A DNA stretch of 64,000 nt, taken from contig SCUE01000037.1 in the NCBI GenBank assembly GCA_004297775.1, positions 62,001 to 126,000 on the forward strand, in the 5' to 3' direction. Shown in pieces: positions 1 through 64,000 of the stretch. Source of the stretch: Chloroflexota bacterium (GTDB lineage Bacteria; Chloroflexota; UBA6077; FW602-bin22). The notes beneath the pieces are model-generated. The model was not told the origin of the DNA. It saw only the letters and a program-made list of their open reading frames with translations, and made no database searches. Numbering within the stretch: the stretch's first letter is position 1; each line of letters begins with the position of its first letter. Position numbers and translations under genes: made by a program.

Positions 1-2057
1 GTCGGGATGCGATAGGCGCGCAGCAGCGCCGCGACCTCATCGGGCGTCAACCAGGGGCGTTCTTCGCGCTGGAACGCCGCCGAGACCACCGGCCGCGCCG
101 CCTCGCCGTCGATATCGGCAAACTCCGGAACCTCACCGGCTGGCCGACGGAGCCAGGTGGCGTAGTCGGCGGCGTGGCCGAGCGCTCGCGCGGCCGCCTC
201 CGGGAACGTGAACGACGGAATCGCGCGCACTCCTCGGAGCGCCGACGGTGTGCCCTGTGCGCCGACGAAGCAGGCCAACACTGGCTTGGGTGGAGGCGGA
301 TCGCATGCCTCGGTCAAGGCTGCCGCCACGTCATCCGCCTCGGTCACGAGGGGCGGGATGAACAGCACGATCGCGGCATCGACCGACGGATCGGCCAGGA
401 CCAGCCGCAAGGCCTGACCGTAGGTCGGGGCGGCGCCCGAGGCGAGCATGTCGACCGGATTGGTGACCGACGCCTCTGGCGGCAACAGTGCGCGGAGCGC
501 GGCTTGGGTCTCCGGTTCGAGCGATGGTAAGGTCAGCCCGTTCGCCTCGCAGGCATCGGCGCACAGAATGCCAAGGCCACCCGCGTTGGTGAGAACGCCG
601 ACCCGTAAGCCGGCGGGGAGTGGCTGGTTAGCCAATAGGGTGGTAACATCGAACAGTTCCTCGAGCGTGTCGCACCGGATCACGCCGGCCTGTCGAAAGA
701 GCGCGTCAACGGCGACGTCCGAACCGGCCAATGCGGCCGTATGAGACGCGGCGGCGCGTTGGCCAGCCTGGCCGCGCCCGCCCTTGACCGCCACGATCGG
801 CTTGCGTGCCGCGACGCGTCGCGCGACCCGGGCGAAGCGTCGCCCATTGCCGAAAGACTCCAGGTAAAGCAGGATTGCTCCGGTTGAGGCGTCGTCCTCC
901 CACCACTCAAGCAGGTCGTTGGAGGAGAGGTCTGCCTTGTTGCCCATCGAGACGAAGCTTGAGATGCCGATCCCAAGCTGTCGCGCGTGCTCGAGTATCG
1001 CGATCCCGAGCGCGCCCGACTGCGAGGCGACCGCGACGGTACCGGTCGGTGGCAGGGTCGGCGCGAAAGTGGCGTTCAAGGTGCCCTCGGGACCACTGAC
1101 CAGCACGCCCATGCAGTTGGGTCCGACCAGACGCACGCTTCGCGCCCGGCAGAGCGCAAGCAACTCGTCCTGCCGTCGGCGGCCCTCCTCACCGACCTCG
1201 GCGAAGCCGGCTGAGATCACGACCAGGGCACGCGCGCCCGCGTCGAGCGCTTCCCGCGCCGCGTCGAGGACCGCCGCGGCCGGCACGACGACAATGGCTA
1301 GATCGACCGGCGCGCCGATTGCAGCCACGGTTGGGTAGGCCCGGACCGACGCAACGGCGGTGGCGGTCGGGTTGACCGGGTAGACGGGCCCGTCGAAGCC
1401 CCCCGCAAGCAGGTTGCGAAAGAGCTCGTGCCCGATCGAGCCGCGGCGACGCGAGGCGCCGACCACGGCGACGGAGCGAGCGCGGAAGAGCGGCTCCAGC
1501 GACGCGGTCGCGGCGACGTGGCGCCGCGCGTCGGCTGCCGCGACGTAGGTCGGATCCGGTCGCAGCGTGACGTCGACCTCGACCTCGCCGCTCGCGAAGG
1601 CGCGGTTTATCCCAAAACCGAGGTTCTGCAGCAGCCCAAACATCGCCTGGTTGCTCGGCATCACAATCGCCAAGAAGCGGCGAATGCCGGCCCTCCGGGC
1701 GTCGCGCGACAGGGACTCAAAAAGCGCGGTGCCAATACCACGGCCCTGCTGGTGGTCGTCGACCGCGATCGCCATCTCCGCCCGCGCGGGGTCGCGCAGG
1801 CGGACGTAATTGGCTAACGCGACGATGTCGCCGCCCAACTCGGCGACGAGTGCGTGCCCGGCGACGGTGCCCGCGAGGGTCTCGCCCTCGAGGCGGATTC
1901 CGGCCGAGTGGAATCGCGTCTGGCGGCTTTCGGCCACAAGGCGCCCAAACAGGTCCTGAACCCGTGGCAGGTCGGCCGCGGCGAACGGTCGGATCAACAC
2001 CTGGCCACCGTCCGCCAGCAGCGCGAACTCGGCGGGCGTGGGTTTGGCATCGATCAC
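1..2057 (-). CDS. GNAT acetyltransferase / ADP-forming acyl-CoA synthetase fusion (Pat-like), 3' end cut by window edge
   Basis: The ORF track misses this gene because it has no stop inside the window. I translated it by hand from GTG 2057 (GAGGTG-type ribosome site just upstream) and it stays open to base 1, about 685 residues. Residues about 1-165 are a GNAT domain with the acetyl-CoA loop QQGRGIGT (103-110). A CoA-binding Rossmann domain follows (VAVVGASRRRGSIG near 196-209), then the succinyl-CoA-ligase-like region with SQSGALG. The last visible residues (EVAALLRAYRIP) look like the start of the ATP-grasp subdomain, so the missing end is probably that domain. Related fused proteins are protein lysine acetyltransferases (PatZ/Pat) that control acyl-CoA synthetases; the GNAT-first order differs from E. 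coli PatZ. It is divergent from the TPP enzyme at 2249. Whether the ligase half is active cannot be judged from this fragment. Confidence 0.88.
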   Translation of the reverse strand, partial: MIDAKPTPAEFALLADGGQVLIRPFAAADLPRVQDLFGRLVAESRQTRFHSAGIRLEGETLAGTVAGHALVAELGGDIVALANYVRLRDPARAEMAIAVDDHQQGRGIGTALFESLSRDARRAGIRRFLAIVMPSNQAMFGLLQNLGFGINRAFASGEVEVDVTLRPDPTYVAAADARRHVAATASLEPLFRARSVAVVGASRRRGSIGHELFRNLLAGGFDGPVYPVNPTATAVASVRAYPTVAAIGAPVDLAIVVVPAAAVLDAAREALDAGARALVVISAGFAEVGEEGRRRQDELLALCRARSVRLVGPNCMGVLVSGPEGTLNATFAPTLPPTGTVAVASQSGALGIAILEHARQLGIGISSFVSMGNKADLSSNDLLEWWEDDASTGAILLYLESFGNGRRFARVARRVAARKPIVAVKGGRGQAGQRAAASHTAALAGSDVAVDALFRQAGVIRCDTLEELFDVTTLLANQPLPAGLRVGVLTNAGGLGILCADACEANGLTLPSLEPETQAALRALLPPEASVTNPVDMLASGAAPTYGQALRLVLADPSVDAAIVLFIPPLVTEADDVAAALTEACDPPPPKPVLACFVGAQGTPSALRGVRAIPSFTFPEAAARALGHAADYATWLRRPAGEVPEFADIDGEAARPVVSAAFQREERPWLTPDEVAALLRAYRIP

Positions 2058-2220
2058 GGCACACCTCGCTCCGATCCTGATCTGCGTCGAGTGTACGCCT
2101 GCGCGAAAGGACGAACATCGGTTGCGACACCGGATGCGAAAGATATGCCACCTACCTAATCGATCACGGCGAGTCGCCTATGCGAACGGCCGCGCCACGC
2201 CGCCGCCTGTGGTAGTCTGG

Positions 2221-2237
2221 CCCGCGAATTACGCGGG
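2221..2237 (+). promoter_or_regulatory. Inverted repeat overlapping the ribosome binding site of the TPP enzyme
   Basis: CCCGCG and CGCGGG form a perfect 6-bp inverted repeat around AATTA. The right arm runs into GGGAGG, the Shine-Dalgarno sequence for ATG 2249, so folding would partly bury it. A possible -10 box TAGTCT lies at 2213-2218, which would start the RNA near the left arm. The repeat could therefore be an operator rather than an RNA hairpin. Confidence 0.3.
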
Positions 2238-2248
2238 AGGCGCACGGC

Positions 2249-3916
2249 ATGAACGGCTTCGACGCGGTTGTCAGCATTCTCAAGCGGGAAGGCGTCGAGT
2301 ACCTCTTCTCGTACCCGAATAACGCGATCATTGACTCGGCGGCGAAGGCCGGGCTTCGGCCCGTCATCGCCCGCGGCGAGAAGACGCTCATCAACATGGC
2401 CGACGGCTATGCCCGATCGGTCAATGGCAAGAAGCCGGCCGTCATCGTCGTCCAGCAGGGCTCGGGTATCGAGAATTGCTTCGGCGCGATCGCGCAGGCG
2501 TATGCCGACTCGATCCCACTACTGATCATTCCCGGCGGCGGCGATCAGCGTAACCGCGGCAGCGAATTCGACCCGATCCCGAGTTTCGGCCGCATTACCA
2601 AATGGGCCGACCGCGTGACGTACCCGGAGCGGTTGGCGAGTTCCCTTCGGCGCGCGTTTCAGCAGTTGCGTAATCCGCCATACGGGCCGGTCCTGCTCGA
2701 AATTCCACGCGATGTCGGCGCGGCCGAAATCCCCGATGCAACGCTCGCGGCCTATGTGCCCGCGCGTGCTTACCGTTCGGCAGCCGACTCGGCCGACGTC
2801 ACCAAGGCGATCGACATCCTTTCGCGCGCCAAGCGCCCGATGATCATCGCCGGTCATGGCGTCCTCTGGGCCGAGGCGTGGGGTTCACTCCGTGCGTTCG
2901 CCGAATCGACCGGCATCCCGGTCATGACGACGATGGCGTCGAAGGGCGTCTTCGCCGAGAACCACCCCCTCTCGCTCGGCGTCGGCGGCCTCACCCTCTC
3001 GCGAGCCGCCGCGCAGTTCCTGACGACAAGCGACGTCATCCTCGCGCTCGGCGCGGGACTGATTGCGACGGTGCCGTTCGTGACGCCCATTCCGGAGGGC
3101 AAGACGCTGATCCAGGTATCGCACGATCACGATGCGATCGACCGCGACTACACGATTCAACACGCCTTGATCGGCGACGTCGGCCTGGTGATCGATCAGT
3201 TGCAAACCGAGAGCGCCAAGAAAGGGCTACGTGGACCCGATGCCACGGGCGAGATTCGCGAGGCGCGTGCAGCCGAACTGCGTCAATGGTCGCCTCGGTT
3301 CACTTCTGACGAAACGCCGATCAGCCCGTACCGTGTCATTCGCGACCTGATGAATACTGTCGATCGCGCGAACACGGTCGTAACGCACGACTCCGGCAAC
3401 CCACGCGACCAGACTCTGACGTCCTATGAAGCGATCACGCCGCGCGGCTACCTCGGCTGGGGCAAATCGACCCAGCTGGGCACTGGCATGGGGATCGCAC
3501 TCGGGGCAAAGCTCGCCACGCCTGACAAACTGTGCGTCAATATCCTCGGCGACCTCGCCTTCGGCACGATCGGAATGGAAGTTGAGACCGCCGTGCGCGA
3601 GCGACTACCGATCCTGACCGTCCTCATCAATAACTCGGTCATGGGTGGATACGGCCACCACATGCCGAACGCGAGCGAGAAGTTCTCCTCGAACCGACTC
3701 AGCGGCGAATACTGGAAGGTCGCGGAGGGCCTCGGCGCCTATGCCGAGCGCGTCACCAGCCCGTCCGAAGTCGTGCCGGCGCTCAAGCGGGCGATCGACG
3801 CGACCCGGCGGGGCCGCCCAGCTACGATCGAGTTCATTACGCGAGAGGAACCGGTCTATCCGGTCGCACGTGGCCTGCTCGCGGAGGTCGCCAAGGAACT
3901 GAGACAACCGGTCTAG
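2249..3916 (+). CDS. Thiamine-diphosphate-dependent enzyme, acetolactate-synthase-like
   Basis: 555 residues, the usual length for a three-domain ThDP enzyme of the acetolactate synthase/benzoylformate decarboxylase family. The N-terminal domain carries the conserved Glu (E44, in ARGEKT) followed by MADGYAR, which activates the cofactor aminopyrimidine. A central nucleotide-binding-like domain follows (PMIIAGHGVLW). In the C-terminal ThDP domain the usual GDG(x)n-NN motif reads GDLAFGT... with INNS about 26 residues later, so the second Gly of GDG is Leu. The start ATG 2249 has GGGAGG upstream. No regulatory small subunit (ilvN) or other branched-chain gene is adjacent, so a catabolic 2-oxoacid decarboxylase or ligase role is as likely as acetolactate synthesis. 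The substrate is not determinable. Confidence 0.85.
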   Translation: MNGFDAVVSILKREGVEYLFSYPNNAIIDSAAKAGLRPVIARGEKTLINMADGYARSVNGKKPAVIVVQQGSGIENCFGAIAQAYADSIPLLIIPGGGDQRNRGSEFDPIPSFGRITKWADRVTYPERLASSLRRAFQQLRNPPYGPVLLEIPRDVGAAEIPDATLAAYVPARAYRSAADSADVTKAIDILSRAKRPMIIAGHGVLWAEAWGSLRAFAESTGIPVMTTMASKGVFAENHPLSLGVGGLTLSRAAAQFLTTSDVILALGAGLIATVPFVTPIPEGKTLIQVSHDHDAIDRDYTIQHALIGDVGLVIDQLQTESAKKGLRGPDATGEIREARAAELRQWSPRFTSDETPISPYRVIRDLMNTVDRANTVVTHDSGNPRDQTLTSYEAITPRGYLGWGKSTQLGTGMGIALGAKLATPDKLCVNILGDLAFGTIGMEVETAVRERLPILTVLINNSVMGGYGHHMPNASEKFSSNRLSGEYWKVAEGLGAYAERVTSPSEVVPALKRAIDATRRGRPATIEFITREEPVYPVARGLLAEVAKELRQPV

Positions 3917-3970
3917 AGCTCGGGAACGATTGGATATCGCATCGTCGATCCTGTCCACCGGCGGGAAATC

Positions 3971-4003
3971 GAATGGGCGGCGCTCCCAGAGCGCCGCCCA
4001 TTC
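3971..4003. terminator. Bidirectional hairpin terminator between convergent genes
   Basis: A perfect 15-bp stem (GAATGGGCGGCGCTC with its complement) closes a 3-nt CCA loop between the ends of the convergent genes at 3916 and 4052. There is no U-tract on either strand. Confidence 0.7.
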
Positions 4004-4051
4004 CCCTGTCCGCGTGGCGGGCCAATCGACGCGGGCCGCGATCGCGAGATC

Positions 4052-5314
4052 CTAGCTCGCCATCGCCGCCGACATCATCTTCAATCCGACTTCCATTCCC
4101 TTCCACGGCGCTCCAGCGTGGAACGGCTCGCCGGCGCCAAACCGCCACGGCAGGTACACGCCGAGCAGCTTCTTGCCGAGCCGCCAGACCGGAGACGAAC
4201 CGACCCGGTAGGCGTTGCCGGCGTCCGGGCGCACCTCGACGGCGGTCCCGTTGTCCTTCAGGCGCAACGGCACCTGCGCGAACGTCGCCGTGTCGAACTG
4301 CTCCATCACGCACATGCTGATCGGATCGAAGGCGACTGATGGCTTCTCACCCAGGATGTCGGACGCGATCGCGTCCGCCGCGGCGTCGGCCTGAAGGAAT
4401 GCAAGGAACGCCTGCTTGACCGGGAAATCGCCAGCGTCGCCGACGGCAAACACATTGTCGAGACCACGCACGCGCCGTGTCGCGAGGTCTGTCGCGATGA
4501 AACCGCGATCGTCCGACGGCAGCCCGGCAAATGTCGTCGCAGCGACATACGGCGGAAACGCGACCAGCAGATCGAACCCGAGCGTCTCGCCATTCGCGTA
4601 GACGACCTCGTTCGGCTCGATGCGCGACACCGCGTAGCCGCGATGGCCGACGATCCCGCGCCGATCGAACTCGCTCGAGACGAGCGTGTTCAGGCGCGGA
4701 CCGAAGGCCTGAATGTAGCCCTGCTCGTAGGTCGACCAGGTGATGTTCACCTTCGAGCGCGCGTGGTGTTGGCGCAGCCAGGAATCCAGCATCATCACCA
4801 TCTCGTACAGCGGTCCGCTGCATTTGTTGCGCGGCGGCACCAGGAATAGCACCCGTCGCTCCTTGCCGGCGTCGGCCGCGACCAGCAGACCGTCGAATCC
4901 CACGCGCAACCGAAGCATCTCCTCCGGTGTCCAGATCATGTAGGCGTGCTCGGCCATCCCCGGGATCTCTTCGGCCCGCATCGACGCGCCCGTCGCGACG
5001 ACGAGATGGTCGTACGGGATGTCCTCGCCGCCGGCGGTAACGGTTCGAGACACTGTGTCGATCACAGACGCCTTTCCCTGCACCAGTCGAATCCCCTTTC
5101 GACTCGTCGGCCGATCGAGGGGAATCGTCAGCTCGGCGGGATCGAGGCCGAATGGCACGTAGATCGTGTTCGGCTTGAAGAGGAAGTGATCCTGATCGGA
5201 CACGAGCGTCATCGCGGCTCGATCACCCACCTTCATGCGCGTGTAGAACGCCGCCTCCAAACCGCCAAACCCGCCGCCGATGACGACGACGCGCGGTTGC
5301 GTGTGCGTGCCCAT
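4052..5314 (-). CDS. FAD-dependent NAD(P)/FAD oxidoreductase, sulfide:quinone reductase-like
   Basis: The track ORF is 461 residues, but ATG 5314 has AAGGAG nine bases upstream and gives a 420-residue protein that begins directly with the FAD-binding fold (VVVIGGGFGGLEAA), so I chose it. A second dinucleotide-binding region and the FAD-closing motif VFAVGDAGDFP follow. Cysteines that could take part in sulfur transfer occur at NKCSGPLYE and SMCVME. Overall it resembles sulfide:quinone oxidoreductase/flavocytochrome c sulfide dehydrogenase proteins, which oxidise sulfide and pass electrons to quinone at the membrane. A CsoR/CstR-like palindrome lies 20 bp before the start, which suits a sulfur-responsive gene. 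NADH-type dehydrogenases share the fold, so the substrate is inferred. It is convergent with the TPP enzyme. Confidence 0.8.
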   Translation of the reverse strand: MGTHTQPRVVVIGGGFGGLEAAFYTRMKVGDRAAMTLVSDQDHFLFKPNTIYVPFGLDPAELTIPLDRPTSRKGIRLVQGKASVIDTVSRTVTAGGEDIPYDHLVVATGASMRAEEIPGMAEHAYMIWTPEEMLRLRVGFDGLLVAADAGKERRVLFLVPPRNKCSGPLYEMVMMLDSWLRQHHARSKVNITWSTYEQGYIQAFGPRLNTLVSSEFDRRGIVGHRGYAVSRIEPNEVVYANGETLGFDLLVAFPPYVAATTFAGLPSDDRGFIATDLATRRVRGLDNVFAVGDAGDFPVKQAFLAFLQADAAADAIASDILGEKPSVAFDPISMCVMEQFDTATFAQVPLRLKDNGTAVEVRPDAGNAYRVGSSPVWRLGKKLLGVYLPWRFGAGEPFHAGAPWKGMEVGLKMMSAAMAS

Positions 5315-5334
5315 CGTGAATTCTCCTTGCTCGC

Positions 5335-5351
5335 ATACCCTATCTGGGTAT
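5335..5351. promoter_or_regulatory. Candidate CsoR/CstR-type operator of the flavoprotein gene
   Basis: ATACCC-TATCT-GGGTAT is a perfect 6-bp inverted repeat with a 5-bp spacer, 20-37 bp upstream of ATG 5314 and overlapping the likely core promoter. Operators of the CsoR/CstR family (copper, persulfide) have ATACCC...GGGTAT character, and CstR controls sulfide-oxidation genes in Staphylococcus. No regulator gene is in the window. Confidence 0.45.
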
Positions 5352-5537
5352 TTAGAGAATCGCCGACGTGACGGTTCCCGCCATCCGGGGATTCCCCGGA
5401 CTCCTGGCAACACGGCCCGCGAGTAGTCCGAATGCACTATGTCGACCTGTACCGACGGTCAGGCAAAAGTCTGGTCAAATGCAGGGCGCGCGAAACCAGC
5501 CTCGCGAGGATCATGTGCCTGGCGAGGAGGCGACCCA

Positions 5538-5771
5538 ATGGCTACCCAGACGAGTAACACCGCGATGGCGCTGATGGAGCGCGTCGCGTACGACCGCCTA
5601 CGCCGATTCAACCACATTTCCGCGATCGCCGAGGAAAGCGAGTCCCCTCTTTGGCGCAAGCTCGCCGAGCGATCGGCGCGATCGGCACTGCGCGATTATC
5701 TCATCGTCGGGATGACGCAACGCGCCGCCGAGGATCTCGCGCCCGATCAGATCGCGTCCGAAGCCGCCTGA
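5538..5771 (+). CDS. Small protein of unknown function (77 aa)
   Basis: The track gives 110 residues from 5439, but ATG 5538 is preceded by GAGGAGG at a usable distance and begins where the sequence becomes protein-like. The 77-residue product is charged and helical in character (RFNHISAIAEESESPLWRK, then ARSALRDYLIVGM) with no signal peptide or membrane segment. I do not recognise a family. It lies 78 bp upstream of yajQ on the same strand, so the two could share a transcript. Confidence 0.6.
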   Translation: MATQTSNTAMALMERVAYDRLRRFNHISAIAEESESPLWRKLAERSARSALRDYLIVGMTQRAAEDLAPDQIASEAA

Positions 5772-5849
5772 CGACGACGCGGCCGTACGGCCGCGTTGAG
5801 CCAGCGGTTCATCCCACGCACGTGAGAACCGTCTAAGCTTGTCGCCCAT

Positions 5850-6341
5850 ATGGCGAGTGAATCCAGCTTTGACGTCGTTTCTCAGTTCGATCGGCAAGAG
5901 CTGGTCAATGCGATCGATCAGGTCGAGCGCGAGGTGACGACCCGCTACGACCTGAAATCGACCGGCACGGAAATCCAGTTGACGACCGATAAGCTCACGG
6001 TCGCGACCGGCACCGACTTCACGCTCAAGCAAGTGCGAGACGTGATCGTCGAGAAACTGACGCGGCGCAATCTCGACACCCGCATTCTCGATTGGGGAAA
6101 GGTGACCCCGGCGGCGCGCGGAACCGTCCGCCAGGAGGCCACCCTGAAGCAGGGCATTACGGCCGAACTTGGCCGCGAAATGGTGAAGTTCATCAAGAGT
6201 GCCAACCCCAAGACCCGTCCGCAGATCCAGGGGGACGCGGTCCGCGTCTTCGCCAAGTCGCGCGATGAGCTTCAGTCCGTGATTCAGAGCCTCAAACAAA
6301 AGGAGTGGCCCGCGCCGCTCCAATTCGTCAACTACCGCTGA
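5850..6341 (+). CDS. yajQ: YajQ-family nucleotide-binding protein
   Basis: 163 residues, the standard YajQ length. The N-terminus (SSFDVVSQFDRQELVNAIDQ), the central TTRYDLKSTGTEI and the end SLKQKEWPAPLQFVNYR are diagnostic of the family, which consists of two ferredoxin-like subdomains. In Xanthomonas a member binds cyclic di-GMP and acts with a transcription factor; in other bacteria the role is unsettled. ATG 5850 lacks a strong ribosome site. The stop at 6341 is followed after 10 bp by the LarA-like gene, whose AGGAGGAG ribosome site directly abuts the yajQ stop, implying one operon. Confidence 0.93.
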   Translation: MASESSFDVVSQFDRQELVNAIDQVEREVTTRYDLKSTGTEIQLTTDKLTVATGTDFTLKQVRDVIVEKLTRRNLDTRILDWGKVTPAARGTVRQEATLKQGITAELGREMVKFIKSANPKTRPQIQGDAVRVFAKSRDELQSVIQSLKQKEWPAPLQFVNYR

Positions 6342-6351
6342 GGAGGAGACT

Positions 6352-7770
6352 GTGCCCACCTGGACGCTCGACTGGAAGCGTGGTCCGCTCGAAGTTCGGT
6401 TGCCAGATGACGGCACCGTAACCTCGATCGAACGCCCGGCAACGATGCCGGGTCGTGGCTCGTGGCTCGACGTGATCGCCCACGCGGTCGACCATCCGAT
6501 CGGCTCGCCGCCACTTCGAGACATCGTCAAGGCCGGCGACCGGGTCGCGCTGCTTGTGACCGACATGCAGGATGAGATCCTCGGACAGCAAGGGGTCGGT
6601 GATTACCTGATCGATTACCTCGGCGCGGCCGGCGTGGATGCGCGAAGCATCACCCTGATCCATGCCGCCGGCATGCACGGCCATCCCGGTGCGCGGGCGA
6701 AGATTGGCGAACGTATCATCGGCCGAGTCGGCGCCTACATCGAACACGACCCGTACGACGAGCCGAATCTCTCGTTCCTGGGCGTCACCCGCCTCGGCAC
6801 ACCGGTCTGGGTCAATCGCGCTGCCGCTGAGGCCGACGTCGTCATTGGCCTGGGCCAGTGCTCGCCCAGCCTCTACGGATTTCAGGGCGGCGCTGGCATC
6901 ATTCTTCCGGGAATCAGCGCGGCCGACACGATTCGGTACAACCACGCGCGGATTCTGACGACGCGCACGAATTCCGCCTGGGGCCTCGGAAACCCGATGC
7001 GTGAGGACGTCATGGACGTCGGCGACTTGGCGCGACTGCGATTTAAGATCGACTGCGCGGCCGGAATCCCGCTGATCCTCAGCTCCACGCCGCACGGGGC
7101 AGCCGCGACAGAGACGGCAAACGCCGCATTCGCGGGCTATTTCCGCGAGGAGTGGCCGGTCGCGGTATCGTACGTCGAGGCAAACACGATGGCCGCGGTC
7201 GACCCGGCCGATATCTACGTGTTCTCGCCGGGACGCGCGCCAGCGCTCATGAACAGCATCTACATGGCGATCGAGTCGGCGGTTCGTGCCACCCATCAGG
7301 ATGGAGTCATCATCGCGGTCGTGTCGGCATACGATCACACGCCGTTCCCGCCACGGCCGCTCGCCGAGACGATGGCTGAGTTCCGCTATGTCACGCGGCG
7401 GTGGTGCGAGGAAACCGGCGACGATAATCCGATGCACGCCTACTGGCACCATCGCGATGGTGTCTGCAAGACAGAGCTGCTCGGCCGATCTCTGGAGGAG
7501 ATCAGTCGCGTCATTGCCCGTTTCGACGGCGAGCCGCGCTCCACCACACACATCTGGAGCCATCGGCGTTCGATCGAATCGCGGCGCTGCATCCTGGTCT
7601 CGGAAGGCGTCCCGCCGGCAGACGGCGCGGCCATGGGGTTCGTCGCGACGTATGCTGACTTTGAGTCGGCCTATCGGCACGCGCGGGATCTCGTCCAGCC
7701 GGGCGCGCGGGTTCTGGCGAATATGCCGCCGGGAGGGGCGATTCCGTTCGTTCGCAACCCGGCGCCGTAG
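6352..7770 (+). CDS. LarA-like (DUF2088) nickel-racemase homologue lacking the pincer lysine
   Basis: 472 residues from GTG 6352, which has AGGAGGAG five bases upstream. The DUF2088 fold of lactate racemase LarA is visible: an N-terminal segment with LLVTDMQDEI in place of the usual DxTR loop, LIHAAGMHGHPG in place of the GxHRPM loop, then IEHDPYDEPNLSFLG and GTPVWVNR, and the core GFQGGAGIILPGISAADTIRYNH. In LarA the core carries a Lys (K184 in Lactobacillus) that anchors the nickel-pincer cofactor. Here that position is Gly182, and no His occurs in the preceding segment where LarA has a nickel-ligand His; the later His (YNH) is kept. Classical nickel racemisation is therefore doubtful. No larB, larC or larE neighbour is present. 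It follows yajQ by 10 bp. Confidence 0.8.
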   Translation: MPTWTLDWKRGPLEVRLPDDGTVTSIERPATMPGRGSWLDVIAHAVDHPIGSPPLRDIVKAGDRVALLVTDMQDEILGQQGVGDYLIDYLGAAGVDARSITLIHAAGMHGHPGARAKIGERIIGRVGAYIEHDPYDEPNLSFLGVTRLGTPVWVNRAAAEADVVIGLGQCSPSLYGFQGGAGIILPGISAADTIRYNHARILTTRTNSAWGLGNPMREDVMDVGDLARLRFKIDCAAGIPLILSSTPHGAAATETANAAFAGYFREEWPVAVSYVEANTMAAVDPADIYVFSPGRAPALMNSIYMAIESAVRATHQDGVIIAVVSAYDHTPFPPRPLAETMAEFRYVTRRWCEETGDDNPMHAYWHHRDGVCKTELLGRSLEEISRVIARFDGEPRSTTHIWSHRRSIESRRCILVSEGVPPADGAAMGFVATYADFESAYRHARDLVQPGARVLANMPPGGAIPFVRNPAP

Positions 7771-7839
7771 GCCGACTTAGAGCGCCGCAAGAAATGACCG
7801 CCGCCATCTTGTCAGTCGGCAGGTACGCCCGTACAACGA

Positions 7840-9720
7840 TTGCGCGACGTGCATCTCCTCACATCATTCGACGGCTCGGTCAGGGACGCCCCCGTGGTGG
7901 TGCCGCGACGCCGTCTGCTCACGGTCGGAGGAATCGCCGCGCTGGGGTTTGCCGCGCTCGGCGGCCGGTTGTTCCAAATGCAGGTGCTCGATGGATCCGA
8001 CTATCTGACACGCGCCGAGCGCAATCGGCTCGACACGACGACGATCGCGGCGCATCGCGGCCTCCTATCCGACCGACACCAGATCCCGCTGGTGCGAAAT
8101 CGTCCTGCCTACGTCGTCGGAATCGTGCCAGCCGATCTTCCTCGCCGCGGCGAGATCGTCTTCCGCCGCCTGGCGAAGCTCATCGGCGGAACGCCGCGTG
8201 ATTTCGCGGCCATGGTCGGGCGCGCCACCGATCCGAACCAGTCGATCACGGTACGCGCGACCTTCGACCCAGGCGTTGCCCAAGCCATCAACGAGCGGAT
8301 CGCCGAATTGCCGGGTGTGCGCGTCGACCTCATCAATGCGCGCGAGTATGTTGACGGTCCGGTCACGAGCCATCTGGTCGGTCACGTCGGCACAATCAGC
8401 GAAGACCAGTTCCGTGCCGCCAAAGGTGAATCGGGCCCATACAAGCCGACCGACCGTGTCGGGCAGAGTGGTCTGGAATCCGCGCTCGAACCGATCCTGC
8501 GTGGGCGGACCGGACTCCGCAAAGTCGAACGGGATGCCTCGGGTCGAGAAACCGCCACGCTCGGCATTGAGCCGGCGCGACCCGGCAAGAACGTCGGCCT
8601 CACGATCGATCTCGCCTTGCAACGGGAGGTGCATCGGCTCGTGTCGGAGCGCATCGCTCAATTCGAGCTCGCGTCAGTTGTGGTCGTCGACCCGTCGAAC
8701 GGCGACGTTCTGGCGATGTCCCACCTTCCGGCGTACGACAACGGAGCGCTGGCCGACGGCATCGCGGCCGATGACTTCGCGCGGCTGGTCAAGGATCCGA
8801 CACACCCGCTGCTGAATGGCGCGATCGGCAGCGCCTGGCCGCCCGGTTCGTGCTTCAAGATCATCACCGCGCTGGCGGCGCTCGACGCCGGAGTCGTGAA
8901 ACCGGATACGACGATCCATTGCAGCGGTGGCATCCGTTTGCCGGGTGGCGCCTGGCTGGGATGCTGGGCCGCGCACGGCCGACAAGACATGGTTAGCGCG
9001 CTCGCGAACTCCTGCGACAGCTACTTCTACCAGCTCGTCGGCGGCGAGCCAAACGGTAAATGGGATGGCGTCGGGCCGGATCGTCTCGCCGAATGGGCAC
9101 GAACCTTCGGCCTCGGTCGGCCGACCGGCGTCGAGATCCCAGGCGAGGTCGCCGGCATCGTTCCGACACCAGCCTGGAAGCGCACGACGCACAACCAGCC
9201 GTGGTACCGCGGCGACACGTACATCAGCGCGATCGGACAAGGTTTCTACACATCGACGCCGATACAGATGGCGATGGTCGCCGCCACGGTCGCCAACGGA
9301 GGCACGATCTATCGGCCACGGCTCATTCGATCGACCGAGGATGTCGAGCAGAAGACGATCGAGCAACGGCCGCCCGTGACGCTGGGCAGGCTGGCGTCGA
9401 CTCCCGCCCATATAGAGGTCGTGCGCGAGGGCGTACGGGCCGGCATGCTGATCGGAACATCGCCTTTTGGTGCGCGCTACTACGGAACGTCCTGGGACTC
9501 GAATATTCGCGACCTGCCGTTCGCTGGCAAGACCGGCACGTCTGAATACGGAGTCGCGGGTCCAGATGGCAAGTTGCCTACGCACGGATGGTTCGTCTTC
9601 TGGGCGCCGCACGACAAACCGCGTATCGCCGGATCGGTCTTCGTCAAGCGGGGCCGCGGCGCTCAGGAAGCCGGCAAGCTGGGCAGCCAGATCGTCAAGG
9701 CGTATTTCGGCATTGTGTAG
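7840..9720 (+). CDS. mrdA: Penicillin-binding protein 2, class B transpeptidase
   Basis: 626 residues from TTG 7840; GTG 7849 is an equally possible start, since neither has a clear ribosome site. After a short cytoplasmic tail a membrane anchor (LLTVGGIAALGFAALGG) leads into the PBP dimerisation domain. The transpeptidase domain has the active-site SxxK as S337-CFK (PPGSCFK), SxD/N as S391-CD, and the KTG triad at K564 (AGKTGTS). Class B enzymes of this type cross-link peptidoglycan of the lateral wall with RodA and MreB; mreB and murA lie at the right end of this window. RodA and MreC/D are not adjacent. The next gene, a D-amino-acid-transaminase homologue, fits a wall-precursor theme. Confidence 0.93.
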   Translation: MRDVHLLTSFDGSVRDAPVVVPRRRLLTVGGIAALGFAALGGRLFQMQVLDGSDYLTRAERNRLDTTTIAAHRGLLSDRHQIPLVRNRPAYVVGIVPADLPRRGEIVFRRLAKLIGGTPRDFAAMVGRATDPNQSITVRATFDPGVAQAINERIAELPGVRVDLINAREYVDGPVTSHLVGHVGTISEDQFRAAKGESGPYKPTDRVGQSGLESALEPILRGRTGLRKVERDASGRETATLGIEPARPGKNVGLTIDLALQREVHRLVSERIAQFELASVVVVDPSNGDVLAMSHLPAYDNGALADGIAADDFARLVKDPTHPLLNGAIGSAWPPGSCFKIITALAALDAGVVKPDTTIHCSGGIRLPGGAWLGCWAAHGRQDMVSALANSCDSYFYQLVGGEPNGKWDGVGPDRLAEWARTFGLGRPTGVEIPGEVAGIVPTPAWKRTTHNQPWYRGDTYISAIGQGFYTSTPIQMAMVAATVANGGTIYRPRLIRSTEDVEQKTIEQRPPVTLGRLASTPAHIEVVREGVRAGMLIGTSPFGARYYGTSWDSNIRDLPFAGKTGTSEYGVAGPDGKLPTHGWFVFWAPHDKPRIAGSVFVKRGRGAQEAGKLGSQIVKAYFGIV

Positions 9721-9768
9721 ACTCGCCCTCGCGGCCGCACGCATGATGGCCGGCGAAGGATGTGTGGA

Positions 9769-10614
9769 ATGCGAGGACCGCTCGTCTATTTGAATGGCGA
9801 ATACGTCCCCTACGACGACGCGAAGCTCGGCGTCGAGGACCGATCGGTCCAGTTCGGGGACGGCGTCTACGAAGTCGTCCGCTACTACGGCGGCCGACCG
9901 TTCAAGATGGACAGCCACATGCGTCGGCTCACCCGGTCGGCCGCCGGTATCGATCTGGCAATCCCGTCGACGAGCGAGATCGCGGGGGCTATGGATGAAC
10001 TGGTTCGACGCCAGAACATGCCCGAGGCGGCGGTGTACCTTCAGATCACCCGCGGAGAAACCGCCCGCGTCCAGGGTATTCCAAAGAACCTGAAGCCAAA
10101 CGTTATCGCGATTGCCCGGCCGGCCACGTCGGCGCGTCCCGCATCGGGGATCGCCATCGTGACACAGAGCGACGATCGCTGGGCCCGCTGCAACCTCAAG
10201 ACGACGATGCTTCTGCCGGCGATGCTGGCGCGATCCCGAGCCGAGCGACTCGGCGCGCAGGATGCGATCTTCGTGCGTGATGGCTTCGTCACCGAGGCGT
10301 CGGCCGCGAACGTGTTCATCGTGTCGAAGGGCGTCGTCTTGACTCCGCCTCTCTCGAACTACCTGCTTGCCGGGTGCACGCGCGAGGCAATCCTCGAGTT
10401 GCACGGCGCGAATGGCATCGAGTCACGCGAGCAGTTGATCACGCACGCCGACCTGCTCGACGCGGATGAAGTGTTCCTGTCGAGCACCAACGGCGAGCTT
10501 CGACCAGTCACAAAGATTGATGGACGGCCGGTCGGTACTGGTGAGGTTGGGCCGGTGTTCTCGCGGACGATTGCCTTGTTCGACGCCGCGACGCGCCAAC
10601 TCGTCGTCGTCTGA
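9769..10614 (+). CDS. Class IV PLP aminotransferase, D-alanine transaminase-like
   Basis: The track starts at 9760, but ATG 9769 has AAGGA at ideal spacing, giving 281 residues. The fold-type IV signature is clear: VYLNGEYVPYDDAKLGVEDRS near the N-terminus with FGDGVYEVVR, then the PLP-binding Lys K144 in CNLKTTMLLP, and EASAANVFIV. K144 matches the D-amino-acid aminotransferase lysine (K145 in Bacillus), and the protein lacks the longer branched-chain aminotransferase sequence, so D-alanine/D-glutamate interconversion for peptidoglycan is the best guess. Branched-chain aminotransferase or aminodeoxychorismate lyase cannot be excluded. It lies 48 bp after the PBP2 gene and ends right at a strong hairpin. 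Confidence 0.85.
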   Translation: MRGPLVYLNGEYVPYDDAKLGVEDRSVQFGDGVYEVVRYYGGRPFKMDSHMRRLTRSAAGIDLAIPSTSEIAGAMDELVRRQNMPEAAVYLQITRGETARVQGIPKNLKPNVIAIARPATSARPASGIAIVTQSDDRWARCNLKTTMLLPAMLARSRAERLGAQDAIFVRDGFVTEASAANVFIVSKGVVLTPPLSNYLLAGCTREAILELHGANGIESREQLITHADLLDADEVFLSSTNGELRPVTKIDGRPVGTGEVGPVFSRTIALFDAATRQLVVV

Positions 10615-10653
10615 AGGACCGCTGCCCGGCGTACCGCCCCGGGCAGCGGTCCT
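10615..10653 (+). terminator. Hairpin terminator after the aminotransferase gene
   Basis: A perfect 15-bp stem (AGGACCGCTGCCCGG with its complement) and 9-nt loop begin at the stop codon. It is followed by an A-rich stretch rather than a U-tract, and it insulates groES. Confidence 0.72.
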
Positions 10654-10735
10654 AAGAAAGAACAAACTCCGCTCATACAAGCGTCTTACAAGCCGTACCT
10701 AAACTCCTTGCTCATAACCGCGCTGAGGAGACAGT

Positions 10736-11062
10736 ATGGCCACAGCTAGCAAGTCATCCGCCAAGGGCGGCACGAAGGTTCAGCCTCTGGCTGACCGCGT
10801 CGTCATCCGGGCAAACGAGCGAGAGGAAGTCACGCTCAGTGGCATCGTCCTGCCCGACACCGCCAAGGAGAAGCCGCAGGAAGGCACGATCATCGCCGTG
10901 GGTCCGGGTCGCCTGAACGACAAGGGCGAGCGCGTCAAGCCCGAGGTCAAGGTCGGCGACGTCGTCCTGTACGCGAAGTACTCCGGCACCGAAATCAAGA
11001 TTGGCGGCGAAGAGCTGCTTATCTTGCGGGAGACGGACGTTCTCGCGGTCGTCAACAGCTAA
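10736..11062 (+). CDS. groS: Co-chaperonin GroES
   Basis: 108 residues with a short N-terminal extension ([13 protein letters not shown]) before the canonical [33 protein letters not shown] mobile-loop region and the [12 protein letters not shown] roof segment. It forms the heptameric lid of GroEL. ATG 10736 has GAGGAG upstream. The gene is followed after 15 bp by groEL, the standard order. A weak -10-like TAAACT lies at 10700-10705. I find no CIRCE inverted repeat (TTAGCACTC-N9-GAGTGCTAA) in the upstream region, so HrcA control is not supported here. Confidence 0.97.
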
Positions 11063-12706
<1,644 letters not shown>

Positions 12707-12721
12707 GCGATCTGACTCCGC

Positions 12722-12763
12722 GAAGGGCGGAGTGGCGGTCGAGAGATCGCCGCTCCGCCCTTC
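12722..12763 (+). terminator. Hairpin terminator after groEL
   Basis: A 16-bp stem (GAAGGGCGGAGTGGCG with a near-perfect complement, one G-U pair) with a 10-nt loop starts 16 bp after the groEL stop. TCTC follows it, with no U-tract. It may serve both strands because the next gene is convergent. Confidence 0.7.
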
Positions 12764-12860
12764 TCTCACGTCCGTTCGCAAGACAGCTCGATCGATCGTT
12801 TCGCCACGCCGACGCTCGTCACGGCACCACCGCGCGCCCAACAGGCGGACGATCCGCCCC

Positions 12861-14123
12861 CTACAGGGCGCGCCGATACATGCGCCAGACCCGCGTGCGC
12901 GGTATGCCGGCGATGGCGAACGGCGCCAGCATCGCCTTGTTGTCTTCCAGGATCCAGGACGCGGTCAGCCAGCGGAATTCGGCCCGCCGAGCATTCATGA
13001 GTGTGCTGTAGACGAGCGCCGGCCCGATGCGGAGCATCTCGCGACGCGTGGTCGCTCCCCTACGGCCAACCGTCGGTACGATCCCAAGCGCGATGACCCG
13101 CGCAGTGTCGATTGAGCGCGATTGCCAAGCATGGCCGCGCGGCCACAGTCGGCGCACCAGTGGAATGTTGTCGAACGTGAACGCGGCGCCGATCTTGCTC
13201 AGCCGACCATCCATCGCCGCGAACACCTGGTTGTAGTCGGGAAGAGCCAGCGAAATGCCAACCGGCTCGCCTTCGAGTTCGGCGATGAGGACCAAGGCCG
13301 GGTCGATCAACGGCTTGAGTTGTTCCCCCATGTAGGCGAGTTCGTCGCGGCTCATCGGCGAGAACCCCCAGTTCTCGGCCAGCGACCGGTTGATCATCTC
13401 GTTGACGCGCGTGATCTCGTCGTCGAAATCGTCGACATCCATCGGCCGGATGCGAAGTCCGGTTGAACGAACCGTCTTGGCGATCGTGGCTTCGAATCGC
13501 TCGATGACGCGCGCGACCTCGGGCGAATCGAGGTCGCAATCGAAACCGAACATGCGGCGCTCGACCGTTAGTCCCCACGCCAGATAGTGATCGTGGTAGC
13601 GCGGCGGGCTGTACGCCTCAAGGAAGCGCGTCGGCGAATACGGCACAGTCTCTTCGTCGAGTGCCCGCGCGCCATAGTAGTAGTTGTGGGACGGACTGGC
13701 CGGCCCGACCATCTCGACCATCCCACGCGCGCGCAGCCATTCCGAGGCCACGTCCAGCAGCGCATCCGCAACCACATGATCTTCGATCGCTTCGTAGAAG
13801 CCGAAGAACCCGGTGCGTCCGGCCGTTTCCGATCGCGAACGTTCGAACGCGTTGTGGTGGTGACTGACGATCGCGGCAACTCGCCCAACGACCTGGCCAC
13901 CCCGCCTGGCCAGGAACAACTCGGCCTCGGCGTCGCGATAGAACGGGTGCCGATCGCGATCGAAGAGATCGAACTGCTCGATGTCGAGCAAAGGTGGCCG
14001 TTCGCCATCCGCTGGCAACCAGTCCGCGCACCCGGTGAAGGCCTCGATCTCATTCTGCCGCTGCCACGGCAGCCGCGGGAGGCGCAGTCGCTGACCGCGC
14101 GGCACCATCGTCACGTCAATCAC
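12861..14123 (-). CDS. GNAT-superfamily N-acetyltransferase-like protein (YghO-type)
   Basis: The track ORF (471 residues) has an unlikely Arg/Pro-rich head. GTG 14123 begins the protein-like sequence and gives 420 residues. It shows the pattern of the large YghO-like GNAT group: HPFYRDAEAELFLARRGGQVVGRVAAI, FFGFYEAIED, GPASPSHNYYYGA, and a second GNAT-like half with LVLIAELEGEPVGISLALPDYNQ. Members have been annotated only as hypothetical acetyltransferases, so the substrate is unknown. It is convergent with groEL and divergent from the small gene at 14186. No clear Shine-Dalgarno precedes the start, so the exact N-terminus is uncertain. Confidence 0.75.
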   Translation of the reverse strand: MIDVTMVPRGQRLRLPRLPWQRQNEIEAFTGCADWLPADGERPPLLDIEQFDLFDRDRHPFYRDAEAELFLARRGGQVVGRVAAIVSHHHNAFERSRSETAGRTGFFGFYEAIEDHVVADALLDVASEWLRARGMVEMVGPASPSHNYYYGARALDEETVPYSPTRFLEAYSPPRYHDHYLAWGLTVERRMFGFDCDLDSPEVARVIERFEATIAKTVRSTGLRIRPMDVDDFDDEITRVNEMINRSLAENWGFSPMSRDELAYMGEQLKPLIDPALVLIAELEGEPVGISLALPDYNQVFAAMDGRLSKIGAAFTFDNIPLVRRLWPRGHAWQSRSIDTARVIALGIVPTVGRRGATTRREMLRIGPALVYSTLMNARRAEFRWLTASWILEDNKAMLAPFAIAGIPRTRVWRMYRRAL

Positions 14124-14185
14124 GCGTTGACACCGGCGCCGGGCGACGGATAGGATTATTCGAACATCTGTTCTCGGAGTACCAA

Positions 14186-14395
14186 GTGCCGGACGTTGCG
14201 CGAGGAATGGGATTCCCCTCCCGGTCCATCGATGCTCTCTTGCAGAGCGCGGCGGAGTGGACTCCGCGGGAGGCAACGAGCTTCCTGCTTGCCTTCGATC
14301 GGCGATTCCGCGCCGAGACGGGCGGAGCGGCCACCCACGTCGAAAAGATCATCCTGACCAGTCTCCTGCGCGAGCGGGCACGCCTCGATTCGTAG
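14186..14395 (+). CDS. Small protein of unknown function (69 aa)
   Basis: GTG 14186 has GGAG with a 6-nt spacer, and a -10-like TAGGAT lies about 30 bp upstream (14151-14156), so this short gene has its own signals. The product is soluble and helical in character (SIDALLQSAAEWTPREATSFLL, then EKIILTSLLRERARL). I do not recognise a family. Its last 47 bases overlap the convergent end of the HAD phosphatase gene, which is unusual but possible. It is divergent from the acetyltransferase gene, 62 bp apart. Confidence 0.5.
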   Translation: MPDVARGMGFPSRSIDALLQSAAEWTPREATSFLLAFDRRFRAETGGAATHVEKIILTSLLRERARLDS

Positions 14396-15239
14396 TCGCG
14401 AGGGCGAACCGCTCGATCGCGATTGCGGCGCCGTCCTCATCGACAGTCGGAGCCACCCAGTCCGCGAGTGCGCGCACGTCGTCCGGCGCGTTCCCCATCG
14501 CGACACCGATTCCCGCGAATGCCAGCAGATCGACGTCGTTGTAGTTGTCGCCGATTGCCAGGACGTGCGACGGCGCAACGCCGAATCGTTTCGCCAGAAT
14601 CGCCGCGGCGATGCCCTTGGATGCACGTGGCGACAGGACTTCGAGGAATCGCGCGTCCGGAATCGCGGTCGACATCGACGTGACAGCCGTCCAGGGACCG
14701 CGTGACAGGTCACTCAGAAGCGGCGCGATACGGTCGTTGTCGTCCGCAACCGCCAACTGAATCGGGTCCTCCACGATCGCGGACGCCACGTCGTCGACCC
14801 GGTCGAAGTGCGTCTTGGTCGCCAGGTAGCGACGTGTGTACGCGGAGTCGCGCGAAGTGTGACCGGTGACGATGCCGCCGCCGCGAAAGAGGTTTTCGTA
14901 AACCATCGGCTGACACCCGTGCCGCTCGATAATGGTCACGGCGCGTCGGGCGGCCGCGCTCGCCAGGTGGTGGTGAAAGTGGATCTCGCCGTCCCGAATC
15001 GTCAGGGCCAGCGCGCCATTGTGCAATATCAGAGGAACGTTCGTGAGGTCCAGCATCTCCGCAATCGCCTGCGTCGTCGCAAGCGACCGACCAGTCGCGA
15101 GCGTCACGGTCAGGCCGCGCAACCGCGCCAACGTGATCGCGGATCGGGTACGCGCCGAAACGTCGCGATCGCGGCCCAGGATCGTACCGTCGATATCGAG
15201 AATGATGAGACCGGGAATCGTCGTGCCAGGAACGATCAG
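14349..15239 (-). CDS. Cof-type HAD-IIB phosphatase with an apparent CTG start
   Basis: The track starts at TTG 15131, which would remove the catalytic nucleophile. Reading upstream in frame gives LIILDIDGTILGRD, the HAD motif I with its two Asp residues, so the gene must start earlier. The frame is open back to a TAA about 60 bases upstream of 15239 and contains no ATG, GTG or TTG there. CTG 15239, preceded by GAGGGGG at 5 nt, is the best start (296 residues). Other motifs: ATGRS (motif II region), SPRASKG (Lys) and GDNYNDVDLL (motif IV), with a Cof-type cap between. Relatives dephosphorylate sugar phosphates, FMN precursors or similar small metabolites. ATT or ATC starts are alternatives. 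Confidence 0.8.
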   Translation of the reverse strand: MIVPGTTIPGLIILDIDGTILGRDRDVSARTRSAITLARLRGLTVTLATGRSLATTQAIAEMLDLTNVPLILHNGALALTIRDGEIHFHHHLASAAARRAVTIIERHGCQPMVYENLFRGGGIVTGHTSRDSAYTRRYLATKTHFDRVDDVASAIVEDPIQLAVADDNDRIAPLLSDLSRGPWTAVTSMSTAIPDARFLEVLSPRASKGIAAAILAKRFGVAPSHVLAIGDNYNDVDLLAFAGIGVAMGNAPDDVRALADWVAPTVDEDGAAIAIERFALATTNRGVPARAGDWSG

Positions 15240-15376
15240 AATGACCCCCTCGGACGCACATCGACCGCGGATCTCTTATGTCGCATGTTCACGAGTCTTT
15301 AAGGGGCCATTAGAACCGCGCTAAAGGTTTCCCTCATGGGCGCGCTCGCGGCGCGCCGGGATAATCCGCCCGCTTC

Positions 15377-15694
15377 ATGAAGAGAGACGATAGCGCTGAA
15401 CGCGCTGAACGCGGTGAGCTGATTGACATGTCGGGCCGCCGACTGCGCGAACCCGTCTTCCCTCGTCTGACCCGTCAGACGCCGATCCAACGGGTGTTTC
15501 TGAAACGGCTTCAGCGACTCGTGCTCCTGAACCGCTACGGACAACGCCACCTCGCGTTCTCCGAACAGGAGAACCTCCTGCTGAAGAAGGCGATTTATTC
15601 GGTATTCCAGGATTCCGCTGACCTCGGCGTTCAACGGGAGGCCCGCGCAATACTGGACGCTCAGGCGCTTACGACAGACCGTAGTGACGATTGA
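15377..15694 (+). CDS. Protein of unknown function (105 aa)
   Basis: Codon use matches neighbouring genes and the sequence is protein-like: a charged head, then TRQTPIQRVFLKRLQRLVLLNRYGQRHLAFSEQENLLLKKAIYSVFQD and a short acidic tail. No signal peptide or membrane segment is visible and I recognise no family. ATG 15428 (in IDMSGRRL) with an upstream GGTGAG is an alternative start, giving an 88-residue protein. The 3' end overlaps the convergent Gfo/Idh gene by 26 bases. Confidence 0.6.
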   Translation: MKRDDSAERAERGELIDMSGRRLREPVFPRLTRQTPIQRVFLKRLQRLVLLNRYGQRHLAFSEQENLLLKKAIYSVFQDSADLGVQREARAILDAQALTTDRSDD

Positions 15695-16931
15695 TATCGC
15701 GCTGGTAAGCGTCGGCCTTACCGCTGAGGACGTCGTCGAGCGTGACCGGATGGCCGACCGCGGCTGATTCGCAGATTGCGAAGCTCGCGGCGAGGTCGCG
15801 TACGCCCTCCTCGCCACTGGTCTCCGGATCGCGCCCTTGCTCGATCCCGGTGAAGAAATCGTAATAACCAAGAGCAAACGCGTCGCGCAAGCCAAGCGGG
15901 AAGTAATTCGCCTTCACCTCGGCCGAGGCGCGCTGATTGAAGAGCGCCTTCACCGAGTGCGTCATTCCTCCGTCAAGCACGAGTTTGTCGCCCTTCAGCA
16001 CGCCCTTCGACCCGTACAGAACCATACCGTCGGCGAGATTCGTCATCTCGCCGTGCCCGGCCCAGGTAAACGACATCTGGCCGATCGCGCCACTCTCGAA
16101 CTGCATTGAAGCGAAAAACGCGTCGTCGACGTCGCAGTCAACCTCTTGGATGACCCGGCCGGAGGCATCGCGCGTATACCGCTTCTGCTCGAAGGTCCGC
16201 GTGATGGCGCTGATGTCCTTGATTTCTCCGACCAGATACCGCAGGCGGTCGAACCAGTGGACGCCGATGTCCAGGGAAGATCCGGCGCCGCCGATCAATT
16301 TCTGATGGCGCCACGGCGTCTCGGCGACGATCTTGTCGGGCGACCATTCCAGAGTCCCGATGTCCCAATAGGCCACCATTTGAATGGTTCCGAGATATCC
16401 CTCGTCGATCAACCACCGCGCCACGCGCGTCCCTTCACCGTATCGAACGTTCTCGACCACGCCCAGCTGTAGCCGCCGCTTTCGGGCCTCATCGACCATC
16501 AATTGGCCGGCCTTGACGCTGATCGAAAACGGCTTCTGGACGATGCAGTGCTTCCCAACCCGCAATCCGGCCAGCGCGTGCGTGTGGTGAACGTGGAGCG
16601 TCGCCGGAATATCGAGCACGTCGACGTTGCCGTCGGCCAGCATCTCCTCGACCGACGCGTAGACCTTCGCCTCGACGTCGTCCTGGAAATCCGAGACATA
16701 GATGTGCGGCGCACTCAGCGGATCGTTCATGTTCTTGCTGACCGGCACGCGCGGCGTCGGTCCTTCGCCACGCTTGCGAAACATTTCGGCGTCGGCGGGA
16801 TTGCGCGACATGAGCCCGGTGATGCGGAAGTTCGAGTACCCGGCTTCCTTCATCAGTTGATAGCCGCGCAGGTGCGCGTTCAGGATGCGACCGCATCCCA
16901 CGATTCCTACGCGAAATGGTCGATTCGCCAC
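15669..16931 (-). CDS. Gfo/Idh/MocA-family oxidoreductase
   Basis: 420 residues from GTG 16931. The N-terminal Rossmann domain opens with FRVGIVGCGRI and binds NAD(P). The usual EKP signature at the active site reads QKP (CIVQKPFSIS), a known variation that keeps the Lys. The C-terminal alpha/beta domain has GVHWFDRLRYLVGEI with the conserved His/Asp region. Family members oxidise sugars, inositols or related polyols, or process their derivatives. The stop codon of the SDR gene at 16947 is embedded in this gene's ribosome site (TAGGAGGA), so the two dehydrogenases are surely co-transcribed and may act in one sugar-oxidation pathway. The substrate is not determinable. Confidence 0.9.
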   Translation of the reverse strand: MANRPFRVGIVGCGRILNAHLRGYQLMKEAGYSNFRITGLMSRNPADAEMFRKRGEGPTPRVPVSKNMNDPLSAPHIYVSDFQDDVEAKVYASVEEMLADGNVDVLDIPATLHVHHTHALAGLRVGKHCIVQKPFSISVKAGQLMVDEARKRRLQLGVVENVRYGEGTRVARWLIDEGYLGTIQMVAYWDIGTLEWSPDKIVAETPWRHQKLIGGAGSSLDIGVHWFDRLRYLVGEIKDISAITRTFEQKRYTRDASGRVIQEVDCDVDDAFFASMQFESGAIGQMSFTWAGHGEMTNLADGMVLYGSKGVLKGDKLVLDGGMTHSVKALFNQRASAEVKANYFPLGLRDAFALGYYDFFTGIEQGRDPETSGEEGVRDLAASFAICESAAVGHPVTLDDVLSGKADAYQRDINRHYGLS

Positions 16932-16946
16932 GTCTGTTATGTCCTC

Positions 16947-17735
16947 CTAGATTTCCGAGATCGGCGCCAGCAGATAGCCGCCTTCGATGAACAGCGTCTG
17001 ACCGGTTACATAGCGGCTGTCGTCAGACACGAAATACAGGACACCGTTCGCGATGTCATCCGGCACGCCGCGTCCGAGCGGAATCTCGACCTCGGCGCGC
17101 TGGTTGTAGACGTCGTATCGCTCGCCCCGTTCGCCGGGAAACGCGCGAATGTCGATGAATCCGGGCGCGATGCAATTCACGCGGATGCGCGACGCGGCCA
17201 ACTCCCGCGCCTGACTGCGCGTCAGGCGACTGACCGCCGCCTTCATCGAGCCATAGATCGAATCCGCGGGCCAGGCACGAGCCTGATGGACCGACGAAAT
17301 ATTGACGATTGCGCCGCCGTCGCCCTGCGCGATCATCTGCTTCGCCGCGAACTGACCTCCCAGATAGCAGGCCTGGTACGGCAGTAGAAACTCCTGGTGC
17401 AGCATGTCGGACGTGACGTCGAGGTACGCGCCTGTGCGCCCACGATCGCGCCGCCCAGCGTTGGCGTTGTTGACGTATACGTCGAGGCGTCCGAACTTCG
17501 CGACGCATGCCGCGAACAGACCTTCGATTTGTGCGGGATCGCCGATGTCGGCGCGATGCGCATCGGCGAGTCCGCCGAGGTCGCGGATGCGCTTCAGTGT
17601 TTCCTGCGCGCCTTCGGCCGTGTTGTTGAAATTGACGAAGACGCGTGCGCCAGCGCCCGCCAGCGCGACTGCCGTGGCCTGACCGATGCCCCGCGACGCG
17701 CCCGTTACGAGAGCGACTTTCCCCTGAAGCTTCAT
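16947..17735 (-). CDS. SDR-family oxidoreductase
   Basis: The track ORF begins at 17858, but MKLQGKVALVTGASRGIG starts at ATG 17735, and a TATGAT -10 box ends 7 nt upstream, so a leaderless start there is likely (262 residues). Classical SDR motifs are present: TGASRGIG for NAD(P), an NNA-type segment (YVNNANAG), the catalytic Ser in NISSVHQ and Tyr/Lys in YGSMK. The C-terminus GYLLAPISEI is hydrophobic. It leads an operon with the Gfo/Idh gene and is divergent from the DUF218 gene 55 bp away. The substrate is probably a sugar, polyol or ketoacyl compound; this is inference from the family. Confidence 0.9.
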   Translation of the reverse strand: MKLQGKVALVTGASRGIGQATAVALAGAGARVFVNFNNTAEGAQETLKRIRDLGGLADAHRADIGDPAQIEGLFAACVAKFGRLDVYVNNANAGRRDRGRTGAYLDVTSDMLHQEFLLPYQACYLGGQFAAKQMIAQGDGGAIVNISSVHQARAWPADSIYGSMKAAVSRLTRSQARELAASRIRVNCIAPGFIDIRAFPGERGERYDVYNQRAEVEIPLGRGVPDDIANGVLYFVSDDSRYVTGQTLFIEGGYLLAPISEI

Positions 17736-17742
17736 GGCGCGC

Positions 17743-17748
17743 ATCATA
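17743..17748 (-). promoter_or_regulatory. -10 box of the SDR gene (leaderless)
   Basis: TATGAT ends 7 nt before ATG 17735, so transcription would begin at or next to the start codon. Confidence 0.5.
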
Positions 17749-17790
17749 GCTAGTTGACAGGCCTCGTCGCGCCGTCTCATAGTCGCCGCC

Positions 17791-18441
17791 GTGCGCCCCC
17801 CAGTCGCGGTCGGGCTTGCGCTATCGCTTGCGCTCGTCGGCACCACCTTCATGTCCAACTGGGCCGATCGTGATTTCCTCTTTTCCCGGCCAGGCGTGGC
17901 CGCGCGGGGTATCGTCGATCGCGTCGTGAGCCTGCCGATTTCTCACATCAGGCCGGCAAACGCGATCGCCGTCCACGGCGGCGGCGATGAAGCGGCGACG
18001 CGTGAACGCGTCGCGTGGCGACTCTATGAGGCGGGAATCGCCAACGTCATCGTCGCTCTTGGAGGTCGCCTGCCTCCCGGCGATCCGGACATGACCTACG
18101 CCAACGCCGTGGCTCGCCGTCTACTGGCCATCGGGACGCCGCGGGACGCGATCGCGATGAGTGAATCGGGGTCAAGCACGAGCGGCGAGCTACGCGCACT
18201 CCGAGACCTGGCTCGCGCGAACGGCTGGCGCTCAGTTGTGCTCGTCACCAGTCCGCGTCACGCGCGGCGCGTCGACATCGTGGCCGACCGAGTGTTGCGA
18301 TCAGGCGGCATCGACTTCACCGTTGCCTTCGAAGCCGCCGCCGCCGGGACAAGCGGAGCCACGACGACTCGCAATGACTCGGAGTCGATCGGCGAACTCG
18401 CGAAGCTCGCGATCGCAATCGCGCTCGAGACGGCCGATTGA
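17791..18441 (+). CDS. DUF218/YdcF-like membrane-anchored protein
   Basis: 216 residues. An N-terminal signal-anchor (VAVGLALSLALVGTTF) is followed by a DUF218 domain with AIAVHGGGDEAATRERVAWRLYEAGIANVIVALGGR, a SxT-type turn (GSSTSGELRALRDLAR) and SVVLVTSPRHARR. E. coli relatives SanA and YdcF/ElyC act in envelope biogenesis; YdcF binds SAM in vitro. A role outside or at the membrane is therefore likely. GTG 17791 lies 7 nt after CATAGT, a possible -10 box, matching the leaderless pattern seen elsewhere. It is divergent from the SDR gene and convergent with the rhodanese gene. Confidence 0.8.
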   Translation: MRPPVAVGLALSLALVGTTFMSNWADRDFLFSRPGVAARGIVDRVVSLPISHIRPANAIAVHGGGDEAATRERVAWRLYEAGIANVIVALGGRLPPGDPDMTYANAVARRLLAIGTPRDAIAMSESGSSTSGELRALRDLARANGWRSVVLVTSPRHARRVDIVADRVLRSGGIDFTVAFEAAAAGTSGATTTRNDSESIGELAKLAIAIALETAD

Positions 18442-18459
18442 CCGAGCCTTCCCTCGGCG

Positions 18460-18795
18460 CTAGCGAACGACGCCGTTGCCGGCTCGGACCCAGGCGTCGG
18501 TTCCACCCTCGAGGTTGAAGACCTCGCTGATGCCGACCGCCGCGGCCATTTCGGCCGCCAGCGCGCTGCGCTGCCCGACCTGACAGACGAATAGGATGCG
18601 ATCGCCCTTCAGTAGATCGCGCGGACGCGCGAGTACGGAATCAAGCGGCACCGACCGCGCATCAGGAATATGGCCGTTGCCGTATTCCGCTGGAGTACGG
18701 ACATCCACGATCTGGATGCCTTCGGCAATCAGTTTCTGCGCCTCGTCAACCGAGACCCGCTTGAACGGCTCCCGCATGTCCACTCGTTGTGCCAC
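18460..18795 (-). CDS. Rhodanese-domain protein
   Basis: GTG 18795, with GGAGGA ten bases upstream, gives 111 residues instead of the track's 137. It is a single rhodanese domain: RVSVDEAQKLIAEGIQIVDVRTPAEYGNGHIPDA, the catalytic loop CQVGQRS with the persulfide-carrying Cys, and NLEGGTDAWV near the end. Such stand-alone domains move sulfane sulfur between small thiols or proteins. There is no sulfur-metabolism neighbour; the sulfide:quinone reductase-like gene is 13 kb away. It may follow the unknown gene at 18851 on one transcript (55-bp gap). Confidence 0.9.
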   Translation of the reverse strand: MAQRVDMREPFKRVSVDEAQKLIAEGIQIVDVRTPAEYGNGHIPDARSVPLDSVLARPRDLLKGDRILFVCQVGQRSALAAEMAAAVGISEVFNLEGGTDAWVRAGNGVVR

Positions 18796-18850
18796 GGCAG
18801 CGTGTTCCTCCGTGCGCCGAGTGTACCAAAGGCCGATTGTCGGAAGCCAT

Positions 18851-19255
18851 CTACCAGATCGCCCACTCTCCAACCCAGCGCGGCAAGACGTCGCGCGCGT
18901 CGAGGTCGCGGCGTGTCATCAATTCGACGAATCGCAGCCCGTACGCCGCCGCCGTCGTGGCATGGACGCCGAGCGAAGGCCAGTCGCGCGGAAAGTGGTT
19001 GCGCGCCAGTTGCAGGCACCAGCGCGAGTCCTGGCTGTAGAGATCGTGCAGCGCCTCGACCGACTCGACGCGGCGCAGCTCGCACTTGATCAACTCGATG
19101 AGCGCGGCCTGTTTCGAGCGCTTGTCCGGACTGCTTGGCGGCTTCAGGAACCACGACAGCGCCCAGCACCAGACATCGCGCATTCCCGTGAGATTCTCTC
19201 GCTGCTCCGGGCCGATCAAGCTCATGACGGTGCGAAATCGTACGCCCGATCCCAT
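18851..19255 (-). CDS. Protein of unknown function (134 aa)
   Basis: The protein is rich in Trp and Leu, with a regular helical pattern (MRDVWCWALSWFLKPP, QAALIELIKCELRRVESVEALHDLY, DWPSLGVHATTAAAYG, LPRWVGEWAIW). No signal peptide is apparent and I recognise no family. Start choice is open: ATG 19255, ATG 19225 or ATG 19183 (MRDVW) are in frame and none has a strong ribosome site. A TACGAT box lies 11 nt before 19225. It is 55 bp upstream of the rhodanese gene on the same strand. Confidence 0.55.
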   Translation of the reverse strand: MGSGVRFRTVMSLIGPEQRENLTGMRDVWCWALSWFLKPPSSPDKRSKQAALIELIKCELRRVESVEALHDLYSQDSRWCLQLARNHFPRDWPSLGVHATTAAAYGLRFVELMTRRDLDARDVLPRWVGEWAIW

Positions 19256-19328
19256 TCAAACGGCAGGAGAAATGACCGTCCCACCACACTCGGCCACTCG
19301 CCAGCCCGCTTGACCGCGCCATCGAACC

Positions 19329-19399
19329 TTATGTCAATGTATCCGGCGGTCGTCTTGATTTATGTCAATGTAATTCGGCAGTTGGCGGTTTATGTAAAG
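19329..19399. repeat. Three direct repeats (TTATGTCAATGTA) at 31/30-bp spacing, candidate operator array
   Basis: TTATGTCAATGTA occurs at 19329-19341 and identically at 19360-19372; a degenerate copy, TTATGTAAAG, starts at 19390. Starts are 31 and 30 bp apart, about three helical turns. The array lies 39-109 bp upstream of the TAGAAT box (19438-19443) of the MFS gene. The complement of each full copy contains TTGACA, so minus-strand -35 elements are an alternative reading. Confidence 0.5.
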
Positions 19400-19437
19400 A
19401 TCACGATGGCCCTGACGCTGCCTCGTAATTTGCAGCG

Positions 19438-19443
19438 TAGAAT
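19438..19443 (+). promoter_or_regulatory. -10 box of the MFS gene at 19470
   Basis: TAGAAT lies 26 bp before GTG 19470. There is no good -35 element at the proper distance, which would fit an activator-dependent promoter next to the repeats. Confidence 0.4.
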
Positions 19444-19469
19444 CGCCCGCCTAAGAAGAGCCGGAGAGA

Positions 19470-20672
19470 GTGGTTCCACTGCGTAAGGCGTTCATCGCGC
19501 TGGCTATCGCCACCTTCGCCTATCAGGCGAGCTTCGGCCTCAGCCGATCGGTACAGACGAATTTCTTCGTCCAGGTCATCGGCCTGCGCGCCGACGAAAT
19601 GGGAATGCTGACCGCGCTGCGCGAGCTGCTCGGTCTGCTCGGATTCGCGCTCGCGGCCGTCACGATGCGCTTCGCGCCTCCGAAGATCGCCGCGATCTGC
19701 TTCGGCGTGATGGCGATTGGCTACGCCGCCTACGGGTGGTCGTCATCGTTCTCGACGCTCTATCCGGCGGTAATGTTCGCTTCGGCCGGGTTCCACCTCT
19801 GGATTCCCATCAGCGAGGCGTTCGGTCTCTCACTGTCACGGCGCGAGGATGCCGGACACGTGATGGGGCGGATCGTGTCAGTTGGCTGGGCTGCAAGCCT
19901 CGCCGCGATGGTGCTCGTTTTGGTCACGATCCGCACGCCGACGCAGCCGGATCCGCTCTTGCCAATCATCCCGATCGATCTGGGCTATCGCGAGATGTTC
20001 CTCGCGTCGGGGCTGATCCTGATCGTCGGCCTCGTCGCGATCCTGTTCTTCCCCTCTCGCATGGTCGAACAGCGCGAAGAGCGAATGATCTTCAGGCGCA
20101 AGTATGGCCTGTACTACGTTTTGAACTTCCTCGACGGATGCCGGATGGAAGTCTTTCAGGCCTTCGGCGTCTTTCTCCTCGTCAAGGTGTACGAACTTGA
20201 CGTCCGCACGATGACGATCCTCTTCCTCGTTTCGAGCCTCCTGAACATGGTTCTCTCGCCAAGGGTCGGGCGTCTGATCGATGAGCTCGGCGAACGCCGG
20301 ACGATGACCTTCAGCTACGCATCGCTCTTCGTCATCTTCCTCGGCTTCGCGTTCATTCATTCAGCCTGGGTCGCGATGGGCCTGTACGTGGCGTACAACG
20401 TCATACTGCTGTTCAGCATCGGCATACGGACCTACTTGAAGCGGATCGCGCCGAGCGTCGACGTTCGGCCGACCCTGGCCATGGGCTTGACGACAATGCA
20501 CATCTCGGCGGTCATTCTGCCGCCCCTCGGTGGGATCCTCTGGGAAGCGTTTGGCTATCAGTTGCCGTTTCTGCTCGGCGCGTTCTTCATCCTCAGTTCC
20601 GTCATTGCCACCCAGCGCATCCCGTCGAAACTTGAGATGACGGCCGTGCCGGCGCCGACGGCGGCCGGTTGA
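19470..20672 (+). CDS. MFS transporter
   Basis: 400 residues with about 12 hydrophobic segments, beginning at GTG 19470 (GGAGAGA directly upstream). The protein opens with KAFIALAIATFAYQASFGLSRSVQTNFFVQVIG and has the central loop FRRKYGLYYVLNFLDG, a pattern seen in MFS proteins of the drug-efflux or sugar-exporter type. The cytoplasmic loop-2 motif is weak (FAPPKIA), so the substrate cannot be inferred. The unusual feature is its control region: three direct repeats lie upstream. No neighbour on the same strand suggests a pathway. Confidence 0.85.
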   Translation: MVPLRKAFIALAIATFAYQASFGLSRSVQTNFFVQVIGLRADEMGMLTALRELLGLLGFALAAVTMRFAPPKIAAICFGVMAIGYAAYGWSSSFSTLYPAVMFASAGFHLWIPISEAFGLSLSRREDAGHVMGRIVSVGWAASLAAMVLVLVTIRTPTQPDPLLPIIPIDLGYREMFLASGLILIVGLVAILFFPSRMVEQREERMIFRRKYGLYYVLNFLDGCRMEVFQAFGVFLLVKVYELDVRTMTILFLVSSLLNMVLSPRVGRLIDELGERRTMTFSYASLFVIFLGFAFIHSAWVAMGLYVAYNVILLFSIGIRTYLKRIAPSVDVRPTLAMGLTTMHISAVILPPLGGILWEAFGYQLPFLLGAFFILSSVIATQRIPSKLEMTAVPAPTAAG

Positions 20673-20770
20673 TTGCGGCGCGGCCACGCGCACGCCGTCG
20701 GCACCTCGGCTGCCGGACACGTTAGCAATCATCCCCCGAATCGGTGAGGCCAGTTGTACCGACGGGCGGC

Positions 20771-20776
20771 TAGCTT
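20771..20776 (+). promoter_or_regulatory. -10 box of the TadE pair (leaderless)
   Basis: TAGCTT ends 6 nt before GTG 20783. Confidence 0.42.
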
Positions 20777-20782
20777 TCGATC

Positions 20783-21160
20783 GTGCGGGACAAGCGTGAG
20801 TGCGGCCAGGGAATCGTCGAACTGGCGATCGTGCTGCCGATCCTCATCCTCCTGGTTCTCGGCGCGCTCGATCTCGGTCGCGCGTTCTCGACGCGCATCG
20901 CGCTCGCGAACGCGGCACGCGAGGCCGTCTTCGTCGCGTCGCTGACGCCAAGCGTCAGCCTGGCAGGACTCCAGGCGATCGTTGCCGGCGAACTGGGTGG
21001 CACCGTCGACGGACCGGTCACCGTGACACGGACCGGTCTCCTCGTGGCTGGAACACCGGTCACGATCGCCATCGAGAACGCCTTCGCGCCGACGCTTTCG
21101 GGCCTCTTCGGCGCGCCGACCCTTCCGGTTCGCGCGAGCGCGACGATGGTCGTCCAATGA
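20783..21160 (+). CDS. TadE-like pseudopilin (first of a pair)
   Basis: 125 residues. A short charged head (RDKRECGQG) precedes IVELAIVLPILILLVLGALDLGRA, the typical TadE transmembrane segment with the conserved Glu five or so residues into the hydrophobic stretch. The remainder is an extracytoplasmic beta-rich domain ending in VRASATMVVQ. TadE-like proteins are minor pseudopilins of Tad (tight adherence) pili. The GTG start lies 6 nt after TAGCTT. It overlaps the next TadE gene by ATGA, so the two are translationally coupled. No TadA/B/C motor or TadG is in the window. Confidence 0.85.
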   Translation: MRDKRECGQGIVELAIVLPILILLVLGALDLGRAFSTRIALANAAREAVFVASLTPSVSLAGLQAIVAGELGGTVDGPVTVTRTGLLVAGTPVTIAIENAFAPTLSGLFGAPTLPVRASATMVVQ

Positions 21161-21585
21161 CCCGTCAGAACGGCGAACGAGGGACCGCGCTGCTGGAAGC
21201 CGCTTTCGTACTGCCCGTGCTACTTCTTCTGATATTCGGTGCGTTCGACATTGGTCGCCTCGCGCACGCCCATTCGGCCGCCTTCAGCGCCGCCCGCGAA
21301 GGCGCACGGACCGCGACGACTGATCCCGCCAGCGCGACGTGCGTCCGGGCGGCCGCGCTTCGAATCGGCAGCCTGGCGTCGCTGACCGCGGGAGATGTCG
21401 CTTACACGCCGCCGGCATCGCCCAACCTCGGCGACGAGATCGTCGTCGCCGTATCGACCACGGTCGAGATCATCACGCCGCTCGTGTCCACCACGATCGG
21501 CCGTGACACCGCGCCGGTACGGGCCGAAGCGCGCATGCGGATCCGTCACGTTCCGGATGCTCCAGGAGCCTGCGTCGTCCCCTGA
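21157..21585 (+). CDS. TadE-like pseudopilin (second of a pair)
   Basis: The track shows a longer ORF from 20800, but ATG 21157 overlaps the stop of the first TadE gene (ATGA) and starts a 142-residue protein with the right architecture: RQNGERGTALLEAAFVLPVLLLLIFGAFDIGRLA as N-terminal anchor with the conserved Glu, then a secreted domain. It is a paralogue of the upstream gene and the products probably pair as minor pseudopilins. The gene ends 32 bp before the start of the enolase-superfamily gene, which has its own promoter box. Confidence 0.85.
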   Translation: MTRQNGERGTALLEAAFVLPVLLLLIFGAFDIGRLAHAHSAAFSAAREGARTATTDPASATCVRAAALRIGSLASLTAGDVAYTPPASPNLGDEIVVAVSTTVEIITPLVSTTIGRDTAPVRAEARMRIRHVPDAPGACVVP

Positions 21586-21603
21586 CTCTCGCGCGTTCGT
21601 TGG

Positions 21604-21609
21604 TAGACT
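21604..21609 (+). promoter_or_regulatory. -10 box of the enolase-superfamily gene (leaderless)
   Basis: TAGACT ends 8 nt before GTG 21618. This supports 21618 over the track start 21600, which lies upstream of the box. Confidence 0.48.
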
Positions 21610-21617
21610 GGGCGATC

Positions 21618-22775
21618 GTGAAGATCGTGAACGTTCGCGCCTACCCCGTTCGCAACGTCGATCGAGACAGCAGCGCCGTGACACGCTCGCCCGGCGCCCC
21701 GCGTGGTCTCGTCGCCGAGCCCGTGTCGCTCGTCCTGGTCGAGGTCGTGACCGACGATGGTGTCTCCGGCGTCGGCACGGTTGGCGGCTTCTGCGGCGCG
21801 GCGCGCGACATTATCGATGGGCATCTCCGCGATGTCGTCCTCGGCGAGGATCCGCGCGATGTCGAGCGATTGTGGAATGCGATGTACCGTGCCTCCGCGC
21901 GCTACGGCAGCCGTGGCGCCGCCATCGAAGCGATGTCGGGAATCGATATCGCGCTCTGGGACATCCTCGGCAAGTCGGCCGGATTGCCCGTCTACCGACT
22001 CCTCGGCGGCCGGACGCGCGAGCGCGTGCCGGTATACTCCAGTCACTTGCGCGACACGCTGTCGCCGGCCGATCTCGAAACGGCCGCCCAGGCGGACGTC
22101 GCGGCCGGGTTCAAGGCCGTGAAGCTGTTCCTAACCCGGGGACCCGATCACGGACCAGCCGGGCTGCGTATGTGCGTCGAGGCGACGCGCCGTGTCCACC
22201 AAGCGATCGGCGATGACATCGAAATGATGGTCGACGCCCACCTCCGGTGGGATGTCTCGTTCACGCTCGCCTACGCGCGGGGCGTCGAGGACCTCGGCAT
22301 TCGATGGATCGAAGAGCCGATCCCGCACGATGACCGCGGCGGATACGCGCGGCTCACGGCCGGGCTGCCGGTGCCGATCGCGGCGGGCGAGCACGAGTAC
22401 ACGCGGTTTCCGTTCGCGGAGATGATCGAGCGACGATGCCTTGGAATCCTTCAACCAGACGTCAATCGGGTCGGCGGCATCACCGAGGCGCGACGCATCG
22501 TCGCGCTTGCGTCGGCACACTCACTTCCGGTCTGCTTTCACCAGGGATGGCTTCATTCGTACCACCAGATCACCGCGTTCCCGAACTGTCCGATCGGCGA
22601 GTACTTCCCGCCGCCGGCGCCGGGACGGACACCAGCCGGCAACGCCCTCAACTGGCTCGTGCTATCGGGCGAACCCGTTGCCCGAGATGGCGCCGTGACG
22701 GTTTCGGACGCGCCGGGATTTGGCTGGGAGATCGATCGCGAAGCGCTCGCTCGGTATTCGATCTCGGTGGCCTGA
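21618..22775 (+). CDS. Mandelate racemase/muconate-lactonizing-family enzyme (sugar acid dehydratase-like)
   Basis: 385 residues from GTG 21618. The N-terminal capping domain is followed by the enolase barrel: the base Lys region FKAVKLFLTRGP, metal ligands at MVDAHLRWD (Asp), WIEEPI (Glu) and AAGEHEYTRF (Glu), and the second base His in CFHQGW. This arrangement fits the mandelate-racemase and rhamnonate/gluconate dehydratase subgroups, which abstract a proton alpha to a carboxylate and usually dehydrate sugar acids. The exact acid is unknown. The downstream MFS gene starts 79 bp later on the same strand and could take up or export a related compound, though that is only positional. Confidence 0.88.
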   Translation: MKIVNVRAYPVRNVDRDSSAVTRSPGAPRGLVAEPVSLVLVEVVTDDGVSGVGTVGGFCGAARDIIDGHLRDVVLGEDPRDVERLWNAMYRASARYGSRGAAIEAMSGIDIALWDILGKSAGLPVYRLLGGRTRERVPVYSSHLRDTLSPADLETAAQADVAAGFKAVKLFLTRGPDHGPAGLRMCVEATRRVHQAIGDDIEMMVDAHLRWDVSFTLAYARGVEDLGIRWIEEPIPHDDRGGYARLTAGLPVPIAAGEHEYTRFPFAEMIERRCLGILQPDVNRVGGITEARRIVALASAHSLPVCFHQGWLHSYHQITAFPNCPIGEYFPPPAPGRTPAGNALNWLVLSGEPVARDGAVTVSDAPGFGWEIDREALARYSISVA

Positions 22776-22854
22776 GCCGGGCATTGCCGCGTCGGCAATC
22801 GCGCCTTTCGCCGTGGCGTATGATCCGCTGTCTGCCAATGAATATCGAGAAACC

Positions 22855-24186
22855 GTGACGCTCGCGGAAAGGATCGTCACGGGATCGGCGACCGCCGTTG
22901 CCGACCGACCAGCTCTCGCCGCGCACGTCACTCCGAGGCCAAATGCGCAGCCCGCGCCGGTCGCGACGAAGAGGGGCTTCCGCTTCTCGGGCGGTCTGGC
23001 CGCGCTCGAGTCACACAACTTCCAACTGCTGTTCCAGGGCAGCCTCGTCACGCAGATCGGCATGTGGATGCAGCAGGTTGCGTTCGGCTGGCTCGTTCTC
23101 GAAATGACCGACTCGCCCTTCTACCTGGGCTTGGCCGGATTCTTCCGGGCGCTGCCGATGCTCCTCATCGCGCCGTTCGGCGGTGTTCTGGCCGACCGAC
23201 TCGATCGGCGCCGACTGCTCATCGCGAGTCAACTGGCGATCGCGGGATTCTCGGCTGTACTCGCCGTCATGGTCGGCGCCGGCGTCGCACGACCGTGGCA
23301 CCTGCTTCTGGTCTCGTTCCTGATGGGTTGCGCGTTCTCGCTGAACATGCCAGCGCGACAAGCAATGGTCGCCCAGCTTGTGACCAAGGACCAGTTGCCG
23401 AGCGCGGTGGCGCTCAACTCGATGAGCATGAACTCGAGCCGAGTCGTTGGACCAGCGTTGGCCGGCGGCTTGATCGGCATCATCGGAGTCGCCGGCTGCC
23501 TGATGCTCCACGCGGTGGCCTATGTCTGGTCGGTCGTCAACGTGATACAGATTCGCGCGCCCACGAACGAGCGACGCGCGCGCGATGCCTCCGTGCTTCA
23601 GAACCTCGCCGAGGGCTTCCGATACTGCTACGAGGAGAAATCGGTTTTCGGGATGCTCGCGCTGGCGACGCTCACGACGGTCTTCGGCATGCAGTACATG
23701 CAGTTGCTGCCCGCCCTGGCGCGGGACGTACTCGGCATGGGCGCCGACGGCTTCGGAATGCTTATGACCGCGACCGGCGTCGGCGCAGTCGCCGGCTCGG
23801 TGTACGTCGCTGGGTCCAACGCGCGCCACAACCGTGGAACGCTTCTGCTCCTCTCGGCCATTGGCTTCGGTGGCTTCCTGTGCGCCCTCTCGTTCACGAC
23901 GAATCCGCTAGCGGTGATGGCACTCCTCGCCGCGGCCGGTGGTAGCAACGCGGTACTGATGGCCCTGAATCAGACGATCATCCAGGAGACCGTGCCGGAT
24001 CATCTTCGCGGCCGGGTGATGAGCGCTTACATGGTCACATTCGGCCTGACACCGCTAGGCGCACTCCCGGCTGGCGCGATCGCCGAGCAGTACGGAACGC
24101 CGATCGCGATCTTCGTCGGTGGATTCCTCTGCTACGTGGGCGCGCTCTGGGTGTTCATGTTCCGGCCGCAATTTCGATCGATCTGA
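22855..24186 (+). CDS. MFS transporter of the MFS_3 (EntS-like) type
   Basis: The track begins inside the upstream gene at 22720; GTG 22855 is the first good start after that gene and gives 443 residues. A short soluble head leads to LESHNFQLLFQGSLVTQIGMWMQQVAFGWLVLEMT, then FGGVLADRLDRRRLL, the MFS motif A loop. About 12 membrane segments follow, with HLRGRVMSAYMVTFGLTPLG near the end, typical of the MFS_3 group of small-molecule exporters such as EntS. A TATGAT box at 22819-22824 could be its promoter. Substrate unknown. The precise start is uncertain because no strong ribosome site exists. Confidence 0.85.
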   Translation: MTLAERIVTGSATAVADRPALAAHVTPRPNAQPAPVATKRGFRFSGGLAALESHNFQLLFQGSLVTQIGMWMQQVAFGWLVLEMTDSPFYLGLAGFFRALPMLLIAPFGGVLADRLDRRRLLIASQLAIAGFSAVLAVMVGAGVARPWHLLLVSFLMGCAFSLNMPARQAMVAQLVTKDQLPSAVALNSMSMNSSRVVGPALAGGLIGIIGVAGCLMLHAVAYVWSVVNVIQIRAPTNERRARDASVLQNLAEGFRYCYEEKSVFGMLALATLTTVFGMQYMQLLPALARDVLGMGADGFGMLMTATGVGAVAGSVYVAGSNARHNRGTLLLLSAIGFGGFLCALSFTTNPLAVMALLAAAGGSNAVLMALNQTIIQETVPDHLRGRVMSAYMVTFGLTPLGALPAGAIAEQYGTPIAIFVGGFLCYVGALWVFMFRPQFRSI

Positions 24187-24210
24187 CCGCCGCCTCGCGG
24201 CGCCGCGATC

Positions 24211-24216
24211 TAAGAT
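24211..24216 (+). promoter_or_regulatory. -10 box of the LOG-family gene (leaderless)
   Basis: TAAGAT ends 7 nt before ATG 24224. It overlaps the other in-frame ATG at 24215, arguing for 24224 as the start. Confidence 0.5.
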
Positions 24217-24223
24217 GGCGACT

Positions 24224-25018
24224 ATGACCACCGAGCCGGGCAAGATGACGACCACCAACGGGCGGACCGAGGACGAGCGTCTCCTCCAGTCGCGCCGATC
24301 GCCGCCGATCGAAGACTTCACCCGCACTGATCCGTGGCGAATCATGCGAATGACCGGCGAGTTCGTCGAGGGATTCGACCATCTCGCGCACATCGGGCCG
24401 GCGGTGGCGGTATTTGGCTCCGCCCGAACGCTCGAATCCGATCCAGACTACGCGGCCGCGCGACAGGTCGGCCAGATCCTGGCCCGACACGGTTTCGCCA
24501 CGATCACAGGCGGCGGTCCCGGAATCATGGAAGCGGCCAACCGGGGCGCCCGCGAGGGCAGCGGGCTCTCGATCGGCTGCAACATCGAGCTGCCGTTCGA
24601 GCAGAAGACGAACGCGTACGTCGATCTCTCGATCTCGTTTCGCTACTTCTTCGTTCGCAAGACGATGTTCGTCAAATATTCCGAGGGCTTCATCATTTTC
24701 CCGGGCGGCTTCGGCACGCTCGACGAGCTGTTTGAAGCCCTGACGCTGATCCAGACACGGAAGATCCGCAACTTTCCGGTTGTTCTATTCAATCGCGCGT
24801 ACTGGCACGGATTGATCGATTGGATTCGGCTCACGATGCAGGCCGGAGGAAAGATCTCGACCACCGATTTGGACCTGCTGATCTGCACCGACGATCCCGA
24901 GTGCGCCGCCACCGCGATCGTCGATTGCTACAACGACGAGTGCTGGAAAACCGAGCGCGAGGACACCCTCGACTCGTTCGCCGAGCTGACTGACGAACCG
25001 CGACGCCCCTCGGCCTGA
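24224..25018 (+). CDS. LOG-family nucleotide 5'-monophosphate phosphoribohydrolase-like protein
   Basis: 264 residues. The LOG Rossmann fold is obvious from GGGPGIMEAANRGA and PGGFGTLDELFEALTLIQ, the paired motifs that bind the nucleotide and hold the catalytic Arg/Glu. An N-terminal extension of about 60 residues (EDERLLQSRRSPPIEDFTRTDPWRIMRMTGEFVEGFDHL) is typical of the TIGR00730 proteins in Actinobacteria and Chloroflexi. Relatives cleave AMP-type nucleotides, or cytokinin ribotides in plants, to base and ribose 5-phosphate. ATG 24224 is 7 nt after TAAGAT. The membrane protein gene downstream starts 28 bp after its stop. Confidence 0.9.
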   Translation: MTTEPGKMTTTNGRTEDERLLQSRRSPPIEDFTRTDPWRIMRMTGEFVEGFDHLAHIGPAVAVFGSARTLESDPDYAAARQVGQILARHGFATITGGGPGIMEAANRGAREGSGLSIGCNIELPFEQKTNAYVDLSISFRYFFVRKTMFVKYSEGFIIFPGGFGTLDELFEALTLIQTRKIRNFPVVLFNRAYWHGLIDWIRLTMQAGGKISTTDLDLLICTDDPECAATAIVDCYNDECWKTEREDTLDSFAELTDEPRRPSA

Positions 25019-25046
25019 GACGTTCGCGGCCGGGCCGAACCCCGGG

Positions 25047-27314
25047 GTGGTTCCGGGGGCCTGGCGGGTCGCCGTCTTGCTGTTCGCCATCTACCTGCCA
25101 ACCTACGGCGGCGGTCCTCACAGCGTCGATGAGATCGCCTATGTCGGCGTCGCGCGATCGATCGTCTTGCGCGGCTCCTTCGACACGAACGAGCTGTACT
25201 GGATGATGCCGGTCGCCGGCGATCCGCGCGACGCGCAAAGCGCGATCGGTCCCTCCGGCGATACCTGGGCCAAGAAAGGCCCGGCCGCCTCGATCGCGAT
25301 GGCGCCGCTCATCGCGTTGGCACGCGCATCCGGGCGCGATCTCGTCTTCGTCGGCCTGACCGCGATGATGTTCGTCACGGCCGCGACCGGAGCGTTACTC
25401 GTCCTCTACAGCCGATCGATTGGGATCAGTCCCCGTGAAGCACTCGCGGTGGGACTCGCCTACGGGTTGGCGACGCTGGCAATGCCGTACGCGCGACTCG
25501 GTTTCTCCGAGCCGATTGCGGCGTTCGCGATCATCCTGGCCGCCCTGTGCACCACGCGCACCCCGACGACTTCACACTTTGTGGCGCCTCGTTGGCGGAC
25601 TCTGCGCCCGGCGGCGTGCGGCGCTCCGCTCGCGGCCGGCGTGGCGCTCGGTCTGGCAATCTGGAGTAGGCCAAGCGAAGCACTCGTGGCCGCGCCAATC
25701 GCCATCTACGCGGGACTTCGCTGGGACGGTCGCCGGCGCCTCGATGTCGGTCGTCTGGCATCGCTGGCGATCGGCGGCGGCCTCATGGCGCTGACCTTCG
25801 GCGCCTACAACCTGGCGCGCTTCGGACACCCACTTGCCACTGGCTATGCGCTCGCCAACGGCGAATCTTTCAACGGCAACATCGCCGACGGACTGATCGG
25901 CTTGGTGGCATCACCCTACCGCGGACTGCTGTTCTACACGCCACTCGCCGTGGTCGCGATTGTTGTCGCGCCGCTGGCCTGGCGGACGCATCGTGCCGCG
26001 ACCGCTCTCGGTCTCACCGTGGCGATCCTCCATATTCTGACTTTCGCGGCCTGGTGGAAGTGGTGGGCCGGCGCCGGCTGGGGTCCCCGATTCCTCCTCC
26101 CGGCCATACCGCTCCTGATGCCGATCGTCGCGCTGGCATGGCCGCGCCTGGCGCGCCGAGCGCGCGTCGCGGTCGTCGCGGTCGCGTGTCTCGCCGTCCC
26201 GATTCAACTGCTCGGTTCCACTCAGGACTTCAATCCATTCGAGCGGCTTCTGGCCGAACGGTGGCCTGGTTTTCCAGAAGGTAGTGCGATGCTGAGTCCC
26301 CGCGCGTGGGGGGTCTGGGGTCACGCCGGCCGCATCGTGTCACTCGGCGTCGGGGCGTTCGACGTGGCCTGGCTGCGGGGTGGCGTCGTGACGTGGCGCC
26401 TGGTTGTGCCGATGACCGTCGCAATCGTCGTCGGGGCGTTCGCGCTCTGGCGCGGCGGCGCACGCGGACGGCTGAGGGCGACGGACGCGTTCGCGGTCGC
26501 GGCTTCGATCGTCGCATTCGCCGGGCTTGTCAGCGTTGGGCCGCGATCGTGGACGGGAAGTGAAGCCGACCTCGTCGCCGCGGCTACCTCGCGCATTCCG
26601 CGCTCACGCCCCGGCGATGGAACGATCGTCATCGCTACGCCGGACATCCCCGCGCTCTGGAGATCTGATTCGTCACCCCTCCCGGTCTACGGATTCAACC
26701 CCACCGACGGCGCCGCCGCCGAAGGCGCGGCCGGACTACTCTCGGCTGCGCTCGCGCGACACGATCGCCTCTGGGTACTGGTCCCGGGTATCGATCCGGA
26801 TGCGCCGACAAACGCGACTGAGCGGGAGATCGCCGCGCGCGCTTACTTCGTGAGTCGCGGAACGTTCGGAACGGCGCGAATCGACCTCTACGCCGTCGCC
26901 GTCATTCCGGCCGTGAGCGCCGACGATCGGATCGCAACCTTCGATGGCACAATCGTCCTGACGGGCGCGCTCGTACGCGCGATCTCGGACGATACTCTGG
27001 CGGTTGATCTGCGCTTCTCCGCGCCTTCACCGCCGACACGATCGACGAAGGTCTTCGTCCACGCCTACGACCGTTCTGGCCATCTCCTGGGCCAGAGTGA
27101 CCGGTCATTCGCATCGCACGACCCGTGGACGGGTGGGTTCTCAGGACGTTATGGCATTCTCACGCCGCCATATGGTGATGAGATCATCGTAGATGTCGGC
27201 GTGTACGATGGCGCGACCGGCCGACGCCTGACCGCGCGCGACCCGGCCGGCAACGCGTTACCGGCGGATCGGGTCACGATCGACGTCGTCGCACCCCGAA
27301 AGCCACCTCTTTAG
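25047..27314 (+). CDS. Large integral membrane glycosyltransferase-like protein (GT39/ArnT-like)
   Basis: 755 residues from GTG 25047. The N-terminus has a membrane helix followed by SVDEIAYVGVARSIVLRGSF; an acidic residue pair at this loop is typical of dolichyl-phosphate-mannose or ArnT-like glycosyltransferases of the GT-C fold. Roughly ten more membrane segments run to about residue 480. The last 250 residues are extracytoplasmic and beta-rich, including the repeat-like phrase KVFVHAYDRSGHLLGQSDR, which also appears in related form in the next gene. Donor and acceptor are unknown. It lies 28 bp after the LOG gene and converges on the similar protein at 27319 with only 4 bp between. Confidence 0.7.
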   Translation: MVPGAWRVAVLLFAIYLPTYGGGPHSVDEIAYVGVARSIVLRGSFDTNELYWMMPVAGDPRDAQSAIGPSGDTWAKKGPAASIAMAPLIALARASGRDLVFVGLTAMMFVTAATGALLVLYSRSIGISPREALAVGLAYGLATLAMPYARLGFSEPIAAFAIILAALCTTRTPTTSHFVAPRWRTLRPAACGAPLAAGVALGLAIWSRPSEALVAAPIAIYAGLRWDGRRRLDVGRLASLAIGGGLMALTFGAYNLARFGHPLATGYALANGESFNGNIADGLIGLVASPYRGLLFYTPLAVVAIVVAPLAWRTHRAATALGLTVAILHILTFAAWWKWWAGAGWGPRFLLPAIPLLMPIVALAWPRLARRARVAVVAVACLAVPIQLLGSTQDFNPFERLLAERWPGFPEGSAMLSPRAWGVWGHAGRIVSLGVGAFDVAWLRGGVVTWRLVVPMTVAIVVGAFALWRGGARGRLRATDAFAVAASIVAFAGLVSVGPRSWTGSEADLVAAATSRIPRSRPGDGTIVIATPDIPALWRSDSSPLPVYGFNPTDGAAAEGAAGLLSAALARHDRLWVLVPGIDPDAPTNATEREIAARAYFVSRGTFGTARIDLYAVAVIPAVSADDRIATFDGTIVLTGALVRAISDDTLAVDLRFSAPSPPTRSTKVFVHAYDRSGHLLGQSDRSFASHDPWTGGFSGRYGILTPPYGDEIIVDVGVYDGATGRRLTARDPAGNALPADRVTIDVVAPRKPPL

Positions 27315-27318
27315 GCGG

Positions 27319-29193
27319 CTATGGCGGAATCATGATCCTGGCCACATCGCCGATCGGGCCGCCGATCAGTCGCGCGCGGTCAAGCGGATCGCGCTTGACG
27401 ACCCCGATTTCCAGAACGGCGACATCCGTCCCGGTGGCCTCGAGAATCTGGCGCGTGACCAGCACGTCGTCACGTGGCGGTCCGCCATCAATCGGCCAGA
27501 CGAGGCGATCGGCCTGCCCAAGCCCACTGCCATCGCCTCGACGAGCGTGGACGAAGAGGTCGTACGGACCGGATGGCGCCAACGGCTGCCAGAGCAACGC
27601 CACGTCGAGCCTTGCGGCGTCGAGGCGACGCGTCCGATGCCCGACCAGTCGAAAGTCGTTCCCCATCGGCGCGTCGATCGCCACGAAATCGCGTGCGAAC
27701 GCGCGTCGATCCGCCTCCGTCCAGACGTAGGCGCGAAAGTCGGGCTTGCCGTCCGGACCGATCGACGGCGCAAGGTCGCGTAGACCCGGCAGCATCATCG
27801 GCGCCGCGTCCGGCAGCGCCGCGCCTGGTCCCGAGACATAGAGTGAATCTCCCGAGGCGTCGCGTGCCATCGGCACGGCGAAGCTCTCCTCGCGGTACCA
27901 ACGACCGTCTCGAGCTCGCGGCGATAACACCTGCACCGGAGGTCTGCGATCGACCGATAGGTACAGGATGGGCTCGCCTCGCGACTCGACGAACCGTGCC
28001 AGTCGCGGCAGGTTCCCGTCGAACGCGAGATCGATGTCTGATCGTCGCGGCCACTCGTCGAAATAGAGTCGGTGCGTTTCAGCCGCGAAGATCAGAATAC
28101 CGATCGCGGCGACGCCCCAGACCACGTGCGAGCCACGCCGCCAGGAACGCGCGATCGCGTCGATCGCCAACACCGGAAACAGATGGGCGATCGGCGCCGC
28201 GCCAAAGGTGCGGAACATCGACGGACTCTCGTGCGAAAGCGCGCTCGGCACGAGCAGCAGCGCCAACCACGTCAGCGCGATCCGGTAGCGCCACGCCCGC
28301 GGTGCCGACCAGGCCGCGACGATCAGGCCGCCATAGAACAGCAGCGCCCACGGCCCGGTGAACACCGGTCTCGCCGGCACATTGTGCCGGACGTTCTCGT
28401 CGCCACGCACGGTGAACATTCCGAGCGTGTTCAGCAATGACTCGGTCGCAGTATTCCTCGTCCCTTCGATGTCCGGATTGGGGTTAGCGATCGACACGTC
28501 GAAGGCGCGTCGCGTCAACTCGGCGCGATGCTCGAAGAAGTACTGGCCCAGCGGCAGAAACACGACGGCGGCGGCGATCGCGGCGACGACGAGTGAGCGC
28601 CATGCCGCCCGCGCGCGCGTTGGTGCGAGCACCACGGCGGCAGCGATCAGAACGGGCAGCAATCGCGCCGCGAGGTACGTGTAGAGCGATGCGCCGAGAA
28701 CGATCCCGGTCGCGATCGCGACGCCGATGCCCGAACGGCGTCGCAGGAGACGCGCAAGCAGCAGGATCGTTAGAAGCATGAACGCCGGGACAGAGCTGCC
28801 ACGGAGTCCGAGGCGCCCGATGTCGACCGCCCAGAAGGAGAAGCCGTACAGCGACGCGCCCGTCAGGGCAACCGACGCCGAAAACCAATCGCGGAACAAC
28901 CGGTAGGTCAGAGCGACCGAGAGCATCGACATCGCGACGCCGGCGAAGTTGAACACCATGGGCCGAAAGCCAACCGCGCCGACAAGAGCGGCCTGCAGGT
29001 AGATGAAGAACGCCTCCCGCCCGAAGTTCCGCTCGAAGAACACTGGCCGCGCGCCAGCCAGGACATCCATCACGTCGAGTCCATTGACCCCGATGTCGTG
29101 GTGGAAGCCGGGCGGTAGCTCGTCGAGTCGCCACAGGCGAAAGTACGCCGCGACGATCAGAATGAGGAGCGCGAGCGTTCGCTCGCCGAGCAC
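27319..29193 (-). CDS. Integral membrane glycosyltransferase-like protein (GT-C fold)
   Basis: The track runs to 29445, inside the upstream MFS gene. GTG 29193 lies 20 nt after that gene's stop and gives 624 residues starting directly with a membrane helix (TLALLILIVAAYFRLWRLDELPPGFHHDIG). The first loop holds an Asp typical of GT-C enzymes (FHHDIGVNGLDVMD). About ten membrane segments follow, then a C-terminal extracytoplasmic domain ending in a beta-rich region with YDLFVHARRGDGSGLGQADRLV, closely similar in style to the domain of the convergent gene. It probably transfers a sugar from a lipid carrier at the outer face of the membrane. It is likely co-transcribed with the MFS gene. Confidence 0.7.
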   Translation of the reverse strand: MLGERTLALLILIVAAYFRLWRLDELPPGFHHDIGVNGLDVMDVLAGARPVFFERNFGREAFFIYLQAALVGAVGFRPMVFNFAGVAMSMLSVALTYRLFRDWFSASVALTGASLYGFSFWAVDIGRLGLRGSSVPAFMLLTILLLARLLRRRSGIGVAIATGIVLGASLYTYLAARLLPVLIAAAVVLAPTRARAAWRSLVVAAIAAAVVFLPLGQYFFEHRAELTRRAFDVSIANPNPDIEGTRNTATESLLNTLGMFTVRGDENVRHNVPARPVFTGPWALLFYGGLIVAAWSAPRAWRYRIALTWLALLLVPSALSHESPSMFRTFGAAPIAHLFPVLAIDAIARSWRRGSHVVWGVAAIGILIFAAETHRLYFDEWPRRSDIDLAFDGNLPRLARFVESRGEPILYLSVDRRPPVQVLSPRARDGRWYREESFAVPMARDASGDSLYVSGPGAALPDAAPMMLPGLRDLAPSIGPDGKPDFRAYVWTEADRRAFARDFVAIDAPMGNDFRLVGHRTRRLDAARLDVALLWQPLAPSGPYDLFVHARRGDGSGLGQADRLVWPIDGGPPRDDVLVTRQILEATGTDVAVLEIGVVKRDPLDRARLIGGPIGDVARIMIPP

Positions 29194-29213
29194 GCCCGGC
29201 GCCCCGTTGCCCG

Positions 29214-30386
29214 CTACCGTGGCAGGCGCAAGGCCAGGATCGCCGCCAGCAACGACAGAAACGCCAGCGACGCATAGGCGGCGGCGAATCCCACCTGATC
29301 GATTCCGAAACCAGACAAGAGCGGCGAGAGTGACGAGATGCTGATGCCCAGACCCCAGACCATGCCGACCGCGGTCCCGGTCCGTCCCGCGCTGGCCAGT
29401 TCGCCGGCATACACCATCACCACCGGCGGAAACAGCGAGCCACAAAATCCGGTCATCACTGAGAGCGCGATCATCAGCGGCAACGATGTCGTCATCACGA
29501 ATGCGATCTGGAATACGAATGCTCCAACGAGCGCAACGATTAGGACGCCACGGCGACCGATGCGATCGCTCAGGACGCCGCCAAACGGCTGGGAAATCGC
29601 GCCAGAGACGATCATCGCCGCCGTCAGCAGACCAGCCTCGGTCAGGCTGTAGTCGAGCGATCGATAGTACGACGGCAACCAGGTCAGGAACCCGAAGCCG
29701 GCCGCGCCGCCGATACCGTTAACGGCCGTCAACAACATCACTGGCCGCGTGATGCCGGCGAAGAGTCCGTGTCCTCCCTGCATCGGCGGCTCGCGCAAGA
29801 GCGCCACCGTCATCGCGGCCGCGACGAGCGCGGGGAGCGCAAGCGTCAGGGCCGTGCCGCTGATGTCGAGACGCGGTAACAGGAACGTGACCGCCACCGG
29901 CGCGGCCAGGAACCCAACCGTGTTTCCAAGGCCGTGAATGCCGAGCGCCATCCCCCGCGCACCGCGGAAGTAGTGAACGAGGAACGTGGTGCTCTGCGGA
30001 TGGTACGTGCTCGAACCGATGCCGAGCAGGACCGCCGAGAACAACACCGCGAGGTAGCTATTGGAGAGGCTCAGGCTCACCATCGCAATCGCGTAGCCGA
30101 CGAAACCGGCGACCATGAACACGCGACGAGCGCGCCGTCGGTCCGCCGCGTAGCCGAGCGTCGGCTGTAAGAACGATGAGACAGCCGTTCCCACGAAGGG
30201 AATGACGCCTAGTTGGCTGTAAGAGAGATCTAACGCTGTCTTTAGCGCCGGCAGCAACGGTGGCAGAATCAATCCGTAGAAGTCGTTCAGTGCGTGGAGC
30301 GAGGTCATCGTCGCCAGGACATTGCCGCGTTCGCGGTCGGTCGGCTCGGCAGCGGCGCTCAGGCGTGGCAACACGTTTTCGGACAC
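29214..30386 (-). CDS. MFS transporter
   Basis: 390 residues with 12 predicted membrane segments. The N-terminal half has SLHALNDFYGLILPPLLPALKTALDLSYSQLGVI and the loop GYAADRRRARRVFM; the second half has GGVLSDRIGRRGVLI, the MFS motif A. The sequence resembles fosmidomycin-resistance (Fsr)-like and YfcJ-like carriers. The GTG start lies 7 nt after TAGAAT, a leaderless arrangement. It leads an operon with the membrane glycosyltransferase-like gene. The substrate is unknown. Confidence 0.87.
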   Translation of the reverse strand: MSENVLPRLSAAAEPTDRERGNVLATMTSLHALNDFYGLILPPLLPALKTALDLSYSQLGVIPFVGTAVSSFLQPTLGYAADRRRARRVFMVAGFVGYAIAMVSLSLSNSYLAVLFSAVLLGIGSSTYHPQSTTFLVHYFRGARGMALGIHGLGNTVGFLAAPVAVTFLLPRLDISGTALTLALPALVAAAMTVALLREPPMQGGHGLFAGITRPVMLLTAVNGIGGAAGFGFLTWLPSYYRSLDYSLTEAGLLTAAMIVSGAISQPFGGVLSDRIGRRGVLIVALVGAFVFQIAFVMTTSLPLMIALSVMTGFCGSLFPPVVMVYAGELASAGRTGTAVGMVWGLGISISSLSPLLSGFGIDQVGFAAAYASLAFLSLLAAILALRLPR

Positions 30387-30393
30387 GGCCGCG

Positions 30394-30399
30394 ATTCTA
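30394..30399 (-). promoter_or_regulatory. -10 box of the MFS gene (leaderless)
   Basis: TAGAAT ends 7 nt before GTG 30386. Confidence 0.55.
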
Positions 30400-30492
30400 G
30401 ACAGTGATCGAACGCGGCCCGCGCGCGACGTTGCTTGTCGGCTCTATTGCGGTCTGTTAGTCTACGCGCCGCTCCAGCGAGGGACTGTGCCG

Positions 30493-31596
30493 GTGGCGCG
30501 TGTAATCTTCGATCGCGTCTCGAAGTACTTTGGCGATATTGTTGCGCTCCGTGACTTCGACCTCGAAGTTCACGACCGCGAATTCCTGGTTATGGTCGGG
30601 CCATCCGGATCCGGGAAATCAACCGCCCTCCGACTGGTCGCCGGACTTGAGGAGGCGACCTCCGGGCGCATCTTCATCGGCGACCGGCTCGTCAACGAGG
30701 TCGCGCCAAAGGATCGCGATGTCGCGATGGTTTTCCAGAGCTACGCCCTCTACCCGCACATGAACGTGTATGACAATCTGGCCCACCCGCTCCAATTGCG
30801 GCGAGTTTCGCGGGCTGAGACGGATGAGCGAGTCAAGCGCGCCGCGGACATGCTGAGCATCGGCGATCTTCTGGCGCGGAAGCCACGTGAGTTGTCCGGC
30901 GGTCAGCGCCAGCGGGTCGCGCTTGGGCGCGCCATCGTCCGCGATCCGGAAGTCTTCCTGATGGACGAACCACTCTCCAACCTCGACGCCAAACTCCGCG
31001 TGCGAACAAGGGCCGAGTTGATTCGGCTTCACGAACGACTGCGCGCGACAATCATCTACGTCACGCACGATCAACAGGAGGCGATGACTCTCGGGGACCG
31101 CATCGCCGTCCTGAACAACGGCGCGCTACAACAACTCGGCGCACCACAAATCGTCTACGACCGACCATCGAATCTTTTCGTCGCTGGATTCATCGGTTCG
31201 CCTTCGATGAACTTCTTCGACGCGAGCCTGCTGGCGCGCGACGAGGCGCTCTTCGTCCGTGGCACCGGATTCGAAGTTCTCGTTCCGCCCGAACGCGCTC
31301 GCGCGGTCGATCGCCACGCCGGCCGCGACGTCGTGCTCGGTGTCCGGCCGGAGCACATGTACGAACAATCCGAGGTCGAATCGGCGCCACCGGGTTCGAG
31401 CCTGCGGGCGGTCGTCGACGTCGTCGAGCCAATGGGTAATGAGGTGTTCGTCTACCTGTCGACCGGCGGTCAGATCTTCACCGCACGCCTCAATGCCGAA
31501 ACCGATCTTCGGCGAGGCCAGAAGGTCAATATGGTGATCGACACCTACAAGATGCACCTTTTCGACCGTGATACCGAGCGCTCTCTCTTTCTCTGA
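30493..31596 (+). CDS. ABC transporter ATPase, MalK/UgpC type
   Basis: The track starts at 30322. GTG 30493 (GAGGGA 8-9 nt upstream) gives the normal 367-residue form beginning MARVIFDRVSKYFG; GTG 30487 is possible. The nucleotide domain has Walker A GPSGSGKST, Q-loop FQSYALYPHMNVYDN, signature LSGGQRQR, Walker B FLMDEPLSNLDAKLR and the switch His. After residue 230 a TOBE/OB domain appears (GVRPEHMY). This type powers import of sugars, glycerol phosphate or polyols and often serves several permeases. No permease or binding protein lies next to it, so it is an orphan ATPase that probably works with transporters encoded elsewhere. Confidence 0.93.
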   Translation: MARVIFDRVSKYFGDIVALRDFDLEVHDREFLVMVGPSGSGKSTALRLVAGLEEATSGRIFIGDRLVNEVAPKDRDVAMVFQSYALYPHMNVYDNLAHPLQLRRVSRAETDERVKRAADMLSIGDLLARKPRELSGGQRQRVALGRAIVRDPEVFLMDEPLSNLDAKLRVRTRAELIRLHERLRATIIYVTHDQQEAMTLGDRIAVLNNGALQQLGAPQIVYDRPSNLFVAGFIGSPSMNFFDASLLARDEALFVRGTGFEVLVPPERARAVDRHAGRDVVLGVRPEHMYEQSEVESAPPGSSLRAVVDVVEPMGNEVFVYLSTGGQIFTARLNAETDLRRGQKVNMVIDTYKMHLFDRDTERSLFL

Positions 31597-31871
31597 CGCT
31601 CGGCGCGCTCTGTTCGTCGTGTCCGACGACTCGGCGATGATCACCGTGGACGGCGGCTCAGCGTTGGTCTGGTGGCGAGCATGTGGCACGCCTCCGCTGG
31701 GTGCTACGCCAGTGCGGTGACGGCGATCACGCTCCCCCGCCCGCGCGCCGGCCGCGGCGGGATCGGCGCGAATGACTTCCGTCATCACGGAGAGATCCTG
31801 CCACGCGATTTCGTCGTAGGTACGTGTGGGCGCGTCAAACGGCGCGCAACCAAATCGTCTTTGGAGGTACC

Positions 31872-32369
31872 GTGCGCATTCTTTCACTCGTCCTGGCAAT
31901 CCTCGCGCTTGTAGGCACATCCGCGATCGCCATCGCACAATCACCGCTGACACTGACCTTCTTGCCCGGCCGGAACGGGACCCAGGCAGGTACGGTCACG
32001 CTGGCCGACACGGGTGCCCAGACAAAGGTGACGATTGCTGTCGCGTCCGGCGGCGCGGGAATTTCGCAGCCGGCCCACATTCATGTGGGCGCATGCCCGG
32101 GCGTCGGAGCGGTCGCGTTTCCGTTGACATTAGTCGTAGACGGAAAGTCTGAGACGACCGTGAACGCGTCGCTCGCGACGCTGCGAGGCAGCCAGTACGC
32201 GATCAACATCCACAAGTCCGCCTCTGAAGCGGCCGTCTACACGGCGTGTGCCAACATTCCGGCTGCCGCGGCGTCACTGCCGCGAACGGGTGGCCTGCCG
32301 ATCGGCCTCGTCGGCGTCATCGGCGCCGCGATCGCCGGAATGGGATTCGCCTTCCGCCGCCGCGCGTAG
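31872..32369 (+). CDS. Secreted protein with C-terminal LPxTG-like sorting signal
   Basis: 165 residues from GTG 31872, which has GGAGGT four bases upstream. A Sec signal peptide (ILSLVLAILALVGTSAIAIAQ) leads to a small beta-rich domain with PAHIHVGACPGVG and NIHKSASEAAVYTAC; two His and two Cys are evenly placed, reminiscent of CHRD-type domains. The C-terminus is ASLPRTGG, a hydrophobic stretch and FRRRA, the three-part cell-wall sorting signal recognised by sortases. No sortase gene is in the window. It could be wall-anchored or simply membrane-anchored. The 275 bp upstream (31597-31871) hold no other gene that I can support. A hairpin terminator follows. Confidence 0.78.
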   Translation: MRILSLVLAILALVGTSAIAIAQSPLTLTFLPGRNGTQAGTVTLADTGAQTKVTIAVASGGAGISQPAHIHVGACPGVGAVAFPLTLVVDGKSETTVNASLATLRGSQYAINIHKSASEAAVYTACANIPAAAASLPRTGGLPIGLVGVIGAAIAGMGFAFRRRA

Positions 32370-32383
32370 CCCGATCCTCTCGA

Positions 32384-32417
32384 ATCCGGGCATTCGCGTC
32401 ACGGCGAATGCCCGGAT
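32384..32417 (+). terminator. Hairpin terminator after the LPxTG-tailed protein gene
   Basis: A perfect 14-bp stem (ATCCGGGCATTCGC with its complement) and 6-nt loop lie 14 bp after the stop. The last base of the stem is shared with the presumed -10 box of mutS. Confidence 0.7.
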
Positions 32418-32422
32418 ATCTT
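32417..32422 (+). promoter_or_regulatory. -10 box of mutS (leaderless), abutting the upstream terminator
   Basis: TATCTT ends 8 nt before ATG 32431. It shares its first base with the end of the terminator stem. Confidence 0.42.
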
Positions 32423-32430
32423 TCCCGGCA

Positions 32431-35154
32431 ATGTCATACGACGGAGCGGGGCCGCCCGTCTGGCGCCAATACAGCAAACTGAAGGCGCAACATCCCGGGT
32501 CGATCCTGCTCTTTCGGCTTGGCGACTTCTACGAGACGTTTGACGACGATGCCGAACTGGTCGCTCGCGAGTTGGACATCGTCCTCACCTCGCGGGAGAT
32601 GGGCAAGGATCAGCGCCACCGCCTGGCCGGAATCCCCTATCACGCGCTCGAGGGACACCTCGCCCGTCTCGTTGGCCGAGGCTACCGGATCGCGATCTGC
32701 GAACAACTGACCGATCCGAGCACAAGCCGTGGCCTGGTCGAGCGCGATGTCGTGCGCGTCGTGACGCCCGGAACGATCGTCGAAACGGCACTCCTGGACA
32801 CCAGAGCGAACAATTACCTCGCCGCGGTGGTCCCAATCGACGGCGCAACCGGACTCGCTTTCGTCGACGTCACGACCGGTGAGTTCGCGTGCTGTGAAGC
32901 GCTCCGTCAGGGCGCCGGTCGGGCTCGACGGCTCGAGGCGGCCTCGCCGAGCCTGCCGCGATCGCTCATCGACGAGATTGCGCGGCTCGGGCCGGCCGAA
33001 ATCGTCGTCCCATCCGACGACCCGCGTGCTGGCCCGCCGAAGTGGCTGCTCGATGACGTCGGACCTGCCTGCCACCTGTCCCCGGTCGAGTCGTGGCGCG
33101 CGGCCGACCAGATCACCAGCGATGGCCTACGGCGCCACTTCGCTGTCGCGACGTTGGAGGGCTTCGGTCTGACCGACAGTCCAGCCGCGCGCGCGGCCGC
33201 CGGACTCCTGCTCTGGTACGTCAGTCAGACCGCCCGGTCCGCCCTGGCCGCGCTCCGTCCGCCGCGTCGCTACGAGCTAAGCGCGTTCATGACGCTCGAT
33301 CCGGCAACTCGGCGTGGCCTCGAACTCACCGTCGCCGGACGCGATCGCGAACGCCGCGGCGCATTGATCGAGGTTCTTGACCGGGCACGGACGCCGATGG
33401 GCGGTCGTCTGGTCCGTGCCTGGCTGTCAGCGCCCCTACTCGACGTGACCGCGATCGAGGCACGACTCGACTCGGTCGAGGCGATCGTCCGCGATCCGAT
33501 CGCCCGCGGACAGGTCGCCGCGACGCTCCGCTCAGTCCCCGACATCGAGCGACTACTGGCTCGCATTAGCCAGCGATCGGCGACCGCGCGCGACGTGCGC
33601 GCCCTGCGGATCGGATTGACGGCGCTGCCTGGGTTGCGCGCGGTGCTGATGGGCTCGCACGCGACGCGCGACGCCTTCGCGAGCACGGTCGAACGGCTGC
33701 CCGATCTGTCCGACGTCGCCGACCTGATCGACCGTGGGCTGGTGGATGAGCCACCGCCAGACCTGAGCGAAGGCGGCGTCATTCGTCCGGAGTACGCGGA
33801 TGAGCTGGCGAACCTTCGGCGCGACACGGCCGACGCTCGCGACTGGATCGCGAATCTGGAGTCGCGAGAACGCGAGCGAACCGGCGTGCGGTCGCTACGC
33901 GTCGGCTACAACCGCGTCTTCGGCTACTACATCGAGGTTACCGCCGCGGCCCTTCGCGCACCCGTCACGCCGGAACTGCGCGAACTGGGCGCGTCCGGGG
34001 ACGCCACGGTCCAGGACGGCCTGGAAGCCGGTGCGGGATACCAGCGCCGCCAGACACTCGTCAACGGCGAGCGGTTCGTGACCGATGATCTGAAGCAGTA
34101 CGAACGGCGAGTCGTCGCGGCGCGGGACGCGATTGTGGCCGTCGAGACCAGGCTCTTCGACGAGCTCTGCGCCGCGATCGCGACACGCCAGGACGCGATC
34201 GCCGAGGCAGCGCATCGCGTCGCGGAGATCGATGTCCTGGCCGGTTGGGCCGAACTCGTCGTCGAGTCCGACTACGCGCGACCGGCGATCGACGACGGTT
34301 CAGCCATCGAGATCGTCGGCGGACGGCATCCGGTCGTCGAGCGAACCGCGCTGCCGAACGGATTCGTCGCGAACGACGCAAGGCTCGACTTCGAGAATGA
34401 GCAGATCGTGATCCTGACCGGGCCGAACATGGCCGGAAAATCCACCTACCTCCGCCAGGTCGGACTGATCGTTCTGATGGCGCAGATGGGCTGCTTCGTA
34501 CCGGCGGAGGCCGCGCACATCGGTATCGTCGACCGCGTTTTCACGCGGGTCGGGGCGCAGGACGACATCGCATCCGGCCAGTCGACCTTCATGGTCGAAA
34601 TGGCCGAGACCGCCGCGATCGTGAACCACGCGACGCGGCGCTCTCTCCTGATCCTCGACGAGGTCGGACGCGGAACCGCCACGTTCGACGGTATGGCGAT
34701 CGCGCGAGCAATCGTCGAACACCTCCACGAGGACCCGCGACTCGGCTGCCGGACTCTGTTCGCCACCCACTACCACGAGCTAACCGATCTCGCGCGGGAG
34801 CTTCCCCGCGTCCGCAACGCCCGGGTCGAGGTGTTGGAGGAGGGCGATCGAGTCGTGTTCCTCCATCGCGTCGTCCCGGGCGGTGCCGACCGGTCATACG
34901 GTATCCACGTCGCCGATTTGGCCGGGATCCCGGCGTCGGTGACGCGTCGCGCGAAAGCGCTGCTACGCGATCTCGAGCGCGGTCCCCGAAAGCGCCGGAC
35001 GGTCGCGGCCGCGCCATCGCTCTTCGATCCACCGCCCGATCCCCTGATCGAACGAATCGCCGACATCGATCTGGACGCGATGACGCCGCTCCAATCGCTG
35101 CACACGCTGTACGAGGTGCGCGAAGAGGCGCGCCGGCGTCGCGGGAACTGCTGA
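32431..35154 (+). CDS. mutS: DNA mismatch repair protein MutS
   Basis: The track ORF begins inside the upstream gene; ATG 32431 gives 907 residues starting just before the mismatch-binding domain. The Phe-x-Glu wedge is present in LLFRLGDFYETFDDD. The connector, lever and clamp domains follow, then the ATPase with Walker A GPNMAGKSTYLRQ, Walker B LLILDEVGRGTATFDG and TLFATHYHEL. MutS scans DNA for mismatches and recruits MutL, whose gene lies 5.4 kb downstream rather than adjacent. The gene is followed after 32 bp by the glutaredoxin-PDZ gene. ATG 32431 sits 8 nt after TATCTT. Confidence 0.97.
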   Translation: MSYDGAGPPVWRQYSKLKAQHPGSILLFRLGDFYETFDDDAELVARELDIVLTSREMGKDQRHRLAGIPYHALEGHLARLVGRGYRIAICEQLTDPSTSRGLVERDVVRVVTPGTIVETALLDTRANNYLAAVVPIDGATGLAFVDVTTGEFACCEALRQGAGRARRLEAASPSLPRSLIDEIARLGPAEIVVPSDDPRAGPPKWLLDDVGPACHLSPVESWRAADQITSDGLRRHFAVATLEGFGLTDSPAARAAAGLLLWYVSQTARSALAALRPPRRYELSAFMTLDPATRRGLELTVAGRDRERRGALIEVLDRARTPMGGRLVRAWLSAPLLDVTAIEARLDSVEAIVRDPIARGQVAATLRSVPDIERLLARISQRSATARDVRALRIGLTALPGLRAVLMGSHATRDAFASTVERLPDLSDVADLIDRGLVDEPPPDLSEGGVIRPEYADELANLRRDTADARDWIANLESRERERTGVRSLRVGYNRVFGYYIEVTAAALRAPVTPELRELGASGDATVQDGLEAGAGYQRRQTLVNGERFVTDDLKQYERRVVAARDAIVAVETRLFDELCAAIATRQDAIAEAAHRVAEIDVLAGWAELVVESDYARPAIDDGSAIEIVGGRHPVVERTALPNGFVANDARLDFENEQIVILTGPNMAGKSTYLRQVGLIVLMAQMGCFVPAEAAHIGIVDRVFTRVGAQDDIASGQSTFMVEMAETAAIVNHATRRSLLILDEVGRGTATFDGMAIARAIVEHLHEDPRLGCRTLFATHYHELTDLARELPRVRNARVEVLEEGDRVVFLHRVVPGGADRSYGIHVADLAGIPASVTRRAKALLRDLERGPRKRRTVAAAPSLFDPPPDPLIERIADIDLDAMTPLQSLHTLYEVREEARRRRGNC

Positions 35155-35173
35155 CCGCGGACGAGAGGCTCAC

Positions 35174-35179
35174 TATCAT
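35174..35179 (+). promoter_or_regulatory. -10 box of the glutaredoxin-PDZ selenoprotein gene (leaderless)
   Basis: TATCAT ends 7 nt before ATG 35187 and overlaps the other in-frame ATG at 35178, supporting 35187 as start. Confidence 0.5.
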
Positions 35180-35186
35180 GGCGACC

Positions 35187-35723
35187 ATGGATATCGTCGT
35201 CTACACGACTCCGACCTGACCCTGGTGTCATCGGGCGAAAGAGTTTCTTTCGCAAAGGAACATCCCCTTCATCGAGAAAGACGTCTCGATCGACGAATCG
35301 GCCGGTCGTGAAATGGTCGCCGGCAGCGGTCAGATGGGCGTGCCGGTCATCCGCGTCGGCTCCGAGTACATCGTCGGATTTGATCGGCCGCGCCTCGAAC
35401 GGTTGCTGGCCGCCGCGCCAGCCGCGCCGCCGTCACCGCCGCCCCGTCCGCGTTTCGGTGCCGCCGTGGCCGACGCGGCCAGCTATCTCGCCAAGCGCGG
35501 ACAGTTGCCGGTCTTCGGGGCGCTGGTCGGCAACGTGGCGCCGGGATCTCCGGCCGAACGTGCCGGGCTCGCGCCGGGCGACATCATCACGGGAATCGGC
35601 CTGCGAACGATCGCGAACGCGACGCAGGTCGAGGAAGCGCTGGCCAATCTCCAGGGCGGCGGACGAGTGTCGATCGCTTACTCGCGCGGACAGCGCCAGA
35701 TCACGCGCGACGTCGTCGTCTGA
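35187..35723 (+). CDS. Selenocysteine-containing glutaredoxin-like domain fused to a PDZ domain (in-frame TGA = Sec11)
   Basis: The track shows only the part after 35313. Reading from ATG 35187 gives MDIVVYTTPT, then TGA (35217-35219), then PWCHRAKEFLSQ and an uninterrupted frame to 35723 (178 residues including Sec). The TGA sits exactly where glutaredoxins have the first Cys of CPWC, making a UPWC redox site. The fold continues with the cis-Pro motif GVPVIRVG and GFDRPRLERLL, as in NrdH/glutaredoxin. A Pro-rich linker (residues about 75-90) joins a PDZ domain (LVGNVAPGSPAERAGLAPGDIITGI). A hairpin meeting bacterial SECIS rules follows the TGA. No signal peptide is seen, so it acts in the cytoplasm. 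A Cys-to-stop mutation or sequencing error is the alternative, but the intact downstream frame and hairpin favour selenocysteine. Confidence 0.8.
35217..35253 (+). promoter_or_regulatory. Candidate bacterial SECIS element (UGA plus downstream hairpin)
   Basis: GCGAAAGA (35235-35242) pairs perfectly with TCTTTCGC (35246-35253) around a GTT loop; read with a wider loop it is a 7-bp stem with AGTTT. The apical loop lies 23 nt after the UGA. Published bacterial SECIS rules ask for a 16-37-nt UGA-to-loop distance, a 4-16-bp upper stem and a G among the first two loop bases; all are met. The codons forming the stem are AT-richer than neighbours. Confidence 0.68.
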
Positions 35724-35772
35724 TGCGTTGGTTGGCGTCGCGTTCGCAGCGCGGACCCAACGGTCGCCTGGC

Positions 35773-37179
35773 TCAGCGGTGTAGGGCGACCTTGACCTCT
35801 CGCCAGCCTCCGCGCCGATAGCGCCAGACGGCCATCGCCCCACCGACGGCCGCGTCGCCGAGGATCCCGACATAGATGCCCCAGAGCCCGAGTCCAAGCG
35901 TGATACCGGCGACGTATCCGACCGGAACGCGGATCAACCACCCGGTCACGAAACTGATGATCAGCGGGAATCGCGTGTCACCGGCGCCGCGCAGCGATCC
36001 GGAAAGGACAAACGGAACCGCCAACAGCGGGCTGGCGATCCCGATCACGAGCAAGGCCGGAACGCCCTCGGCCAGGATCGCCGGGTCGTCGGAGAAAACT
36101 CGAAGCAACGGCTCGGCCGCCAGCGCGTAGACGACACCCATTGCGCCCATCCACATCGCCGCCAGGCGCGTCGCCGTCCAGGTCGTGCGATCCGCCAGGT
36201 CCGGCCGACGGGCGCCGAGCGCCTGTCCCGTCAGGGTCGTCGCGGCGATCGCGAACCCGAACGCGGGCATGAACGAGATCGTGATGGCATTGAACGTCAG
36301 TCGCTGGGCCGCGAACGCGACGGTTCCCAGGTTGAACGTGATCGCGGCGTACGCCATGAAGCTGGCCATCAGAAGGATCTGTTCGGCCACCGACGGCGCG
36401 CCGAACGCGAGCATCTGTCGGATCACCGATGCGATCGGCCGCCACGCGCCATCGAACGACAGGCGCAGGATCTTGCCACGCATCATCGCCCACCAGATGA
36501 TCGCGATCGCAACGACGCGGGCGATGTTGAGTGCCCAGGCCGAGCCACCTACGCCCAGCGCCGGTAATCCGAGGTGTCCGAAGATCAGCACGTAGGCACA
36601 CCCGGCGTTGATGACATTCGCGACCGCCGTGGCGTACATCGGCGTTCGCGTATCGCCGGACGCGCGCAGAAGGGCGCTTGACATGATCGCCAGCGCGGTG
36701 AAAACGCCGCCATATGAGATGATCCGAAGGTACTCGGCGCCGATCCCTGTCACGCTCGAGTCGGCGCCGAGCATTGCGATTGCCGGTTCGGCGAGCCACG
36801 CTCCGAGCACGGTGAAGGCAAGGCCGGCCGCGAGCCCGATGAGTAGCGACTGTCGGGCGGCGCGATTGGCTACCGCGACATCGCCGCCACCGATCGCGCG
36901 AGCGACGACGACGACTGATCCCATGCTCAGCCCGAAAACGACCGAGAAGAACATGAACATCCATTGCGCACCCGCGCCGACTCCCGCGATCGCGTCGGTT
37001 CCGAGTCTCGCCACCAGGATCGTGTCGACGATGCCGAGGAGCGTGTGCATGGAGTTCTCGAGAATCGCCGGCCAGGCGATGCCGAGGACCATGCGGGTCA
37101 ACTTGCGCTCGTCGCCGAGGTGGCTCAGGTTGCCCGGCAGCGCGCTTTCGATCGACACTTCGGCCGCCGGCGAAGACAT
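35773..37179 (-). CDS. MATE-family efflux transporter
   Basis: The track starts at 37233; ATG 37179 lies 6 nt after a perfect-looking TATACT box and gives 468 residues. The protein has 12 membrane segments in two related halves, with the family patterns WPAILENSMHTLLGIVDTILVARLG in the first helix and ATTLTGQALGARRPDLADRTTW in the second half. MATE proteins export cationic drugs, dyes or metabolites in exchange for sodium or protons. It is divergent from the SDR gene at 37245 (65 bp) and convergent with the selenoprotein gene. Confidence 0.92.
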   Translation of the reverse strand: MSSPAAEVSIESALPGNLSHLGDERKLTRMVLGIAWPAILENSMHTLLGIVDTILVARLGTDAIAGVGAGAQWMFMFFSVVFGLSMGSVVVVARAIGGGDVAVANRAARQSLLIGLAAGLAFTVLGAWLAEPAIAMLGADSSVTGIGAEYLRIISYGGVFTALAIMSSALLRASGDTRTPMYATAVANVINAGCAYVLIFGHLGLPALGVGGSAWALNIARVVAIAIIWWAMMRGKILRLSFDGAWRPIASVIRQMLAFGAPSVAEQILLMASFMAYAAITFNLGTVAFAAQRLTFNAITISFMPAFGFAIAATTLTGQALGARRPDLADRTTWTATRLAAMWMGAMGVVYALAAEPLLRVFSDDPAILAEGVPALLVIGIASPLLAVPFVLSGSLRGAGDTRFPLIISFVTGWLIRVPVGYVAGITLGLGLWGIYVGILGDAAVGGAMAVWRYRRGGWREVKVALHR

Positions 37180-37185
37180 CCGGCG

Positions 37186-37191
37186 AGTATA
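37186..37191 (-). promoter_or_regulatory. -10 box of the MATE gene (leaderless)
   Basis: TATACT ends 6 nt before ATG 37179. Confidence 0.55.
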
Positions 37192-37244
37192 GTGACGGCC
37201 CGCGCGGCTCCCCAGAATAATCGCGCGGCACACGGAGGAGCGCG

Positions 37245-37994
37245 ATGCAACTCGAAGGCAAGGTGGCCCTGGTCACCGGTGGTGGCACCGGACTCGGCCG
37301 CGAGATCTCGTTGCAGTTGGCCCGACGGGGCGTCGACGTTGCGGTGAACTACTCTCGCTCGACTGACGACGCCAACACGACCGTCCGCGATATAAAGGCG
37401 CTTGGCCGCCGCGCGATCGCGGTTCAGGCCGACGTCTCAAATGCGGATGACGTTCGGCGCATGGTCGCCCGGGTCGTCGCCGATCTCGGCAGCCTACAGA
37501 TCCTGATCAACAACGCCGGAACGACCGTGTTCGTACCGTTCAAGGATCTCGGTGGCATCAGCGAGGATGACTGGGACCGCGTTCAGGATGTCAACGTCAA
37601 GGGCTCGTGGCTCTGCGCCGGCGCGGCCGCGCCACATATGAAGAACGCGGGCGAGGGGCGCATCGTCCTGACGACCTCGATTTCCGGTTTGCGGGCCGGT
37701 GGCAGTTCCATCGCCTACGCGGTCAGCAAGGCCGGGATGCAGATGCTGTCGCGCTGCCTCGCGCTCGCGCTGGCGCCGGAGATCACCGTCAACACCGTCG
37801 CGCCGGGCATTATGGACACGCGCTGGGGCGAGCGCTGGGGCCAGGAAGCCCTCGATCGTATGGCCCGAGAGGCGCCGTTGCAGCGGTACCCGTCGCTCCA
37901 CGACATCGCCGCTGGCGCCGTCTTCCTCTGCGAGAGCGACTCGATGACCGGTCAGACGCTCGTCATCGACGCTGGTCGGCATATGCCGCTCTAG
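37245..37994 (+). CDS. SDR-family oxidoreductase
   Basis: 249 residues from ATG 37245 with GGAGGAG upstream. Motifs: TGGGTGLGREI for NAD(P), NNAGT (ILINNAGTTV), the catalytic Ser in TTSISGL, and YAVSK with Tyr and Lys. The end GQTLVIDAGRHMPL is typical of the FabG/3-oxoacyl reductase and sugar dehydrogenase group. It has no operon partner: the upstream MATE gene is divergent and the downstream P-loop gene convergent with a 16-bp gap. The substrate cannot be told. Confidence 0.92.
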   Translation: MQLEGKVALVTGGGTGLGREISLQLARRGVDVAVNYSRSTDDANTTVRDIKALGRRAIAVQADVSNADDVRRMVARVVADLGSLQILINNAGTTVFVPFKDLGGISEDDWDRVQDVNVKGSWLCAGAAAPHMKNAGEGRIVLTTSISGLRAGGSSIAYAVSKAGMQMLSRCLALALAPEITVNTVAPGIMDTRWGERWGQEALDRMAREAPLQRYPSLHDIAAGAVFLCESDSMTGQTLVIDAGRHMPL

Positions 37995-38010
37995 CGGGCA
38001 ACTGGCCGTT

Positions 38011-38703
38011 TCAGATCTCGAGGAACGCCCAGATCTGCTGGTAACAGGCCTCCCATCGGCCTGCGCAGTCCCCCAGTTTCTGCGCGAGTAGGCGCGAATC
38101 TCCAAGCAAATCATCCATCACAGCCTTGTAGGCGCTCATAAAGACCAGGGCGCCTTCAAGATCGTGTAGCTCCCGACGCCGCCCGTAGGGGCAATCGGTG
38201 ACAAGTTGGACCGCGTACGTGGTCCACTCCGGGCCGCGCTGTTCCGAGATCGCCCGGAGCGCTCCGGCGACATCCCGGCGATCGAAGTAGATCACCACCG
38301 GCCGGAGCACGTTCACGATCTGCTCGACCGCCGCGGCATACTCCCGAATGCGATCAGTGCTGGCGTCCATTTGGAGGAGCACCCTGGCCGCGCTCTGGTA
38401 GGGGTAGCTCTCCACGACATGCACGGCATCCGCTCGCTCCGCCGCGTTCACGAATGTTCGCCACCGGCGTAGGCTCTCGTCGACGAACGAGTCGACAGTG
38501 TAGCGACCGAAGAACGCCGCCCCCGTCGTGCGTCCGGAGGGATGGAGCGGCCCGCCCACGTGGAGCGGGTGATCTGGGTGCTCCTCCAAGAAGCACCGCA
38601 CTTCGACACTGCGCTGCGCTAGTACAGCGTCAACGGAACGGGCAGTGGTCGTCTTGCCTGAGCCGGGGATCCCGTCGATGAAGACGAGTCTGGTATCGCG
38701 CAC
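38011..38703 (-). CDS. P-loop NTPase/kinase-like protein of unknown substrate
   Basis: 230 residues from GTG 38703. The N-terminus has LVFIDGIPGSGKTTTARSV, a Walker A loop of the adenylate-kinase/nucleoside-kinase group. Later VVIYFDRRDV and an Arg-rich region may form a lid. The pattern resembles small P-loop proteins annotated as AAA-family or thymidylate-kinase-like, sometimes linked to antibiotic phosphorylation. I cannot assign a substrate. A TAGAGT box lies 9 nt before the start. It is unlinked to the downstream SDR gene (convergent). Confidence 0.7.
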   Translation of the reverse strand: MRDTRLVFIDGIPGSGKTTTARSVDAVLAQRSVEVRCFLEEHPDHPLHVGGPLHPSGRTTGAAFFGRYTVDSFVDESLRRWRTFVNAAERADAVHVVESYPYQSAARVLLQMDASTDRIREYAAAVEQIVNVLRPVVIYFDRRDVAGALRAISEQRGPEWTTYAVQLVTDCPYGRRRELHDLEGALVFMSAYKAVMDDLLGDSRLLAQKLGDCAGRWEACYQQIWAFLEI

Positions 38704-38810
38704 GGTCCAGCCACTCTACCAGGCATCGTCCCGTTCGGACTCGGACCAGCGCCAGCTCGCACGCCCGGACAGATCAGTCGCCCTCGCCGCCGCGGCGCGC
38801 GCTATCGAGA

Positions 38811-39140
38811 CTAGATGAGCCACGGGGCGATGAAGAGGAATAGCATCGCCAGGAGCAGGATGAACGGACCGGTGAACGGACACCCGGTCTGCCGACAGAC
38901 GCCGTCGAGCGCCAGCAGGCTGATGCCGAGAATCACGCACGCCCAGCCGATCTTGCTCGAATGCTCGAACAGTTCGATCGTTCGCAGCCAACCCGGCTTC
39001 TGAGACATTGGTCGCGGCGGGCGGCCAGCCATTCGATCGAGGAATCGCGACCAGATCCGTCCCCATCGGGCGAGGCGTCGCGGCCCGACCGCCAGGAAGA
39101 GCACGTAGAGGATGATTGCTATCTGCCAGAAGCCGATCAC
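38811..39140 (-). CDS. Small membrane protein with a TatA/TatB-like N-terminus
   Basis: 109 residues from GTG 39140 with AGGAGG upstream. The N-terminus IGFWQIAIILYVLFLAVGPRR is very similar in pattern to TatB/TatA: one membrane helix, a Gly-Pro hinge and an Arg-rich amphipathic helix (RRLARWGRIWSRFLDRM). Unlike Tat proteins it then has two more hydrophobic segments (IGWACVILGISLLAL and FILLLAMLFLFIAPWLI). It is the last gene of a run with PIG-L and PlsC-like enzymes, so a membrane-lipid role is as plausible as protein export. Function unknown. Confidence 0.65.
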   Translation of the reverse strand: MIGFWQIAIILYVLFLAVGPRRLARWGRIWSRFLDRMAGRPPRPMSQKPGWLRTIELFEHSSKIGWACVILGISLLALDGVCRQTGCPFTGPFILLLAMLFLFIAPWLI

Positions 39141-39158
39141 GCGAATCCTCCTGGCCGA

Positions 39159-39824
39159 CTACAGCGCCGCGACCGCGGCCGCGATCTCAGTCGTCGCCGC
39201 GGCCGGATCGTAGGTGATCGGAAACCGCAGGGGCGCTCCGAACTTGACGATCGTCCGTCCTCGACTGAGGCGCGGGCCGCCCTCCCACGGTCCGGGCGTC
39301 ACGACGACCACGCGAACCGGGATCACCGGAACGCCCGATTCCACCGCGACGATGCCGACGCCCGGCAGGAATGGACCGATCGCCTCGCCGATCGTCAACC
39401 GCCCCTCCGGGTACAAGAGGACGCTCCAGCCACGCGCCAGCAGTGCCCGAAAGTACGCCAGTCGAGGCGATTTGCCACGCCGTGAAAAAGGGAAGCCGTT
39501 ACCGAGCAGCCGCGCCAGCATCCCTTTGATGGGAAGGCCGAAGTGGCGCTTCCCGAAGATGTCCTGCGTCGCGGCCGCGATTGCCAGGCGACTTCGCCAT
39601 CGGAACGGCAATGACATGATGATGAATCCGTTGTCAAGGTGGGCGCAGTGATTGGCCGCGAAGATGGCCGGCGGATCGATCCGCGCTAGATTCGTTCGGC
39701 CGGTCGAACTGAGGTCGTAGAAGGTACGCACGAACGGTTCGAGCACGAACTGCCAGATCAAGGCCCGCGCCCACCGCGCCGGCAAGCGAGTCGACCAGGA
39801 TGGCGCCGTCGACGGGAGCGTCAT
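39159..39824 (-). CDS. 1-acyl-glycerol-3-phosphate acyltransferase-like protein
   Basis: 221 residues. The PlsC/LPLAT motifs are in place: NHCAHLDNGF (Asn-His-x4-Asp), GNGFPFSRRGKSPR, YPEGRLT for glycerol-phosphate binding, and VPVIPVRV. It would transfer acyl groups to a lysophospholipid or other glycolipid at the inner membrane. The start ATG 39824 overlaps the stop of the PIG-L gene (ATGA), so the two are translationally coupled. The motif block is standard, but the acceptor is uncertain because PlsC-like paralogues serve many lipids. Confidence 0.88.
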   Translation of the reverse strand: MTLPSTAPSWSTRLPARWARALIWQFVLEPFVRTFYDLSSTGRTNLARIDPPAIFAANHCAHLDNGFIIMSLPFRWRSRLAIAAATQDIFGKRHFGLPIKGMLARLLGNGFPFSRRGKSPRLAYFRALLARGWSVLLYPEGRLTIGEAIGPFLPGVGIVAVESGVPVIPVRVVVVTPGPWEGGPRLSRGRTIVKFGAPLRFPITYDPAAATTEIAAAVAAL

Positions 39825-40579
39825 CGTCGGCGCGACGGTCGCCAGAACCGTTCGACCGCCCGCCCGGGTCGACCGGTCGCGAATCGGCGGGTCTCTCGCG
39901 CCATCGCGTCGGCGTCGCCGAAGAGGGTCGGGATTTGCGAACGATAGGCCGCGATCGCGGCGATGCGACGATCGAATGTTTCCGTTATGTCGATTTCCTC
40001 GGCTAGCTCGGCGCCGACGCGCGCGACTGCCTCTGAAACCGCTTCCGAACGACGCGCATACGGGAAATCCTCGTAGAGCCGCGGATCGAATTCACGCGCG
40101 GCGTCGAGCGCGAGCACATGATCAACGTGGTGTCCGATCGTGAGGGGCGCATACAGACGGGCTTCGGGAACGGTCGCCATCAGGCCCGCCAATACGTTCC
40201 GGAGTCGATCGCCAAGCGCTCGATCGCTCGGCTTCGGATCGCCGAACAGGTCCTCATCCGAGAGGTACTGGTCGCCGCGATAGATCGCATCCGGGAACTC
40301 AAGCGGTAGCCAATCGGCGCCCAGTATCGTCAGCGCGCGCCGCTGCTCGGCTCGTCGCGTCTCGTTTGGATCCACGGTATCGCCCCAGCGGTCGTGCTGA
40401 CCGGCCGCGAACGAGGTGAGCGCGACGTCGCGCGACGGACCGCCGGAAAAGATCGTCACGACCAGCACGCGCTCGCCGGCGGTCGTCTGGCGAGCCACCG
40501 TGCCGCCGCACGAAAGTGCCACGTCATCGAAATGCGGCTCGAGATACACGTGGCGCGCGGGATCGGCCGAGTGGATCAC
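39821..40579 (-). CDS. PIG-L family deacetylase
   Basis: 252 residues from GTG 40579. The zinc site is visible as PHFDDVALSCGG (a PHxDD motif) and HHVDH further on. PIG-L/LmbE enzymes remove acetyl groups from N-acetylglucosamine on lipids or small thiols. Coupling to a PlsC-like acyltransferase (ATGA overlap) suggests deacetylation followed by acylation of a glycolipid, but this is inference. The GTG start lies 7 nt after CATACT, and the divergent mutL start is only 17 bp away. Confidence 0.88.
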   Translation of the reverse strand: MIHSADPARHVYLEPHFDDVALSCGGTVARQTTAGERVLVVTIFSGGPSRDVALTSFAAGQHDRWGDTVDPNETRRAEQRRALTILGADWLPLEFPDAIYRGDQYLSDEDLFGDPKPSDRALGDRLRNVLAGLMATVPEARLYAPLTIGHHVDHVLALDAAREFDPRLYEDFPYARRSEAVSEAVARVGAELAEEIDITETFDRRIAAIAAYRSQIPTLFGDADAMARETRRFATGRPGRAVERFWRPSRRR

Positions 40580-40585
40580 ACCTGC

Positions 40586-40592
40586 TAGTATG
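40586..40592. promoter_or_regulatory. Shared divergent -10 region of mutL (+) and the PIG-L gene (-)
   Basis: TAGTATG on the plus strand provides TAGTAT 5 nt before mutL GTG 40597. Its complement provides CATACT 7 nt before the PIG-L GTG 40579. Only 17 bp separate the two start codons, so the same DNA must hold both promoters. Confidence 0.5.
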
Positions 40593-40596
40593 CCGC

Positions 40597-42414
40597 GTGT
40601 CTGCGTCGGGCCGAATCGAGCCGCTGCCGCGCGACGTTGCCGAGAAGGTCGCCGCCGGCGAGGTCATTCAGCGCCCGGCCGACGTCGTCAAGGAACTGGT
40701 CGAGAACGCGATCGACGCGATCGTCGCTCGGCGAATCAACGAACCCGAGGCGAGTTCTGCCCGAACCGGCAACGTCATCGTCGACATATCGGGCGGCGGG
40801 CTCGAATCGATTCGCGTCGTCGATGACGGTGGCGGAATCGCGCCCGATCAGCTCGCAATCGCGCTGGCTCGCCACGCGACCAGCAAGCTACGCACACTCG
40901 ACGATCTCGCCGACGTGGTGACGCTGGGCTTTCGCGGCGAGGCGTTGCCAAGCATCGCGGCTGTCGCCGCGATCGCGCTCGTGTCGCGAGTCCCAGGTGG
41001 CGACGCCGGCGCATTCGTAGAGGCTGAGGATGGCGCGGTTCTCGGCTCCGGCGCCCGCGGCAGCCCGATTGGAACGCAGGTCACGGTCCGCCGTCTCTTC
41101 GCCACGGTTCCGGCACGCCTCGCGTTTCAGCGCAGTCCCGGCGGCGAGGCGGCCGCGATCGCGCGCTTGATCGGAACGTATGCGCTCGCCTACCCGGAGA
41201 TTCGTTTCCGACTCACGAGCGATCGACGAATCGCGATCGCGACCGACGGTTCGGGTGATCGTCGCGCGACCCTGGCGGCGATCCACGGCGCCGATGTCGC
41301 CCTCGCTCTGCTGCCGTTCGAGGCCCTCGATCCGGCCGGGGTTCGCGTCAGCGGCGTCATGAGCGCACCCGAGTTGACGCGCGGCACGCGATCTGAGATG
41401 TACCTCTACGTCAATCGACGCCCGATCCAGAATCGCGCGCTGGGTCACGCAATCATCGAAGCCTACCGGGGATTCACGCCCGACGGCAGATTCCCGATGG
41501 TCGTCGTCGACATCGAGGTCGATCCGCGCGAGATCGACGTGAACGTCCATCCGTCGAAGATGGAGGTGCGATTCCGACGCGACCGCCTCGTGTATGGCGC
41601 GGTCCAGCGGGCCGTCCGGGGAACCCTGGTCACCACCGCGCCGCCACCGTCCATTAGCGCGCCGCTGCGTGCCCCGCCGGCATGGCTCGCCGCGATGGCT
41701 CCTGGCGCACTGACGGCGACGCCGTACGAACCGCGCCTTCCCTTCCCCGCGGCCTTGGCAGGTCCGTCGCCACTCGCCGCGTCAGCCCCAGCTTCGCCGG
41801 TCGGGATTGCCGAGCCCGTCGCGCCGACGACCACCGGCACACGCCTACCGGTCATGCGAATACTTGGGCAGGCTCACGGGACCTACATCGTCTGCGAGGG
41901 TCCGGATGGCATCTACTTCGTCGATCAGCACGCCGCGCACGAGCGCGTGCTGTACGAGCAGGTCCTGGCGCGCCGGGGTGGCGATGCGGACCGGCAGGCG
42001 CTGCTCGAACCACTGGTCATCGATCTGCCCGCCGAACGCGTGCCGATCGTCCTGGAACGACGATCGGAACTGCTCGACCTCGGCTTCGACATTGAGCCAT
42101 TCGGCGATTGCGCCGCGATTATTCGTTCGGTCCCGGCGGCGGTCGCGTCCCGGCCGCGCCTGCGCGAAGCGATCGTCTCCGCGATCGAGGCGGTGGCCGA
42201 TCCCACGGCCGCCGGCGACCCATTCGATCGCGCGGCCGCGTCGGTCGCCTGCCACGCGGCCGTGCGGGCTGGCGACACTTTGTCGTTCGATCTCATGCGC
42301 GACCTCATCGGCCAACTCGAAGGCGCTGACCTCAGCGCATTCTGTCCGCACGGCCGGCCGACCGTGGTTCGCCTGCCGGCCAGCCAACTCGAACGCGACT
42401 TCGGGCGTCGCTAA
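40597..42414 (+). CDS. mutL: DNA mismatch repair protein MutL
   Basis: The track ORF starts inside the PIG-L gene; GTG 40597 gives 605 residues starting ASGRIEPLPRDVAEKVAAGEV, the canonical first helix. GHKL ATPase motifs follow: VVKELVENAIDA, DDGGGI, and GFRGEALPSIA. An insert of about 15 residues (ARRINEPEASSARTGN) lengthens the segment after the first motif. A Pro/Ala-rich linker joins the C-terminal domain, which has the endonuclease motif DQHAAHERVLYEQ and CPHGRPT, so the protein should nick DNA itself. MutS is encoded 5.4 kb upstream on the same strand. Its end overlaps the convergent VWA gene by 3 bp. Confidence 0.97.
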   Translation: MSASGRIEPLPRDVAEKVAAGEVIQRPADVVKELVENAIDAIVARRINEPEASSARTGNVIVDISGGGLESIRVVDDGGGIAPDQLAIALARHATSKLRTLDDLADVVTLGFRGEALPSIAAVAAIALVSRVPGGDAGAFVEAEDGAVLGSGARGSPIGTQVTVRRLFATVPARLAFQRSPGGEAAAIARLIGTYALAYPEIRFRLTSDRRIAIATDGSGDRRATLAAIHGADVALALLPFEALDPAGVRVSGVMSAPELTRGTRSEMYLYVNRRPIQNRALGHAIIEAYRGFTPDGRFPMVVVDIEVDPREIDVNVHPSKMEVRFRRDRLVYGAVQRAVRGTLVTTAPPPSISAPLRAPPAWLAAMAPGALTATPYEPRLPFPAALAGPSPLAASAPASPVGIAEPVAPTTTGTRLPVMRILGQAHGTYIVCEGPDGIYFVDQHAAHERVLYEQVLARRGGDADRQALLEPLVIDLPAERVPIVLERRSELLDLGFDIEPFGDCAAIIRSVPAAVASRPRLREAIVSAIEAVADPTAAGDPFDRAAASVACHAAVRAGDTLSFDLMRDLIGQLEGADLSAFCPHGRPTVVRLPASQLERDFGRR

Positions 42415-44387
42415 CCAGCGTCGGCGTCGGAACCGAGGATTCGGCGCTCGACCGCGCGGCAGATAATGTCCGGCAACGCCTCGATGCGCGGAACGAGTGT
42501 GCCTCGCGAACAGGCGACCGTCGCGCCATCGAGGCTCGGCTCGTAGGACGCCTTGAACTGCCCCTCGGCCAGGCCGACCCCAAAGGCGAGCAGCGCCAGT
42601 TGGGTCGCCGGCGGGCGCGGGCGATTCCGTTCGTCGATTCCCACGATGGCATCGACCAGCGCCTCTCGATCGCTGCTGATCCCGTCGGTCACCATGAGGA
42701 TCGTCTTCAGGCCGCCCTGACTCTCGATGTCGCTCAGGGCCATTTGCAGCGCGGTCGCCTCGCGTGTCTCCCCGTGATCGAGCGTGTACATCTCGCGGAC
42801 CAGATAGCTGAGGTCGCGCACGATGTAGCGGCTGGCTGGCTCGAGCCGCGAGGTGTCGGACGCCGTCTCGGCGAAGGAGCGCAGAACCCGCGGAGTCTCC
42901 GAGAACGCGATGACTTCGTACGGCAACTTCAGCCGCTCATGGATCTCGATGAACAGCACTGCGGTGTCGACGACCTGATCGAACTTGCGCGAGGGATACC
43001 CACGCTGAACGACGCTGCCGGAGACATCGAGCAGGATCGCGTTCGCGAAGTCCTTGAGGCTGTCGTCCCGGCGCTGGCGCGCGCCGCGCAGGAACGCCAC
43101 CGCCGGGTCGATCAGCAGATTCTCGGTCCGATCCTCATCGATCTCGCCGGTATCGCCGCGGCGAAATCGACGCGGGCGCCGAAACGGATCGGTCGTCCCG
43201 AAGCGACGCAACATCAGGATCTGGGCGAGACCGGGCGCACCACCTCGGCCGTTGACCGTCGCGTCGATCAGGGGATCGAGTTCGTGGACCTTCCTGACGT
43301 AATTGAACTGCTCGTAATCGACGCCACCACGTGGCTTGAATCGCCGGATCCGCTGAATCACACCACCGACCCACCTCGGCCCGGAACTGAGCGATTCCCG
43401 ATTCAGCGGCGGTGGCGTCACGCCGGCCGGTGGTCCGTCGCGACGGCCGGTCGGTCGCTCGTCGTCGTCCGACTCGGACGCGGACTCGGACCCGATCGGC
43501 GCGTCATCCCGAACGAAGAAGTACACGCCCGCGTCGGCGACGCCATCCTCGCTCGGTTCGGTCTCGCCGGACAGCTCTTCTCGGGCGTCGTCGCCGTCCT
43601 CGTCGTCGCGCTCGGCCGGACCTGGTTCGGATTCGGCGGCCGGTTCGGCCTCGCGGGCCTCGCGTTCGAGCTGGCTTCGGGAACGCGCGACGACCTCACC
43701 GTACATCGGGAGAACCGCTAGCAACCGTTCGGCGCACGCGGCAATCGATTCGCTGGCGATCGCCTCTTCGATGCGCGGCCAGACCGCCACCGCGGTCGAC
43801 GCCTGCGCGTTGCCTTCGCGAACGAGATCCGGCCAGATTGTTCGGAGCCAGCGATCAAGCACCGCATCGAGAAAGTAATGATGCGGAAGGGGGTCCCGGC
43901 CACGCTGACGACCGCGCACGTCCGTCTTGGGATGAAGGTCCGTGCGGGCGAGATAGAGGGAGCGCAGGAATGTCGCCGCGCCGGGATACTCCGCGATGTA
44001 GCGCGTGTTGACGCGGAGGTCGTTGACGACGTTCAGGAGGAGCGAGGCGCTGGCCGCCTCGACACCGAATCGGGCCGCCGCCGCCGGGAATGCCAGCAAT
44101 GCCTGGGCGGCGCCGGATCCGGCGTACATCGCCTCGGCGACCTCGTGGCAGATGCCGCCGACGATCCGCAGGCCGTCCCACTCCGTGAGGAGTCTGGCCG
44201 GGTACACGACCGTGCCGGATTCCGGCGCGTACGCCCACCAGTCTCCGGCGACGACCTTCGACGCGTGATCGCGCAACAGCAGCCGTGCGATTGTCTCGAC
44301 CTCGGCCGGCCGATACCGCGTCGCCGCGATCTCGGACTCGATCGCGGCCCGATCCACGATAGGCGCGCCCCGATCAGGCCAGTCCAT
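42411..44387 (-). CDS. VWA-domain protein paired with the tandem AAA+ ATPase (CobT/NorD-like)
   Basis: The track ORF runs far upstream; ATG 44387 overlaps the end of the AAA+ gene by 14 bp and gives 658 residues. The N-terminal half is helical and has GGICHEVAEAMYAG. A long acidic low-complexity region follows (residues about 260-350, rich in Glu, Asp, Ser and Pro). The C-terminal VWA domain has the MIDAS motif DVSGSV, the Thr in TREATALQ and the Asp in VTDGISSD. VWA proteins of this kind work with MoxR-type AAA+ ATPases (NorQ/NorD, CobS/CobT, CbbQ/CbbO) to insert metal ions or remodel a target. The target is unknown. Confidence 0.85.
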   Translation of the reverse strand: MDWPDRGAPIVDRAAIESEIAATRYRPAEVETIARLLLRDHASKVVAGDWWAYAPESGTVVYPARLLTEWDGLRIVGGICHEVAEAMYAGSGAAQALLAFPAAAARFGVEAASASLLLNVVNDLRVNTRYIAEYPGAATFLRSLYLARTDLHPKTDVRGRQRGRDPLPHHYFLDAVLDRWLRTIWPDLVREGNAQASTAVAVWPRIEEAIASESIAACAERLLAVLPMYGEVVARSRSQLEREAREAEPAAESEPGPAERDDEDGDDAREELSGETEPSEDGVADAGVYFFVRDDAPIGSESASESDDDERPTGRRDGPPAGVTPPPLNRESLSSGPRWVGGVIQRIRRFKPRGGVDYEQFNYVRKVHELDPLIDATVNGRGGAPGLAQILMLRRFGTTDPFRRPRRFRRGDTGEIDEDRTENLLIDPAVAFLRGARQRRDDSLKDFANAILLDVSGSVVQRGYPSRKFDQVVDTAVLFIEIHERLKLPYEVIAFSETPRVLRSFAETASDTSRLEPASRYIVRDLSYLVREMYTLDHGETREATALQMALSDIESQGGLKTILMVTDGISSDREALVDAIVGIDERNRPRPPATQLALLAFGVGLAEGQFKASYEPSLDGATVACSRGTLVPRIEALPDIICRAVERRILGSDADAG

Positions 44388-46656
44388 ATTGCAGCAGCAC
44401 CGGTTCGAGAACGCGTCGCGCGATCGGGCTGGCGCCTTCGAGCACGCCATCGCGAACCCGCGCGACGAGCTCGTCCGCGGTCGAACTCGCCCGCGCGATG
44501 GCGACGAGTTCGGCGGTCGAGAGCGCGGCGCCGCGCGCCGCCTGTCGGAGCGCCTCTTGAGACGCGCGCGAGAGGCCGACAATCGTCGCGGCGTCGACGC
44601 GTCCGGTCGAGATGTCCCGACAGTACGCGATGAGCCGGACGCAATTCGCCAGCGCCGGCGAGCGCCCAAGGGTTGGCGATACGAACGACAGGACTGCGAT
44701 CTCTTCTTCGATCGGCGGATAGTCGATCGCGATGACGGCGCCAAAACGATTCTCGACCGCCTCGTTCATCGGCTTGACACCCTGGCCCTCCAGAGCGCCA
44801 GTCGCGATGACCCAGGCATCCGGGTGAACGGAGTGGCGCGAGCCGTCCGGCAACGTCAGGCTGGCGCCCTTGTCGAACAGGCCGTTCATCAGCGAATGGA
44901 CGTCCGGATAGGCGACGTTGAAGTCATTCACCAGCACCGCGTCGCCGTTACCGAGCGCCTCGAGAAACGCCTGAACCGTCCAGCGCGTCACGCCACCGTG
45001 GAGACGGCGGCTGGCAGTCAGGTCTCCCTTGGCGGTCTCGCCGGTCAGCGAGAACTCGACCAACCGCTTGCCGCGAATGTACGCGAGCGTTCGGGCAAGG
45101 GATGACTTCCCGGAACCGGTCGGCCCGGCCAGGAAGACCGGTCGCCCCATCAGAATCGCCGCCTCGGTCAGCCGCAGCGCCCGAGCGCTCGTGGCGGTTA
45201 GGCAGGGCAAGATCTCGCGCGCGTTCGGAACGCGGCCGATGCGCGAAGGCACATTCGCGCCGTACTCGTGGCGCACCGATCGTTCGATTTCGGCCAGTCG
45301 ATCGCGGTCGCGCACCAGGCGTCCGGCCGAATCGTGGGCGCGCACACGCAACCCGAGTCCAACGCGACGATCATCGACAGCGTGGAACGGCTCGCCGACC
45401 AGAACGCGCGTGCCATCGGTGAGCGTCATTCGGAATCGAACCTCGTGCAGGATTATCGGGCCGAGCCGCGCGTGACCAATCGTACGTGGAGGTTGTGCGA
45501 TCGTCCGAACGTCGATCGCGCGACCGTCGGGCATCGGCCAGGCGATGCGAATGCCCGCCAACGCGGCCGAGCCGACGACGCGCAAGTCACTGAGCATCTC
45601 GCGGGTCAGCGCCATCGCGCGCGCGCGAGCCTCCGCCGGAAGCGTCGTGAACATCGTTCGTTCGCCGATATCGGCCAAGGTCTCGCCATCGATCGCGGCG
45701 ATGCCGGCCCAGTGGATGAGCGCGCGCGTCGAGAGTCGGTTGATCAGGACCGAACCGATCTGTTCGTCGCCGCGCAGCCGAGCCGCCAACGCCGTCAATC
45801 GCGCCGCGACCGCCGGATCGAGACCGATGCCGGCCTCGCGGAACGGCGTCTGTGCCACGAACTCGGCGACGATCGCGGACGCCTCTTCGTCCGGAGGGAT
45901 GAACGTCATCTCGATGAATCCCAGCCCGCGGCCGAATCGGCGCTCCATCGCCCGCCCAATGTCCAGCGTGCCGACGTAGTTCGGGTTCGCCGTGCCGATG
46001 ATGCCGAAGTCGCGATGGACGTCGATCTCGACGTTGCCGCGCTCGGTGCCAGAGATCACCAACCGTCCGGTATCCATCGCCTGCGAAAACACGACCAGAA
46101 CGTCGGCCGGCACCATGTTGATCTCGTTGATCAATAGCTTCCGCCCTCGGAGCATCGCCTCGACCGCCGGGCCAGGCACGGTCACGGTCGACTGCCCGCC
46201 GGACTCTTCGCGAATGACCTCGATCGACCGGTAGAAGTCGGTCAAAGACGTGTCGCCACTGAATGACAGTTCAGTCATAGCGTATCGTGCCAGCCAGGCG
46301 TACGTCTTGGCGGTGGTCGTCTTGCCGCAGCCGGTCGGACCAAACAAGAGGACGAATCCGCGGTGTTCGCCGGAGCCAGCCGCGACCGAAGCGATCCGCC
46401 GAAGGATTCGCGCCATCGATGGCGAGATGTAGGTAAAGACCTCCCGTTCGCTGGGCACGGCCTCGGCCAGCGTGTCGGCGGCCGGTAGCCTGTCGAGTTG
46501 CGATGACCATCCGGGTCGTCCTGGACGGCCGGCAATCGATTCGAGACCGATGCCAGTCGACGCTGGACGTCGCGGGAACGTCATACCATCGACGACGAAG
46601 CAATCTGGGTACAGAACCGCGCCCGGTCCGAGCGATCGTCCGCCAGCTTCGGTCAC
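44374..46656 (-). CDS. Tandem AAA+ (AAA_5/MoxR-type) ATPase, two complete modules in one protein
   Basis: 760 residues from GTG 46656. Module 1 (residues about 95-330) has Walker A FGPTGCGKTTTAK and Walker B-like LLINEINMVPADVL with a sensor TANPNY. Module 2 (about 490-700) has Walker A AGPTGSGKSSLAR, Walker B-like VLVNDFNVAYPDVH, and sensor ATGALEGQ. Both resemble the AAA_5 group that includes midasin, CbbQ, NorQ and GvpN. Between them is a 150-residue beta-rich region. Walker B lacks a classic DE pair in module 2 (ND-F). It lies 3 nt after the MFS-spermidine synthase gene and overlaps the VWA gene, so the three form one operon. Confidence 0.85.
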   Translation of the reverse strand: MTEAGGRSLGPGAVLYPDCFVVDGMTFPRRPASTGIGLESIAGRPGRPGWSSQLDRLPAADTLAEAVPSEREVFTYISPSMARILRRIASVAAGSGEHRGFVLLFGPTGCGKTTTAKTYAWLARYAMTELSFSGDTSLTDFYRSIEVIREESGGQSTVTVPGPAVEAMLRGRKLLINEINMVPADVLVVFSQAMDTGRLVISGTERGNVEIDVHRDFGIIGTANPNYVGTLDIGRAMERRFGRGLGFIEMTFIPPDEEASAIVAEFVAQTPFREAGIGLDPAVAARLTALAARLRGDEQIGSVLINRLSTRALIHWAGIAAIDGETLADIGERTMFTTLPAEARARAMALTREMLSDLRVVGSAALAGIRIAWPMPDGRAIDVRTIAQPPRTIGHARLGPIILHEVRFRMTLTDGTRVLVGEPFHAVDDRRVGLGLRVRAHDSAGRLVRDRDRLAEIERSVRHEYGANVPSRIGRVPNAREILPCLTATSARALRLTEAAILMGRPVFLAGPTGSGKSSLARTLAYIRGKRLVEFSLTGETAKGDLTASRRLHGGVTRWTVQAFLEALGNGDAVLVNDFNVAYPDVHSLMNGLFDKGASLTLPDGSRHSVHPDAWVIATGALEGQGVKPMNEAVENRFGAVIAIDYPPIEEEIAVLSFVSPTLGRSPALANCVRLIAYCRDISTGRVDAATIVGLSRASQEALRQAARGAALSTAELVAIARASSTADELVARVRDGVLEGASPIARRVLEPVLLQYGLA

Positions 46657-46659
46657 AAG

Positions 46660-48885
46660 CTAGCCACGCGCGCGAAACAGGATCGCAATGAGATTGTCGA
46701 CCGGCGCATATTCGTCGCTCAGGATGATCGGCGGCCCATCGGCGATGTACTGATCGAGCAGCGGCCCCGGCATCGCAACGGTCCGCGACTGAACCCCGCG
46801 GGCGTTGTAGGACGCCCGCAGCGCCTCGACGTCGATCCCGGCGGCGGAACCCGCGATCACCCAGACGTTGGCGCCGCCGCTCTCCCACGCCGGACTGGCG
46901 GCCAGCAGTTGAACGACCGGGAACGTCTGCTTCATCGTCCGGGCAGCCGACCGGAGCAGTTGACCGTCGCGATACAGGTCGATCACGGTCAGAAGATAAG
47001 CGCCGTCCGGCTTGAGCAATGCGCGCACACGGTCGTTGTACTCGCGCGTCATGATGTGGTACGGCACCGACAGGTCGTTCACTGCATCCTGGACGACCAA
47101 CGCGTAGGCGCCCGGCGGTGCAATCTCCTGCACGTACTGCCGCCCGTCGAGGTTGAACGACTGAATCCGAGTGTCGCGCGGCATCGCGAAGTACTGGTGG
47201 GCAACCTCCGTCACACCGGCGTCGATCTCGACGACCTCGACCGTGGCGCCGGGTAGCCGGGCGTCGACCCACCGCGGGTAGGTGTAGCCGCCACCGCCGA
47301 TGACGAGCATCCGCAGAGGCCCGAGCCGCTCCGCGTACATCGTCGCGATCTCGGACTGAACTTCTTCGTGAACGTAGCCGAGGAATCCGGGGTCACCAAC
47401 CTTCACGAACGAGTGAACGAGGTGGTCGAGGACCAGTGTCCGGAGTGTCCCGACGCCCGGCCGCTCCTCCGTGCCGACCTTAATGCAGAAATAGTTTGTC
47501 TCGACCGTGCAGCGCGAGCGCGCCGCGTCGCGCCACAGCAGGGCGCCGACCATCGCGACTGCGAGGACGACGACCGCCGCGCCCGTCACAGGCGCCCGCC
47601 AGTATCGGCCGACCAGTAGCGCCAGTAAGAGAAGCGTCAGGCCCAATCCGAACACGAGCGCGTGGACACCGAGGGCGGAAATGAGCCACCAGCCGGTCGC
47701 GAACGTTCCAGCGATCGCTCCGGCGGTCGACCAGGCATAGATCTCGCCGCTGACGCGTCCGGCCAAGCGTGGGTCGGTGATCGCCAGCTTGACGACTTGC
47801 GGCGAGATCGTGCCGAGGAAGAATACCGGGACGAAGAACACGACGAACGTCTCGGCGACGATGCGTTCGATTAGTCCGAGTTGACCCCACATGTCGTGCG
47901 CGTCGAGAAGTTCGACCAGAAGCAGCACCGCCAGCGTCGCGATCGCGCCGGCCAACAGCGAGTACGCTAGCGTCCGCTGGTCGGAAGAACGATCGGCGAT
48001 CCAGCCGCCGAAGTAGTTGCCCAGCGTGATCGCGAAGAGGACCACGCCGATGATGCCGGTCCAGCTGTAGAGGGAGAGGCCGAGGGAAGGCGCCAGGATG
48101 CGGCTGGCCGCGAGCTCGACTCCCATCGTCGCGAAACTGGAGAAAGCGACGATCACGCAGGCAAGAGGGACGTTGCCGACCAGATCGAGCGTCCCCAATC
48201 GCGCCACGGTTCCGGCCCAATCGTCCGCGGTGACGCTGTCATCCGTTTCGCTCTCGCCGGTTCCGCCGAATCGCAGCGAGACGAGCGCCAGAACGACGAG
48301 GATCGTCGCGACTCCCAGAAGAATGGTCGTGACCGAAAGATACGCCGTGAGGACGAAGCCGGTCGCGAAGTTACCGATCAGACTTCCGGCCGTGCCGCTG
48401 GCGTAGACCACGCCGATGACACGACCGGCGCGGGCGCGATCCGTCACCGCGCGCGTGATGACGAGCGGCGTGATCGCGGCAAGCGCAAAGCTGGGCGGGA
48501 GGAATCCGGTGGTCGTGAGCACGAATATTCGACCCAGCAGATCGAGACCGCGGACCGGCGATAGCCCGGCCAGCCAAGGCACAACGAGCATCGGCACGAT
48601 CGAGAGTGCCGCCCCGAGGAAGAAGAGACCGGCGACGCGCGCGCCGGATGCCGACCGCGAGGCCCAGCGTCCACCGGCCCAGTTCCCGAGGCTGATTCCA
48701 GCCAGGACGACGCCGATGATCGAGGTCCATGTATAGAGCGAAGACCCGATGTACGGCGCCAGAACGCGCGCGGCGATCAACTCGACGATCAAGGTTGCCG
48801 CGCTGGCGCCGAATGCCAGGGTTGCGGCGAGCGGAACGCTGATTCCGCGAGCGGACGCGTCACTCGCTCGCGACACGTCCACCAT
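46660..48885 (-). CDS. Duplicated MFS membrane module fused to a spermidine-synthase-like domain
   Basis: ATG 48885 gives 741 residues (track: 783); a TATACT box lies 10 nt upstream. Two related membrane halves open with AATLIVELIAARVLAPYIGSSLYTWTSIIGVVLAGISLGNW and again VELAASRILAPSLGLSLYSWTGIIGVVLFAITLGNY, a clear internal duplication. After about residue 500 an extended loop leads to a spermidine-synthase-type methyltransferase fold (RMLVIGGGGYTYPRW, VEVVEIDAGV, IQSFNLDGRQYV). Such fusions are common in Chloroflexi and Deltaproteobacteria but have no proven function; aminopropyl transfer and transport coupling are guesses. It is the first gene of the operon with the AAA+ and VWA genes. 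Confidence 0.87.
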   Translation of the reverse strand: MVDVSRASDASARGISVPLAATLAFGASAATLIVELIAARVLAPYIGSSLYTWTSIIGVVLAGISLGNWAGGRWASRSASGARVAGLFFLGAALSIVPMLVVPWLAGLSPVRGLDLLGRIFVLTTTGFLPPSFALAAITPLVITRAVTDRARAGRVIGVVYASGTAGSLIGNFATGFVLTAYLSVTTILLGVATILVVLALVSLRFGGTGESETDDSVTADDWAGTVARLGTLDLVGNVPLACVIVAFSSFATMGVELAASRILAPSLGLSLYSWTGIIGVVLFAITLGNYFGGWIADRSSDQRTLAYSLLAGAIATLAVLLLVELLDAHDMWGQLGLIERIVAETFVVFFVPVFFLGTISPQVVKLAITDPRLAGRVSGEIYAWSTAGAIAGTFATGWWLISALGVHALVFGLGLTLLLLALLVGRYWRAPVTGAAVVVLAVAMVGALLWRDAARSRCTVETNYFCIKVGTEERPGVGTLRTLVLDHLVHSFVKVGDPGFLGYVHEEVQSEIATMYAERLGPLRMLVIGGGGYTYPRWVDARLPGATVEVVEIDAGVTEVAHQYFAMPRDTRIQSFNLDGRQYVQEIAPPGAYALVVQDAVNDLSVPYHIMTREYNDRVRALLKPDGAYLLTVIDLYRDGQLLRSAARTMKQTFPVVQLLAASPAWESGGANVWVIAGSAAGIDVEALRASYNARGVQSRTVAMPGPLLDQYIADGPPIILSDEYAPVDNLIAILFRARG

Positions 48886-48934
48886 CGAGTGCCGGAGTAT
48901 ACGCGGCCATCTCAAGCCGCGCGCCACAGCCGCC

Positions 48935-48963
48935 TTGTCGCCTTGGGAGGCCGCAACTACAAT
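48935..48963 (+). promoter_or_regulatory. Promoter of the gltB leader
   Basis: TTGTCG (48935-48940), a 17-bp spacer and TACAAT (48958-48963) form the best sigma-70 promoter in the window. Transcription would begin near 48970, just before the first leader hairpin. It also lies next to the divergent MFS-spermidine synthase start. Confidence 0.6.
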
Positions 48964-49048
48964 CGCGGACATCTCTCCTCGCTCGGAGAGACCGTTGACG
49001 ACGACGTCCACGGCTCGGCGGATCCGCGGCCGAGCGTGGACGTTTTTT
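48964..49048 (+). ncRNA. Attenuator-like leader RNA upstream of gltB
   Basis: From a start near 48970 the RNA would fold first as a 7-bp hairpin (TCTCTCC 48972-48978 with GGAGAGA 48985-48991, 6-nt loop). It would next fold as a 15-bp stem with one bulged G (49004-49019 with 49029-49043) followed by TTTTTT (49043-49048), a textbook terminator. Loop bases CGCTCGG (48980-48986) are complementary to CCGAGCG in the terminator's 3' arm, and the same GCTCGG occurs in its 5' arm. Pairing of hairpin 1 with the 3' arm would prevent termination. gltB starts 63 nt later. The ligand is unknown; a plain small RNA is the alternative. Confidence 0.55.
49004..49048 (+). terminator. Rho-independent terminator inside the gltB leader
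   Basis: 15-bp stem with one bulge, a 9-nt loop and a six-T run. It is the only strong hairpin I found in the window with a proper U-tract, and it lies before rather than after a gene. Confidence 0.72.
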
Positions 49049-49111
49049 CATAGGTCGAAGGCATCAAGGCGGCTCATCGGCACACTCAGAAATCAGGAAT
49101 CGGCAGCGAGT

Positions 49112-52100
49112 ATGAGACTCCACAGACCCGCCGGTGCGGAGCGCACCCTTTACGACGCCAGATTCGAGCACGATGCCTGTGGAGTTGGGTTTGTTGCGCG
49201 GGCCGACGGTCGGCCGACGCACGAGATCGTTCGCCAGGGGATCGATTCCGTCATCAATCTCACCCACCGTGGCGCCGTGTCGGCCGACGCGCGGTCTGGC
49301 GACGGCGCGGGCATCCTGACGCAGATTCCTCGACGCCTTCTGGCCGAGGATCTGGCCGCGCGTGGAATCCGCAAGTTCGACGCCGATCGCATGGCGGTCG
49401 GCATGTTCTTCATGCCGCGCTCCTCGATCGACACGGAGCGCATGAAGTCGATCGTCACAGGCGCGTGCGAGCGGCGCGGTTTCACGGTCGTCGCCTGGCG
49501 CGACGTGCCGGTCGACCCAACCGTCCTCGGCGAAAAAGCGCTCGTGACCCAGCCAACGGTCGTTCAATTGATCGTCGTGCCGCCGATAACACTCGATGCG
49601 CGCGCGATCGATCGAGACCTCTTGCTGATCCGCAAGGAGAGTGAGCGCCAGGCCGAGGCCGCCGACATCACTGACTTCTACGTTCCCTCGTTCTCGTGTC
49701 GCACCATCGTCTACAAGGGCCTGTTCGTCGCACCGCAATTGGGAGGGTTCTACCGCGATCTCGAGGATCCGCGTTTCGAATCAGCCCTGGCCGTTTTCCA
49801 CCAACGCTATTCGACCAATACGTTCCCGAACTGGCAGTTGTCGCAGCCGTTCCGTTCCCTGGCCCACAACGGCGAGATCAACACCCTGCAAGGCAACCGA
49901 AACTGGGTGCGCGCGCGAACCGGGGCGATGCGCTCGACGGCGTGGGGCGATCGGATTGCGGAACTGGCGCCGATCATCTGGGAGGAAGGCTCCGACACGG
50001 CCAGCCTGGATGAGACCGTCGAACTCCTGGAGCTCTCGGGCCGCGACGTCCTGCACAGCATGATGATGCTCGTGCCGGAGGCGTGGGAGAACATGCCGCA
50101 CATGGTTCCGGCCTGGCGGTCGTTCTACGAGTACCACGCGTCTTTGACCGAGCCGTGGGATGGCCCTGGATCGTTCGCGTTCAGCGACGGCACGGTCGCT
50201 GGCGCCTCTCTCGATCGCAACGGCCTTCGTCCGGCTAGGTACAAGGTCACGGCCGACGGCGTGGTGATCGTCGCATCCGAAGTCGGCACGATCGATATCC
50301 CAGAGTCCGAGGTCGTCGAGAAGGGCCGCCTCGGCCCTGGCCAGATGATCGCCGTCGATACGGCGCGGCATTTGATCTTGCACAACGACCGCATTAAGGA
50401 CGAGGTCGCCGGACGCAAGCCGTACGGCGAGTGGGCGCGCCGCTATTGGCGCCTCGGTGAGCACGTCACGCCTCGACTACCGATCGGCTCGTTGAACGGC
50501 ACCACGAAGCCGCTGCAGCACGCCTTCGGTTACACGAATGAAGAGGTCAAGTTTGTCCTCGAACCAATGGGCGTCGACGGCAAAGAGGCGATCTGGTCGA
50601 TGGGCGACGACGCGCCGCTCGCGATCCTGTCGCGCAAGAATCGGGTTCTCTACCACTACTTCCGGCAGCGATTCGCCCAGGTGACAAATCCGCCGATCGA
50701 TCCACTGCGCGAAGCGATCGTCATGTCGCTCGACGCGTATCTCGGACGGCGCGGCTCACTCCTCGAAGAGACACCGGAACACGCGGACCTCATCCACATC
50801 AAGCATCCCTTGCTCGTCGCCGAGGAACTGGATGCGATTCGCTCGGTCGGCGCGCCGCACCGGACGGCGAGCTTGTCCGCTCTCTTCGATCCGCGCGCCG
50901 GAACGGACGGGCTCGATCGCGCGCTGACCGACCTCGTCGAACACGCGATTGCCGAGGTCGAGGCGGGTGCGACAATTCTGGTCGTGTCCGACCGCGGAGT
51001 CGACGCCGCTCACGCGCCAGTACCGATGATCCTGGCCGTCGGCGCGGTGCACCACGGTCTGATCCGCGCCAATCGACGCTCCGCCGCCGATATCATCGCC
51101 GAGACCGGCGACGCGTGGGACGTTCACCAGATCGCTTGCCTGATCGGGTATGGCGCCAGCGCGGTTCATCCGTACCTGGCGATCGAATCGATCGTCCGGT
51201 TGGCTGAGGAACTGACGGTCGAGAACCTCGATCCAACGCGCGCCCTCCGGAACATGCGAACGGCCGTCAGCGACGGGCTGCTCAAGATTCTCTCGAAGAT
51301 GGGTATTTCGACGCTGACGAGCTATCGGGGCGCCCAGATTTTCGAGGCGATCGGGCTCGGTGACGACGTGATCGACCGCTGTTTCGCCGGAACACCGTCG
51401 CGCATCGGCGGCATGGGCTTGAAGGAGATCGCCTCCGACACGGTCCAGCGACACGCCGAAGCCTTCGGCTTGCCGGCCGGAGACCTGAAGTTGCATGACC
51501 CTGGGTTCTACCGGTTCCGCCGCGACGGCGAGTACCACGACTACAACCCGCGTGTCGTGCGGGCGCTGCAAAAGGCGGCTGACACCGGCGGCGCGGCCGA
51601 CTACCGCGCTTTTGCCGACATGGTCAATGGTCGCGACCCGGCCGCGCTTCGCGATCTGATGCGGGTCGCGACCGGTCGCGCGCCGATTTCGATCGACGTC
51701 GTGGAGCCGGTCGAATCGATTCGCCGACGCTTCACGACGCAGGCGATGTCGCTGGGCGCCCTCTCACCGGAGGCGCATTCGACGATCTCGATCGCGATGA
51801 ATCGCATCGGTGGCCGATCGAATACCGGCGAAGGCGGCGAAGACCCGGTCTGGTACCGCCGGCGTGGTGATGGCGACTCGGCCGACAACAAGACGAAGCA
51901 GATCGCGTCCGGCCGATTCGGCGTCACGACCGAGTATCTGGCGCACGCGTTCGAGATCGAAATCAAGATGGCCCAGGGGTCCAAGCCGGGCGAGGGTGGA
52001 CAACTACCTGGCCACAAAGTGTCCGAACTGATCGCGCGCCTGCGCCATTCGGTGCCGGGCATCCCGTTGATCTCGCCGCCACCCCACCACGACATCTACT

Positions 52101-53632
52101 CGATCGAGGATCTCGCGCAACTGATCCACGATCTAAAGACGGTTAACCCGCGTGCGCGGATCGGCGTGAAGCTGGTGGCGGAGTCCGGCGTTGGCACGAT
52201 CGCGGCCGGCGTCGCCAAGGCGTACGCCGACTACGTTCTCATTTCGGGTCATGCCGGTGGCACCGGCGCCTCACCGCTGTCATCGATCAAGGGCGCCGGA
52301 TGTCCGTGGGAGCTCGGCCTGGCCGAGACGCAGCAGGTCCTGGTCCTGAACGATCTACGCGGTCGTATTCGCGTCCGGACCGACGGTGGCCTGAAGACCG
52401 GCCGCGATGTCATCGTCGCCGCGTTGCTCGGCGCCGAGGAGTACGGTTTCGGCACCGGCGCCGTCGTCTCGATTGGCTGCGACATGGCGCGAGCATGTCA
52501 TCTGAACACGTGCCCGACCGGCATCGCCACTCAGCGCGAAGATCTTCGCGCTAAGTTCACCGGTCGCCCGGAGCAACTGATCAACTACCTGACGGGCATC
52601 GCACAGGAGGCTCGCGAATTACTCGCCGCGATGGGCTGCCGTAGCCTTGACGAGATCATTGGCCGGAGCGACTTCATCAACCAGAATCGCGAAACGTCGA
52701 ACCCGCGGGCAAACATGCTCGACCTGACGCGACTGATCGCGCCGCCCGATCCGGAATTCAAGCGCCCGATCCGCTCGGCCGTCGATCGAAACGATCGCGG
52801 CGAGATCCCGCTCGACGACTCCATCCTGCCGGAGTTGGCGGCGGCGATCGAGCGATCCGAGCCCTGTTCGGTCGCGCGGATGGTGCGGAATCGCCACCGC
52901 ACGGTCGGGACGAAAATCGCCGGGGAGATCGCCTACCGTCACGGATCGGAAGGCCTACCTGACGCGACGGTCGAGCTCTGCTTCGAAGGCACCGCCGGTC
53001 AGAGTTTCGCCGCCTTCACCACGCGAGGAATGCGCATCGTCCTGCACGGCGAAGCCAACGACTACGTCGGAAAGGGAATGTCCGGCGGCGAGATCATCGT
53101 CCGCCCGCCCGATGCAGCCCGGTACGACTGGCACGAGAACACGATCATCGGTAATACCGTGCTCTACGGTGCGACCGGCGGAGCCCTTTACGCCGCCGGA
53201 CGAGTCGGCGAGCGATTCTGTGTTCGCAACTCCGGCGCCTTGGCGGTCGCCGAAGGCGCCGGCGACCATTGTTGTGAGTACATGACCGCCGGCATCACCG
53301 TGATCCTCGGCGAGACCGGCCGCAATTTCGGCGCGGGCATGTCGAACGGCATTGCCTTCGTACTGGACGAAGAGGACCAGTTCCCACGACGATACAACCC
53401 CGATATGGTGGGCATTGAGCGCGTGACCAACGAGGATGACGCGGAGGTCTTGCGCACGATCGTCAACCGACATCGCGAGGAAACCTGCAGCCCGCGAGCG
53501 GCCGCGATTCTGGCCGAGTGGGAGCGGTACCTCCCGATGTTCTGGAAGGTCGTGCCGCACCCGTCGAAGGGAAAGCAGCAGACAACCGTATTGGCAGTCC
53601 GAGCGAGCCAGCGCGCAGCGCCGCGCGCGTAA
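49112..53632 (+). CDS. gltB: Glutamate synthase large subunit
   Basis: The track ORF starts at 48749; ATG 49112 gives 1506 residues, the family's normal size. The N-terminal class II glutaminase domain has its nucleophile Cys23 (HDACGVGFVA) after a short propeptide. The central domain and the FMN-binding synthase domain follow (TGEGGEDPVWY, GGTGASPLSSIKGAG), then the iron-sulfur cysteines ARACHLNTCPTGIA and the C-terminal GXGXG domain. It converts glutamine and 2-oxoglutarate to two glutamates. No small subunit gltD is adjacent, since the next gene is a GNAT acetyltransferase. It may be ferredoxin-dependent or gltD may lie elsewhere. Its leader carries the attenuator described above. Confidence 0.96.
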   Translation: MRLHRPAGAERTLYDARFEHDACGVGFVARADGRPTHEIVRQGIDSVINLTHRGAVSADARSGDGAGILTQIPRRLLAEDLAARGIRKFDADRMAVGMFFMPRSSIDTERMKSIVTGACERRGFTVVAWRDVPVDPTVLGEKALVTQPTVVQLIVVPPITLDARAIDRDLLLIRKESERQAEAADITDFYVPSFSCRTIVYKGLFVAPQLGGFYRDLEDPRFESALAVFHQRYSTNTFPNWQLSQPFRSLAHNGEINTLQGNRNWVRARTGAMRSTAWGDRIAELAPIIWEEGSDTASLDETVELLELSGRDVLHSMMMLVPEAWENMPHMVPAWRSFYEYHASLTEPWDGPGSFAFSDGTVAGASLDRNGLRPARYKVTADGVVIVASEVGTIDIPESEVVEKGRLGPGQMIAVDTARHLILHNDRIKDEVAGRKPYGEWARRYWRLGEHVTPRLPIGSLNGTTKPLQHAFGYTNEEVKFVLEPMGVDGKEAIWSMGDDAPLAILSRKNRVLYHYFRQRFAQVTNPPIDPLREAIVMSLDAYLGRRGSLLEETPEHADLIHIKHPLLVAEELDAIRSVGAPHRTASLSALFDPRAGTDGLDRALTDLVEHAIAEVEAGATILVVSDRGVDAAHAPVPMILAVGAVHHGLIRANRRSAADIIAETGDAWDVHQIACLIGYGASAVHPYLAIESIVRLAEELTVENLDPTRALRNMRTAVSDGLLKILSKMGISTLTSYRGAQIFEAIGLGDDVIDRCFAGTPSRIGGMGLKEIASDTVQRHAEAFGLPAGDLKLHDPGFYRFRRDGEYHDYNPRVVRALQKAADTGGAADYRAFADMVNGRDPAALRDLMRVATGRAPISIDVVEPVESIRRRFTTQAMSLGALSPEAHSTISIAMNRIGGRSNTGEGGEDPVWYRRRGDGDSADNKTKQIASGRFGVTTEYLAHAFEIEIKMAQGSKPGEGGQLPGHKVSELIARLRHSVPGIPLISPPPHHDIYSIEDLAQLIHDLKTVNPRARIGVKLVAESGVGTIAAGVAKAYADYVLISGHAGGTGASPLSSIKGAGCPWELGLAETQQVLVLNDLRGRIRVRTDGGLKTGRDVIVAALLGAEEYGFGTGAVVSIGCDMARACHLNTCPTGIATQREDLRAKFTGRPEQLINYLTGIAQEARELLAAMGCRSLDEIIGRSDFINQNRETSNPRANMLDLTRLIAPPDPEFKRPIRSAVDRNDRGEIPLDDSILPELAAAIERSEPCSVARMVRNRHRTVGTKIAGEIAYRHGSEGLPDATVELCFEGTAGQSFAAFTTRGMRIVLHGEANDYVGKGMSGGEIIVRPPDAARYDWHENTIIGNTVLYGATGGALYAAGRVGERFCVRNSGALAVAEGAGDHCCEYMTAGITVILGETGRNFGAGMSNGIAFVLDEEDQFPRRYNPDMVGIERVTNEDDAEVLRTIVNRHREETCSPRAAAILAEWERYLPMFWKVVPHPSKGKQQTTVLAVRASQRAAPRA

Positions 53633-53642
53633 AGAGGAAGCA

Positions 53643-54239
53643 ATGCTACAAGGTAAGATCGTCGCACTGCGGGCGGTCGAAAAAGAGGACGTCGAGTCAA
53701 TCCGCGAATGGCTGACCGACGTCGAACTGATCCACGCGCTGGGAGCCCGGCCGATACCACTCGCGACCATCGACCCGGAGAAGTTGCCGGAAGTCTTCCG
53801 CCTTCGCGAGGGACGTGTCCTTTCGATCGTTGGCCGTGACCGCAATCTCATCGGCATCCTCGGTTTTGGCAACGTTCACGAGTTCAACCGCAGCGCATCG
53901 CTGGTCGTGCTGATCGGCGACCGTGGCGAGTGGAACCGTGGGTACGCGTCCGACGCAATTCGCGCGGCCGTGCGTTTCGGATTCGAGGAGCTCAATCTCA
54001 ACAGCATCGAGGCGCTGATCCCGGCATTCAATGCCCGGGCGCTGCGCGTGTTTCAGAAGGCCGGATTCGCTGTCGAGGGCACTCTGCGCGAGCGGTTCTT
54101 CGCCAAGGGCAAGTACTGGGATATGATCTCGACCGCCGCCATCCGCGGACAGTGGACACCCGACCAGGCTGTGGAGCAGACCGTGCCTGTCTCAGAATCC
54201 GCGACCACGCCGGCCCGGGCGGACGGAGTTCCGGTCTGA
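53643..54239 (+). CDS. GNAT acetyltransferase (RimJ/RimL-like)
   Basis: ATG 53643 with GAGGAAG upstream gives 198 residues (the track starts within gltB). It is a single GNAT domain with KIVALRAVEKEDVESIREWLTD, the acetyl-CoA loop region GEWNRGYASDAIRAAVRFGFEELNL, and AFNARALRVFQKAGFAVEGTLRER, the typical RimJ/RimL end. About 30 extra residues, rich in Pro, Ala and Thr, form a tail. It lies 10 bp after gltB and overlaps dcd by 4 bp (CTGA), so all three may be one operon. The acetyl acceptor, a protein or a small molecule, is unknown. Confidence 0.9.
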   Translation: MLQGKIVALRAVEKEDVESIREWLTDVELIHALGARPIPLATIDPEKLPEVFRLREGRVLSIVGRDRNLIGILGFGNVHEFNRSASLVVLIGDRGEWNRGYASDAIRAAVRFGFEELNLNSIEALIPAFNARALRVFQKAGFAVEGTLRERFFAKGKYWDMISTAAIRGQWTPDQAVEQTVPVSESATTPARADGVPV

Positions 54240-54811
54240 GCGTTCTCAGCGACCGGACGATCCGGCAGCGGATCGCCGACGGCAGCATCGAAATCGATCC
54301 GTTCGAGGACGCGCGCGTCCAGCCGTCGAGCGTCGATCTGCGGCTGGGCGACCGAATCCGTGTCTTCACGAATAACCATCGCTATGCGATGGTGGATCTC
54401 CGAAAGCCGGCCGAGGATCTGACCGAGCTGGTCGTCCTGAAACCAAATGAGCCGTTCATTCTTCATCCGCACGAATTCGTGCTGGGTATCACGTTCGAAC
54501 GGGTTCGCCTGCCTGACAACATCGTCGGACGCCTTGAAGGCAAGAGCTCGCTCGGACGATTGGGGCTGCTGATCCACTCGACGGCCGGCTTTGTCGACCC
54601 GGGCTGGAATGGGCGGCTGACGCTCGAATTGGCGAACATTCTCAATCTGCCAATCACGCTCTATCCCGGAATGCCGGTCGCGCAGATCTCCTTCATGGAC
54701 CTGACGACACCGGTCGATCGGCCCTACGGATCGCCGAGTCTCCTCAGTAAGTACCAGGGTGATACCGATCCAATGCCCAGCAAGTACCATCTGAACTTCG
54801 ATCCCCGATAA
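54236..54811 (+). CDS. dcd: dCTP deaminase with a CTG start
   Basis: The track ORF runs from 53930 because no standard start lies near the real beginning. The sequence from CTG 54236 is SVLSDRTIRQRIADGSIEI, exactly a dCTP deaminase N-terminus, and gives 191 residues. CTG overlaps the stop of the GNAT gene (CTGA) and has GGAG at a 7-nt spacer, so it is the best start. Conserved elements: SSVDLRLGDRIRVF, GRLEGKSSLGRLGLLIHSTAG, and TLELAN with the catalytic Glu. It produces dUTP (or dUMP in bifunctional relatives) for dTMP synthesis. The overlap implies translational coupling to the GNAT gene. Confidence 0.92.
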   Translation: MSVLSDRTIRQRIADGSIEIDPFEDARVQPSSVDLRLGDRIRVFTNNHRYAMVDLRKPAEDLTELVVLKPNEPFILHPHEFVLGITFERVRLPDNIVGRLEGKSSLGRLGLLIHSTAGFVDPGWNGRLTLELANILNLPITLYPGMPVAQISFMDLTTPVDRPYGSPSLLSKYQGDTDPMPSKYHLNFDPR

Positions 54812-54885
54812 GGACTGGAACGACCGACTTTCTGGAACAAACGAGGTGTCTCGCGCGTCCTATTCGGAACAGGGAGGCACTCACG

Positions 54886-55716
54886 ATGCGACTCGTCCCG
54901 GCCAGCGCGATCTTCATCCCCATCCTTGGCACATTTCTGATCGGATGCACCGCGATTGGCCCGAGCGGTGCCGGGATCCGGCCGCCTGAAGCGTCCCAAC
55001 CACCCCGCCCACCGATCGCCGGTGTTCAGCGAACCGGTCCGGTCGGTCCGCCACCGGGCCAGGGCCAGGGTCCGCCACCCGGTCAGGGTCAGGGACCGGC
55101 GATGAGTCGGGGCCTCAGCGTAGTCGGTGATGGGGCGATCACGGTCGATCCGGATCTCGCCTACGTGTCGGGTGGCGTCCAGACGCGCGCCGCGACCGCG
55201 GCTGAGGCACAGGCATCCAATACCCAGACGATGAGCGCGGTGATCGCCAAGATCCGATCGCTCGGCATTCCCGAACGCGATATCCGTACGACCGGGATCA
55301 ACCTCTCGCCCATTTTCGGCCGTGACGGCTCTGGGGTGACCGGCTACTCGGCCGCCAACAGCGTCCGCGTCACCGTGCGAGAGATTCGGCGGGCCGGCGA
55401 AATCCTCGACGCGGTCGTTCGCGAGGGCGCCAACACGATCGGCGGCATCCAGTTCGCGCTCGCCGACGAGAAGCCCGCCCGACGCCAGGCCGTCGAGGCG
55501 TCGGTCAAGGATGCGCAGTCGCGCGCGGAAGCGATCGCCGCGGCCGCGAACGTCCGCATCGTCGGCATCATCGAAATCAGTGACGAAGCCGGCGGCGGCA
55601 TACCGCCGATCGCGGCGCCGCGCGCGGCATTGATGGCCGAGGCGGGTCCCGTGCCAGTTCAACCGGGCCAACTCAGCATCAACGCCCGAGTCCGGGTCGT
55701 CTTCGACATTCGCTGA
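54886..55716 (+). CDS. SIMPL-domain (DUF541) lipoprotein
   Basis: 276 residues from ATG 54886, preceded by GGGAGG. The lipobox LIGC at residues about 18-21 (FLIGC) marks a lipoprotein signal, so it should be anchored outside the membrane. A Pro/Gly-rich linker holds a duplicated GPPPGQGQ segment encoded by a 24-bp tandem repeat (55045-55092). The SIMPL/DUF541 domain follows: GLSVVGDGAITVDPDLAYVSGGVQT, RTTGINLSPIF and EILDAVVREGANTIGGIQFAL. Family members are periplasmic or secreted and structurally oligomeric; function is largely unknown. A strong hairpin follows the stop. Confidence 0.88.
   Translation: MRLVPASAIFIPILGTFLIGCTAIGPSGAGIRPPEASQPPRPPIAGVQRTGPVGPPPGQGQGPPPGQGQGPAMSRGLSVVGDGAITVDPDLAYVSGGVQTRAATAAEAQASNTQTMSAVIAKIRSLGIPERDIRTTGINLSPIFGRDGSGVTGYSAANSVRVTVREIRRAGEILDAVVREGANTIGGIQFALADEKPARRQAVEASVKDAQSRAEAIAAAANVRIVGIIEISDEAGGGIPPIAAPRAALMAEAGPVPVQPGQLSINARVRVVFDIR
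55045..55092 (+). repeat. Two-copy 24-bp tandem repeat in the SIMPL gene
   Basis: Two 24-bp units of GGTCCGCCACC(G/C)GG(C/T)CAGGG(C/T)CAG encode GPPPGQGQ twice. Differences are at third codon positions, so the repeat is maintained at the protein level. Confidence 0.8.
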
Positions 55717-55774
55717 TCCGCCGCGCCCCCAACGATCGGTCCGCGCTTGCTACCAGCCCCCGAACCAGCCGCGC

Positions 55775-55810
55775 TCGGGTCATTCGCCCTCGTGAGGGCG
55801 AATGACCCGA
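55775..55810 (+). terminator. Hairpin terminator after the SIMPL gene
   Basis: A perfect 16-bp stem (TCGGGTCATTCGCCCT with its complement) and 4-nt loop lie 59 bp after the stop. There is no U-tract. The track ORF at 55802 starts inside its right arm. The stretch 55717-56070 otherwise holds only an AT-richer segment and a doubtful small ORF. Confidence 0.72.
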
Positions 55811-55951
55811 AAGTACCTCTTATGCAGTTACCATATTGTTACGACAACTCGAGTGCGCGACAATAAGAATCGCGTCACCAATCGGACGATCCGGTGTTTC
55901 ATTGATGAAGCGCTTCGTCGGCTTGGGAGTCAAAAGAGGGGTGTGGCGGCG

Positions 55952-56041
55952 GTGATCTCGTCAGCGCGCGTATCCACGGCGATTCTGATTGCGATTACCC
56001 TGCTGTCGCCTTTGCTCTTCGACGTGATCGCGCGCTTCTAG
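55952..56041 (+). CDS. Possible 29-aa hydrophobic peptide
   Basis: GTG 55952 with GAGGGG ten bases upstream opens a 29-residue frame: a short head (ISSARVS) and a hydrophobic stretch ending FDVIARF, like a single membrane helix. The track's 79-residue ORF on the same frame begins inside a terminator and is less credible. The region is AT-richer than its surroundings. I recognise no family; it may be chance. Confidence 0.22.
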   Translation: MISSARVSTAILIAITLLSPLLFDVIARF

Positions 56042-56070
56042 ATCCGGCGCCGATCATCCCAGCTGGGCGA

Positions 56071-58716
56071 TCATTCGCCTAGCGACTCCAGTTGTTCTGT
56101 CAAGCGGGTGACCCGTTGCTCGCTCTCGATGAGACGACCGCGTTCGCGCTCGACAACGTCGGGCCTCGCTCCGGCCACGAATCGCCCGTTCGCCAGCAAC
56201 GCGGCGACCCGGTCTCGTTGCGCGATCGCGGATTGGAGTTCGCCGGTGAGACGACGCCTTTCTGCCGCCAGATCCAACATCCCCGCGAGCGGAATGAAGA
56301 TCACGATGTCGCCAGCGAGCGCTCGCACTGCCTGAGGCGGCGCCTCATCGATGTGCTCCCGAATGTCCAGTCGGGCCAGATGGCCGAGCGCCGCGATCGC
56401 CGCCGCCTGTTCGCGCAAGATCGGCGCAAGGTCACCGGCCGCCAGGATCGCATCGATGCGGCGTCCAGCATCAACCTTCTGCTCGGTCCGTATGTTCCGA
56501 ATCGCGCGCGTCACGGCGATCACGGCATCCATCGCGCTTACATCGTCCGATTCGGCGCCAGCAGCGACGGTCGGCCACGACGTCGCGATCAACCGGACGG
56601 AATTCGGCCGCAGGTGCGACCAGATCTCCTCGGTGACGAACGGAATGAAAGGATGAAGAAGCGTCACCATCCGTTCGAGGACGTCGTAGAGCGTCGCCAA
56701 CGTGGCATCGCGCCGCCCCGAATCGCCGGACCTGAGAGCGAGCTTCGCGATCTCGATGTACCAGTCGCAGTATTCGTTCCAGGCGAACTCATACAGAGTC
56801 CGACCGGCCTCGCCGAAATTGAATCCATCGAGATGGGCCGTCACCTCGTTCGTCACCGCGTCGGATCGCTGCCGGATCCATCGATCGGCCAGATCCGGCG
56901 TTCCACGAACAACTGGGCGGTCGCCAGCGCCGACGACGAACCGGGCCGCGTTCCACAGTTTGTTCGTGAAGTTTCGATTTCCCTCGATTCGGTCGAGCGA
57001 AATCCGCAAGTCGTTGCCCGGCGTAGAACCCGTCGCAAGCGTGAATCGCAGCGCGTCGGCGCCGAACCGTTCGATCACTTCGAGCGGGTTGTCCCCGGAC
57101 TGATAGTTCGATTTCGAGATCTTCGATCCATCGGCATGGCGGACCATGCCGTGCAAGTACACCGTGCTGAACGGCGCCTCGCCCATGAACTCGATCCCGG
57201 TCATGATCATGCGGGCGACCCAGAAGAAGATGATGTCGTATCCGGTCTCCATGACTGTCGTCGGGTAGAAGTACTTCAGGTCGTCGGTCTGTTCGGGCCA
57301 ACCAAGGGTCGAGAATGGCCATAACGCCGAGCTGAACCACGTGTCGAGGACGTCGTCATCCTGTCGTAGCGCGCCGCCGCAGGTCGGGCACGTCGTGGGA
57401 TCTTCGCGACTCACGATCTGGTGGTTGCCGGAATCGCAGTACCAGACCGGAATGCGATGTCCCCACCACAGTTGGCGCGAGATCACCCAGTCGCGGATAT
57501 TCTCCATCCAGTTGAAGTAGATTCGCTCGAACCGCTCCGGGAGAATACGGATCCGACCGTCGCGCACGGCCGCGATCGCCGGTTCAGCGAGCGGCTTCAT
57601 TCGCACGAACCACTGCTCGCTGATACGAGGCTCGAGGATCGTGTCACAACGGCTGCATTGCGCGACGGCGTGGCGATGCGCCTCGGTTGCCACAAGGAAC
57701 GCGCCCTCGGCCAACTGAGCGACGATTCGCCGCCGCGCTTCGTAGCGATCGAGGCCCTCGAAGGGACCACCATCGCCGTTGATCGTCCCATCCGGGTTCA
57801 TGACGTTGATACTGGCCAGGCCGGCGCGCCGACCGATCTCGTAGTCCGTCGGATCGTGCGCCGGTGTCACTTTGACTGCCCCGGTGCCGAATGCGCGATC
57901 GACGGCCTCGTCCGCGACAATCGGGATGCGTCGGCCCACCAGTGGCAGTTCGACCTCGCGCCCGATCAGATCGCGGTATCGCTCATCTTCCGGGTGAACG
58001 GCCACGCCGGTGTCACCGAGCATCGTCTCCGGCCGAGTCGTGGCCACGACGATGGCTCGCTCAGGATCGCCGACCAGTGGATAGCGCGCGTGCCAGAGAT
58101 GCCCGGCGGTGTCAACGTGATCGACTTCCAGGTCGGAGAGGACGGTCGCGCATCGCGGACACCAGTTGACGATGTAACTACCGCGATAGATCAGTCCCTT
58201 CTCGTACAGGCGCACGAACGCCTCACGCACCGCGCGCGAGAGGCCCGGATCGAGCGTGAACCGCTCGCGGGTCCAATCGACCGATGCGCCCATCCGGCGC
58301 ATCTGCTCGGTGATGACCGAGCCGTACTCGTGCTTCCACTGCCAGACTCGCTCGATGAACCGCTCGCGGCCGAGATCGTGGCGCGTCAGACCCTCGCGCG
58401 CCAACGCGGCCTCGACGACATTCTGCGTCGCGATACCGGCGTGATCCGTGCCAGGAAGCCAGAGCGTGCGACGCCCCTGCATACGGCGCCAGCGAGTCAA
58501 GACATCCTGAAGAGTGATGAACATCGCCGAGCCGTGGTGCAGGACGCCGGTGACGTTTGGTGGTGGAATGACGATGCAGTGCGGCTCGACCTCGGATCGG
58601 CCGCCGGGCGGCACGCTCGGCGTGAACGCGCCCGAAGTCTCCCAGTCCGCGTAGACCCGCTGTTCGACGGTCAGGTGATTGTAGGCGCGCTCCATGGCGC
58701 GATCGGCACGTAGCAT
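56071..58716 (-). CDS. valS: Valyl-tRNA synthetase
   Basis: ATG 58716 gives 881 residues; a TATCAT box lies 8 nt upstream. Domains in order: catalytic core with PPPNVTGVLHHGSAMF, where the class I HIGH motif reads HHGS (residues 60-63), then LWLPGTDHAGIATQ, the editing domain (TTRPETMLGD, VKVTPAHDPTDYEIG), the KMSKS-type loop as KISKS, the anticodon-binding helical domain and a C-terminal coiled coil (LAAERRRLTGELQSAIAQRDRV). Two CxxC pairs (CPRC and others) may bind zinc. It charges tRNA-Val and edits mischarged Thr. It is divergent from the speD operon. Confidence 0.95.
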   Translation of the reverse strand: MLRADRAMERAYNHLTVEQRVYADWETSGAFTPSVPPGGRSEVEPHCIVIPPPNVTGVLHHGSAMFITLQDVLTRWRRMQGRRTLWLPGTDHAGIATQNVVEAALAREGLTRHDLGRERFIERVWQWKHEYGSVITEQMRRMGASVDWTRERFTLDPGLSRAVREAFVRLYEKGLIYRGSYIVNWCPRCATVLSDLEVDHVDTAGHLWHARYPLVGDPERAIVVATTRPETMLGDTGVAVHPEDERYRDLIGREVELPLVGRRIPIVADEAVDRAFGTGAVKVTPAHDPTDYEIGRRAGLASINVMNPDGTINGDGGPFEGLDRYEARRRIVAQLAEGAFLVATEAHRHAVAQCSRCDTILEPRISEQWFVRMKPLAEPAIAAVRDGRIRILPERFERIYFNWMENIRDWVISRQLWWGHRIPVWYCDSGNHQIVSREDPTTCPTCGGALRQDDDVLDTWFSSALWPFSTLGWPEQTDDLKYFYPTTVMETGYDIIFFWVARMIMTGIEFMGEAPFSTVYLHGMVRHADGSKISKSNYQSGDNPLEVIERFGADALRFTLATGSTPGNDLRISLDRIEGNRNFTNKLWNAARFVVGAGDRPVVRGTPDLADRWIRQRSDAVTNEVTAHLDGFNFGEAGRTLYEFAWNEYCDWYIEIAKLALRSGDSGRRDATLATLYDVLERMVTLLHPFIPFVTEEIWSHLRPNSVRLIATSWPTVAAGAESDDVSAMDAVIAVTRAIRNIRTEQKVDAGRRIDAILAAGDLAPILREQAAAIAALGHLARLDIREHIDEAPPQAVRALAGDIVIFIPLAGMLDLAAERRRLTGELQSAIAQRDRVAALLANGRFVAGARPDVVERERGRLIESEQRVTRLTEQLESLGE

Positions 58717-58724
58717 AGGGCGGA

Positions 58725-58730
58725 ATGATA
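58725..58730 (-). promoter_or_regulatory. -10 box of valS (leaderless)
   Basis: TATCAT ends 8 nt before ATG 58716. Confidence 0.48.
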
Positions 58731-58745
58731 ACGACGGGACAACCA

Positions 58746-58774
58746 TTGATCGGCTCGTCCGCGATTGCTACCAT
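58746..58774 (+). promoter_or_regulatory. Promoter of the polyamine operon
   Basis: TTGATC (58746-58751), a 17-bp spacer and TACCAT (58769-58774) would start RNA near 58781. This leaves a leader of nearly 150 nt before speD TTG 58928. I see no clear riboswitch fold in it. Confidence 0.4.
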
Positions 58775-58927
58775 TTGCATTCGCGCACGAAACGCCGCCA
58801 CCTTTGGGAGGCTTCAGCAGACGAATCGGCATTCCTCGCGAGCGTTAGCTCTTGGTCCTCGCGGCAGTTCGCAATTCGCGACCGTCGCAATGGGCAATTG
58901 ACGAGGTACACGCCTTGGGGAGCGCAA

Positions 58928-59299
58928 TTGGCCCTGGGACGTCATCTCCTCATCGAGTATCACGATTGTTCGTGGGGGGCGCTCGATAACGAGGAACTCA
59001 TACGTGGCACACTCGTCGAAGCGGCGGAGAGGCTGCACTCGACGATTCTCAGCGTTGGCACGCACAAGTTCGAACCGATCGGCGTGACGGCGGTCGTGAT
59101 GATCGCCGAGTCTCACCTGACCATTCATACGTGGCCCGAACACGGCTACGCGGCGGTCGACATCTTCACCTGTAGTCAGACCATGAGCCCGAGCGATGTC
59201 GTCGGCTTTATTGGCGCGCGATTGTGCTCGCGGCGGATCGACTGTCAGGAAGTCATGCGGGGCATCCTGCCACCAGTGGCGGCCGGGATCGGCGCGTGA
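58928..59299 (+). CDS. speD: S-adenosylmethionine decarboxylase proenzyme (class 1b)
   Basis: The track starts at 58694, but TTG 58928 with GGGGAG five bases upstream gives 123 residues with the expected register: ALGRHLLIEYHDC at the start, the self-cleavage Glu61-Ser62 in ESHLTIHTWPE (Ser62 becomes the pyruvoyl cofactor), proton donor His67 and Cys82 in DIFTC. These match Thermotoga SpeD (Ser63, His68, Cys83), supporting the TTG start. It makes decarboxylated SAM, the aminopropyl donor for the spermidine synthase encoded next. The stop overlaps the speE start (GTGA). Confidence 0.93.
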   Translation: MALGRHLLIEYHDCSWGALDNEELIRGTLVEAAERLHSTILSVGTHKFEPIGVTAVVMIAESHLTIHTWPEHGYAAVDIFTCSQTMSPSDVVGFIGARLCSRRIDCQEVMRGILPPVAAGIGA

Positions 59300-60195
59300 C
59301 CCGGCACGAAACGGTCGGGCTCTGGCCTGGGCTCGATGTGCGCTTCGCGGTCACGCAGTCGATCGTCTCGCAGCAGACCGCCTTCCAGTCGCTGGAGATT
59401 TGCGACACCGAGACGTTCGGCCGCGCGCTCTTCCTCGATAACAAGATCCAGTCGGCCGAAGTCGACGAGCACATCTATCACGAGTCGCTGGTCCACCCCG
59501 GCCTGCTCGCGCATCCGAATCCGCGATCCGTCTACATCGCCGGTGGTGGCGAGGGCGCGACGCTCCGTGAGGTGCTCCGCCACAGATGTGTCGAGCGCGC
59601 GGTGATGGTCGACATTGACGGCGAGGCCGTCAACTTCGTGAAGCAATACATGGTGGCGTGGCATCGCGGCGCCTTCGCGGATCGTCGCACCGAACTCGTT
59701 ATCGGTGATGCCCGCGCGCATCTTGCCGATACGTCCGAAACATTCGATGCGATCATCGTTGACGTCACCGATCCGATTGCCGGTGGACCGTCGTACCTCC
59801 TGTTCACGCGGGAGTTCTACGAATTGGCACGCCAGCGATTGAATCCCGGCGGCATCATCGCCATCCAGGCGGAATCGACCGCTTCGCCGCTCCTTTACGG
59901 GCACGCGGCGATCGTCCGGACGCTCAGGCAAGTCTTCGGAACCGTGCGTGCCTACGCCACGTTCGTGGCCTCGTTCGGCGAGCCGTGGGGCTTCGCCGTC
60001 GCCAGCGACTCGCTCGACCCGGCTGCGCTCGAACCGACCGAGGTAAACGGCCGACTGGCCGCGCGCGGGGTCCCGACGCGCCACTACGATGGCGAAACGC
60101 ACCGCGCGATGTTCTCCCTGCCGAGACACGTGCGCGACGCAATTGCCGCCTCGGGTGAGACGATCTCCGATCGTCAGCCCCTGATCGCGCACTGA
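59296..60195 (+). CDS. speE: Spermidine synthase
   Basis: GTG 59296 overlaps the speD stop (GTGA) and gives 299 residues; the track start at 59224 lies in speD. The fold is complete: RHETVGLWPGLDVRFAVTQSIVSQQTAFQ (N-terminal beta domain), ALFLDNKIQSAEVDEHIYHESLVHPG, the SAM-type loop GGGEGATLREVLRH, acidic VMVDIDGEAV, and the active-site loop VDVTDPIAGGPSYLLF. It transfers aminopropyl groups from decarboxylated SAM to putrescine. It is the middle gene of the operon; putrescine would come from the ornithine decarboxylase encoded immediately downstream (1-nt overlap). Confidence 0.95.
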   Translation: MTRHETVGLWPGLDVRFAVTQSIVSQQTAFQSLEICDTETFGRALFLDNKIQSAEVDEHIYHESLVHPGLLAHPNPRSVYIAGGGEGATLREVLRHRCVERAVMVDIDGEAVNFVKQYMVAWHRGAFADRRTELVIGDARAHLADTSETFDAIIVDVTDPIAGGPSYLLFTREFYELARQRLNPGGIIAIQAESTASPLLYGHAAIVRTLRQVFGTVRAYATFVASFGEPWGFAVASDSLDPAALEPTEVNGRLAARGVPTRHYDGETHRAMFSLPRHVRDAIAASGETISDRQPLIAH

Positions 60196-61331
60196 TGGCG
60201 CTCGCGCCCGGCGAGGTCCTGCCTCTGCACACCGGCGGGTCGTTCCGACACCGCGCGTCATCGGCGCCGTCGCCGGCGCTCCTGATCGATCGCCGCGTCA
60301 TTGAGCACAACATTCGCGCAATGCGACACGCGCTCGGCGGCATCGACATCCATTACGCCGTCAAGGCGAACGACGACCTCGGCGTGCTGAGGGCCATCGC
60401 AAACGAGGGAGCCGGGTTCGAGGTCGCGTCCAGCGCAGAACTACGGGCCGTCCTCTCCCTCGGCGTTGCGCCGCGTCGAATCATCTCCTCGAACCCCATC
60501 AAGCGTCCGGACTTCATCGTCGATGCCCACGCCGCGGGTGTGCGGCGCGTCGCGATCGACAGCCTGGCTGAAGTCGAGAAACTGTCCGGTCTGGCTGGTG
60601 GCATCGAGGTGTATTGCCGCGTCGAGGTCGATAACTCGGACAGCGAGTGGCCGCTCTCGCGAAAACACGGCGTTGTCGCCGCGGACGCCCCCGACTTGCT
60701 GGTCGCGGCCCGCGACGCCGGGCTCGTCCCGGTCGGATTGACGTTCCACGTCGGTTCACAGTGCCTCAATCCACGCGCGTGGCGTTCGGCACTGCTCGTC
60801 GCAGTCGGTGTCTGGCGCGCCTGCGAAGCGCGCGGATTGCGCTTGAGCCTGCTGAACCTCGGCGGTGGGTTCCCGATCAGGCACGTTAAGGAGATCCCAG
60901 CGCTCGAGGAGTTCGGCTACGTCATTCGACACCACGTCGCCGAACTCTTCCCACCAAATATCGAGGTCGCCGTGGAACCCGGCCGTGGCCTGGTCGGCGA
61001 CGCGGCGGTGCTCGCCACGACTGTGATCGGCGTGGCCGATCGAGCCAACGGGCGATGGGTCTTTCTCGACGCAGGCGTCTTCAACGGCCTTCTTGAGACG
61101 ATCGGCGGCTTCCAGTACCAGTACCAGGTCGAGCGCGACGGTCCGACACGCCCGACGACTCTGGCCGGTCCAAGTTGCGACAGTGTCGATACGATCCAGA
61201 GCGGCGTACCGCTGCCTGATCTGTCGATCGGCGACCGTGTCTACGTGATGAACGCTGGCGCCTACACGCTCAGTTACGCGTCGTCGTTCAACGGGTTCGA
61301 TCCGCCGGCCATCGTCTACCTGGACGAATAG
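60195..61331 (+). CDS. Ornithine decarboxylase (PLP fold type III)
   Basis: 378 residues from ATG 60195, overlapping the speE stop by one base. The PLP lysine is K57 in YAVKAN; further motifs are HVGSQ, the Gly loop NLGGGFP, EPGRGLVG and the second-subunit GPSCDSVDTI with the catalytic Cys. The C-terminal MNAGAYTLSYASSFNGF is typical of ornithine/diaminopimelate decarboxylases. The Cys-Asp-Ser-x-Asp pattern and the polyamine operon context favour ornithine over diaminopimelate or carboxynorspermidine. Its product putrescine feeds SpeE. With speD and speE it makes a complete ornithine-to-spermidine route. Confidence 0.9.
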   Translation: MALAPGEVLPLHTGGSFRHRASSAPSPALLIDRRVIEHNIRAMRHALGGIDIHYAVKANDDLGVLRAIANEGAGFEVASSAELRAVLSLGVAPRRIISSNPIKRPDFIVDAHAAGVRRVAIDSLAEVEKLSGLAGGIEVYCRVEVDNSDSEWPLSRKHGVVAADAPDLLVAARDAGLVPVGLTFHVGSQCLNPRAWRSALLVAVGVWRACEARGLRLSLLNLGGGFPIRHVKEIPALEEFGYVIRHHVAELFPPNIEVAVEPGRGLVGDAAVLATTVIGVADRANGRWVFLDAGVFNGLLETIGGFQYQYQVERDGPTRPTTLAGPSCDSVDTIQSGVPLPDLSIGDRVYVMNAGAYTLSYASSFNGFDPPAIVYLDE

Positions 61332-61361
61332 CCGGCGTTCGATTCCGCGGGTCCGCCGCGA

Positions 61362-62270
61362 TCAGCCCGTCCGGCGCTGAGTCGCCTGATCGACCATTTG
61401 CGTGTAGATCTGCGTCGTCGCGATGTTCGCGTGGCCGAGCAACTCCTGCACGTCGCGCAGATTGGCATTGTTGCTCAGCAGGTGGATTGCGAACGAGTGA
61501 CGCAGGGTGTGCGGCGTAATGCTACCGCTGAGCCCGGCCGCCCGCGCGTGACCCTTCAGAATCAGCCAGAAACCCTGCCGTGTCAGTCGCTCACCGCGAT
61601 GGTTGACGAACAGGGCCGCGGTCTCGCGGTGTCGCGTCAGACTCGGTCGTGCACTGCTCAAGTAGTCTTCGAGCGCCTTCTGGGTGCGAACGTCGAATGG
61701 GATGTGTCGTTCGCGTCCGGCCTTGCCGAGGCAACGAACGTAGTTCGAGAACAGGTCCACGTCGTCCTGATTGAGCGACATGAGTTCCGACACACGCATG
61801 CCGGTCGCGTACAGCAGCCGAAGCATCGCGCCGTCGCGAACCGCCTCTGGTCCCATCTTGACCGACGGGGCGACCAGCAGACTCTCGATCTCTTCGCTAC
61901 TGAGGGTGCGCGGCCGTGTCTTGCCGACGCGCGGCGAATCGAGGCCCTCAGTCGGGTCCACCTTGATAAGTCCGGAATGCGTGAGCCAGTGGAAGAACGA
62001 CTTGACCGCCGCGATCTTGCGCGCCATCGTCGCCGACGCGTACCCCTTCTCTTTGAGGAACTCGATGAACGCGTTGAGGCGCGGTTTTCCGACGCCGTTC
62101 CAGTTGATGCTCTGGTCGCCAACGACCGACAGTGGGCGCCCTCCCGTGCGGTTTGCCCGGAGGAATTCATGAAGCTGTGTCAGGTCGTTCCGGTACGCGG
62201 CGACCGTGTTCTCCGAACTTGCCCGTTCGCCAACCAGATACCCCAAGTAGCGATCTATGTCTGCCTGCAC
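61362..62270 (-). CDS. Xer-type tyrosine recombinase
   Basis: 302 residues from GTG 62270 with AGAGGAGGA upstream. The N-terminal SAM-like DNA-binding domain (DIDRYLGYLVGERASSENTVAAYRNDLTQL) precedes the catalytic domain with Arg in YATGMRVSELMSL, HTLRHSF (His-x-x-Arg), LLGHANIATTQIYT (His and the nucleophile Tyr). Length and composition match XerC/XerD, which resolve chromosome dimers at dif; a single Xer is common in some phyla. It is convergent with the polyamine operon and lies 79 bp after mreB. An integrase of a mobile element is less likely given the housekeeping context. Confidence 0.93.
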   Translation of the reverse strand: MQADIDRYLGYLVGERASSENTVAAYRNDLTQLHEFLRANRTGGRPLSVVGDQSINWNGVGKPRLNAFIEFLKEKGYASATMARKIAAVKSFFHWLTHSGLIKVDPTEGLDSPRVGKTRPRTLSSEEIESLLVAPSVKMGPEAVRDGAMLRLLYATGMRVSELMSLNQDDVDLFSNYVRCLGKAGRERHIPFDVRTQKALEDYLSSARPSLTRHRETAALFVNHRGERLTRQGFWLILKGHARAAGLSGSITPHTLRHSFAIHLLSNNANLRDVQELLGHANIATTQIYTQMVDQATQRRTG

Positions 62271-62349
62271 AAGTCCTCCTCTGGCGGAGGGGATTCTGTT
62301 GTCATATCCCTAAGGATCGGATAAACCGACCTGCAAACCCTATTAAGCG

Positions 62350-63360
62350 CTAGTTATCGACGACTGGCAGACTGCGCCGCAAAACGTCGATTCTCTCAAG
62401 CGCCAGACCGGCGCCGATCGCGACGCAGGCCAACGGATTGTCCGCCACGTAGCACGGGACGCCGGTTTCGAGCGTGAGAAGTTTGTCCAGTCCGCGAAGG
62501 CTCGCGCCGCCACCGGTCAAGATAATGCCCTTGTCGATGACGTCGGACGCCAACTCCGGCGGCGTCTGTTCGAGCACGCTCTTCGCTGCCGCGATGATCG
62601 ACGTGAGCGGTTCGGCGATCGCCTCGCGCACCTCGCTCGATCGTATCGTGATCGTCTTCGGCAGGCCGCCGACCTGATCGCGGCCACGCACATCCATCGT
62701 CAACTCTTGATCCATCGGCAATGCGGAGCCGATCTTGATCTTCACGTCCTCAGCCATCCGCTCGCCGATCATCAGGTTGTACTTACGCTTGATGTACGTC
62801 GCGATGGCGTCATCCATCTTGTTGCCACCGACGCGAACCGACGTGCTGACGACAATCCCGTTCAGAGAGATGACCGCGGCCTCGGTCGTTCCACCGCCGA
62901 TGTCGATCACCATGTTGCCGCTGGCGAGGTGGATGGGGATCTTTGCGCCGATCGCGGCCGCGAGAGGCTCCTCGATCAGCCAGGCGGTGCGCGCGCCCGC
63001 CTGAATCGTCGCGTCGTGAACCGCCCGTTGTTCGACGCTGGTGACGCCCGCGGGAATGCAGATCATAACGTCGGGCTTGAAGAGCGTGAAGCGGCCAGTC
63101 ACCTTCTGGATGAAGTACCGGAGCATCGCCTCGGTGATGACGTAATCGGCGATGACGCCGTCGCGCATCGGCCGCACGACCGTGATCGTGCCAGGCGTCC
63201 GCCCAAGCATCGCCTGCGCGTCGCGGCCGACCGCCATGATCGCATTTTCGGTGTTGGAGATTGCGACGACCGACGGCTCGGACAGCACGATGCCCTGGCC
63301 ACGCACGTAGACGAGAACGTTGGACGTGCCGAGATCGATGCCGATCTGCTTAGAAAACAT
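62350..63360 (-). CDS. mreB: Rod-shape determining protein MreB
   Basis: ATG 63360 gives 336 residues (the track ORF runs into murA). The actin-like fold has [21 protein letters not shown] (phosphate 1), [13 protein letters not shown] (phosphate 2) and [16 protein letters not shown] (adenosine). The N-terminal MFSKQ is a short membrane-binding head. MreB filaments direct PBP2/RodA lateral-wall synthesis; the PBP2 gene is in this window. It lies 37 bp after murA and could be co-transcribed with it. MreC and MreD are not adjacent, as xerC/D follows instead. Confidence 0.96.
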
Positions 63361-63397
63361 TGGATGGAGTCCTGGACGCGAGTTGCTTAGGAAAAGT

Positions 63398-64000
63398 CTA
63401 GTTGTGACTTGCTCGCGCTGGCTCGCGAACCCGGACTCTCTCGATGCGTGCGCCCAGATTCCGCAACTTTCCGTCGAGCTGCTCGTAGCCCCGGTCGATG
63501 TGGTGGATGTCCGAGATCTCGGTTTCGCCATCCGCGACCAATCCGGCCAGGATGAGGGCCGCGCCAGCTCGAAGGTCTCCCGCGCGTGTCTCCGCGCCGT
63601 GCAACTGGCTCGGGCCGTCGATGTGCGCGGTCTGACCGCCGGATGTCCGGATGTCTGCCCCGAGCTTTCGAAGCTCGGAAACATAGCCGAGACGATCGTC
63701 GAAGACGCGCTCGTGGACGAAGCTGGTGCCTTCAGCCTGGGTGAGGAGCGCGGCGAAGCACGCTTGCAGATCCGTTGGGAATCCAGGATATGGCAGGGTC
63801 TGAAGCTCGCAGGCGCGCAAATGTCCGTTCGCCCGCACGCGCACCCAGTTGTCGCCCTCCTCGATCACACCGCCGACATCGGCCAGCTTATGCGTGACTG
63901 GCTCCAGATGGGCGACGTTGACGTCGTGGAGCGTGACATCGCCACCAGTCATCAGTCCGGCGATGGCGAATGTGCCCGCCTCGATGCGATCCGACAAGCA
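63398..64000 (-). CDS. murA: UDP-N-acetylglucosamine 1-carboxyvinyltransferase, C-terminal part
   Basis: The reading frame is open at the right edge, so only about the last 200 residues are present. They include [50 protein letters not shown] and [16 protein letters not shown], the C-terminal half of the enolpyruvyl-transferase barrel. MurA performs the first committed step of peptidoglycan synthesis. The track's start at 63997 is only an internal TTG. The active-site loop Cys (Cys115 in E. coli) lies outside the window, so its presence cannot be checked. Confidence 0.93.

Follow-up and report, generated by a model that had tools for sequence, protein, structure and literature searches.

A conserved attenuator upstream of gltB in Chloroflexota is probably an atypical ANTAR-type antitermination leader

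A promoter, two hairpins and a terminator lie ahead of gltB in the 64,000-nucleotide stretch of Chloroflexota DNA analysed here (hereafter the window), raising the question of whether this leader regulates gltB and, if so, what works the switch. A sequence-only reading had taken it for a nitrogen-responsive attenuator of a new type, resembling the glutamine riboswitches. The regulated gene encodes the full large subunit of glutamate synthase (49112..53632, + strand, ATG at 49112), whose closest named relatives were from Chloroflexi MAGs.

The leader begins with a sigma-70-like promoter (TTGTCG-17-TACAAT, 48935..48963, + strand; hexamers at 48935-48940 and 48958-48963), a match that on its own is at chance level (1 found vs 0.8 expected in 6 kb). 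It is followed on the + strand by hairpin 1 (P1; TCTCTCC[TCGCTC]GGAGAGA, 48972..48991), which has 7 bp, a hexaloop and a C-G closing pair, by hairpin 2, the antiterminator (P2; CCGT-T-GAC[GACGAC]GTC-C-ACGG, 48992..49013), and by an intrinsic terminator (49003..49048; stem 49003-49044, -30 kcal/mol) with T6 at 49043-49048. The core of P2, GAC[GACGAC]GUC (48997-49008), comprises 3 bp and a hexaloop (49000-49005) with G at loop position 1 and G4 at 49003; the G1-C6 bases could pair, which would leave a tetraloop. A 4-bp extension joins CCGU (48992-48995) to ACGG (49010-49013), and the linker of 5 nt between P1 and the GAC of P2 is itself able to pair as the CCGU part of this extension. The P2 3' arm (GUCCACGG) forms the 5' base of the terminator, whose 5' arm includes GUC (49006-49008) and ACGG (49010-49013). 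In total the leader is ~75 nt long, and its fold had a z-score of -4.5 against shuffled sequences. Folding of growing prefixes gave the order P1, P2, terminator. The neighbouring gene (46663-48885, minus strand) is divergent from gltB, so the terminator is not that of an upstream gene. In this neighbour, a spermine/spermidine synthase domain appears to be fused to a membrane part that resembles MFS proteins at a score under the Pfam cut-off.

The sequence-only reading had listed a promoter, a first hairpin, a terminator with its T6 tract and complementary segments, and all of these were recovered. It had also proposed that P1 and the terminator exclude each other through a 'loop CGCTCGG'. The complementarity of CGCTCGG (48980-48986) to CCGAGCG (49030-49036) is real, and GCTCGG is repeated at 49013-49018, but two bases of this 7-mer belong to the 3' arm of P1, whose actual loop is TCGCTC. 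In the window, P1 and the terminator 3' arm are able to make a 10-bp helix.

Conservation was assessed, as that reading had suggested, by comparing the region upstream of gltB in relatives. The same-family comparison covered two sequences, the window and G001, which belongs to a second genus (N-terminal gltB region 64% identical); a scan of the contigs of other genomes returned mostly distant matches and no further genome recognisable as the same family. In G001, both promoter hexamers were kept with a spacer of 19 nt (17 in the window), followed by a C-G-closed hexaloop P1 with an unlike stem (GAGTCC[AGTTCT]GGACTT), a linker of 6 nt, the block GACGACGACGTCCACGG, identical to that of the window and including the P2 core, and then a terminator with a U-rich tract. 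The hairpin and terminator architecture was therefore retained in these two sequences. The P1 stem and the upper terminator had diverged yet were still paired, whereas the block over P2 and the terminator 5' arm was without any change. The complementarity between the P1 loop and the terminator 3' arm was absent from G001 (loop AGTTCT), and the proposed exclusion by this route thus does not extend beyond the window. On this comparison, the conserved competitor of the terminator is P2, the hairpin on the terminator base.

The terminator is far more stable than P2, and this would also suit an unregulated element. A partial terminator might hold gltB output at a constant low level, or 48970-49048 might be a short, independent small-RNA gene, gltB being expressed through read-through or another promoter. 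Competing hairpins are, moreover, frequent by chance. Those of -6 kcal/mol or lower accompanied 237/313 background terminators versus 15/16 gltB terminators (P = 0.08); as such hairpins are common by chance in GC-rich DNA, mutual exclusion alone proves nothing, and general hairpin competition was dropped as uninformative. We consider an unregulated element improbable, given that the P2 and terminator 5'-arm block is identical in G001 while the remainder diverges and that terminator leaders with specific hexaloops are a repeated feature upstream of gltB in many families and are not seen upstream of glnA or amtB. A further reading takes the conserved block as coding: in the two same-family leaders it would spell a Thr-rich stretch (ACG ACG ACG TCC ACG) on which a ribosome might stall over P2, and the window has GGAGAGA ahead of a TTG. 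Such leader-peptide attenuation is very improbable, since the start codon and ribosome site differ (the candidate start is TTG in the window and, in G001, an ATG at the 5' end) and the hexaloop hairpin occurs without the Thr run in other families.

Across the class, a terminator leader preceded gltB in families f1, f4, f6, f10, f11, f13 and f15, which are most of the gltB-bearing families. Given this recurrence, and that of the promoter, hairpin and terminator in G001, we are highly confident that the leader is a real, conserved transcription attenuator for gltB, as the sequence-only reading had held. The upstream terminators of two f9 genomes (G014 and G016) were left out of the survey because they come after a tRNA-Sec-like sequence upstream of gltB (L036 and L041; anticodon region TCA, by eye). 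In a further family, f26 (L242, L243, L252), two successive terminator-like hairpins lie at about -216 and -56 from gltB; the same genomes carry three ANTAR genes, and the arrangement suggests tandem attenuators.

Hexaloops in the P2 position elsewhere in the class included GGC[AATGGC]GCC, GGC[AACGTT]GCC, GAGCTGGC[AGTGAA]GTCGGCTT and CGAC[GATGGA]GTCG, and upstream P1 hairpins in other families included GTTCGAAC[AAAGAC]GTTTGGAC, GTCTGAAC[AAGGGC]GTTTGGGT and CGGTC[AGTGGC]GATCG. We defined a P2 motif as a loop with R1 and G4 on a stem of at least 3 bp, located on the terminator base; the relaxation to R1 was chosen after the class data had been seen and before the held-out set. This motif was present on 9/16 gltB terminators versus 16/327 background terminators in the class (Fisher test, P = 1e-7) and, with the rule fixed, on 6/20 gltB terminators in a held-out set of 21 genomes outside the class (P = 7e-4; three of the six matches were weak), both P values being optimistic because the genomes are related and not independent. 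The held-out matches included the canonical hairpins GGAC[AAAGAA]GUCCACGG and GGAC[AGTGTT]GUCCACGG, which have the 3' arm GUCCACGG in common with the window. Of 10 leaders, 5 had a canonical P1 hairpin, with R1 and G4 in a C-G-closed loop on a stem of 5 bp or more, where shuffled sequences predicted 0.24; counting every C-G-closed hexaloop on such a stem, whatever its loop bases, raised this to 7 (1.15 expected).

No ANTAR-like leader was found close to glnA or amtB in 65 upstream regions, one spurious match lying at -623, and these genes were rejected as further targets. An inverted repeat, TGTGC-N4-6-GCACA, was present upstream of 15/25 amtB genes (1.1 expected by shuffling), including that of the source genome (L205). 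Genomes of f6 and f2 also had it before gltB; it was absent before the gltB of the window, and it is a likely operator of a nitrogen regulator.

By the published definition, an ANTAR target is a pair of hexaloop hairpins, each with A1 and G4, of which the 3' one overlaps a terminator (PMC3369931). For the EutV structure, G4 is reported to be the only base-specific contact and a single hexaloop the minimal motif (PMC8934654), and P2 conforms to this. Like the leaders of E. faecalis eut (EutV), K. oxytoca nasF (NasR) and P. aeruginosa amiE (AmiR) (PMC3369931, PMC8934654), the gltB leader combines two C-G-closed hairpins, each with a 6-nt loop and a stem of at least 3 bp. As in those leaders, hairpin 2 lies over the terminator base and has G4 in its loop, and the linker is short, within the 5-12 nt seen in eut. 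Further likenesses are a nitrogen gene downstream and, encoded in the genome, a REC-ANTAR protein with G4-contact residues, predicted to contact that base. In contrast to these systems, P2 carries an outer-stem extension, the regulator gene is not adjacent to gltB, and the A1 + G4 rule is broken in both loops: loop 1 lacks G4 and, in the window, also A1 (TCGCTC, with T1 and C4; AGTTCT of G001 has A1 only), and loop 2 has G4 behind a G at position 1. On account of the two loops the leader is not filed as a standard ANTAR RNA and is here called an atypical ANTAR type.

The departure of P1 from the loop rule in the window's family, together with its ability in the window to pair over 10 bp with the 3' arm of the terminator, would fit a regulated attenuator of another kind, in which a nitrogen metabolite acts through P1 and the antiterminator, sensed either by the RNA itself as a riboswitch or by a different RNA-binding protein. 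Neither the P1 loop nor the P1-terminator pairing was kept in G001, however, and beyond P2 the ~75-nt leader has no additional conserved core. Searches with Rfam covariance models gave no gathering-score match in the window to the glutamine riboswitch or to any other riboswitch; at E values up to 1 the sole hit was whalefall-1 (18.7 of 37 bits), and known RNAs were rejected, the Spot_42 and whalefall-1 matches being far below threshold. We therefore regard non-ANTAR regulation as unlikely. The cyanobacterial glutamine riboswitch resembles this locus in placing a regulatory leader ahead of a nitrogen-assimilation gene and differs in that no Rfam gathering-score match supports it in the window; the features observed fit antitermination by an ANTAR protein instead of the riboswitch likeness first suggested.

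An ANTAR-type leader would depend on a suitable regulator. A PF03861 search identified ANTAR proteins in 23/29 relatives, usually one per genome. The source genome encodes one REC-ANTAR protein (194 aa), with best PDB matches to Rv1626 (1s8n, 211 bits) and EutV (6wsh/6ww6, 148 bits). Its gene directly follows a kinase gene whose product carries the domains GAF_PdtaS and HisKA_2. In the REC-ANTAR protein, the residues by which EutV holds G4 were kept (R142, K149, E160), with Y164 replaced by F; M172, N173 and R175 were also kept, with R168 changed to Q and R177 to S. Most of the genomes with such gltB leaders encoded one PdtaS-type kinase/ANTAR pair in which the EutV G4-contact residues were retained. 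The RNA-binding face was the same in the source genome as in families with canonical loops, and the protein has thus not been altered to suit atypical loops. The pair resembles mycobacterial PdtaS/PdtaR in its kinase domains and in having Rv1626 as the regulator's best PDB match. For the mycobacterial system, published links are to the sensing of copper/nitric-oxide and of iron/redox (PMC8131098, PMC11537054); the candidate target here differs in being gltB.

In G008, which belongs to the same order as the source genome and in which gltB was not found, an apparent operon (L230:1666-5235, minus strand) places a PdtaS-like kinase gene, an ANTAR response-regulator gene and glnA one after another. 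As judged from this gene order, the operon is an independent link to nitrogen assimilation, and the nitrogen-responsive part of the earlier proposal is in this sense indirectly supported. The leader was present and an ANTAR gene was not found in G006, G041 and G051, all incomplete genomes. Co-occurrence of leader and regulator was dropped as uninformative, ANTAR genes being found in 13/14 class genomes with the leader and 6/8 without it.

Further sites were sought in 1.64 Mb (41%) of the 4.0-Mb draft assembly of the source genome, on both strands. Within it, the gltB terminator was the strongest terminator-like site bearing an uninterrupted T tract (TTTT), one of only two sites at or below -25 kcal/mol, and the sole TTTT site at or below -16 with a hexaloop hairpin on its base. 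P2 alone occurred on 25/669 terminators, roughly the chance level, and no site in the scanned 1.64 Mb combined a canonical P1, P2 and terminator.

Taken with the loop, linker and regulator features above, we judge it somewhat probable from sequence comparison that the leader is an ANTAR-type antitermination leader run by the PdtaR-like ANTAR protein of the source genome. RNA polymerase would start near 48970 and make P1, then P2 and then the terminator; by default the more stable terminator would form and transcription would stop near 49048. The PdtaS-like kinase would activate the REC-ANTAR response regulator, whose ANTAR domain would bind the P2 hexaloop and contact G4, and P2 so bound would be held long enough to block the terminator, allowing gltB to be transcribed. 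We infer ANTAR binding to the gltB leader, the participation of P1 and a nitrogen-related input signal. The leader most probably works like an ANTAR RNA; we class it as a variant of an established switch, not as a novel riboswitch. Nor is the earlier proposal of a new type supported, because ANTAR antitermination has been suggested before for glutamate synthase genes: ANTAR substrates are predicted at those of Desulfotomaculum reducens (PMC3369931), a member of another phylum whose attenuator is likened to ours by description. The literature searched contained no account of glutamate synthase under ANTAR control in Chloroflexota.

More tentatively, the window's family may possess a single-recognition ANTAR antiterminator, in which P1 has lost its recognised loop and is structural only and P2 (G1, G4) binds alone, a natural single-hexaloop attenuator within a PdtaS/ANTAR glutamate synthase regulon found across much of Chloroflexota; we consider this possible rather than likely. 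If true, the leader would provide a test, in a natural setting, of one hexaloop as the minimal ANTAR target, and ANTAR target models would have to relax any demand for A1 and G4 in each of the two loops. For regulators of the PdtaS/PdtaR type, the gltB leader is an RNA target beyond the mycobacteria that can be put to the test, and it would tie such regulators to nitrogen assimilation in a little-studied phylum.
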